In this document: in pieces, positions 1 to 33,754 of the stretch
Position numbering within the stretch: the first letter of the stretch is position 1
How the letters are laid out: each line of letters opens with the position of its first letter
Source of the DNA: Chitinispirillaceae bacterium
Lineage (GTDB): Bacteria; Fibrobacterota; Chitinivibrionia; Chitinivibrionales; Chitinispirillaceae
Length of the DNA: 33,754 nt
Assembly (NCBI GenBank): GCA_016929595.1
Contig: JAFGIN010000174.1
Span: 1-33,754 of the forward strand
Direction of reading: 5' to 3'
The notes under the pieces: model-generated
Database searches by the model: none
The model's input: the letters and a program-made list of their open reading frames with translations, nothing else
What the model was told of the DNA's origin: nothing
Made by a program: the position numbers and the translations under genes

Positions 1-27
1 CGACCGCATCTTAAGCAAATCCCGCTT

Positions 28-53
28 GTCATTTCGACTCCGCTCAATGACCG
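28..53. repeat. REP-like palindromic repeat, copy 1
   Basis: GTCATT and AATGAC close a short imperfect palindrome around the core TTTCGACTCCGC. Nearly the same core, TTTCGACTCCGC followed by CAATGACCG, recurs at 28687-28709 in another intergenic gap. Two matching intergenic copies suggest a dispersed extragenic palindrome, not gene-specific regulation. It lies about 100 bp past the stop of the PilT-like gene. Confidence 0.5.
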
Positions 54-132
54 GGTGATGCTATTTTGGTATTCTAACAATGTAGAATTAATTGCCGCTG
101 TAATAATATAAACTGGATCTACCGGTAAACAT

Positions 133-148
133 TGTGACAGTCGTCACA
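133..148. promoter_or_regulatory. CRP/FNR-type palindrome TGTGA-N6-TCACA
   Basis: The two half-sites TGTGA (133-137) and TCACA (144-148), spaced by six bases, match the textbook CRP operator core exactly. The same bases can form a 6-bp hairpin five bases after the PilT-like stop, but no U-tract follows on the minus strand, so a terminator is less convincing. If it is an operator, its target probably lies leftward, outside the window. The match is short and could be chance. Confidence 0.3.
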
Positions 149-153
149 TCCAG

Positions 154-1221
154 TCATTTTTTTGTTCCAGGTTCACCGGAAAATCGCGATTTATCTATAG
201 CTTTCATATAGGCTGCTTCCATGGTGACCTTCCCTTCCTGTACCAGACCCATGAGATAATCATCCATGGCGATCATCCCGAGCTGGCGACCAGTCTGGAG
301 TATTGATGCAATTTTGCTGGTTTCACCGGCGCGGATCACCGGGGGGAGTGCAGTTGTGTAGAGTAATATTTCAAACGCTGCATACCGGCGTGTGCCATCA
401 GCGCTTCGTAACAGCTGCTGAGCAACAACCGCTTTTAAAGAATTTGACAGCTGAGTTCTTATCTGGTTTTTTTTCTGGGCAGGAAAAGAATCGATGACCC
501 GGTCGATAGTCTTTCCGGCAGAGTTGGTGTGCAACGTACCGAAAACAAGCACGCCCGATTCTGCAGCTGTCAACGCAAGCTCGATCGTCTCACGATCACG
601 CATTTCACCAACCAGGACAATATTGACATCACTTTTGAGGGCTCCCTGAAGTCCACTCATAAACGAGATGGTGTCAAGACCTACTTCACGATGTACAATT
701 ACCGATTTCTTTGATTGATGAACAAACTCGACTGGTTCCTCTATGGTAATTATCTTCTTCTCAAAGTTACTGTTGATATAATCGATTATCGCTGCAAGCG
801 TCGTTGATTTTCCACTCCCGGTCGGTCCTGTAACCAGTACAAGGCCGGATTTGAGCGCTGCGAATAATTTAAACACTTCAGGCGCGTCAACCTGTTCAAG
901 TGTCAGGACCTTTGATGGGATTACCCGAAAGACCGCGCCAAAGCCATGCGCCTGTCTGAGATAGTTTGCTCTGAACCGCGCTTTTGTTCCCATCGAATAA
1001 GCAAAATCACAATCACCGCTGCTAAGATACTTTTCCCACTTCTGTTTATCAGCGATCTCTTTGAGCAGTGAGGTAATTTTTTCCTCTGTTAATGCAGGAT
1101 AATCATCAACGACTTCAAGTTCACCATGCACTCTGCATTTGGGAGGCTGTCCTTGAGCCAGATGAAGATCTGAACCGTTTTTATCAATCAATATTTCAAA
1201 AAGGGTATCTATTGCTGCCAT
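154..1221 (-). CDS. pilT: PilT-type twitching-motility ATPase
   Basis: A hexameric secretion-family ATPase of the PilT type, which in type IV pilus systems powers pilin disassembly and retraction at the inner-membrane base. The 355-residue length is normal for PilT. Visible motifs are Walker A GPTGSGKST (132-140), the Asp box around TIEEPVEF (159-166), Walker B VLVGEMRDRE (about 202-211) and the His box TLHTNSA (229-235). The usual LREDPD segment before Walker B reads LKSDVN, and the C-terminal AIRNLIRE signature is replaced by a diverged PPVIRAGETSKI, so it is PilT-like and not necessarily the main retraction motor. The start has an AGGAT Shine-Dalgarno (SD) sequence 7 bases upstream. It lies 43 bp after a second PilT-like gene on the same strand, probably as one operon. 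Confidence 0.88.
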   Translation of the reverse strand: MAAIDTLFEILIDKNGSDLHLAQGQPPKCRVHGELEVVDDYPALTEEKITSLLKEIADKQKWEKYLSSGDCDFAYSMGTKARFRANYLRQAHGFGAVFRVIPSKVLTLEQVDAPEVFKLFAALKSGLVLVTGPTGSGKSTTLAAIIDYINSNFEKKIITIEEPVEFVHQSKKSVIVHREVGLDTISFMSGLQGALKSDVNIVLVGEMRDRETIELALTAAESGVLVFGTLHTNSAGKTIDRVIDSFPAQKKNQIRTQLSNSLKAVVAQQLLRSADGTRRYAAFEILLYTTALPPVIRAGETSKIASILQTGRQLGMIAMDDYLMGLVQEGKVTMEAAYMKAIDKSRFSGEPGTKK

Positions 1222-1264
1222 TGTTAATCCTGATTAAAGAATGTGCGAAGTGTAACGATGTATC

Positions 1265-2692
1265 TCATTTCACGCTAATTGAACTTTTAACCATGCTTCG
1301 TGATGTTGCTTCCTCCTGCGATATTATCCCCTGCATCGCAAGCGCACGCAACGAATCATCGAGTATCTGCATTCCGTTAGCCTTACCTGTTATCATCGCT
1401 GTCCCAAGCTGGTGTGCTTCGTCCTTGCGTATCATATTCGCAACAGCCGAATTCACAATCAATACCTCATAGGCTGCAACCATCCCGGTACCATCCATTC
1501 GCGCAATAAGCTGCTGAGAAATAATTCCCCGAAGCGATTCCGAAACCATATTCCTTATAATCCCCTGCTCCTCAGGAGGGAAAGAATCGATCAGGCGATA
1601 TATGGTTCTTGATGCTGAAATGGTATTCATGGTTGCAAATACCAGATGCCCGGTTTCTGCGGCTGAAACCGCAAGCTGCATCGTTGATAGATCTCTTAGT
1701 TCCCCAACGACAATTACATCCGGATCCTCACGCAATGCTGCTCTGAGCGCACTCTCCTGACTTTGAGTGTCTTTACCGATTTCACGCTGTGTCATCTGTG
1801 CCATTTCTGGTGTATAAAGATACTCGATGGGTGATTCCAGTGTGATGACATGTTCCTTGCGATGCTGGTTGATCATTTGTACCAACGTTGCCAGTGAAGC
1901 CGATTTACCACAACACGTTGGCCCGGTAACAAGCACCAGCCCCTGCGCCCACTCGGTCAGAGTTTTACATGATAGCGGCATACCGGTTTCCTCAAAGCTC
2001 ATGATGCTTTTCGGTATACATCGTGCAGTAACATCCCACCCGAAGCGCTGTTTTATAACTGTTACCCGAAATCTCCCTGCCTCTTCTCCATCGTATACAA
2101 ATTCAATGTCCCCGCTGGAGGTGAACTGTTCAAACTGTTCACCAGTAAGAATCTGTCTGACACATTGTTCTGCCTTCTCTGATGTCACGATGGTATCTGT
2201 TACCCTGAGCAACGTACCATATTTACGTACAATCACAGGATTGTTCACCGAAAGATGCAGATCTGATGCATCAAAGTTTCTGGCAAATGAAAACATCTCC
2301 TGAATTGTATCTGTTATGCTGATATCTGCAGATATTACACTCTGTGACGGTTCAGGCTGCTGATCAGAAACCTCAGCAATCTTCGAGACCGAATTTGATT
2401 CTTCCCTCTGTGTCTTCAAACCAGGCTCCACTTGCCTGGTAACACGGTCTACCGGTTGAGATTGAGGTTGAGACTCAGAGGGCAGCCTGGGGGCCGAAGT
2501 CTGGTTGAGATATTCGACCATTTTTTTGTAGATCGGTTCAGGAAGGAGGCCACACTCAACCAGTAGCTTTCCGATGTCACGGGTTGGGGAGATGTATGGC
2601 CACATACCCCGCACATGATCCACAGTTGCGAACTTCCTGGAAATGATCAGATTGGCAAGTTTATTATTATCAACAGGTTGCTGAATTTGCAT
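1265..2692 (-). CDS. PilT-like ATPase paralogue with N-terminal extension and altered His box
   Basis: A 475-residue protein with a PilT-like core (about 125-470) behind an extra N-terminal region. Residues 10-65 resemble the small helical N-domains of GspE/PilB-type ATPases (GKLLVECGLL at 41-50), and 66-125 is a Pro/Gln/Ser-rich linker. Walker A is GPTCCGKS (257-264), still GxxxxGKS but unlike the usual GPTGSGKST. The Asp box reads LESPIEY (285-291), and Walker B is good (DPDVIVVGELRD, 323-334). The His box reads ATMNTIS instead of TLHTNS, so the conserved histidine is missing. It is first in the probable operon with the PilT-type gene. A regulatory or PilU-like partner of the downstream PilT is an inference. 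The SD at the start (GAGAT) is weak. Confidence 0.82.
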   Translation of the reverse strand: MQIQQPVDNNKLANLIISRKFATVDHVRGMWPYISPTRDIGKLLVECGLLPEPIYKKMVEYLNQTSAPRLPSESQPQSQPVDRVTRQVEPGLKTQREESNSVSKIAEVSDQQPEPSQSVISADISITDTIQEMFSFARNFDASDLHLSVNNPVIVRKYGTLLRVTDTIVTSEKAEQCVRQILTGEQFEQFTSSGDIEFVYDGEEAGRFRVTVIKQRFGWDVTARCIPKSIMSFEETGMPLSCKTLTEWAQGLVLVTGPTCCGKSASLATLVQMINQHRKEHVITLESPIEYLYTPEMAQMTQREIGKDTQSQESALRAALREDPDVIVVGELRDLSTMQLAVSAAETGHLVFATMNTISASRTIYRLIDSFPPEEQGIIRNMVSESLRGIISQQLIARMDGTGMVAAYEVLIVNSAVANMIRKDEAHQLGTAMITGKANGMQILDDSLRALAMQGIISQEEATSRSMVKSSISVK

Positions 2693-2920
2693 TGTATCTC
2701 ATTTCATGTCTGTTCTTCATTGTACATGAAAGGAGATTGCATGTCAAAGTTTCAGTGCTACTTTTTGAGCAACGCCAGTTTGCATCCAGGCGTCGCTCGT
2801 TGAGCAATTTTTTCACTACCAGCTATAAACCATTATCAAATTACCAATCACGTTCACCGATCAAAAAAAGTTACACACTTTTTTCTTGCTATTTTTTCGA
2901 TTTAAAGATACCATAAAAAA

Positions 2921-3032
2921 GGAGTTAATAGTTTTGCAGGCGGTTTTTACTGCTCCGGGAATGTAGATGAAGAGCGATAAAAGCCGAATTGTCACTCATG
3001 GTTCAATCGTAATCCCGCCATGAGTGTTTTTT
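2921..3032 (+). ncRNA. Candidate small RNA with two stems and a terminator
   Basis: A plus-strand terminator with no gene in front of it implies a short transcript. From about 2921 (expected start for TTGCTA-17-TACCAT) to the U-tract the RNA would be about 110 nt. Stem 1 pairs 2942-2955 with 2972-2985: 13 of 14 positions pair, including two wobbles, with one mismatch and a 16-nt loop. Stem 2 is the terminator. The sequence does not match a riboswitch or housekeeping RNA I recognise, and the next gene to the right is on the opposite strand, so it is not a leader. A good SD (AAGGAG, 2919-2924) precedes a TTG-started 10-codon frame, so a tiny leader peptide cannot be excluded. Confidence 0.4.
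2993..3032 (+). terminator. Intrinsic terminator, plus strand
   Basis: A perfect 9-bp stem CACTCATGG (2993-3001) / CCATGAGTG (3018-3026) is followed directly by six Ts (3027-3032). On the minus strand no U-run follows the stem, so it is oriented for plus-strand transcripts although the adjacent gene is on the minus strand. Confidence 0.7.
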
Positions 3033-3035
3033 ATT

Positions 3036-4496
3036 TTAAACATCATCACGTTCGTGAAACGCGATCTCACTTTCCTGACCATACAGGTGGCTGAACAGAT
3101 CGCTTGAGTCCTGATCATCGGCAATAACCAGCTCACCATCATCGTCTTCAATGATTAAACCGTCAATATAGTCAAACTCTTCATCTGTCTCATCAATTTT
3201 CGGATCGAATACCTGTGGTGTCAATACCCATCCTTGCGCACCATATTCTGTTGTATTTTCAAATGACACACAATCGCCAGCAAACTTTATTGGTACATAG
3301 CTGAAACCACGCTCAGTAACATCTCTTTGAGAAACAGCATTCTTATCAGAGACAATTTGTGGAGGCACCGTTGCAACCGCTATCTCATCGTCAAACTGTT
3401 CCGAAATCTGCGATTCGGCAATAACCAGCGGTTTTCCGCTCCCATAAACGAGATTTTTGCGAATAATGCAACTGGTTCCCGGCTCGACTCTTATACCGCA
3501 GTTTCGTGTCTGTGTTTCACCACTGCTGTTTCCGCAATTTACAAACGTATTATTTTCAACAAAAAGATTCGATGCTGCTGCCAGCTGTTCTTTACCAGAG
3601 CCACAGACGGTAACCGCTTCTGAACCTGTACCGATAATACAATTATTAATTACGGTATGCCCCGAGCCGTTTACACGGATCCCATTACCGCACCTGTCAA
3701 TTCTATTACTGTCAATGACGGTACTGCAGCCGGCCATTACCCTGATCGAATGGTTACGGCAATTGCGGAGCAGATTACCGCGAACCAGTGTATCTCCGCA
3801 TTTAACCAGCAGACCATCATTTAAACAATCATCGAAATCGTTGTACTCGACGATATGCCCATACTGACTGACTGTGGAGTTACTGCTTCCAACAAGAATT
3901 CCATATCCGTATTTCTTTATTGTATTTTTGCGCAGAATATGATTTTTTACAGGATCGCCATCGTCCAGGTCCCCCTCAGAGATCATCATTGCAACAGATT
4001 CACCTGCTGACTTTTCGAGAATGGCATCACTGGTTTCAAAGGTACAGGATTCTACAATATTATCATTTCCGCCTGAGCCACCAAAAAACATGGTGCAAGA
4101 CGCCTTCCCCGCGCTGCCGCACTCCACAAAGGTAAGATATTCAAAACGGTTGCGATTACACTTTCCGATAACCGACAGAGCCCCGTAGGGAGCATTTTTA
4201 AATGTCAATCGACTAATAATCAGATCTGATGTATCATAGAGAAACCAGCAACCACCGATAATCTGCACCAGCGCATCATCATCTGCCGTGATTCTGATCG
4301 GCTTGCGAACTGTCCCGGAAACCTGTATTGTCAGATCCCCATCATAGATTCCCTCTTTGAGAACAAGCGTTTTCCCCGGCTCCAGATGCTCGAGCGCAGC
4401 ATCGATGGAACTATAGGGCTGTTCCCAGGTCCCATACTCATCTTCTGCATATTCGGGGGAAACCCACACTATATCAGAATTTTCTCTATCAAACAT
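3036..4496 (-). CDS. Right-handed parallel beta-helix repeat protein
   Basis: A 486-residue protein of the pectate-lyase-like/NosD-type beta-helix superfamily. The N-terminus has the usual entry (WVSPEYAEDEYGTWEQPYSS, then AGxTLVLKEGIY-like PGKTLVLKEGIYDG). From about residue 80 to 370 there are repeated coils with Asn/Gly ladders such as IVESCTFET, HIVEYNDFDDC and LFVENNTFVNCGN. The last 60 residues are very acidic (DETDEEFDYIDG, EDDDGELVIADDQD). There is no signal peptide, lipobox or membrane span, so it is predicted cytosolic or exported by an unusual route. Catalytic residues cannot be assigned. It lies 73 bp downstream of a GerW/YtfJ-family gene. The start is supported by GGAAGGAG, and a small CCCGT/ACGGG hairpin sits just before that SD. 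Function unknown. Confidence 0.75.
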   Translation of the reverse strand: MFDRENSDIVWVSPEYAEDEYGTWEQPYSSIDAALEHLEPGKTLVLKEGIYDGDLTIQVSGTVRKPIRITADDDALVQIIGGCWFLYDTSDLIISRLTFKNAPYGALSVIGKCNRNRFEYLTFVECGSAGKASCTMFFGGSGGNDNIVESCTFETSDAILEKSAGESVAMMISEGDLDDGDPVKNHILRKNTIKKYGYGILVGSSNSTVSQYGHIVEYNDFDDCLNDGLLVKCGDTLVRGNLLRNCRNHSIRVMAGCSTVIDSNRIDRCGNGIRVNGSGHTVINNCIIGTGSEAVTVCGSGKEQLAAASNLFVENNTFVNCGNSSGETQTRNCGIRVEPGTSCIIRKNLVYGSGKPLVIAESQISEQFDDEIAVATVPPQIVSDKNAVSQRDVTERGFSYVPIKFAGDCVSFENTTEYGAQGWVLTPQVFDPKIDETDEEFDYIDGLIIEDDDGELVIADDQDSSDLFSHLYGQESEIAFHERDDV

Positions 4497-4569
4497 CTAA
4501 TCTCCTTCCCGTTTCTACGGGAATGCTATGAATATGAAAATTGTACAGACGTGCGGATGCACGATCATT

Positions 4570-4929
4570 TTACGTTTCTTTTCCATCGCCTTTTTTGATA
4601 ATTTTTGAAACCCAGTTAACCAGATCAGGGGTCATGTTCACAATTTTTGTAACAATCGGATCCATGTCGGTAAGAGAGTGCACCTGAACCTTATCATTAA
4701 TAACTGATATAAAAGCAACAGGGGTAACGGTAATTCCGCCTCCGGTTCCTTCTCCTGAGCCATATGATGCTTCTTTACCTCCGGATGCAGCGGCAAATCC
4801 GACTGATACCCGGGATACAGGAATTATCGTGGTATCCCCGGCAACGATGGGTTGCCCGATAACCACCTCTGTTTTGGCCAGATACTGAATTTTTTCTAAA
4901 GCCGCCTGAATCACGTCCGTCAGTGCCAT
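4570..4929 (-). CDS. ytfJ: GerW/YtfJ family protein
   Basis: A 119-residue protein recognised by the family pattern: an N-terminal helix (ALTDVIQAALEKIQ), a beta segment VVIGQPIVAGDTTIIPVSRV (22-41), a Gly-rich loop (AAASGGKEASYGSGEGTGGG, 46-65) and VTPVAFISVINDKVQV (67-82). In Bacillus and Clostridium the family is tied to spore germination, but members are widespread in non-sporulating bacteria, where the role is unclear, so sporulation should not be inferred. There is no signal peptide. It has a strong AGGAGA SD seven bases before ATG. It is probably the first gene of a two-gene operon with the beta-helix protein. A CGTGC/GCACG hairpin (4550-4563) lies between them. Confidence 0.85.
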   Translation of the reverse strand: MALTDVIQAALEKIQYLAKTEVVIGQPIVAGDTTIIPVSRVSVGFAAASGGKEASYGSGEGTGGGITVTPVAFISVINDKVQVHSLTDMDPIVTKIVNMTPDLVNWVSKIIKKGDGKET

Positions 4930-5037
4930 GGTATCTCCTTATAGAATCGATTCACATCTCTGTAATCCTGAAAATCGTCACAGGTTGACGCAGTTTTCAT
5001 TACAATATCAGGTAAAATATATCTGATGAGGAGATGA

Positions 5038-5097
5038 ATGGGAATTTTTCAGCAAAGAAGGCCCACTTATTCTGCCCTGAAATTTCTATATACATAG
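5038..5097 (+). other. Possible 19-codon ORF with good SD
   Basis: ATG at 5038 is preceded by GAGGAG at suitable spacing and opens a 19-codon frame (MGIFQQRRPTYSALKFLYT) ending in TAG. A terminator-like inverted repeat follows at 5131-5166. This could be a leader peptide or tiny gene ahead of the lamin-tail-domain protein, but the frame is too short to support by itself. Confidence 0.2.
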
Positions 5098-5130
5098 ACT
5101 TCCATATCTGCAATCACCTATATTTTCTAT

Positions 5131-5175
5131 TCAGGGGTCGACAAAAATTTTCACCTCTTCCCCTGACCAGTTTTT
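5131..5175 (+). terminator. Weak terminator or attenuator-like inverted repeat
   Basis: TCAGGGG (5131-5137) and CCCCTGA (5160-5166) form a perfect 7-bp stem with a 22-nt loop, followed after four bases by five Ts. It lies upstream of the gene starting at 5215 on the same strand. The loop is long, so termination efficiency is doubtful. The rest of the gap from 4930 shows only an ATCAG/CTGAT dyad near 5007-5027. Confidence 0.3.
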
Positions 5176-5214
5176 AATTCAGCTTCCCGCTTTAAAAAGG
5201 GGCTTTTTGTTACA

Positions 5215-6972
5215 ATGTTTCGCAGGAATATGACCGGAAGGCTAAGGGTCTGTACGCACTGGCGTTTAAGTCATTTTTTTTTCTTAAATTTGCTCACCCT
5301 GAGCTGTGTACTCCCAACATTCTCAGAAATTGTCATAACCGAACTGCAAAGGGATCCTGCCGGTTCAGAATCATCTCTATGCGGAGGCCTGAGTCATGAG
5401 TTTGTAGAGATAACAAATTTCGGTCCCGAGACCCTCTTTATTTCAAATCTTTTTATTACTGATGGAAATGAATCTGACTCAATTATTCCCTGCAACGCCG
5501 CTAACAGTGCCCACCAGCATTGTATCTATGGCAAGCGTTTGCTTACCCCCGGTCAGACAGCCCTGATTCTTGATCCGGACTACCACATTGCGGCAGACTC
5601 GCTCAGCTGTACGATGAAAATAGCCGACGGAACCGTTCTCTGGCAATGCGGTGACAACGAGATCGGAAACGGCCTTGCATCAAACGACGGTATCATCATC
5701 TACAAGGGTACCAGAACCCGGATAGACACTGTCATCGCAGGAGCATTCGATGGTGAAGAGACACTGCCAAAGCCAAATTCCGGGAAGCTCGTCTGTACAG
5801 TTGATCACACAATCGAAGGTGTTTCAGTTTCTCCGCTTAGCTGCCTGCGTTATCCAATTGTTTACCAGAACAACATATCAATTTTGTCCCCGGGCACATT
5901 TGAGAATCTCTACAACGGATGGGTACTCGATTATTTTTTTGACACAAAGAGACAAGCACCAAGAAGCGTGATCTGCACACTCATGATACGACCAGTTTTG
6001 ACAAGCCACCTCGAATCATCAACCTGGACCGTAACCAGCACTGCCGGATCATCACGGATTGTTCTTGCCAGTGGAAAGGTGCAGCCTCAGTATAGCACCC
6101 AGGCTGTTGCAATCGAATTACCTCTTGATACGGTACAGTATAGCCTTACGGCAGGTGAATCGATGCGTAACATCGATATTTCAGTACTATGGACTCCTGC
6201 TGCGTCACTGAGGTTCAATGAACTGTTTCCAAGAAGTATCGCCGGTACCGAACCCGAGTGGTTCGAGATTGTAAACATTTCCCCGATGGTCATAAATATC
6301 GCACAATGGCGTGTTGGCAATCTGGAAAACTCCATCGTACTTACATCGACTCCGCATTTTCTTAAAAAGGGTGCGTACTGCATTTTTACCTCGGATAAAG
6401 ACGTATTCAGATCACGCTACCCGCATGTCCCTAATGTCATTCAACCATTACAATGGTACACACTCAACAATAACCGGGACACACTGTATCTGTTTAATCA
6501 GGCAGGAGTGCCGGCAGATACAATCAGCTACAATTCTCATGATTTCAAGGACTGGAAAAACCAGTCACTCGAGCGTGTAGATGCATCGAAGAGCGGATCT
6601 GTTTACAAAAACTGGGATAGTGCAGAAAACAGTACCCCGGGAATACCAAATGGTGCCAGCAGCTGGAGAAATACTCCATCAATTTTTATCGATGCCGGCC
6701 CTGTACCATTCTCACCAGATAATGATGGGCGTGACGATTTTTACAAAATAACCTGCAGAATTCCTCCGGAGCAGTTAATCAGCATTTCGATAATATCATT
6801 TGGCGGCAAAGTTATCAAAACATTCAAAGGACCCTCTCAACCCGAATACCTCTGGGATGGCCGGGACTCACGTGGCAGATTGCTCGACAATGGACCTTTT
6901 TTCGTGATAATCAACATAGATGGGAACAAAAAGAAAAGCGTCATAAGAAAAAAGGGTGTTTTATGGCGATAA
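5215..6972 (+). CDS. Secreted protein with two lamin-tail domains and a FlgD/CHU_C-like C-terminus
   Basis: A 585-residue exported protein. An N-terminal hydrophobic stretch (20-37, FFFLNLLTLSCVLPTFS) is a likely signal peptide. Two lamin-tail-domain (LTD) modules are visible: the first at about 38-235 (IVITELQRDPAG, HEFVEITNFGPETLFISN), the second at about 331-480 (LRFNELFPRSIAGTEPEWFE, SLERVDASKSG, STPGIPN). Residues 492-582 form a CHU_C/FlgD-type Ig-like domain (DAGPVPFSPDNDGRDDFYKI, LWDGRDSRGRLLDNGPFFV). LTDs in bacteria often occur on extracellular or surface proteins, and such C-terminal domains are common on envelope proteins of the FCB group. It overlaps the next gene by 10 bp, so the two are translationally coupled. 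The SD before ATG is poor, and an in-frame ATG at 5230 is an alternative start. Confidence 0.78.
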   Translation: MFRRNMTGRLRVCTHWRLSHFFFLNLLTLSCVLPTFSEIVITELQRDPAGSESSLCGGLSHEFVEITNFGPETLFISNLFITDGNESDSIIPCNAANSAHQHCIYGKRLLTPGQTALILDPDYHIAADSLSCTMKIADGTVLWQCGDNEIGNGLASNDGIIIYKGTRTRIDTVIAGAFDGEETLPKPNSGKLVCTVDHTIEGVSVSPLSCLRYPIVYQNNISILSPGTFENLYNGWVLDYFFDTKRQAPRSVICTLMIRPVLTSHLESSTWTVTSTAGSSRIVLASGKVQPQYSTQAVAIELPLDTVQYSLTAGESMRNIDISVLWTPAASLRFNELFPRSIAGTEPEWFEIVNISPMVINIAQWRVGNLENSIVLTSTPHFLKKGAYCIFTSDKDVFRSRYPHVPNVIQPLQWYTLNNNRDTLYLFNQAGVPADTISYNSHDFKDWKNQSLERVDASKSGSVYKNWDSAENSTPGIPNGASSWRNTPSIFIDAGPVPFSPDNDGRDDFYKITCRIPPEQLISISIISFGGKVIKTFKGPSQPEYLWDGRDSRGRLLDNGPFFVIINIDGNKKKSVIRKKGVLWR

Positions 6973-7805
6973 CCCGTCTGTACCTTTTTTCTATTATCCT
7001 GTTTCCGGTAACAACCATTTTCGCTCAGGATCCCTTTCCTGAGGGGTATTTTATGGCATGCCAGGGTACGATTTTCCAGGACAACTGGATATCATCCCGT
7101 GAGCCCTGTTGCTCAGCTCTTCTCTGGAATGATTCTGTACGGATGGGTATTTCAGGGGGCGTCATCTCCTATTACGACAGGATGGATAACCTTTCAAACA
7201 GATCTCTTTACCGTGTCTCCGGAGGCGGCTGGATATCATTTGACAATCTACGTCTGAACTGTTCCATTTCCCAGCTTGAAGCCTTCAGCATCTATTTCGA
7301 ACAGAATGCCTTTTTGTCAATGGGTATACGTATTTACAAATCAGCTTCAGTCAGCCTCGACCTGAACGGCTGTCACAATGGATTGCACTCATCAATGGAA
7401 GAACGGAGAACCAGAGGTGATCTCGGACTATCAGTGCTCTACAGATTCAGAGCGGTTCTGGTAACCGGGTCTCTCTCGAAGGTAACAATTAAAAAGGCTG
7501 GACGCCAGATGAATGCAAACGATCTTACCGCAGCATTTGGCGTACATACTAAATACGGCAGGATTGGAGCACAGGGGGTAACAGTGTCAATAATGCCCTA
7601 TACAAACGAACCAGTACAGTTAATTATTGGTGAGGAGTTTCGTATTACAGAAAGAATCGGTATAAACGCATCATTTTCAAGTAACCCGTTATTTATCGGT
7701 ATTGGATTTTTCGCAGGGTTTAAAAACAACGATATAAGCGTGAGTCTGGTAAACCATCCGGACCTTGGCTGGTCACGAGGGTTCTCCATTGCACACTGCA
7801 GGTAA
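6963..7805 (+). CDS. Predicted outer-membrane beta-barrel protein
   Basis: 280 residues with a clear signal peptide (LYLFSIILFPVTTIFAQ, cleavage near residue 21-22). The mature part is built of alternating amphipathic strands with Gly and aromatic residues (VSGGGWISFDNLRLNCSISQ, RIGINASFSSNPLFIGIGFF, NDISVSLVNHPDLGWSRGFS). That pattern fits a small outer-membrane barrel of the kind seen in Bacteroidetes, Chlorobi and Fibrobacteres. The family is not identified. The ATG lies inside the last codons of the upstream LTD protein, where TGG CGA TAA and ATG GCG ATA share bases. The barrel is therefore probably co-produced with that protein and may anchor or export it. That partnership is inferred from context only. 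Confidence 0.65.
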   Translation: MAITRLYLFSIILFPVTTIFAQDPFPEGYFMACQGTIFQDNWISSREPCCSALLWNDSVRMGISGGVISYYDRMDNLSNRSLYRVSGGGWISFDNLRLNCSISQLEAFSIYFEQNAFLSMGIRIYKSASVSLDLNGCHNGLHSSMEERRTRGDLGLSVLYRFRAVLVTGSLSKVTIKKAGRQMNANDLTAAFGVHTKYGRIGAQGVTVSIMPYTNEPVQLIIGEEFRITERIGINASFSSNPLFIGIGFFAGFKNNDISVSLVNHPDLGWSRGFSIAHCR

Positions 7806-7868
7806 TTTATCTATACTTTGGTAGACACCAATGATCTACACCATGAGATATAAGGAGCATTTTTTCTA

Positions 7869-9251
7869 ATGAACAAAGTTAAAAGTGTTGATCGAAAAAA
7901 AAGAACAACTTCATCCGGATCAACGAGCAGTAAAAAGAAGCTCTTCGTTCTGGACACCAATGTGATGCTTCACGACAGCTCATGCATTTACATGTTTGAT
8001 GAACACGACATCTCTATTCCTATTACGGTACTTGAGGAACTGGACCAGTTTAAAAAGGGGAACAGTTCACTTAACTATCACGCAAGAGAAGTTCTCCGAT
8101 CTCTTGACGATTTGAGTGCAGATAAGATTTTCAATGGCGGTGTTTCCATAGATAAAGGAAAAGGCAAACTTTCCATAGCACTGGAACGAAGTTTTCACAA
8201 AGATCTTGTCGAGAATTTTTCGACATCAAAACCGGATCACCACATTCTCAATGTCGCTTACTCATTATCAAAAGAGCAATCCTCACGGCAGGTCATTCTG
8301 GTTTCCAAAGATGTAAACCTCCGAATGAAAGCCAAATCGATTGGCCTTCTTGCGGAAGACTACACCACTGACCATGTAAAGGACGTATCGATGCTTTACA
8401 AGGGGTTCCGCACTGAAGAAAATGTCCCTGAAGATTCGCTTCAGAAGCTCTATACCCCTCCAGAAACCTTTGATGCATCAGCAATCGTTACAAGCTCACC
8501 ATTTCTGCCAAATGAGTTCATGATTTTACGCAACACTAACCGATCAGCACTTGGCATGTACAATGCATCCGGAAATACAATCCAGAGGGTCGATAAAAAC
8601 AGTGCTTATGGAATCGTCCCCCGCAATGCTGAGCAGACCTTTGCACTCAATGCGCTCATGAATGATAATGTCAAACTGGTGACAATTTCTGGAAAAGCCG
8701 GAACGGGTAAAACCCTTCTTGCACTTGCCGCAGCACTTGAGAAACGACGCAATTACCGCCAGGTCTTTCTTGCACGACCAATCGTTCCACTCAGCAATAA
8801 GGATATCGGATACCTGCCAGGTGATATTCAGTCTAAACTTAACCCCTACATGCAGCCGCTTTTCGACAATCTCGGGGTAATTCAGAATCAGTATCCGGAG
8901 ACGGACCCCAAACATAAAAAGATAAAAGAACTTCTTGATGAGCAGAAATTACTGATCGAAGCATTGTCGTACATACGCGGCAGAAGTCTCGTGAAGATCT
9001 ATTTCATTGTTGATGAAGCCCAGAATCTTACTCCTCATGAGATTAAAACTATTATTACGAGAGCTGGTGAAGGTACAAAGATGGTTTTTACCGGTGATAT
9101 TTTTCAGATCGATCACCCCTACCTCGACAGCCAGTCCAATGGTCTGAGTTATCTGATCGAAAAGATGCAGGGTCAGAAGATCTATGCTCATGTCAACCTT
9201 GAAAAAGGTGAACGCTCCGAGCTGGCAGATATTGCAAGTACGTTGTTGTAG
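7869..9251 (+). CDS. PIN domain-PhoH family ATPase (YlaK type)
   Basis: A 460-residue fusion of an N-terminal PIN nuclease domain and a C-terminal PhoH-type P-loop ATPase, the architecture of Bacillus YlaK and mycobacterial PhoH2, which act as RNA helicase/ribonucleases. The PIN part starts at KKLFVLDTNVMLHDSS (D29 in the LDTNV motif), with TVLEELDQFKK and an acidic C-terminal region near 150-165. The P-loop is GKAGTGKT (275-282) and Walker B is FIVDEAQN (about 379-386), followed by VFTGDIFQID and a C-terminal GERSELADIAS. The N-terminal 22 residues are basic and Ser/Thr rich. It has its own SD (AAGGAGC) and is followed by a strong terminator. It is transcribed with the envelope genes upstream, but the 63-bp gap suggests an independent role. 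Confidence 0.9.
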   Translation: MNKVKSVDRKKRTTSSGSTSSKKKLFVLDTNVMLHDSSCIYMFDEHDISIPITVLEELDQFKKGNSSLNYHAREVLRSLDDLSADKIFNGGVSIDKGKGKLSIALERSFHKDLVENFSTSKPDHHILNVAYSLSKEQSSRQVILVSKDVNLRMKAKSIGLLAEDYTTDHVKDVSMLYKGFRTEENVPEDSLQKLYTPPETFDASAIVTSSPFLPNEFMILRNTNRSALGMYNASGNTIQRVDKNSAYGIVPRNAEQTFALNALMNDNVKLVTISGKAGTGKTLLALAAALEKRRNYRQVFLARPIVPLSNKDIGYLPGDIQSKLNPYMQPLFDNLGVIQNQYPETDPKHKKIKELLDEQKLLIEALSYIRGRSLVKIYFIVDEAQNLTPHEIKTIITRAGEGTKMVFTGDIFQIDHPYLDSQSNGLSYLIEKMQGQKIYAHVNLEKGERSELADIASTLL

Positions 9252-9261
9252 AACAAAAAAG

Positions 9262-9290
9262 AAAAGGGAAGTTTATCACTTCCCTTTTTT
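9262..9290. terminator. Bidirectional intrinsic terminator
   Basis: AAGGGAAGT (9264-9272) pairs with ACTTCCCTT (9278-9286) around a 5-nt loop, with flanking A and T runs giving a U-tract on both strands. It separates the converging PIN-PhoH gene and PEP-CTERM gene and can serve both. Confidence 0.85.
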
Positions 9291-9316
9291 CTTCACCATA
9301 TTTCGAAAGGTCAGAA

Positions 9317-10120
9317 CTATTTTCTTTTTCTTACGAAGAATGCGCCTGTGAGGCTTGTGAGGCCCAGGAGCATGAGAGAGAGAGAACCAGCCTCTGGTAC
9401 ATCACGGACAGAAACTGTATACTGTTCAATTTCACCCTGCAGTGTTGAATTCGGGTTGGTGGCTGTAAAGGCTTTCCAATCCTTTGCTGTAGGTATAGGC
9501 ATATTTTCATACCTAACCTGATTGTTTGCATCAATATAAGTGCTAGTATTAGCAACAGGATTTCCATCTTTTGTATTGAGCGCTGCCAGGTCATCACTGC
9601 ACATCGTCCGGGCGGTTAATGTGTAATCACGGGCACTTTCGAAAGTGTATTCGAATCCAATTGAACCAAGATAGGTTAATTTGCTGAGATCAGTGATAGG
9701 ATTTTGTGAGTCATCAAAAACATTTCCATCGTAATAAGAAGAAGTTGTCGGATCCCACCACCATCCAACAGTTTTCGAATTACCATTTGATGCAAGTGCC
9801 CAGTTACCCTTTGCCATTTCAACATCATCAAGCCAGACTTTTGCTACATCAGAAAGGTGAGTTCCCTGGAATTCTTTGTAGATTTCTACTTTGAAATCGA
9901 CAGTCTGACCAACTGAGAATTCAAGACCGCTAGACAGGTTAAGCCAACTGGAACCATCATCAATTGAATAAAAAACACCATTGTTTGATGATCCGGAAGT
10001 AGCGATAGTCTCTTTACCGATACTCTGCCATTTTGTTGTTTCGTGAATTGGAGTTGCCTGAGACATTCCAATAAGGGTTAAACACCCAAGACCTACTTTC
10101 AACATTTTACCTTTTAACAT
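9317..10120 (-). CDS. PEP-CTERM sorting-domain exoprotein
   Basis: A 267-residue secreted protein. The start is ATG at 10120, because a good SD (GGAGG) lies between the upstream in-frame ATG at 10132 and this one. The N-terminus is a signal peptide (MLKGKMLKVGLGCLTLIGMS, then QATP). The C-terminus is a textbook PEP-CTERM tripartite signal: VPEAG, then a hydrophobic stretch SLSLMLLGLTSLTGAFFV, then RKRK. Such proteins are processed by a membrane exosortase and usually go to the cell surface or extracellular matrix together with exopolysaccharide. The body is beta-rich and Asn/Ser/Thr rich (WWWDPTTSSYYDGN, ENMPIPTAKDWKAF), with no enzyme motif that I recognise. No exosortase lies in the window. 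A sigma-54 type promoter lies about 50 bp upstream of the start. Confidence 0.85.
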   Translation of the reverse strand: MLKGKMLKVGLGCLTLIGMSQATPIHETTKWQSIGKETIATSGSSNNGVFYSIDDGSSWLNLSSGLEFSVGQTVDFKVEIYKEFQGTHLSDVAKVWLDDVEMAKGNWALASNGNSKTVGWWWDPTTSSYYDGNVFDDSQNPITDLSKLTYLGSIGFEYTFESARDYTLTARTMCSDDLAALNTKDGNPVANTSTYIDANNQVRYENMPIPTAKDWKAFTATNPNSTLQGEIEQYTVSVRDVPEAGSLSLMLLGLTSLTGAFFVRKRK

Positions 10121-10182
10121 AGATACCTCCATTTTACTGTTACATTTGCGGTATAGTTATTTTTAAGTTCGACTACACTATA

Positions 10183-10198
10183 TGCAAATAACTTGCCA
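10183..10198 (-). promoter_or_regulatory. Sigma-54 (RpoN) -24/-12 promoter
   Basis: On the minus strand the sequence TGGCAAGTTATTTGCA matches the consensus TGGCAC-N5-TTGCA, with the essential GG and GC separated by exactly 10 bases. The expected start is near 10172, giving a leader of about 50 nt before the ATG at 10120. PEP-CTERM genes in other bacteria are known to be associated with the PrsK/PrsR two-component system and RpoN, which fits. Confidence 0.75.
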
Positions 10199-10399
10199 AT
10201 CAGAGCAACATTCAGTATAGTGGTATCTAATGTACCTCAGTTTATAAAATCATTCATGACAAACATTGTAAAACATTGATATTAGTTAAGATAAGAAGCA
10301 GTCATTTAATTAAATCTGAAATCGATAGAATACTACTCATTTTAAGAACATTTAATTACCAGTATCATTAAGCATCTTCGTGTAATGATGTTAAGAATA

Positions 10400-10418
10400 G
10401 TGTCGAAAAAATTTACAC
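10400..10418. promoter_or_regulatory. Candidate enhancer-binding-protein dyad
   Basis: An imperfect palindrome with outer arms GTGT/ACAC and TGT-N11-ACA spacing lies about 230-245 bp upstream of the predicted sigma-54 start. That is a usual distance for an upstream activator site. A dyad with the same TGT-N11-ACA spacing lies upstream of the other sigma-54 promoter. Short and A/T rich, so it could be chance. Confidence 0.25.
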
Positions 10419-10543
10419 TCATTTATTAACACTGCCTTCGTGATCAGATATGGTTACGATTATTTTCGCTTACCATGTCGTTCCCCTCCACATTCTCCCC
10501 TTGCCTTCACCCAAAAAAAAACATATATTATAACACCTTGTCC

Positions 10544-10628
10544 GGAGGAATAGGATAATGGTAATCCAACGGTCTTGAAAACCGTCGTGCGCAAGCACTT
10601 GGGGGTTCGAGTCCCTCTTCCTCCGCCA
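10544..10628 (+). tRNA. tRNA-Ser (anticodon UGA)
   Basis: An 85-nt class II tRNA with encoded CCA. The acceptor stem pairs GGAGGAA (10544-10550) with TTCCTCC (10618-10624), then discriminator G and CCA (10626-10628). The anticodon loop is CTTGAAA, read as UGA, on an ACGGT/ACCGT-type stem. A long variable arm (CGTGCGCAAGCACTT) marks serine. The T-arm GGGGG-TTCGAGT-CCCTC has one wobble. A T-run follows within a few bases and may end the transcript. No integrated element is visible at its 3' end. Confidence 0.95.
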
Positions 10629-10645
10629 CTTTTTTCTCCCTTTTA

Positions 10646-11359
10646 TCATGAAGCTGCACTCGGGATAGTCAACCCTTCCTTAAAACGATATCCTACTCCC
10701 CGTACTGTTTCGATATAATGACCATAATTTCCAAGTTTCTTTCTGAGCCCTACAATCAAAACATCGACAGACCTGTCGGTTACCGGATAATTATCACCTC
10801 TTACCGATTCGACTATCTGATAGCGTGTAAATACCCAGCCGGGTCTTCCTGCAAGAAAGTGAAGTACTTTAAACTCTGTGTAGGTGAGCTCAACAGGCTT
10901 GTTATCGATCAACACTTCATGACGCCCCGGATGAATTGACAGGCCGCTGACAGCCACAGGCGTATCCTCACTTATTGCTGAAACAGGTGTCCTTCTCAAA
11001 ACCGCTTTAATACGGGCAAGGAGGATCTTTGGGCTGAACGGCTTGACAATATAATCATCACTTCCCATCTCCAGCCCTGCTACTATGTCTGACTCTTCTC
11101 CCTTTGCAGTAAGAATAATAATCGGAATGTTTTCTGTCTTTTTATTATTCTTAAGCTTCTTGCATACCTCAAGTCCGTTTAGACCGGGAAGCATAAGATC
11201 CAGCAGTACAAGATCGGGTGATTGTTCATAAGCTTCCTCAATCCCATCCTCACCGCTCATAACCCCTGTCACATGATATCCATCTTTACGGAGATTATAG
11301 GTGATAAGTTCAAGAATGCTCTCTTCATCTTCAACAACCAGAATATGTTCACGTTCCAT
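10646..11359 (-). CDS. OmpR/PhoB-family response regulator (orphan)
   Basis: 237 residues. The receiver domain (5-120) has the acidic pair E10/D11, phospho-acceptor D54 (VLLDLMLPG), T84 (LTAKGE) and K106 (VKPF). A winged-helix Trans_reg_C domain follows (about 135-232, with ELTYTEFKVLHFLAGRPGWV and TVRGVGYRFKE). It is a DNA-binding transcription factor switched by phosphorylation, closest in feel to PhoB. No histidine kinase adjoins it, so its partner is elsewhere or unknown. The start has a clear AAGGAGA SD. A perfect -10 box TATAAT (11416-11411, minus) and three 11-bp-phased direct repeats lie upstream, suggesting autoregulation. The 3' end faces the tRNA-Ser gene, 17 bp away. Confidence 0.92.
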   Translation of the reverse strand: MEREHILVVEDEESILELITYNLRKDGYHVTGVMSGEDGIEEAYEQSPDLVLLDLMLPGLNGLEVCKKLKNNKKTENIPIIILTAKGEESDIVAGLEMGSDDYIVKPFSPKILLARIKAVLRRTPVSAISEDTPVAVSGLSIHPGRHEVLIDNKPVELTYTEFKVLHFLAGRPGWVFTRYQIVESVRGDNYPVTDRSVDVLIVGLRKKLGNYGHYIETVRGVGYRFKEGLTIPSAAS

Positions 11360-11410
11360 TTAATCTCCTTTACATCAGACCAAAATACAATTTCTGGTAT
11401 TTGCAGCCAC

Positions 11411-11477
11411 ATTATATCTGTTATTTATCTCAAATATGGACAATATTCGTTAGAATGCGGTTAGAAGATAATTAGAA
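11411..11477 (-). promoter_or_regulatory. Promoter with three 11-bp direct repeats (response-regulator operator candidate)
   Basis: On the minus strand TTCTAA occurs three times in exact 11-bp phase (plus-strand TTAGAA at 11450-11455, 11461-11466 and 11472-11477). A perfect TATAAT -10 box follows at 11411-11416, and no -35 hexamer is evident at the right spacing. PhoB/OmpR-family regulators bind tandem direct repeats of 11 bp overlapping or abutting a poor -35. The arrangement therefore fits activation of this promoter by such a regulator, plausibly its own product. Confidence 0.5.
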
Positions 11478-11501
11478 TCATATAAAAGAACGCTCCTGCG
11501 A

Positions 11502-13211
11502 TCACGGTTCTGAAGATCGCTCCGGCGCTTCTGTTGTATCAGCGGGATTTTCAAAACAGTTTCTGCACCCGCGTAATTTTATGTCTTCAACTTCCCATCG
11601 CGCCCTTGCTTCAACAGTGTCGGTAAAAGTGATAAACGGCTCTGGTGACCTCCAGGGTATTAATAACCCCTGATCCGGCTGGCCATTCCCGTTCTTGTCA
11701 TTGAACACACTGACAGCACCCATCCCGGATGGAAGAGAGTCAAAAAAGAACGTTTCTTTATTGGTTGACTTCGAAACATACCGGTTTTTTTTGCCGAACA
11801 ACTCAAAAAACCACTTTTTATTATCTTTCATATCCCTGATCACACACTCAGCTTCTCCGCTGATACTTACAGCCATACTGTCTGAATTCAAAGTCCTGAA
11901 TTTCAGCACAGCAACAGTATCCGCAGATGAGGTGTCTTTTGCTTTGAGATGATTACCAGAGATGTCATGGCCACTCTTGTCAAAAAGGTACAGCATGTAC
12001 AAAGCATCCAATTGCAGCGATTTTGACATAGTCAGAACTGAAGTGTCACGGTATCCCGGCGCTGCTTTACAGTACACAGTATCACCAAGCGTATCCGCCA
12101 GAAAAAGCAGAGAATCCAGCATCACCGGTTCAGACCAGACAAGAGAGATCGTTTGATTGTTTTCGATTGTACCAGTAGGAAACGATGATTTAAAAACTGG
12201 TTTGAGCGTATCCTCCCGATCGGTTGAATTAAACACCACAGTATCACTAAAAACAACAGTATCAAAAACCCTGCTGACAGAATAGATACATCTCCATTGT
12301 GCAATTGAAAAGGGAACCGCCGGAAGCAGCCCAAACTGTTTTCCACTTCCAAACGGGATATATTGTGCGTCCATTCTTTCTGAAAGAGTATCCGCCACAT
12401 ACAGACCTATTGACACATTAAACACAGTTGAGTCAACAATCTTACTCCACACTCCAAAAGCGACCGTTCTGTTCTCACCCTTGATAGATGTGATAACCGG
12501 AAAGGCAGTATCAACACGTGACCGATAGAAATTGACCGTATCCCCATAATGTGAAATAGTTATCACAGAGTCCACTGGTGTAAATACAACTTCGTTCTTT
12601 GCATTTGGAGATGCATTGATATAAGCTAGTGCCCTGTACCTGCCTGACTTGATAAAATCGAACTGGTATTTCCCCAGTGTGTCAGATTCGATTTTATACG
12701 CCGCAGAGGCATTGTACCCGGAATCGCTGAATCTTTCATTACGAAAAAGCGCAACCTGGTATCGGCCATTTTTTGACACCGGATCGATAATACATCCGCT
12801 AACCACACCACTGTCCAGACTGCTACCCGTTGAAAACACCAGTGAATAGGATGTCGGCAATGAATTTCCATGAAGATCCTGAAGATTTGAAGAAATAATT
12901 ACATGATATGTCTGTGAGTCAGACAATGCTTCCAGCGGGATTACCTGAAGGCGATTTTTATTTATTGAAATTTTGTGTTTGAGAGGGGGATATATCGAAA
13001 CAAGGTTGTTTGTTTTTTTAGCGATCCATTCTGAAAAAACCACCTCGATTTTTGACTCTTTTGAGACATTCAGCGATGATGGCGCAGGGATAGACATTTT
13101 AATTTCCGGCGCGGCCTTATCTTCAGGACCACCTCCGGGAGATAGCTGCTGTGCACAAGCGACCAGCAGGAGACAACTGAACAGTACCGGTAAAGATCGT
13201 TTTTTATGCAT
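11502..13211 (-). CDS. Lipoprotein with Ig-like (Big_5/SbsA) domain
   Basis: The frame opens at 13379, but that start would overlap the divergent phosphofructokinase gene. The lipoprotein signal peptide begins at ATG 13211 (MHKKRSLPVLFSCLLLVAC), so I start there (569 residues). ATG 13232 is an alternative. The lipobox LVAC puts the lipidated Cys at residue 19, followed by AQQLSPGGGPEDKAAPEIK, a motif typical of Ig-like lipoproteins of Bacteroidetes and relatives. A Big_5-type Ig domain follows (IEVVFSEWIAKKTNNLVSIY, then LVFSTGSSLDSG). Further beta domains and a C-terminal section resembling the family's (FNDKNGNGQPDQG, WEVEDIKLRG) complete it. It is presumably anchored to the outer membrane. 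Function unknown. A GCGATC/GATCGC stem overlaps the stop codon but lacks a close U-tract. Confidence 0.75.
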   Translation of the reverse strand: MHKKRSLPVLFSCLLLVACAQQLSPGGGPEDKAAPEIKMSIPAPSSLNVSKESKIEVVFSEWIAKKTNNLVSIYPPLKHKISINKNRLQVIPLEALSDSQTYHVIISSNLQDLHGNSLPTSYSLVFSTGSSLDSGVVSGCIIDPVSKNGRYQVALFRNERFSDSGYNASAAYKIESDTLGKYQFDFIKSGRYRALAYINASPNAKNEVVFTPVDSVITISHYGDTVNFYRSRVDTAFPVITSIKGENRTVAFGVWSKIVDSTVFNVSIGLYVADTLSERMDAQYIPFGSGKQFGLLPAVPFSIAQWRCIYSVSRVFDTVVFSDTVVFNSTDREDTLKPVFKSSFPTGTIENNQTISLVWSEPVMLDSLLFLADTLGDTVYCKAAPGYRDTSVLTMSKSLQLDALYMLYLFDKSGHDISGNHLKAKDTSSADTVAVLKFRTLNSDSMAVSISGEAECVIRDMKDNKKWFFELFGKKNRYVSKSTNKETFFFDSLPSGMGAVSVFNDKNGNGQPDQGLLIPWRSPEPFITFTDTVEARARWEVEDIKLRGCRNCFENPADTTEAPERSSEP

Positions 13212-13308
13212 GCGGGAAAAATACAACGTCATACAGGCTTCATCAAGATGAAAACCCACCAGGCAAGATTTTGTATTACCTTTAAAACCATTGTATTTTA
13301 AAGAGTCG

Positions 13309-13336
13309 TTTAGATTTACCGCAAATGCACTATAAA
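13309..13336 (+). promoter_or_regulatory. Possible sigma-70 promoter of the phosphofructokinase gene
   Basis: TTTAGA (13309-13314), 16-bp spacer, TATAAA (13331-13336). The predicted start near 13343 lies 23 bases before the ATG at 13366. The -35 hexamer is a 4/6 match and the -10 a 5/6 match to consensus. Confidence 0.4.
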
Positions 13337-13365
13337 ACCTTTTTTCCATTTTTACAGGGGTATTA

Positions 13366-14685
13366 ATGATTAAATACAATTTCGCAATTGAGCGCCTTGG
13401 CTCAACAGATATTCCATCACCACTTGAACTATCTCGTGAAATGAATGATCAGATCGCAAATTTTGTAAATGATGACGAATACATCGTTTACGAAACAGAA
13501 ATGCATCCTGGTGTAACCATGCAGTATTCCAGAGAAGAGCTGATGGAGAAAGCGGGCCCGCGTGAAATGTTGTACTTTGACCCCGAAAAAGTGCATGCTG
13601 CAATTGTTACCTGTGGCGGACTCTGTCCCGGTCTCAACAGCGTAATACGGGCTATTGTCATGACTCTGTGGTATCAGTACGGGTGCAGACAGATTTCCGG
13701 TATCCGATATGGATATCAGGGTTTCCTTAATGATGGCACGTTAGACAGTATTCAGCTCGATCCTGATGTTGTTGATTCTATTCACCGTCGTGGAGGAACA
13801 ATTCTCGGGTCTTCACGCGGGAATGGTGAAAAAACGGTAGAAATAGTTGATACAATCATAAAAAATAACATCTCTGTTCTTTTTACCATCGGTGGTGACG
13901 GAACCCAGAAAGGGGCGCTTGCAATCCAGCAGGAGATCAAACGCCGGGGGAAAAACATCGCGGTAATCGGCATACCCAAAACGATAGACAACGACCTGAG
14001 TTTTGTTCAACGCTCTTTTGGTTTTGAAACCGCAGTCGCTAAAGCTGTGGAAATCGTTGCAGGAGCACACATTGAAGCACACGATGCAGTCAACGGAATA
14101 AGCATTGTCAAACTTATGGGCCGTGAATCGGGCTTCATTGCGGCTCACACAGCACTTGCTGTCAACGATGTCAATTTTCTTCTTGTCCCGGAAGTGCCAT
14201 TCGACCTTGAAGGAACTAATGGGTTTCTCACTCACCTTAGAAAACGTATTGAAAGACGAAAACACGCGCTTATCGTCATTGCGGAGGGGGTAGGACAGGA
14301 TCTTTTGGCTAAAGATGCCCCACTTGATGCATCAGGAAACAAAAAGCTGGCAGATATCGGTTATTTTCTCAAAGAAAAGGTTCGTGCATTTTTTAAAAAC
14401 AGTAATATTCCTGTTACTATACGATATATCGATCCTGGATATATCATCAGAAGTGTTCCAGCGGAGCCTAGTGATGCCATCTACTGTGCACGACTCGGAG
14501 CAAATGCGGTTCATGCTGCAATGACTGGCAGGACAGGGATGATTATCAGCCAGATGAACAATCAGTTCGTTCATGTACCGATCACACTGACTGTTTCTAC
14601 AAGAAATAAGATCAATCCGGAGAGTTCCCTGTGGAGAGATGTTATTGAAGCTACCGGCCAGCCACCCCTGATGACCAATACCTGA
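13366..14685 (+). CDS. pfkA: ATP-dependent 6-phosphofructokinase
   Basis: 439 residues, longer than the roughly 320 of E. coli PfkA. It phosphorylates fructose 6-phosphate to the 1,6-bisphosphate, the committed step of glycolysis. Visible motifs are VTCGGLCPGLNSVIR (nucleotide loop), RYGYQGF, GGTILGSSRG, GGDGTQKGA, PKTIDNDL (catalytic Asp region), and MGRESGFIA and IAEGVGQ in the substrate site. The Gly in GGDGT is the ATP-type residue, whereas the Lys in PKTIDND is found in PPi-type enzymes and in the plant/protist-like ATP-PFK clade. The combination points to that clade, with ATP more likely than PPi as donor. An N-terminal extension of about 75 residues precedes the fold. It converges on signal peptidase I with only 17 bp between the stops. 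Confidence 0.92.
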   Translation: MIKYNFAIERLGSTDIPSPLELSREMNDQIANFVNDDEYIVYETEMHPGVTMQYSREELMEKAGPREMLYFDPEKVHAAIVTCGGLCPGLNSVIRAIVMTLWYQYGCRQISGIRYGYQGFLNDGTLDSIQLDPDVVDSIHRRGGTILGSSRGNGEKTVEIVDTIIKNNISVLFTIGGDGTQKGALAIQQEIKRRGKNIAVIGIPKTIDNDLSFVQRSFGFETAVAKAVEIVAGAHIEAHDAVNGISIVKLMGRESGFIAAHTALAVNDVNFLLVPEVPFDLEGTNGFLTHLRKRIERRKHALIVIAEGVGQDLLAKDAPLDASGNKKLADIGYFLKEKVRAFFKNSNIPVTIRYIDPGYIIRSVPAEPSDAIYCARLGANAVHAAMTGRTGMIISQMNNQFVHVPITLTVSTRNKINPESSLWRDVIEATGQPPLMTNT

Positions 14686-14702
14686 GCTGCCAGGTGTTGG
14701 GA

Positions 14703-15893
14703 TTATTTGTAATATTTTGGGACGCTGAAACCATCCCACGATCTGATCAGTCTGCCGATGCGGTTCCACCGGACCTTTAAAGGCAGCTGCCAGGTTGGTA
14801 TATCGCTATCCCATGAGAAGTAAAGAATGAAAGCCTTCGCCAGAATGTAATTATAGTTTAAATATCCCCAGTATCGGGAGTCTTTTGAGTTGTCCCGGTT
14901 ATCACCGACCATGAAAAAGTTATCAAATTTGACCTTATATTCATTTACGGGCTTTCCATCGACATAAAGTACATGTTTAAATTCAGGGTTTTGATCCGGG
15001 AACTGTGATTTTATATAACGGAAATAACTTTCAAGCTCTGTCCAGTCATCAATATTATAAATAAAGAAAGCTTTTGACCGACGTGTAGCAGGATCTTCAT
15101 ATCGAAGTGAACCATTATGAAGATCGGACATTGTAGTCGTTTTACCATAAAGTTGAAAAGCTTTATCATTTGAAAAAGTTCCGTTAAGATACAACTGATA
15201 CTGAGCAGTAACTTTCGCTCGCGGATTTTCCTGATGAACCAGATGTTTCATAAAAAGAAATTCTCTTGCAGGAAGCGTTAACGGCTTACAGACATCACCT
15301 TTGGCTGGAATACGCAGTGGCTCGAAATCAGATACAAACGGTATTTTCCCGTTTTGAATATATTTCCCTTTTGGGGGCATGATAAGTTCTTTGCCATCAA
15401 CAATAATCTTTTTCTCTTTAATCTCTACAACTGAACCAGGCCCGGCAACGCACCGTTTGATATAATCTTTTTTATCCGCACCCGGGTATTTAAAAATGAT
15501 AACATCACCAGCTTTGGGCTTTGATAGTGCAGGAAACCGCAGGCTAACCCCAAGGTCCTGAGAAAAAGGAACAACTGGTGCACCGTAGATAAATTTCAAT
15601 CCAAGAAGAAAATCCCCGACAAGAAGACTGTTTTCCATTGATCCTGTGGGTATTTTAAATGCCTGTATTACATAGACGATAGCAATCAGCGCCATGATAA
15701 GGGCAGATCCCATCTCTCGTAAAAAATTAAATATACCTGCTTTTTCAGATCGTCTGTTTTTCTGATTCTGGTCCAAAATCCCCCCATGAGGAAATAAATT
15801 AATTCGGAAACGATGGAAATATATTTCATCTGAAAATAAAAAACTACTCAAATCAGACAAATTCTTTTTTCTTCGCCCCTTGAGAGACATCAT
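14703..15893 (-). CDS. lepB: Signal peptidase I
   Basis: A membrane serine protease that cleaves Sec/Tat signal peptides on the periplasmic face. Up to 396 residues. A transmembrane helix (ALIMALIAIVYVIQAFKI, about 64-81) precedes the catalytic PTGSMENSLLVGDFL motif (Ser85). The general-base Lys146 lies in DYIKRCVAGPGSVVE. The C-terminal box is MVGDNRDNSKDSRYWG. About 150 residues between the Lys motif and the last box form a large insertion typical of the long LepB type. The start is uncertain: ATG 15893 has no SD and gives an odd 60-residue leader, while TTG 15776 (LDQNQKN) lies near a G-rich stretch and gives a more normal length. I keep the longer frame. It probably processes the many exported proteins encoded nearby. 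Confidence 0.9.
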   Translation of the reverse strand: MMSLKGRRKKNLSDLSSFLFSDEIYFHRFRINLFPHGGILDQNQKNRRSEKAGIFNFLREMGSALIMALIAIVYVIQAFKIPTGSMENSLLVGDFLLGLKFIYGAPVVPFSQDLGVSLRFPALSKPKAGDVIIFKYPGADKKDYIKRCVAGPGSVVEIKEKKIIVDGKELIMPPKGKYIQNGKIPFVSDFEPLRIPAKGDVCKPLTLPAREFLFMKHLVHQENPRAKVTAQYQLYLNGTFSNDKAFQLYGKTTTMSDLHNGSLRYEDPATRRSKAFFIYNIDDWTELESYFRYIKSQFPDQNPEFKHVLYVDGKPVNEYKVKFDNFFMVGDNRDNSKDSRYWGYLNYNYILAKAFILYFSWDSDIPTWQLPLKVRWNRIGRLIRSWDGFSVPKYYK

Positions 15894-16024
15894 TTGAACA
15901 GTATTAGCAGTGAAATAATCTGTCTGACTTACGACTAATGGTGAAAATGTTTGTGCCGGATTTTCTCTAAAACAGATCGCTCAGGGTTTTTGATTACTCC
16001 GGAAAATTGTGATTGCAGTAACAG

Positions 16025-18139
16025 TTATCGTTGTTTTTTGTGATTTTTAGCCGCCAGAGCAAGATAATTTTTAAGATTGAGGCTGTCGTTTTTCTCATAA
16101 AATGTTACCGAAACCGCTGCTACAACCGCCAGTGTCTCATTTCCAATAACAAACATTTTTGAATCAAGATCCGATTTCACGCGATGTGAAGCAGTATGTG
16201 CAGCATCATAATCGGTCATTGACATAATAACAAAAGCTGCACTCGTAAAAGGCTTTCCCAATGTTCCTACAAGATCCGTTTCTCTCAGGCTTTTTTTTAC
16301 CGTTGCAAAAATCTGCGGTAACAACAGATCCACTTCATCACTGTGAGGTTCACGGAAAGAGTCATTATTACCTATCTGACTCACGGTTATCATCATTGTG
16401 GAAAGAGGTATTGTATAGCGTGCCTGAAGTTTTATCTCTCTGTTGAGAAGAAAAAGCATATTATTTGATGAGAGTATATTGGGAGGCAGATTACCGGTTT
16501 TTCCTGATGCGACCTGCTCGGTAAGCCTGTTAAAAAACAGATCTATACGCTCATGGCTATACCCTTTGGTTTTGAGTGCAGAGATCAGTGTATCACGAGT
16601 CTGTTCTGATGCAAATGTCTGCCCGAAAAAGGAGGTGATTTTTGCGACAGCAGAATCTGCAGCATTACAATCATCCGGTATAACTGTCGATATCCATTGA
16701 TCTGATGCCTGCCCTACAAGCTGTTCGAACCTTGACGAGAGCTGTTTCTGTACCTGCATCATAACATTACCCTCGACTCCATACGATTTCATTTTCTCAA
16801 CCAGCTGCTCTTCAAGTCGTTGTAACATCGTTCGTAAAACCTGATTTCCCTGCGGGCCTTCAACCTCTTGCCTATCAAGGGCAAGATCAGTTGAAATTTT
16901 TTCGATATAATCAGTTAAAAGCGTCGAAAGATAGGTATCATCACTGTTAGCACCCTGTTTTATTTCGGCAGCTAAATAGATCAGACGGGCAGCTTCTGTC
17001 GGCTGCTCCCTGATTGCGGTGACAATCTCTTTTACAGATACACCTATCCCTTCTGCAGCCTCGGTGAGTGAGCCGGAAAGCATCTCACTTTGAAGATCCG
17101 CGTCAAGCAAGGTAACCAACTGACAATAATCACTCAGTGGCATCCCCAACTCAAGAAGCGCATTTTTCAGGCGCGGAAGAACCCGTTTGAGTTCATTGAG
17201 ATCCGGCAGCATCCGCAGCACAATCTGACTGAGCCGTTTGAGCGAAAGCTCTCCGTTACCATATTCTTCTCTGACAAGCTTGACAATAACATCAACAGTC
17301 AGACTATCGACCTGTGCTGTTACCGGCTCTGATGCAGCCAGAATGCGTCCAGTTGCTTTTTGTATCTCAATTGCTTCCGAAAGATCATTTTTCAATTCAA
17401 ATACAGCATTGAGCAGAAGATCGAATGATGGTGGACGTGAAGAAGTTATCTCTTTGCGCAACTCACCAAGAGCATCGAGTGTCGATGTTGTATTTTCCGG
17501 GTTTTCAATTCCCGTTTTCAACAGTGATGCAGTCTTCTGCGGTTGCTCTATCAATGAAGATAACGAAACAATTGCATGAAGTTCCCTGATTGCCTCAGGA
17601 CTAAGGCCTTCGCAATTGTTTCCAGGACCATTACCTCCTGTGTTATCATCAATTATCTTAGCATCTTTTCCAATGACTGTTTGATCATTTGTAATCTTCC
17701 CATACCGGATATAGTTTAGACGGATTCCCCTTGCTCCTGCACCCCTCATCTCCTCAATTACCAACTCGATCGTTACATTTTCCCGTGTGCCCCCTGTAAT
17801 TCTTATTAATGATTGTATATCCTCCAGCCGCACACCATGATCGAATGTTATCGAAACAACCCCTGTTTTGATAAATTGAGAAATTATTCTCTTTGTATTT
17901 ATTATCTTGTCAACACAAATGTCTTCAAGAAAAAGGCTATCCCTGTCATAAACAATCGACAATGAATTTACAGTAGAAAGTGCAGATGTAAGTACCGCAA
18001 AAAATGGTTCAGCACTCTTTTTTGTTGTTGGATGGTCTCCTCCGTACATTAGTGCGCCATTAAAAGCGACATTGAACAACCGTGCAAGCTGTTCGAAGGT
18101 TTTTATGTCCAGACCAGTACTGCTGGATGGTTTCTCCAT
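16025..18139 (-). CDS. Large signalling-type protein with degenerate GGDEF-like C-terminus
   Basis: 704 residues, no signal peptide or membrane span. The N-terminus (about 15-125) resembles the helical/alpha-beta region often found before HD-GYP domains (ALMYGGDHPTTKKSAEPF, VSITFDHGVRLEDIQSLIRI). The middle (about 180-540) is predicted all-helical, perhaps HEAT-like. Residues 559-690 follow a GGDEF-domain pattern (REIKLQARYTIPLSTMMITV, KKSLRETDLVGTLGKPFTSA, then AAVSVTFY), but the active-site signature is GKPFT. Diguanylate cyclase activity is therefore not expected, and it may act as a nucleotide or protein sensor. It starts 10 bp after the Ser/Thr kinase stop and is probably a substrate or output partner of that kinase. 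That link is inferred. Family assignment is tentative. Confidence 0.6.
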   Translation of the reverse strand: MEKPSSSTGLDIKTFEQLARLFNVAFNGALMYGGDHPTTKKSAEPFFAVLTSALSTVNSLSIVYDRDSLFLEDICVDKIINTKRIISQFIKTGVVSITFDHGVRLEDIQSLIRITGGTRENVTIELVIEEMRGAGARGIRLNYIRYGKITNDQTVIGKDAKIIDDNTGGNGPGNNCEGLSPEAIRELHAIVSLSSLIEQPQKTASLLKTGIENPENTTSTLDALGELRKEITSSRPPSFDLLLNAVFELKNDLSEAIEIQKATGRILAASEPVTAQVDSLTVDVIVKLVREEYGNGELSLKRLSQIVLRMLPDLNELKRVLPRLKNALLELGMPLSDYCQLVTLLDADLQSEMLSGSLTEAAEGIGVSVKEIVTAIREQPTEAARLIYLAAEIKQGANSDDTYLSTLLTDYIEKISTDLALDRQEVEGPQGNQVLRTMLQRLEEQLVEKMKSYGVEGNVMMQVQKQLSSRFEQLVGQASDQWISTVIPDDCNAADSAVAKITSFFGQTFASEQTRDTLISALKTKGYSHERIDLFFNRLTEQVASGKTGNLPPNILSSNNMLFLLNREIKLQARYTIPLSTMMITVSQIGNNDSFREPHSDEVDLLLPQIFATVKKSLRETDLVGTLGKPFTSAAFVIMSMTDYDAAHTASHRVKSDLDSKMFVIGNETLAVVAAVSVTFYEKNDSLNLKNYLALAAKNHKKQR

Positions 18140-18149
18140 ATAAAATATC

Positions 18150-19052
18150 CTATTTTATAGCCGGTCGAACATTCTCCAGATCCAGTTTAAAACCGGAACA
18201 GGACTGATAGCGGTTCTGCGGATCAGCTGCTACTGCTTTAAGAATTATCCGTTCAAGCTCAGGAGAGATGGACGGATTGCACTGAGATGGTCTGCATGTA
18301 AAAAGCATATCAGGATCCTGGCGTTTTATCGAAAGTAACTGATCTGATTTATTCGTCTGAAGAGGAAGTTTTCCAGCTAGAGCTTCAAAAAGCACTATTC
18401 CCGCAGAGTAGATGTCCGAACGGCGATCCGGAACCGTCGAAAGGATCTGTTCGGGAGACATGTAAAGAGGTGTTCCCATAACATAGGATGACGAATCAGT
18501 TTCAGCAATTGCACTGTGCGCGATCCCGAAATCAACCAGAAGAGGCCTGGTACTTCGTTGCTCTATGAGAATATTACCCGGTTTTATATCCTGGTGAATA
18601 ACCCCCTCCCGATGAGCATAATCGAGCGCATCGAGTATTTTTATAATTATATCAATTACATACCCTGCCGGAAGAATCCGCTTTGATGGTATCGGATTTA
18701 ACTGACTATGTTTTATCTGTTCCTTAAGATCTTCCCCATCAATTAACTGCATCATTAAAAAGAGGAGTTCATCAGTCTCTCCCATATCAAACACGGGGGC
18801 AATATTGGGGTGATTCAATACTGCAACAGTCTCAGCTTCATCACGAAAACGTAATTTAAAAAACGGTAAAGCCGTGTTGGTTTTCGGAAATATTTTAACG
18901 GCAATTTTGCGTTTTAGTGAGGTTTGAAATCCTACAAAAACAGCACCCATTGCACCGCGGCCAACTAGTTCGACCAGAGTTACCCCTTTTATCTCAAGGC
19001 CGATATAGCTCGATGTATCAATTTGTACTTTTAATGCAGCATTTTCTGACAT
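18150..19052 (-). CDS. Hanks-type serine/threonine protein kinase
   Basis: A 300-residue cytosolic kinase made almost only of the catalytic domain. Motifs are Gly-rich loop GRGAMGAVF (31-39), Lys53 in AVKIF, catalytic loop HQDIKPGN (153-160, Asp155), DFG at 174-176, the MGTPLYMSPEQ activation/APE segment (192-202) and SDIYSAGIVLFEALAGKLPL. The HRD arginine is glutamine, so activation-loop control may differ. The catalytic Asp, Lys and Asn are present, so it should be active. There is no transmembrane or PASTA region, unlike PknB. A short SD (AAGGT) precedes ATG. It is first gene of an operon with the 704-residue protein. Confidence 0.92.
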   Translation of the reverse strand: MSENAALKVQIDTSSYIGLEIKGVTLVELVGRGAMGAVFVGFQTSLKRKIAVKIFPKTNTALPFFKLRFRDEAETVAVLNHPNIAPVFDMGETDELLFLMMQLIDGEDLKEQIKHSQLNPIPSKRILPAGYVIDIIIKILDALDYAHREGVIHQDIKPGNILIEQRSTRPLLVDFGIAHSAIAETDSSSYVMGTPLYMSPEQILSTVPDRRSDIYSAGIVLFEALAGKLPLQTNKSDQLLSIKRQDPDMLFTCRPSQCNPSISPELERIILKAVAADPQNRYQSCSGFKLDLENVRPAIK

Positions 19053-19170
19053 ACCTTGATTGTATTGTTCAGCCTTAAAAAATGCAACTATGCAATGAAC
19101 GAAACTGCCGTACTTGACAACGAAGCTGAACTCGACCGGAATCGTACGGTTCAGGTTTGAGATTGTAAAA

Positions 19171-19200
19171 AAAAAAGCCCTTCGTCTCTGAAGGGCTTTT
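19171..19200. terminator. Intrinsic terminator (both strands, strongest on minus)
   Basis: GCCCTTC (19177-19183) pairs with GAAGGGC (19190-19196) around a 6-nt loop. On the minus strand it is followed by ten Ts, and on the plus strand by four. It terminates the small gene at 19227-19412. Confidence 0.88.
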
Positions 19201-19226
19201 AATCATTTTTCTATTAACCCGGATTA

Positions 19227-19412
19227 TTAACTCATTTTTAAAAAATCTTCAACAGTGTTGCATGTATTAAGATTGATTCTTAAGTTAATGATATCATCCG
19301 CTCCAATTACTTTCTCCCTTGGAGGCCTTCCAGCCAGAAATGCTATGTAATCGGGTCTGAGTACATTTTCAAGTTTTATTGATCTCTTATCAACTATATT
19401 CTTCTCATCCAT
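19227..19412 (-). CDS. Small protein of unknown function under a sigma-54 type promoter
   Basis: The frame can be opened at 19445, but the start is ATG 19412: AAGGAG lies seven bases upstream, and the predicted sigma-54 start is itself near 19445. The product is 61 residues, MDEKNIVDKRSIKLENVLRP and so on, mildly charged, without Cys, signal peptide or membrane span. The segment DYIAFLAGRPPREKVIGADD has the density of a folded or binding motif, but I do not recognise the family. A strong terminator follows 27 bp after the stop. Promoter, SD, frame and terminator together make it a convincing single-gene transcript. It is downstream of, and on the same strand as, the FIST/histidine-kinase pair. 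Confidence 0.65.
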   Translation of the reverse strand: MDEKNIVDKRSIKLENVLRPDYIAFLAGRPPREKVIGADDIINLRINLNTCNTVEDFLKMS

Positions 19413-19455
19413 AGCTGACTCCTTTCCATTTGAAACTTGCTGCACTGCAAATTAA

Positions 19456-19471
19456 AGCAATTCGTATGCCA
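19456..19471 (-). promoter_or_regulatory. Sigma-54 (RpoN) -24/-12 promoter
   Basis: The minus strand reads TGGCATACGAATTGCT, matching TGGC-A and TTGCW with GG and GC separated by exactly 10 bases. The expected start is near 19445, giving a leader of about 33 nt with the AAGGAG SD of the 61-codon gene. Confidence 0.7.
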
Positions 19472-19652
19472 TTTCTCTTACTATTGCCATATACTTATGA
19501 TCCTGCACCCTTCACAATGATGCTTATATTAGAAACATAGTATCTACTCTTCAATAAATCAATGTTATAGATATTAAATATTTTCTTACGACAAAATTTA
19601 TTTTAGAGTGATACCGGATAGTAATGTATCGTTTTACATCAAAAACCAACAC

Positions 19653-19675
19653 AACTGTAACAATTTAAAACAGTT
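19653..19675. promoter_or_regulatory. Dyad AACTGT-N11-ACAGTT
   Basis: Perfect 6-bp arms at 19653-19658 and 19670-19675 lie just past the histidine-kinase stop and 210-230 bp upstream of the sigma-54 start. It could be an enhancer-binding-protein site, or a weak terminator for the kinase gene, since GGTTTTT follows on the minus strand. The TGT-N11-ACA core has the same spacing as the dyad at 10400-10418. Confidence 0.3.
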
Positions 19676-19683
19676 CAGTAATC

Positions 19684-21591
19684 TTATTGATATGGAATTG
19701 TAATTCGAAACACCGTTTCGTTACCCGGTTCAGAATCAAACGTCAGTTCCCAATGATGATCTTTTATAATATTATATGAGATAGAAAGCCCAAGACCTGT
19801 ACCACCGCTGTCCCGTTTGGTAGTGAAGAATGGATCTAAAATATGTTTTCGATGCTCCAGTGCAACGCCACTCCCCTGATCGCACACCTCAACAACAACC
19901 TCTTTGTTGTCCGGATTATTACAGGAAACAACTTTGATCATCTGCTTTTTGTCGGTCAAAGCCTGACATGCGTTAGTGATCAGATTGATTATCACCTGTT
20001 CAACCTGTTGAAAATTGCCGTTTATCTCAGGGACAGTAGCATCAAGATCCACCGAAAAATGGTTCGTTGACTTTTTAATCAGGTTATTCATAATGATGAT
20101 TGATGTTTCAATAACATTGTTAATATTGAAATTCTGATCCATACAGCCGGAATCTTTCCTTGCAAAGTCCTTTAAACTCTGTACAATTCTCCGGATTCGC
20201 TCAGCGCCTTCAGTTATGCCGGTGATCAGAGGTTCTATATCAGCCTTAATTTCATCAAAAGACAAACCGGTGATAGTAAAACTCCCATGCATTTCTGTAT
20301 ATTTGTTTAATATCGGAATAAGATCCTTCCAGAAATCCAGAAGGTTTGTACTGTTGAGAAGTATGAAATTATTCGGATTGTTTATCTCATGGGCAATGCC
20401 TGAAACCAGAATACCCAGAGTAGCCATTTTATCTGCCTGAATGAGTTTTTCCTGCTGACGTTTGTTGAGATTTTCAATTCTTTTTCTTTCAGACATCTCT
20501 ATTTCAAGCTGTTCGATTGTCCTCGAGAGCTCTGCAGTACGATCCATTACCAGCTCTTCAAGATGGTTGCGATATTCATTCAGTTTCATTTCTGCATCCC
20601 GAAGATTGGAGATATCAAGGACTATTCCTCTGCGAGCTTTACAATCATCATCCTGCATATCAATTGGTGATGAGTAGACGATCGCGGGAAAAACCGTACC
20701 ATCCTTTCTTAACATATTCAACTCAACGGATGCGACTTTACAGGAGCTATTCTCTTTAAGAATGGTCCTGGCCTTCTCATGATCATCCGGAGCGATGATA
20801 TCAAACAAGCCCATACCATTATTCAACTCACCCCTGGTGTATCCAAAAGTCCTCAGCCCCACATTATTAACAAAGGTAAAAACCCCTTTCTGATCTCTTT
20901 CATATACCGTCTGGGGGAGGAATTCGATCAACTCTCTATACCGCTGCTCTGCCAGCCGGCGGGTTTCTTCGGCTACTTTCTTTTCTGTAATATCGATGCC
21001 GCAGGAAATGACAAATTCGACCTCCTCATTTTCATCCAGCAGAGCTGTCGTTGACCATGATATTGTTTTTTTCTCCCCTGGACAGAGTTCCCATTCACTC
21101 TCCCACCGATACGGGAATTGTCCGTTAATAACAGTATTAAAGATTTTCTGAACTTTGATATAGTTATCCGGTATAGTAAAGAGAGTGTTCAATGATCTGC
21201 CAACAAGTTCTTCCCTGGTACGTTTAATGACTTTTTGAAACGTGGTGTTCACTCGTACAATTATACTCCTCCGATCAAAAACAGCTACCATAACATCAGC
21301 ATTATCCAGGATTGCACCTACAAAATCCCGTTCGAGTTTAAGTTCATTTTCCGTTTTTTTTCGTATAACAATCTGCTGCTGAAGATCATGGTTAATCGTT
21401 TCAAGCCGGGAGGTATGCTCCTTGATCTGGCGATGAAGAAGCAGATTTGACTCAAAAAGTGCAAACGATGAACCACCGCCATCAGTACAGTGTTCAACAC
21501 GATTCATCAATGCTTCATTGATCTTTCGTAACCGGCAACATTCCTCTTCGAGCTCCCTGCACCGCAGTTCAACATCAATACTATCATTCAC
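19684..21591 (-). CDS. PAS-PAS sensor histidine kinase
   Basis: A 635-residue soluble kinase. An N-terminal coiled coil (about 5-90) precedes PAS 1 (about 90-205, DFVGAILDNADVMVAVFDRR) and PAS 2 (about 215-335, QRYRELIEFLPQTVYERDQK). A second coiled coil (335-385) and HisKA with phospho-acceptor His401 (GIAHEINNPNN) follow. The HATPase_c domain has INLITNACQAL, DQGSGV, DPFFTTK and GTGLGLSI. There is no membrane segment, so it senses a cytosolic signal. It starts with GTG at 21591, which shares eight bases with the end of the FIST gene (GTGAATGA); GGGAG lies upstream. FIST and kinase are therefore translationally coupled and probably form one sensory complex. No receiver-domain partner is adjacent; the HEIxNP-type H-box is common in kinases that pair with NtrC-type regulators. 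Confidence 0.92.
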   Translation of the reverse strand: MNDSIDVELRCRELEEECCRLRKINEALMNRVEHCTDGGGSSFALFESNLLLHRQIKEHTSRLETINHDLQQQIVIRKKTENELKLERDFVGAILDNADVMVAVFDRRSIIVRVNTTFQKVIKRTREELVGRSLNTLFTIPDNYIKVQKIFNTVINGQFPYRWESEWELCPGEKKTISWSTTALLDENEEVEFVISCGIDITEKKVAEETRRLAEQRYRELIEFLPQTVYERDQKGVFTFVNNVGLRTFGYTRGELNNGMGLFDIIAPDDHEKARTILKENSSCKVASVELNMLRKDGTVFPAIVYSSPIDMQDDDCKARRGIVLDISNLRDAEMKLNEYRNHLEELVMDRTAELSRTIEQLEIEMSERKRIENLNKRQQEKLIQADKMATLGILVSGIAHEINNPNNFILLNSTNLLDFWKDLIPILNKYTEMHGSFTITGLSFDEIKADIEPLITGITEGAERIRRIVQSLKDFARKDSGCMDQNFNINNVIETSIIIMNNLIKKSTNHFSVDLDATVPEINGNFQQVEQVIINLITNACQALTDKKQMIKVVSCNNPDNKEVVVEVCDQGSGVALEHRKHILDPFFTTKRDSGGTGLGLSISYNIIKDHHWELTFDSEPGNETVFRITIPYQ

Positions 21592-22723
21592 CTGACAAAT
21601 CTCCCATTACAACGCCAGAAAAAGTTTGATTTACATGAAGAGAATTACTCTGCTCCCCGTAGGTACAAAAACCAACAGTATTAAATCTTCTGAAAATATT
21701 CCTGATCCGCTCATCAAAACTGAATTCTCTGCTCTCAAGCCGCCGCAGAATACAATCGAAACCTAACGTAAAGAGAATCTTTCCAACCGAGGTTTCAGCC
21801 TGTGTCAAACTCTTTTCAAGTGCTTCACACATGTCCTGTCTTCTTGCGACACGCAGAACTACCCCCTCGTCGATAGCGCAGAAAAAAGTAAGACTCTCAT
21901 CAGCATTGATTTTTTGAATCGAACGGACATGGATATCTCCGCTATGACGTAAAATAAGTGGATAACGGGAAAAAGATGCCGGGCCGAGTTCATCAGATGG
22001 AACACCTGTGATTCGGGAATATTCAAGAGCCGCAGGAACTCCGTTAATTTCTTCGACAATTCTCTCGTTTGGTCTTGCCTTTGTAATCACAAGACGTGTA
22101 TCAGTAGCTGAAAAATGTTGTGACTTAACAATTGAAAATGGAAGTGCAGTCGAAAAGAGGCAAAAAAGAGCAGCTTCAGACATGAATTCACCATTTATCA
22201 ATATACTGCATCTATTAAATTGCAAATCGTCACCGGCAGACCCTCCGATAACAGGTATATCCGAAAGTGCATTTCCAAACGTTGCTGCAATCTGCTCCTC
22301 CCTGACACTAAGCCCATCTATCAATAAAACCCCGAAAAAATTGCGCTCAGGATGGAACTCCCGATCGTGTTGAATTACATTCTTTATCTGCCCTATCGTC
22401 TGTTGGACAGAATGCGGATCTGGATTACGGATGCAAGTAATAGGAAATGTACTTACAGAAACAGCATCGCCGCTTAACGAAAAGCCACAGATGGAACTAT
22501 TCTGATATCCATTATCCGTAATCTCACCAGACGTTGTACAGCAGATCAACGGACCACTAATTTTTTTTTTGATCTGCCGCCTGATACTATCAAGATCATA
22601 GTGTGAAGATAAAAATAAAGCAGTTACCGTAGCATCTGGCATCCCGATCTGCTCAGCCATTTCCTCAATCGCTTTTTCAGGGGCTCTTTCGGTTGTCGCC
22701 CCCTTCCTGAACTTGACTCTCAT
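21584..22723 (-). CDS. FIST-domain sensory protein (FIST N + FIST C)
   Basis: The start is ATG 22723 (MRVKFRKGATT), with AGGAG six bases upstream; the longer frame from 22777 would run through a hairpin. The product is 379 residues. The FIST N domain has GPLICCTTSGEITDNGY and GVLLIDGLSVREEQ, then SDIPVIGGSAGDDLQF. The FIST C domain has ALFCLFSTALPF, RVARRQDM and the family-typical NTVGFCTYGEQSN near the end, followed by HVNQTF. FIST domains are predicted small-ligand sensors, possibly for amino acids or related compounds, usually coupled to histidine kinases or GGDEF proteins. Here the gene overlaps a PAS histidine kinase by eight bases, so it is the likely input module of that kinase. Confidence 0.9.
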   Translation of the reverse strand: MRVKFRKGATTERAPEKAIEEMAEQIGMPDATVTALFLSSHYDLDSIRRQIKKKISGPLICCTTSGEITDNGYQNSSICGFSLSGDAVSVSTFPITCIRNPDPHSVQQTIGQIKNVIQHDREFHPERNFFGVLLIDGLSVREEQIAATFGNALSDIPVIGGSAGDDLQFNRCSILINGEFMSEAALFCLFSTALPFSIVKSQHFSATDTRLVITKARPNERIVEEINGVPAALEYSRITGVPSDELGPASFSRYPLILRHSGDIHVRSIQKINADESLTFFCAIDEGVVLRVARRQDMCEALEKSLTQAETSVGKILFTLGFDCILRRLESREFSFDERIRNIFRRFNTVGFCTYGEQSNSLHVNQTFSGVVMGDLSGE

Positions 22724-22743
22724 TACTACTCCTGAAAACACCC

Positions 22744-22806
22744 AACCGGAGAAAATATGAGTACATAGTATACTCATCTTTTCTCCGGTTTTTCCGGTAC
22801 ATAGTA
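22744..22806. promoter_or_regulatory. Long hairpin and repeated decamer upstream of the FIST gene
   Basis: AACCGGAGAAAA (22744-22755) pairs with TTTTCTCCGGTT (22779-22790), and the inner arms ATGAGTA/TACTCAT extend the stem. The decamer GTACATAGTA occurs twice, at 22761-22770 (in the loop) and 22797-22806. The hairpin could terminate the HtrA transcript, but only five Ts follow on the plus strand and no clean U-tract on the minus strand. The repeated decamer points instead to an operator for the FIST/kinase operon. Confidence 0.4.
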
Positions 22807-22842
22807 AATATAGAGCCAGCTGAGCTGGATTGAAAGAGAATT

Positions 22843-24369
22843 CTACTGAACTTCGAAAGACACAATAAAGGAACGCTGCTGTCTTTGCACCTGCAAAATC
22901 ACCGCCTGCCCCTTTTTCAAACCTTTAGCAAAATTACTATACGCACGCTCATCAGGAATTGATTGCCACTGCTTCTGTTCGGTTTTCACCCGAACGATTA
23001 CATCTCCACGACGAAGCATTGCTCTGCTATCAGTCACTTCCGGTGAGATACTGGATACCACAACACCTCTTACATTTGCAGGGATATTCAATTGCGTCCT
23101 GATATCATCTGTTAATGTCTGTACACCAATACCGGTTTTATTTTCAACATCACTCCGTTGCGGATGCGGTTGTTGTCTGGATGGCCCCTCAGTTGTCTGT
23201 TCTGATGCACGATCGGCCGGTTTCAGTTTTAGAACGACCTTCTTTCCATTTCGAATAACGGTGACAGAAACCTCCTTTTCCGGCTTCAGGGATGCAATTA
23301 TATTTGTTAAATCATTGGCATTCTCTACTTTTTTTTCTCCAACTGCAATAATTACATCTCCTGTAAGAAATCCAGCTTTTGCCGCAGGTTGTCCGGGGGG
23401 TACATCAACAACCAGGGCGCCCTGCGTTGATTCAAGATTCAACGCTTTTTGGATTTGCTGTGTTACTTCCTGAACAGAAATACCTGCATATCCTCTGATA
23501 ACTCTCCCCTCATAGATCAGATCCTCCATTACTTTTCTGGCCATGTTAACAGGGATCGCGAATCCAATACCCATAAATCCACCGGTCTCACTGAAAATCA
23601 GTGTATTGATACCTATCACAGCACCGTCAACAGTAACCAGAGCTCCGCCTGAATTTCCAGGATTTATAGCGGCATCGGTCTGAATAAAATTCTGATAGGT
23701 AAGCTCTGCACCAACCCGTCTACCCAACGCAGAGACAATTCCACACGTTATTGTCGAAGTCAGACTGAACGGATTTCCAATTGCCCCAACCCACTCCCCA
23801 ACCTGCAGTTTCTCGGAATTTCCAAGAAAAGCCACAGGTAGATCAGATGGAACGTTGCCGGTAATTTTTATTACCGCCACATCACTTAGAGAATCCAGAC
23901 CCGCTATGATTCCCGGAAAAACTCTATTGTCGGAGAGCTGGATCTCTATCTCCTCAGCACCTGCAACAACGTGATAATTTGTTAGAATGTACCCGTTTTT
24001 AGAAACTATCACCCCGGAACCAAGCCCCTGAATTCTTCGTTTCTGTTGCCGAGGTTCCTCTTCAGGGGCATCAAATCCAAAAGGATCACGATAAAAAGGA
24101 TTTCTGTAAAAAAGAACAGTATCGATTCTGGTCGGAATTACCGAAACAACTGAGGGTACCACTTTTTGTGCGACCTTCACAAACGCCTGCCTGAACGGTT
24201 CAATCACCTGAGAATCAATTTCAACCGGTGGTTTTTCTACGCCAAAAGCTATACTGCCACGTGCAGGACGATTATTCTGCTGTGCCTGAGGAGCACAGAA
24301 AAGCATTGAAGGAACTATAATAAAAACAAGTTGTAACAAACGATGCAAATAAATTGTTTGCGGTACCAT
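22843..24369 (-). CDS. htrA: Periplasmic Do/HtrA-family serine protease
   Basis: A protein-quality-control protease of the DegP/DegQ type. A TTG at 24372 is directly followed by ATG 24369; AAGGAG upstream could serve either, and I take the ATG. The signal peptide is a hydrophobic stretch LLQLVFIIVPSMLFC before APQAQQ. Counting from the TTG, the catalytic triad is His134 (LTNYHVVAGA), Asp164 (DSLSDVAVIKI) and Ser241 (INPGNSGGALV). An acidic/Arg linker before the protease (DAPEEEPRQQKRR) corresponds to the LA-loop region. PDZ1 spans about 275-385 (YAGISVQEVTQQ, AAKAGFLTGDVIIAVG). A Gln/Pro-rich linker leads to a diverged PDZ2 at 410-508 (GIGVQTLTDDIRTQLNIP, LRRGDVIVRV). Single gene, 119 bp from the FIST start. 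Confidence 0.93.
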   Translation of the reverse strand: MVPQTIYLHRLLQLVFIIVPSMLFCAPQAQQNNRPARGSIAFGVEKPPVEIDSQVIEPFRQAFVKVAQKVVPSVVSVIPTRIDTVLFYRNPFYRDPFGFDAPEEEPRQQKRRIQGLGSGVIVSKNGYILTNYHVVAGAEEIEIQLSDNRVFPGIIAGLDSLSDVAVIKITGNVPSDLPVAFLGNSEKLQVGEWVGAIGNPFSLTSTITCGIVSALGRRVGAELTYQNFIQTDAAINPGNSGGALVTVDGAVIGINTLIFSETGGFMGIGFAIPVNMARKVMEDLIYEGRVIRGYAGISVQEVTQQIQKALNLESTQGALVVDVPPGQPAAKAGFLTGDVIIAVGEKKVENANDLTNIIASLKPEKEVSVTVIRNGKKVVLKLKPADRASEQTTEGPSRQQPHPQRSDVENKTGIGVQTLTDDIRTQLNIPANVRGVVVSSISPEVTDSRAMLRRGDVIVRVKTEQKQWQSIPDERAYSNFAKGLKKGQAVILQVQRQQRSFIVSFEVQ

Positions 24370-24710
24370 CAAAATTCTGCTCCTTGATAGTTGTAATCGT
24401 TACTATTAATTATGGAAGGCAACTCTTATACCTGCCATTTTAAAGCAAACAGAGTTGTGGAATTGCTGATGCGACTTTTTATTTGACATGGTGTTAGGCA
24501 GTTATTAAGTTTCACTGATAAAACACGGAGCATAAATTACAGTCGAAAACAGGCACTCACGATCTGTACAATTAAAAATGTGGCTATGATTTTTTTAATT
24601 GCATATCAACGGATCGTATCTGGCTACTTCTTTCTGAAAAAAATGCCCCGAAGTAGCTTGTTGTATCTGTCTTACGTGTGCACCATACGGAAAGAAAGAG
24701 AGTGATTTTT
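24370..24710. other. 340-bp divergent intergenic region
   Basis: Separates htrA (minus) from the STAS gene (plus). It holds a perfect -35 hexamer TTGACA at 24483-24488, but the -10 at 17-bp spacing (TAAGTT) is poor. A TGGAATTGCTGATGC stretch near 24456 is only a weak sigma-54 look-alike. No gene or RNA seen. Confidence 0.3.
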
Positions 24711-25574
24711 GTGAAATGTTTTAAAGTTACCGGATGCAGTGAGGAATTACGAAAAAATTGCCCGGCCTGGACCAGCTTCGAAACAGACAGTCAGGCGATG
24801 GAAGAGATCAAGTGCTGGGTTATTAAAAATATCTACCATCCTGATCAGAAACAGCAGCTGGCAAAATGCAGAAAGTGCGCTTATTACATTCAGCTCAATA
24901 AAAACAGTATTTCCAGTGATACCAGTAAAGTTGCAGCAATTATAAAATGCACAGGTTCACTGAATAACGACAGAACCCGTGCACTTGAAAAAGTATGGGA
25001 TACAGTCAAAACCAGCGGAAAACTTTTTTTCATCCTGGACTTTTCTGAAGTCACCAACATCTATTCCTGTGCAATGGGAATGCTTGTAAGAATTTTTAAA
25101 GACATAGAAAAACTCAATGGCCACCTTATACTTTCAGGAGCTAATCATTTTACCCTGAATATTCTTAAATCGTTCCATTTTGACGAAATACTTCAAATGG
25201 AAGCAGATATCTCTGATGCTCTCGGTACAATTAATGAACTGATTCATCAGGAAGAGGAGGAAAAGCGTCTCAAAGACGAAGCTGAGAAGGAAGTTGAAGC
25301 TGCGAAAATCGCTGCGAGGAAACGTGCTCACTGCTGGGAATATTTCAACGATTACAATCCCAAAAACGCAACTCAATGCAATGAATGCTTCCGGAAGATC
25401 ACTCAAAACACTTCTCCCTGCTGGATAGTGGATGGGTTCATTGAAGGGATCTCATTTCAGTTTGTCTGTGAAGAGTGCCTGGATTGCAGTTACTATCAGG
25501 ACCACAAAGATACTGTGGACAATCCCGGCCTGATGATGGGTAAAACTGTTTCAAAGGCAGATTCTCCGGCGTAA
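24711..25574 (+). CDS. STAS-domain protein flanked by cysteine clusters
   Basis: I start at GTG 24711 (MKCFKVTGCSEELRKNCPAW). An upstream in-frame GTG at 24678 is possible but adds only a basic tail. The product is about 287 residues. A short N-terminal Cys motif (C3, C9, C17, with a Trp after the last) resembles two-CW zinc-binding motifs, followed by a CRKCAYY pair. The centre (about 70-185) is a STAS/anti-sigma-antagonist fold (KVAAIIKCTGSLNNDRTRAL, LFFILDFSEVTNIYSCAMGM, LILSGANHFTLNIL). The usual phosphorylated Ser may correspond to S in IYSCAMG. A charged helix (190-230) leads to a second Cys cluster (HCWEYF, CNECF, SPCW, VCEECLDC). Probably a signalling adaptor with metal-binding ends; partners are not visible. 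No membrane span. Confidence 0.7.
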   Translation: MKCFKVTGCSEELRKNCPAWTSFETDSQAMEEIKCWVIKNIYHPDQKQQLAKCRKCAYYIQLNKNSISSDTSKVAAIIKCTGSLNNDRTRALEKVWDTVKTSGKLFFILDFSEVTNIYSCAMGMLVRIFKDIEKLNGHLILSGANHFTLNILKSFHFDEILQMEADISDALGTINELIHQEEEEKRLKDEAEKEVEAAKIAARKRAHCWEYFNDYNPKNATQCNECFRKITQNTSPCWIVDGFIEGISFQFVCEECLDCSYYQDHKDTVDNPGLMMGKTVSKADSPA

Positions 25575-25906
25575 TCCATTCTGACTTCGTTTTAAAAATT
25601 CTCTTTTTCTTCAGGAATGAGAGGGGTACATTTACATCCTTTACTCTTGTCATGTAACTACACGAAACGCTACACTTCTGTAATTCTATTTTAAAAAGTT
25701 GCTCATTTCGCAAACCTTCTCCCATTTTTTTTCCACTAACGGGTCAATCACAGATTGTTAACCTTGACATCAGGCCGGTTCTGTACTGCATAAACAGATA
25801 TTCTATTTCCATTTACTGCCTGCTTTTGTTACGCAAATTTCGTTTTGTTATAAACTGATTTAAAGGTTCGCAAATAGTTTTTCAACCTAAAAACTTTGGG
25901 GGATTT
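25575..25906. other. 332-bp intergenic region upstream of the CBM protein
   Basis: A possible weak sigma-70 promoter, TTGACA (25764-25769) with CATAAA (25789-25794) at a long 19-bp spacing, would start transcription near 25802, leaving a leader of about 100 nt. GGGGGA is the SD of the next gene. No open frame, terminator stem or RNA gene is evident. Confidence 0.3.
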
Positions 25907-28156
25907 ATGTACAAAGTATCATCACTACTTCTGGTAACGATTTTTTTTGCCAGCACACTTTTCTCGCAGGAGAATCTGATCCGTAACGGGAATTTCACCG
26001 ACAGTACGGGTGCACACTGGTCACTCGAATCGAACGGGGCTCATGCAACCGGGGCTGTTTCGATGGGTAAGTATTTAATTTCCATCGAATCGCAAGGAGC
26101 CGGGCAATCTTCCCCGCAGTTAGTCCAGAGAAACCTGGAACTTGCAGCTAATGAAGGGTATCTGCTCAGTTTTAAGGTTAGCGCCAGCGATTCAGGAGCA
26201 ATCAGTGTATTGGTTGGGGGAGACAATAATCTGCTTTTCACCGATTCTGCCAATGCTATTGTTTCTGTCGGCACATCAGTGAAAACATATTCGACCAGTT
26301 TTTTTGTTTCAAAGCAAACAGGCAATGGACGAATAATGTTTAATTGTGGTGTATCAAAGAATCTGACCCGTATCTCGATCGACAGCATTGTTTTAGTCAA
26401 GGACCCCAAACCAATTATCAGAGTAATTCAACCGGATGCAGACACACGCTGGATTGCAGGAACTGAACGTGAAATTGAGTGGCAGAACAGCGGTATACTC
26501 AATAAAATTAAAATATCTTTTTCTTCAGATAAAGGTGCTACATGGAACGCAATTACACCTGAAGCAACGAATCAGAAAAGTTTCTGGTGGCATATTCCTG
26601 CAACAATTTCAGGGAATGAGTGCCTGATCATTGTTAGTGACAGTTCAGGAACCGTTGCTGATACAACCGAACCATTCAAAATTGTAACACAAGGAACTAT
26701 CGATATAAAGGAGATGGTAAAAAATGGTGCTTTTCTGGACTCTACCGACTGGAGGTTAAGCACAAATGCTCCGGCACGCGCAAATGGCAGATATATCAAT
26801 GATGAATACGTGATTTCTGTTGATACTGCCGGTACAGCAGCGTGGCAGGTTAAACTCGAACAACCTGGATTCACACTTGAAAACGGGACAATGTACCGCT
26901 TTTCCTATGATGCCTACGCTACTCATAACCGTCAAATCTTTGCAAATGTCGGTGCCGATAATGGCAACCCGGCATGGTCGGTATATGGCGGTGATACAGC
27001 GGGAGTAAACATTACGACAGTCAAAACCAAATACAGCCATACAATCATTATGAAGTATCCTACTTCCGGAAATATCAGAATCGAATTCAATTGCGGTAAC
27101 GACACCGGAAAAGTCTTTATTGATAATGTCAGTCTGATCAAGCTGGAAAATGCGAACGTATTCATTTTCAACCCATCAATGGGATCGATTCTCAAATCAG
27201 GCTCAAAATTTAATATTGAGTGGCATGCCAAAGATGTCAGCACTATCGATCTTGAATTCAGTTCAGACAATATGGTGAGCTGGACAAAAATATTTGACAA
27301 AATAGATAATCTCGGAGTTGTATCATGGCTGGTGCCGGACTCAAGTTCAGAAAAATGTTTTATTCGTATCCGTAACGCCGCAAACGATTCGATCATTGGA
27401 TCCAGTTCTCAATTTGTTATCAATGCATTCGGCACCCCTGTAAAAACAGGTGAACTAGTGGTCAATGGAAGCTTTACCAATAATCTTCAGGGATGGAAAA
27501 CAAGTTTCAACAACTCTCAGGGTCAAACGTCAGCTTCAGATCAGTTATTCAAGTTAAGCGTATCGCAGCCAGGTACCGATTATTCCTCAATCATTCTTTC
27601 ACAATCGGATATTCCGGTGCTTAAAGATAAGGAGTACACCTTTTCTTTTGATACATATGCCAATGGAACCCGTTCGATGAAAATCAAAGTTGTGCTTGAA
27701 AATGATTCCGTTGCCGCAGTTGACACACTTATCGACCTTCCCTCGGTATCCAGACGACTTGAATACAAATTTACCGCTCCCCGGGATGCCATAGCGCGCA
27801 TCGAGTTTCTTCTTGGAGGGTCACGAGCCAGCGTTTTTCTTGACAATATTAGTTTTTACACAGGAGAACTTCCTCTGCATACAACAACAGCTCCCCGATT
27901 CGTTCACGCAAAAGAGCGTTTTTCAGCATTCTCTTCAGGAGCAGGTATGATAACATTTAAAAATTGCAATGCAGCAAACGGAACAATCGCAATCTATTCT
28001 TTAAAAGGTGAATTGATTCAGAAACTTGCATCTGATGTGAAACAACTCCGCTGGAATGGCCGGACTATCAGCGGCAAACATGCAATCAGTGGTACATACA
28101 TTGCCGTATTCACCGCCCCCAAAATGCAGCAGTCCTGCAGATTTCTGTTAAAATGA
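25907..28156 (+). CDS. Secreted multi-module protein: three CBM4/9-like and two Ig-like domains
   Basis: 749 residues with a clean signal peptide (YKVSSLLLVTIFFASTLFS, cleavage near residue 20). Three jelly-roll modules of CBM4/9 type start with LIRNGNFTDSTGAHWSLES (about 23-165), MVKNGAFLDSTDWRLS (about 270-415) and LVVNGSFTNNLQGWKTSF (about 520-655). Between them lie two similar Ig-like domains (IRVIQPDADTRWIAGTEREI and VFIFNPSMGSILKSGSKFNI), of the KNH/Ser-Thr-rich type. The C-terminus (about 670-749) is a FlgD/T9SS-like beta domain (TIAIYSLKGELIQKLASDVK, LRWNGR, SGTYIAVFTA), often a sorting or anchoring module in this group. No catalytic domain is present, so it probably binds polysaccharide or acts as an adhesin or scaffold. 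The three repeated CBM units suggest internal duplication. A terminator follows at once. Confidence 0.8.
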   Translation: MYKVSSLLLVTIFFASTLFSQENLIRNGNFTDSTGAHWSLESNGAHATGAVSMGKYLISIESQGAGQSSPQLVQRNLELAANEGYLLSFKVSASDSGAISVLVGGDNNLLFTDSANAIVSVGTSVKTYSTSFFVSKQTGNGRIMFNCGVSKNLTRISIDSIVLVKDPKPIIRVIQPDADTRWIAGTEREIEWQNSGILNKIKISFSSDKGATWNAITPEATNQKSFWWHIPATISGNECLIIVSDSSGTVADTTEPFKIVTQGTIDIKEMVKNGAFLDSTDWRLSTNAPARANGRYINDEYVISVDTAGTAAWQVKLEQPGFTLENGTMYRFSYDAYATHNRQIFANVGADNGNPAWSVYGGDTAGVNITTVKTKYSHTIIMKYPTSGNIRIEFNCGNDTGKVFIDNVSLIKLENANVFIFNPSMGSILKSGSKFNIEWHAKDVSTIDLEFSSDNMVSWTKIFDKIDNLGVVSWLVPDSSSEKCFIRIRNAANDSIIGSSSQFVINAFGTPVKTGELVVNGSFTNNLQGWKTSFNNSQGQTSASDQLFKLSVSQPGTDYSSIILSQSDIPVLKDKEYTFSFDTYANGTRSMKIKVVLENDSVAAVDTLIDLPSVSRRLEYKFTAPRDAIARIEFLLGGSRASVFLDNISFYTGELPLHTTTAPRFVHAKERFSAFSSGAGMITFKNCNAANGTIAIYSLKGELIQKLASDVKQLRWNGRTISGKHAISGTYIAVFTAPKMQQSCRFLLK

Positions 28157-28184
28157 TTATTTCAGGCAAAAATCATTGAAACAT

Positions 28185-28215
28185 AAAAGCGCGGTTATAC
28201 AATCGCGCTTTTTTT
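28185..28215 (+). terminator. Intrinsic terminator
   Basis: AAAGCGCG (28186-28193) pairs with CGCGCTTT (28204-28211) around a 10-nt loop, with seven Ts at 28209-28215. It ends the CBM-protein transcript. Confidence 0.85.
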
Positions 28216-28319
28216 ACAGGAATTTCTTATTCTGGATTCTGGATATCTGAAGTTGTAGCATAATTTATTTTCAATTCTCACGGATTCATGGGACGATCAA
28301 CTTTTTATAAGGACTGACT

Positions 28320-28676
28320 GTGAACCGGATTCTGATAACAATTATTTTACTTGCCTGCAGCAATATTTTTATGACCTTCGCCTGGTATGGTCACCTACGT
28401 AACCTTGCTCACAAACCCTGGATTATCGCAGCACTGGTCAGCTGGGGAATCGCCCTTCTTGAATATCTTCTTCAGGTACCCGCGAACCGTATCGGGCATA
28501 CCATCCTTCCAGTCGGGCAGCTTAAGATCATACAGGAAGTGATCACACTTGCTATCTTTGTCCCTTTTTCGATATTATATATGAAAGAAAAATTTACTAC
28601 AGATTACATCTGGGCAGGGCTTTGCCTGCTTGGGGCAGTGTTTTTTATTTTCAGAAAAAAATTGTTTGGTACATAA
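28320..28676 (+). CDS. DUF486 family membrane protein
   Basis: 118 residues with four predicted membrane helices, starting at GTG 28320 after AAGGA. It matches the DUF486 pattern: FMTFAWYGHLRNL in the first loop, ALVSWGIALLEYLLQVPANR in helix 2, QLKIIQEVITLAIFVPFS in helix 3 and a C-terminal LCLLGAVFFIFRK. The family is related to DMT/EamA-type small transporters. Substrate unknown. It stands alone between a terminator and a dispersed repeat and is not obviously part of the ligase cluster downstream. Confidence 0.88.
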   Translation: MNRILITIILLACSNIFMTFAWYGHLRNLAHKPWIIAALVSWGIALLEYLLQVPANRIGHTILPVGQLKIIQEVITLAIFVPFSILYMKEKFTTDYIWAGLCLLGAVFFIFRKKLFGT

Positions 28677-28677
28677 T

Positions 28678-28712
28678 GAACGACCCTTTCGACTCCGCCG
28701 CAATGACCGTTC
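28678..28712. repeat. REP-like palindromic repeat, copy 2
   Basis: GAACG (28678-28682) and CGTTC close the element. The core TTTCGACTCCGCCGCAATGACCG (28687-28709) differs from copy 1 (32-53) only in the middle (CCGC for CTC). It lies between the DUF486 stop and the ligase-cluster promoter. Confidence 0.5.
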
Positions 28713-28759
28713 ATTCTATTATCGGTAATACTATTTTTTTAAAAATCGCTTATCAAATA

Positions 28760-28788
28760 TTGAAAAACCGTTTTGTACAATGTATACT
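28760..28788 (+). promoter_or_regulatory. Sigma-70 promoter of the amidoligase cluster
   Basis: TTGAAA (28760-28765), an exact 17-bp spacer, then TATACT (28783-28788): five of six matches in each hexamer. The predicted start near 28795 lies downstream of the ATG at 28780, which excludes that ATG and supports GTG 28819 as the first codon. Confidence 0.6.
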
Positions 28789-28818
28789 TACTACTTACTG
28801 AATTTCAGTAGAGTAATT

Positions 28819-29529
28819 GTGAAACCCTTCAAAATTGAAAAACAACCCGACGATATAACCTGCGGCCCAACCTGTCTCCATGCTGTCTACTCTTATTATG
28901 ATGATATTGTCCCGTTAAGCGACGTCATTAAAGAGGTCCCATCGCTGCAGACAGGAGGTACTTTAGCAGTGCTGTTGGCTTGTCATGCGCTCAAACGGGG
29001 TTATGATGCGCTTATGTATGTATATAATCTTCAGTTGTTCGACCCAACGTGGTTTCAGTCTGCCAGTGCTGATATAAGAAAGAAGCTCTCAGAGCAGCTT
29101 CTTCACAAACAGGGTAAAAGGCTTACCGCTGCCACAAACGCTTATCTGGAGTATCTGGATCTGGGTGGAAAAGTGCAATACTGTGATCTTACTCCCGAAC
29201 TTATTACCGGTATTATTAGAAATGGTGCCCCTATTTTAACAGGGCTCTCAGCTACCTACCTGTACGATTGCGCCAGAGAACGGGAACTGAGTACACACAA
29301 AAGTATCTATGATGATATCCGCGGGACACCAACGGGGCATTTTGTTGTTATCACCGATATAGAATCAGACTCTGACAATGTTCATATTGCCGATCCAAAT
29401 CATGACAACCCGCTGTTCAGTAATAGTTATTATACAGTCAAAATGCAGAAGCTTATAAACTCCATTATGCTTGGGATTATCACTTATGATGGAAATCTGC
29501 TTATAATTCAACCTAAGGAATCGATATGA
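28819..29529 (+). CDS. Cytosolic C39-like cysteine peptidase of the amidoligase cluster
   Basis: The start is GTG 28819 (MKPFKIEKQPDDITCGPTCL), giving 236 residues; an upstream ATG at 28780 lies before the predicted transcription start and has no SD. The papain-like C39 fold is indicated by Gln9 and the nucleophile Cys15 in QPDDITCGPTCL, His174 in TPTGHFVVITDI and Asp192 in VHIADP. C39 peptidases usually cleave after double-glycine leaders and are fused to ABC exporters. This one is free-standing, without a signal peptide or membrane span. Free C39-like genes are found beside RimK-like and GCS2-like ligases, so it may trim, transfer or release a peptide made by the ligases. A 155-bp gap with no clear terminator separates it from the ATP-grasp gene. 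Confidence 0.78.
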   Translation: MKPFKIEKQPDDITCGPTCLHAVYSYYDDIVPLSDVIKEVPSLQTGGTLAVLLACHALKRGYDALMYVYNLQLFDPTWFQSASADIRKKLSEQLLHKQGKRLTAATNAYLEYLDLGGKVQYCDLTPELITGIIRNGAPILTGLSATYLYDCARERELSTHKSIYDDIRGTPTGHFVVITDIESDSDNVHIADPNHDNPLFSNSYYTVKMQKLINSIMLGIITYDGNLLIIQPKESI

Positions 29530-29684
29530 AATAACCGGACCATTCTCACTTGTCTTTGTACCGGTCTCCTGCGTGGCAGCCTTGATTTTCGTGATGCTTG
29601 TGCAACAGCACCTTGGAACCCAACAAAAATCCTGAGTGATAATTGGCAACTTTATTCCATAGCGACTCCTAAAATAAGAAAGAA

Positions 29685-31151
29685 ATGAAAAAGTTCATTG
29701 TTACTACCAGAGAAGAAGATTTTACGCTGCAGCTGCCCGAAGTAGAAATTGTAACCGCAAGAGAATACCTTACCGATCCGAGGTTTACCGAAACCAGGAA
29801 TGCACGTGTCTATAATTTGTGTCGTCAATACCGTTATCAGGCTGCAGGGTATTATGTATCATTGCTTGCGGAAGCACGCGGTCACCGTCCGGTCCCGAGT
29901 GTAACAACAATGCGCGATACCGTTTCGCAGTCGATTACGAAATCTCTTTCGGATGATATCGACCACCTGATCCAGCAATCCCTGCATCGTATCACCTCAA
30001 AAGAGTTCACGATAAGTATTTACTTTGGCAAAAATTTGTCAAAGCAGTATGATGCGCTCTGCAGAGCGCTGTACACACTTTTTGAATCGCCTTTGCTTCG
30101 GGCGTTTTTCATTTTCAAAGAGCGATGGCAACTGCAGAAAGTTTCGACCATCTCGTTTAAAGATATCCCTGCACATCACATGCCCTATGTAGAGCAATTT
30201 GCACGTGATTACTTCTCGGGCAGAAAGGTCTACACATCACATCTGACACGCAAGCTCTACTCTATTGCCATACTTGTTGATCCAAAAGAAAAATCTCCCC
30301 CTTCTGATGAAAAAGCTTTGAAAAAATTCATTCACGCAGCTGACAAGCTTGACCTTGAAACACGAATTATCGAACGTGATGACCTCAGCGATATCGTTGA
30401 ACATGATGGTCTGTTCATTCGGGCAACAACAGCAGTCAATAATTTCACCTATCAATTCGCACGGAAAGCATCGGCAGAGGGTCTGGTGGTCGTTGATGAT
30501 CCGCTTTCGATCCTGCGCTGTACAAATAAGGTTTATCTAAGCGAACTGCTTGGACGATTGAAAGTCCCTACCCCGAAAACCCTCATCCTGCACCGGGAGA
30601 ATATCAATCTTGCAATTCCAACACTGGGTTTGCCACTGGTTCTGAAACTTCCTGACAGCTCTTTTTCTCAAGGTGTTGTAAAAGTATCTTCTGAACAGGA
30701 CCTTCAGGACAAAGTAAAACATTTTTTCGAGCATTCGGATTTTATTGTGGCCCAGGAGTACATTCCTACCGATTTCGACTGGCGAATAGGAGTTCTCGGC
30801 GGAAAAGCTATTTTTGCATGTAAATATTTCATGGCCCGTAATCACTGGCAGATTTACAACTGGAACGCATCCAGTGGACAGCAATGTGGTAAATGGGAAA
30901 CGATCCCTGTTGAGCTGGCACCGCCGGAGGCGGTAAAATATGCATTGCGGGCAACCGCACCAATCGGCAATGGATTTTATGGCGTTGACATTAAAGATTA
31001 CAACGGGACTATTGTTGTCATTGAAGTCAATGATAACCCGAGTCTGGATTCCGGTGTTGAAGATCAGATTTTAAAGGACCATCTCTACGATTCACTGGCC
31101 GCCTACTTTCTACGCAGTATAGAACAACAGCAGAGGGGATTTCATCAATGA
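29685..31151 (+). CDS. RimK-like ATP-grasp ligase with RLAN N-terminal domain
   Basis: 488 residues. The first 150 or so match the RLAN-type domain that precedes a subset of RimK-like ligases (REEDFTLQLPEVEIVTAREY, RVYNLCRQYRYQAAGYYVSL, RGHRPVPSV). The ATP-grasp region (about 265-480) shows VVDDPLSILRCTNKVYL, PTPKTLILH, LPLVLKLPDSSFSQGVVKV, VAQEYIPTDFDWRIGVLGG and the metal-binding VIEVNDNPSLDSGVED near residues 446-459. Such enzymes join an amine, usually an amino acid, to a carboxylate through an acyl phosphate, using ATP; RimK itself adds glutamate to ribosomal protein S6. The substrate here is unknown. The stop overlaps the next start by four bases (ATGA), so translation is coupled. Confidence 0.9.
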   Translation: MKKFIVTTREEDFTLQLPEVEIVTAREYLTDPRFTETRNARVYNLCRQYRYQAAGYYVSLLAEARGHRPVPSVTTMRDTVSQSITKSLSDDIDHLIQQSLHRITSKEFTISIYFGKNLSKQYDALCRALYTLFESPLLRAFFIFKERWQLQKVSTISFKDIPAHHMPYVEQFARDYFSGRKVYTSHLTRKLYSIAILVDPKEKSPPSDEKALKKFIHAADKLDLETRIIERDDLSDIVEHDGLFIRATTAVNNFTYQFARKASAEGLVVVDDPLSILRCTNKVYLSELLGRLKVPTPKTLILHRENINLAIPTLGLPLVLKLPDSSFSQGVVKVSSEQDLQDKVKHFFEHSDFIVAQEYIPTDFDWRIGVLGGKAIFACKYFMARNHWQIYNWNASSGQQCGKWETIPVELAPPEAVKYALRATAPIGNGFYGVDIKDYNGTIVVIEVNDNPSLDSGVEDQILKDHLYDSLAAYFLRSIEQQQRGFHQ

Positions 31152-32374
31152 ACCCGATATACCGCCTTTTTGAAGGTTACGGGATCGAACTGGAATATAT
31201 GATCGTTGATCAATGTTCAACAGCAGTATCCGGTATCGCTGATAAATTGCTTGCGGATGCAGCCGGTAAAGGCGCTTACAGGTATGACTGCGGCACAATC
31301 GGCTGGTCAAATGAACTGGCACGGCATGTCATCGAGCTGAAAAACATAGAACCGGCAGGCAGTCTTAATGAACTCTCAACAGATTTTCATAAGCAGGTCG
31401 ACTCGATCAATGATCATTTGAAAAAATACGATTGCAGGCTCATGCCATCAGGCATGCACCCATTCATGGATCCGCTCCGCGAGAGTCTGCTCTGGCCTGT
31501 GGATGATGAAGATATTTACAAAACATTTGATCATATCTTCAACTGTCAGGGTCATGGTTGGACTAACCTCCAGAGTATCCATTGTAACATCTCTTTTTCA
31601 AACGATAATGAGTTCGCCAGACTGCATACGGCAATCCGACTGGTACTGCCATTATTACCAGCACTGTGCGCAAGCACTCCGATTGTCGAAGGAAGAGCTA
31701 CAGGACTCCTTGACAACCGTCTTGTATTTTATCGTAAAAACCAGAAAAAACTGCCGCTGATGACAGGACATGTTATTCCTGAACCGGTGTTTTCGCGTGA
31801 TGAATACGAGAGTGTCATTCTTCAACCCATGTACCGCCAGATTGCACCATTCGATCCGGAACGCATTCTCCAGTATGAATGGCTCAACTCACGTGGTGCT
31901 ATCGCACGCTTCGAGCGGATGGCTATTGAAATCAGACTGATGGACATTCAGGAGTGTCCGATGGTCGATATTGCTGTTTGCGCTCTGGTAATCGAAACGA
32001 TAAAGGCACTTGCATTCGAAAAGATTAGCAGTTTTAACCAGCAAAGAGTCTTTTCTGAAATTGAACTCGAAAAAATCCTTCTTGAAACCATCCGGTCCGG
32101 CTGTTCCGCAACAATTACAAATAGCGATTATCTTCAGGCCTTAGGATTAAAAGGAATCACCACAATGAATGCTTTAACCATCTGGGAAACATTTGCCCGG
32201 GACATTCTCCCTGAAAATCATTTTGCTCACAATGGACTACGGACACTATTTTCCCATGGGACGCTTGCGAAACGTATTCTTTCGAAAAGTGGCTCACACC
32301 CATCACGGGAGCAGTTGACTTTACTTAATAAAAAACTCTGTGATTGCCTCCGTGACAACAAACCGTATGCATAA
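31148..32374 (+). CDS. GCS2-like carboxylate-amine ligase (glutamate-cysteine ligase family)
   Basis: 408 residues of the glutamine-synthetase/GCS superfamily. The N-terminal metal-binding motif is EGYGIELEYMIVD (9-21, with E14 and E16). IELKNIEPAG (62-71) matches the second conserved acidic strand, LQSIHCNISF (141-150, His145 and Asn147) the ATP/metal H-x-N motif, and RFERMAIEIRLMDIQECP (about 252-270) the C-terminal Arg/Glu cluster. The family condenses glutamate or a similar acid with an amine at the expense of ATP. Being next to a RimK-like ligase suggests a second ligation step on the same product rather than glutathione synthesis. It overlaps both neighbours, by 4 bases upstream and 8 bases downstream, as in a tight operon. 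Confidence 0.85.
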   Translation: MNPIYRLFEGYGIELEYMIVDQCSTAVSGIADKLLADAAGKGAYRYDCGTIGWSNELARHVIELKNIEPAGSLNELSTDFHKQVDSINDHLKKYDCRLMPSGMHPFMDPLRESLLWPVDDEDIYKTFDHIFNCQGHGWTNLQSIHCNISFSNDNEFARLHTAIRLVLPLLPALCASTPIVEGRATGLLDNRLVFYRKNQKKLPLMTGHVIPEPVFSRDEYESVILQPMYRQIAPFDPERILQYEWLNSRGAIARFERMAIEIRLMDIQECPMVDIAVCALVIETIKALAFEKISSFNQQRVFSEIELEKILLETIRSGCSATITNSDYLQALGLKGITTMNALTIWETFARDILPENHFAHNGLRTLFSHGTLAKRILSKSGSHPSREQLTLLNKKLCDCLRDNKPYA

Positions 32375-33080
32375 TCTGTTTATCAGCTGTGAACACGCTT
32401 CGAATCTCGTACCAGAGCAGCTCCGGACAATCCTGGAAAAAAAGGTACAATTGTTACGATCACATCGGTCATATGATCAGGGGGCACTCGATGCAGCAGA
32501 ACGAATTGCAGAAGCAACCGGAGCTACATTGATACATGGAAAGTATACCCGACTTGCTGTCGATCTGAACCGAAGTGAAAAAAATCCACAGCGATTTTCC
32601 CGGTACTCGCGCCAGCTCGATAGCGAAGTTCTTGAACTTCTTGAAAAAAAGTTTTACATACCATACAGGAATGATATCAAAACAAGTATTACAGAGATAG
32701 TTCAGAAAAAATCCAGTGTGCTGCACCTTTCTATACACTCGTTCACGCCTGTTCTTGACGGAGTAAAACGTGATGCTGACATCGGTCTGCTTTATGATCC
32801 ATCGCGTATAGATGAACGCCTATTTGCTTCCCGGATGAAAACAGAACTCGCCCGGATCGCTCCGGAACTGAAAGTACGTTATAACTATCCCTATAGAGGA
32901 ATATCTGATGGTATAACAACATGGCTGCGCAAACATTTTACAGGCGATGAGTATGCAGGACTAGAGATAGAATTCAATCAGAGATTACTGGGAAACATAC
33001 CTGGCTGGAATACCTGTTTACAAAATTTCATTGCCGCACTTGGAAAGGTGCAGGAGATAGAACCTGGAATTGACACGTAA
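32367..33080 (+). CDS. N-formylglutamate amidohydrolase-like enzyme
   Basis: The start is ATG 32367 (MHNLFISCEHASNLVPEQ), sharing eight bases with the end of the GCS2-like gene (ATGCATAA). A longer GTG start at 32340 adds nine unlikely residues. 237 residues. The family pattern shows SCEHASNLVP (a likely Zn ligand His10), HRSYDQGALDAAERIAEATG, YTRLAVDLNRSEKNPQRFSR, LHLSIHSFTP (His motif), DADIGLLYDP and YRGISDGITTWLRKHF. NFGA-fold zinc hydrolases remove formyl or similar acyl/amide groups from glutamate. Here it probably hydrolyses or edits the product or tag made by the two ligases. No SD is visible, consistent with coupled translation. Confidence 0.85.
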   Translation: MHNLFISCEHASNLVPEQLRTILEKKVQLLRSHRSYDQGALDAAERIAEATGATLIHGKYTRLAVDLNRSEKNPQRFSRYSRQLDSEVLELLEKKFYIPYRNDIKTSITEIVQKKSSVLHLSIHSFTPVLDGVKRDADIGLLYDPSRIDERLFASRMKTELARIAPELKVRYNYPYRGISDGITTWLRKHFTGDEYAGLEIEFNQRLLGNIPGWNTCLQNFIAALGKVQEIEPGIDT

Positions 33081-33125
33081 TTTTTCTCCGTACTCTTTAC
33101 TCTGCACTTACCTCAGGTCCGCAGC

Positions 33126-33162
33126 CTTCGAGTGCCTTCGGTGCACTGAGCTGGATTCGAAG
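33126..33162. repeat. Nested extragenic hairpin
   Basis: Outer arms CTTCGA (33126-33131) and TCGAAG (33157-33162) enclose an inner perfect AGTGC (33131-33135) / GCACT (33143-33147). No U-tract follows, so it is not a clear terminator for the upstream operon. It resembles an extragenic palindromic repeat. Confidence 0.4.
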
Positions 33163-33216
33163 TGGATGAGACGAAATGCGAATCACGTAACGAGCTCGTA
33201 AACAGGTTTATTCCCC

Positions 33217-33384
33217 CCTCAATTGTGCAATAAAACTGCTTTCAAGTGCAAAAACGTAGCTGTAATGTGTAAATAACGTGCTGTCAGGTACACGATAGTT
33301 GCTGTCGTGTGCAATCAATGCGCTGTCGTGTGCATTAATAGTGCTGTCAGGTACGTTGGATGCGCTGTCATTAAAAATGGGCAA
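33217..33384. repeat. 21-bp tandem repeat array, about 6-8 units
   Basis: Units begin at 33238, 33259, 33280, 33301, 33322 and 33343, in exact 21-bp steps, with weaker units at 33217 and 33364. Each has a conserved 12-base part, consensus GCTGTC-NN-GTGC, and a variable 9-base part. On the minus strand an open frame (33208-33447, 79 codons) reads the array as heptapeptides with conserved A-H/P-D-S (for example HDSALIA, HDSNYRV, PDSTLFT). That frame has no good SD and no recognisable domain, so I call the repeat, not a gene. Confidence 0.75.
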
Positions 33385-33693
33385 AAAGAACAAAAAGGGG
33401 GGCTGCCGATGAGGAACCCGGAGCCTGCCATGCTGTAACAGTTCCATTATTCTTATCGGTAGAAGACAATGCCATCAAAAGTATCCTTATCAGGAAAAGA
33501 TGGTTTAAGTCTAATTGCCCAATGTTTACTTTTGGATTTTAATAATACTTTTTCTATTTTTTTCTTTTTGACATTCATTTTCAATTTTATTCATCTTTTC
33601 TGTCTTGAGTCGCGCATTTTATTTGGTTTTTCGTACCCGGAACATTCACACACCGGGTAGGTCAGAGGCTTTACAGCCCCGTTCCCCCCTAAG

Positions 33694-33750
33694 AATCCCG
33701 ATCCCGAATGAAAATATCGGGATTCATTCGGGATCGGGATTCATTCGGGA
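33694..33750. repeat. Perfect 19-bp inverted repeat with 17-bp tandem unit at window edge
   Basis: Positions 33694-33712 (starting AATCCCGATCCCG) and 33723-33741 (ending GGGATCGGGATT) are exact reverse complements around a 10-base loop. CGGGATTCATTCGGGA occurs at 33718-33733 and again at 33735-33750, a 17-bp period. It may continue beyond the window. This is the form of an extragenic palindromic or miniature repeat element. Confidence 0.7.
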
Positions 33751-33754
33751 CTCA

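What the first reader, a model, noticed from the sequence alone, without database searches (positions are those of the whole stretch)
28760..33080. Four-gene peptide/amide-ligase cluster: C39 peptidase, RLAN-ATP-grasp, GCS2-like ligase, NFGA hydrolase
Two different ATP-dependent carboxylate-amine ligases sit next to a cytosolic cysteine peptidase and a glutamate-type amidohydrolase, with one promoter in front and overlaps of 4 and 8 bases joining the last three genes. Family knowledge says the ligases form amide bonds to amino acids while the other two cut such bonds, so the set looks like synthesis and turnover of a small peptide or a peptide tag on a protein. From memory, computational surveys of amidoligases have listed similar neighbourhoods, but I know of no identified product. 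No ribosomal precursor peptide or exporter is visible.
Basis: partly seen in the sequence, partly recalled or inferred. Interest (0 to 1): 0.8.

Follow-up and report, generated by a model that had tools for sequence, protein, structure and literature searches.

The report
Conserved four-gene small-peptide make-and-recycle cassette
This bacterium carries a four-gene cassette, found in the same order across many unrelated bacterial phyla, with two enzymes that join amino acids and two that cut such bonds; it most likely makes and recycles a small capped peptide that nobody has yet identified.

Summary
Window 28780-33080 (+) encodes an intact C39-type cysteine peptidase, an RLAN/RimK-type ATP-grasp ligase, a GCS2-type ligase and a formylglutamate-amidohydrolase (NFGA) relative; the last three overlap by 4 and 8 bp. 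Key residues are intact. All four families sit together, same strand and order, in 43 of 103 RLAN neighbourhoods spanning many phyla. In 168 genomes of the own phylum, 73 have all four and 73 none. Presence is nested: NFGA within C39 within GCS2, which nearly coincides with RLAN. In Fibrobacter-like genomes the set splits into RLAN-GCS2 and C39-NFGA pairs, a ligase and a hydrolase module. Elsewhere GCS2/NFGA are missing and RLAN sits beside a GNAT acetyltransferase, in Azospirillum fused to a C39 homologue. No precursor peptide, carrier, exporter or other recurrent partner was found. Best model (inferred): GCS2 caps an amino acid with gamma-glutamate, RLAN adds a residue, C39 then NFGA dismantle the product, resembling vertebrate NAAG metabolism. 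The product is unknown. From memory, a 2009 survey (Iyer et al., not readable here) covers such neighbourhoods, so this is a well-supported member of a predicted kind, not a new kind.

The parts
28760..28788 (+). sigma-70-like promoter candidate (TTGAAA-17-TATACT)
   Evidence: consensus scan, 10/12 matches; a consensus match is not proof
28780..29529 (+). C39-like cytosolic cysteine peptidase; probable true start GTG 28819. Invariant Q22, C28, H187, D205
   Evidence: Pfam C39_2 1.6e-6; 48-sequence family alignment; AlphaFold model pLDDT 90.9
29685..31151 (+). RLAN + RimK-type ATP-grasp ligase; invariant K282, K321, R367, D435, E447, N449
   Evidence: Pfam RLAN 1.8e-45, RimK 1.6e-9; alignments; nearest solved relatives LysX/RimK
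31148..32374 (+). GCS2-type glutamate carboxylate-amine ligase; GhExE motif G12-I-E14-L-E16 intact
   Evidence: Pfam GCS2 2.1e-29; alignment; motif meaning from PMC2588565
32367..33080 (+). N-formylglutamate-amidohydrolase-like metallohydrolase (alternative start GTG 32340)
   Evidence: Pfam FGase 1.5e-23; nearest solved relative Atu2144/2odf, E 4e-39; alignment

Best explanation
The cassette makes and recycles a small N-capped peptide. Proposed steps: (1) GCS2 activates the gamma-carboxylate of glutamate with ATP and joins it to the amine of an amino acid X, giving gamma-Glu-X. (2) The RLAN/RimK ATP-grasp ligase joins a further amino acid or amine Y, giving gamma-Glu-X-Y. (3) The C39-like peptidase cuts the RLAN-made bond. 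(4) The NFGA-like metallohydrolase, an N-acyl-amino-acid hydrolase, removes the gamma-glutamyl cap. RLAN+GCS2 form the synthesis module and C39+NFGA the turnover module. In 'type B' genomes an acetyltransferase stands in place of GCS2/NFGA, so the cap would be acetyl. Shown here: the families, intact active sites, conserved order, nested co-occurrence, modular split and GNAT alternative. Inferred: all substrates, bond identities, step order and direction of C39.
For: Order C39>RLAN>GCS2>NFGA on one strand: all four in 43 of 103 loci, and C39, RLAN and GCS2 in 26 more. Own phylum: 73 of 168 genomes with all four, 73 with none. Nested presence: no genome has NFGA without C39 or C39 without GCS2, and 9 genomes keep only RLAN+GCS2; this fits C39 then NFGA acting after synthesis. 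In Fibrobacter-like genomes C39-NFGA form an adjacent pair in differing surroundings while RLAN-GCS2 stay adjacent elsewhere. Genes missing from a locus were often found elsewhere in the genome: GCS2 in 4 of 4 C39-RLAN loci tested, C39 in Legionella and a planctomycete, NFGA in Nitrosomonas and Blastopirellula. Pairwise distances of the four proteins correlate, r 0.56-0.83. Six genomes with a GNAT near RLAN have no cassette-type GCS2 or type-A C39 anywhere, and Azospirillum has a GNAT fused to a C39 homologue next to RLAN. No other recurrent partner and no conserved small ORF.
Against: No substrate is known for any member. Many genomes lack C39 or NFGA, so turnover is not obligatory. C39 could be a transferase (phytochelatin-synthase-like) rather than a hydrolase. 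The Fisher tests are not corrected for phylogeny; by genus the counts are 15, 13, 11 and 9 of 41. Breznakibacter (L104) has RLAN+NFGA with no GCS2 or type-A C39 found, and L078 has RLAN+GCS2+NFGA with no C39 found.
Confidence: 0.5

Rival explanations
1. A glutathione-like thiol or phytochelatin-like metal-binding peptide: X is cysteine, RLAN plays the GshB role and C39 is a transpeptidase. This is a special case of the best model with a redox or metal function.
For: Characterised GCS2 relatives mostly use cysteine (knowledge). The C39 model also matches phytochelatin synthase Alr0975 at low similarity, E 4e-4. The five genomes of the phylum with a clear GshB-type domain (E<1e-10) all lack the cassette.
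Against: The GshB exclusion rests on five genomes of other families. C39 matches PeiR and double-glycine peptidases better than phytochelatin synthase. No redox or metal partner genes recur. The RLAN ligase resembles RimK/LysX, not GshB.
Confidence: 0.2
2. A protein-tagging system: RLAN adds residues to a protein, as RimK does to ribosomal protein S6, and C39/NFGA remove them.
For: RimK/LysX kinship. The RLAN N-terminal domain, whose model resembles ArgX/LysX, could bind a protein.
Against: No conserved small protein or carrier beside the cassette. LysW absent from 41 related genomes.
Confidence: 0.15
3. C39 and NFGA are biosynthetic tailoring enzymes (acyl transfer, trimming) of a longer natural product rather than turnover enzymes.
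For: Papain-like relatives such as BtrH act as acyltransferases (PMC10318531). The C39 gene usually leads the operon.
Against: Nine genomes of the phylum keep only RLAN+GCS2. No other biosynthetic, export or resistance gene recurs.
Confidence: 0.15

Closest known systems
RLAN amidoligase neighbourhoods predicted by Iyer et al. 2009 (Mol. Biosyst. 5:1636, cited in PMC10318531; full text not available here)
   Same: From memory: same ATP-grasp family and similar neighbourhoods with GCS2 and peptidases; PMC10318531 cites it for the possible ligase role of DUF3335-GNAT fusions.
   Different: The nested co-occurrence, the ligase/hydrolase split and the GNAT alternative are measured here; whether that paper also reported them could not be checked.
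N-acetylaspartylglutamate (NAAG) metabolism of vertebrates: NAT8L, RIMKLA/B, GCPII, ASPA (knowledge)
   Same: Same logic: capping enzyme, RimK-like ATP-grasp ligase, peptidase, N-acyl-amino-acid metallohydrolase.
   Different: Cap made by GCS2 (or a GNAT), peptidase is C39-type, all four encoded in one bacterial operon. Analogy of logic, not membership.
Glutathione synthesis (GCS2-type GshA + GshB)
   Same: gamma-Glutamyl ligase followed by an ATP-grasp ligase.
   Different: ATP-grasp is RimK/LysX-like with an RLAN domain; two hydrolases are added; no GshB domain in the own genome.
N-acetylglutaminylglutamine amide (NAGGN) cassette
   Same: GNAT plus ATP-grasp plus amide chemistry plus a peptidase (knowledge).
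   Different: No NAGGN family hit among the window proteins; no asparagine-synthetase partner recurs.

Membership tests
RLAN/RimK ATP-grasp ligase | RLAN domain plus ATP-grasp domain above Pfam cut-offs | tested here: met
   154.7 vs 25 bits and 38.1 vs 21 bits
RLAN/RimK ATP-grasp ligase | ATP/Mg-binding residues conserved | tested here: met
   K282, K321, R367, D435, E447, N449 invariant in 48 sequences; region aligned with LysX/RimK structures
GCS2 ligase | PF04107 above cut-off and GhExE motif | tested here: met
   103.3 vs 21 bits; G12-x-E14-x-E16 invariant
GCS2 ligase, YbdK subfamily (TIGR02050) | NCBIfam cut-off 176.4 bits | tested here: not met
   52.8 bits
C39-like peptidase | Gln/Cys/His/Asp catalytic set | tested here: met
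   Q22, C28, H187, D205 invariant in 48 sequences
Double-glycine ABC-transporter C39 peptidase | fused to or beside an ABC exporter | tested here: not met
   single domain; no exporter beside the window cassette and none recurs next to cassettes elsewhere
HutG N-formylglutamate deformylase (TIGR02017) | NCBIfam cut-off 278.75 bits | tested here: not met
   21.7 bits; FGase superfamily membership is met
LysW-dependent amino-group-carrier pathway | LysW carrier in the genome | tested here: not met
   0 of 41 genomes, 4 positive controls
RiPP/graspetide or pupylation-like system | conserved small precursor or tag protein near the ligase | tested here: not met
   no small ORF (20-90 aa) conserved beyond close relatives
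NAAG-like cycle | ligases make an N-capped peptide that the two hydrolases undo | not testable with these tools
   needs enzyme assays

The most novel reading that the evidence does not exclude
The cassette encodes a widespread bacterial counterpart of NAAG metabolism: a cytosolic capped peptide built by two ATP-dependent ligases and dismantled by two dedicated hydrolases, in which lineages exchange the cap chemistry (gamma-glutamyl by GCS2, acetyl by GNAT) around one RLAN ligase. It would be a new class of small-molecule pool present across many bacterial phyla.
Probability: 0.3. Interest if true: 0.75.

Novelty: new member of a known kind. Interest (0 to 1): 0.52.

Why it matters
At least 581 genome stretches encode a relative of this ligase, and the kept loci come from Bacteroidota, Planctomycetota, Verrucomicrobiota, Pseudomonadota, Nitrospirota, Omnitrophota and others. 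A metabolite made by a cassette that widespread should be common, yet no identified product was found in the literature searched here. The nested presence and the ligase/hydrolase split give a concrete, testable order of steps and a minimal pair (RLAN+GCS2) to express first.

Tried and rejected
LysW-type carrier protein: none in 41 relatives. Ribosomal precursor or tag peptide: no conserved small ORF. Extra partner gene: only GNAT beside GCS2-less RLAN; other recurring families were generic or shared by close relatives. Domain fusions among the four families: none in 103 loci. RLAN domain as an internal copy of the ATP-grasp domain: not supported by profile comparison, although its model matches ArgX/LysX. 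Horizontal gain of the window's copy apart from its own family: the tree suggests it but the AU test does not reject one clade, p 0.088. Surroundings of the split C39-NFGA pair as a clue to substrate: no consistent neighbours seen. RNA element: none. A CpxR motif before PA1345, taken from memory to be the P. aeruginosa RLAN gene: motif only, not bound in DAP-Seq, so not used (PMC12802237). Literature on a product: nothing found. One Pfam call with wrong coordinates failed and was not repeated.

Full report
The observation. RLAN and GCS2 overlap in ATGA (31148-31151), GCS2 and NFGA by 8 bp (32367-32374). Pfam places each protein above its curated cut-off; no NCBIfam model passes its cut-off for any of the four, so each is a distinct branch: not HutG, not YbdK, not RimK itself. 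The start of the C39 gene is probably GTG 28819: the promoter-like site 28760-28788 runs over ATG 28780, and the extra N-terminal residues are modelled poorly. C39 and RLAN are 155 bp apart here.

Active sites. Family alignments built from other phyla keep the expected residues, and the window has them: C39 Q22/C28/H187/D205; GCS2 GhExE (motif from PMC2588565); ATP-grasp K282, K321, R367, D435, E447, N449; NFGA E9, H10, H33, D37, R62, H124, E200, E202 counted from ATG 32367 (which of these bind metal was not tested).

Co-occurrence. With plasmid loci and own-phylum loci, 103 neighbourhoods were annotated by profile search: 43 hold all four, 26 C39+RLAN+GCS2, 12 RLAN+GCS2, 6 C39+RLAN, 3 RLAN+GCS2+NFGA, 1 RLAN+NFGA, 12 RLAN alone; every hit is on the same strand and in the same order. 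In 168 genomes of the own phylum RLAN occurs in 92, GCS2 in 93, C39 in 82 and NFGA in 74; 73 have all four and 73 have none, and presence is nested. Fisher p values (1e-27 to 1e-41) ignore shared ancestry; by genus the counts are 15, 13, 11 and 9 of 41. Genes absent from a locus were often found elsewhere in the same genome. The first refutation condition is not fulfilled either.

Modules. In several Fibrobacter-like genomes C39 and NFGA form an adjacent pair in differing surroundings (L137-L140) while RLAN-GCS2 remain adjacent elsewhere. Nine genomes keep RLAN+GCS2 without the hydrolases. This separates a ligase module from a hydrolase module.

A second arrangement. In six loci RLAN lies directly beside a GNAT acetyltransferase (L034, L072, L115, L122, L133, L134). 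The genomes of five of these, and of L055 where the GNAT is about 2.3 kb away, contain neither the cassette-type GCS2 nor the type-A C39 family; L034 is a plasmid record whose genome was not searched. Three of them have only a distant NFGA relative (E 1e-23 to 1e-31). In Azospirillum the GNAT is fused to DUF3335, homologous to the type-A C39 by profile comparison (E 1.7e-5, catalytic motifs aligned). PMC10318531 notes such fusions and cites Iyer et al. 2009 for a possible ligase role. GCS2 and GNAT therefore look like alternative ways to cap an amine around the same RLAN ligase. Draft genomes of unknown completeness limit this.

Structure. The C39 model (pLDDT 90.9) is closest to the endoisopeptidase PeiR, C39 peptidases and, more weakly, phytochelatin synthase, at TM-scores of 0.4-0.5 by query length. 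The RLAN N-terminal domain (pLDDT 90.3) resembles ArgX/LysX (E 6e-4), with no sequence sign of internal duplication. The ATP-grasp half is nearest LysX/RimK.

Mechanism. Most likely GCS2 makes gamma-Glu-X, RLAN adds Y, C39 removes Y and NFGA removes the cap. This matches the logic of vertebrate NAAG metabolism (capping enzyme, RimK-like ligase, peptidase, acylase; knowledge) but not its proteins. The nested loss order fits, because NFGA is useful only if C39 supplies its substrate. Substrates, step order and direction are inferred. A thiol or phytochelatin-like product is the main special case: the five genomes with a clear GshB-type domain lack the cassette, too few to weigh much. A protein tag is less likely because no target, carrier or tag gene accompanies the cassette.

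Novelty. From memory, Iyer et al. 2009 named the RLAN domain and listed comparable neighbourhoods; the text is not held here. The locus is filed as a new member of a predicted but uncharacterised kind. What is added is the measured conservation, the nesting, the module split and the GNAT alternative. No paper with an identified product was found.

Noticed in passing
L034:4763-7470; L072, L115, L122, L133, L134: RLAN ligase beside a GNAT acetyltransferase (fused to DUF3335/C39 in Azospirillum) where cassette-type GCS2 is missing: an alternative form of the system.
   Followed up: partly
L104:7819-10225: Breznakibacter has RLAN followed by NFGA with no GCS2 or type-A C39 found in the genome: an exception to the nesting.
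   Followed up: partly
window 28320-28676: DUF486/DMT_6 small membrane protein just upstream on the same strand; not a recurrent partner elsewhere.
   Followed up: partly
window 33295-33348 and 33716-33750: Short tandem repeats (about 21 and 17 bp units) downstream of the cassette.
   Followed up: no
window 9317-10132 (-): ORF ending in what looks like a PEP-CTERM-type sorting signal (VPEAGSLSLMLLGL...VRKRK).
   Followed up: no
genome of L080 (G197): Two copies of the cassette-type GCS2 in one planctomycete genome.
   Followed up: no
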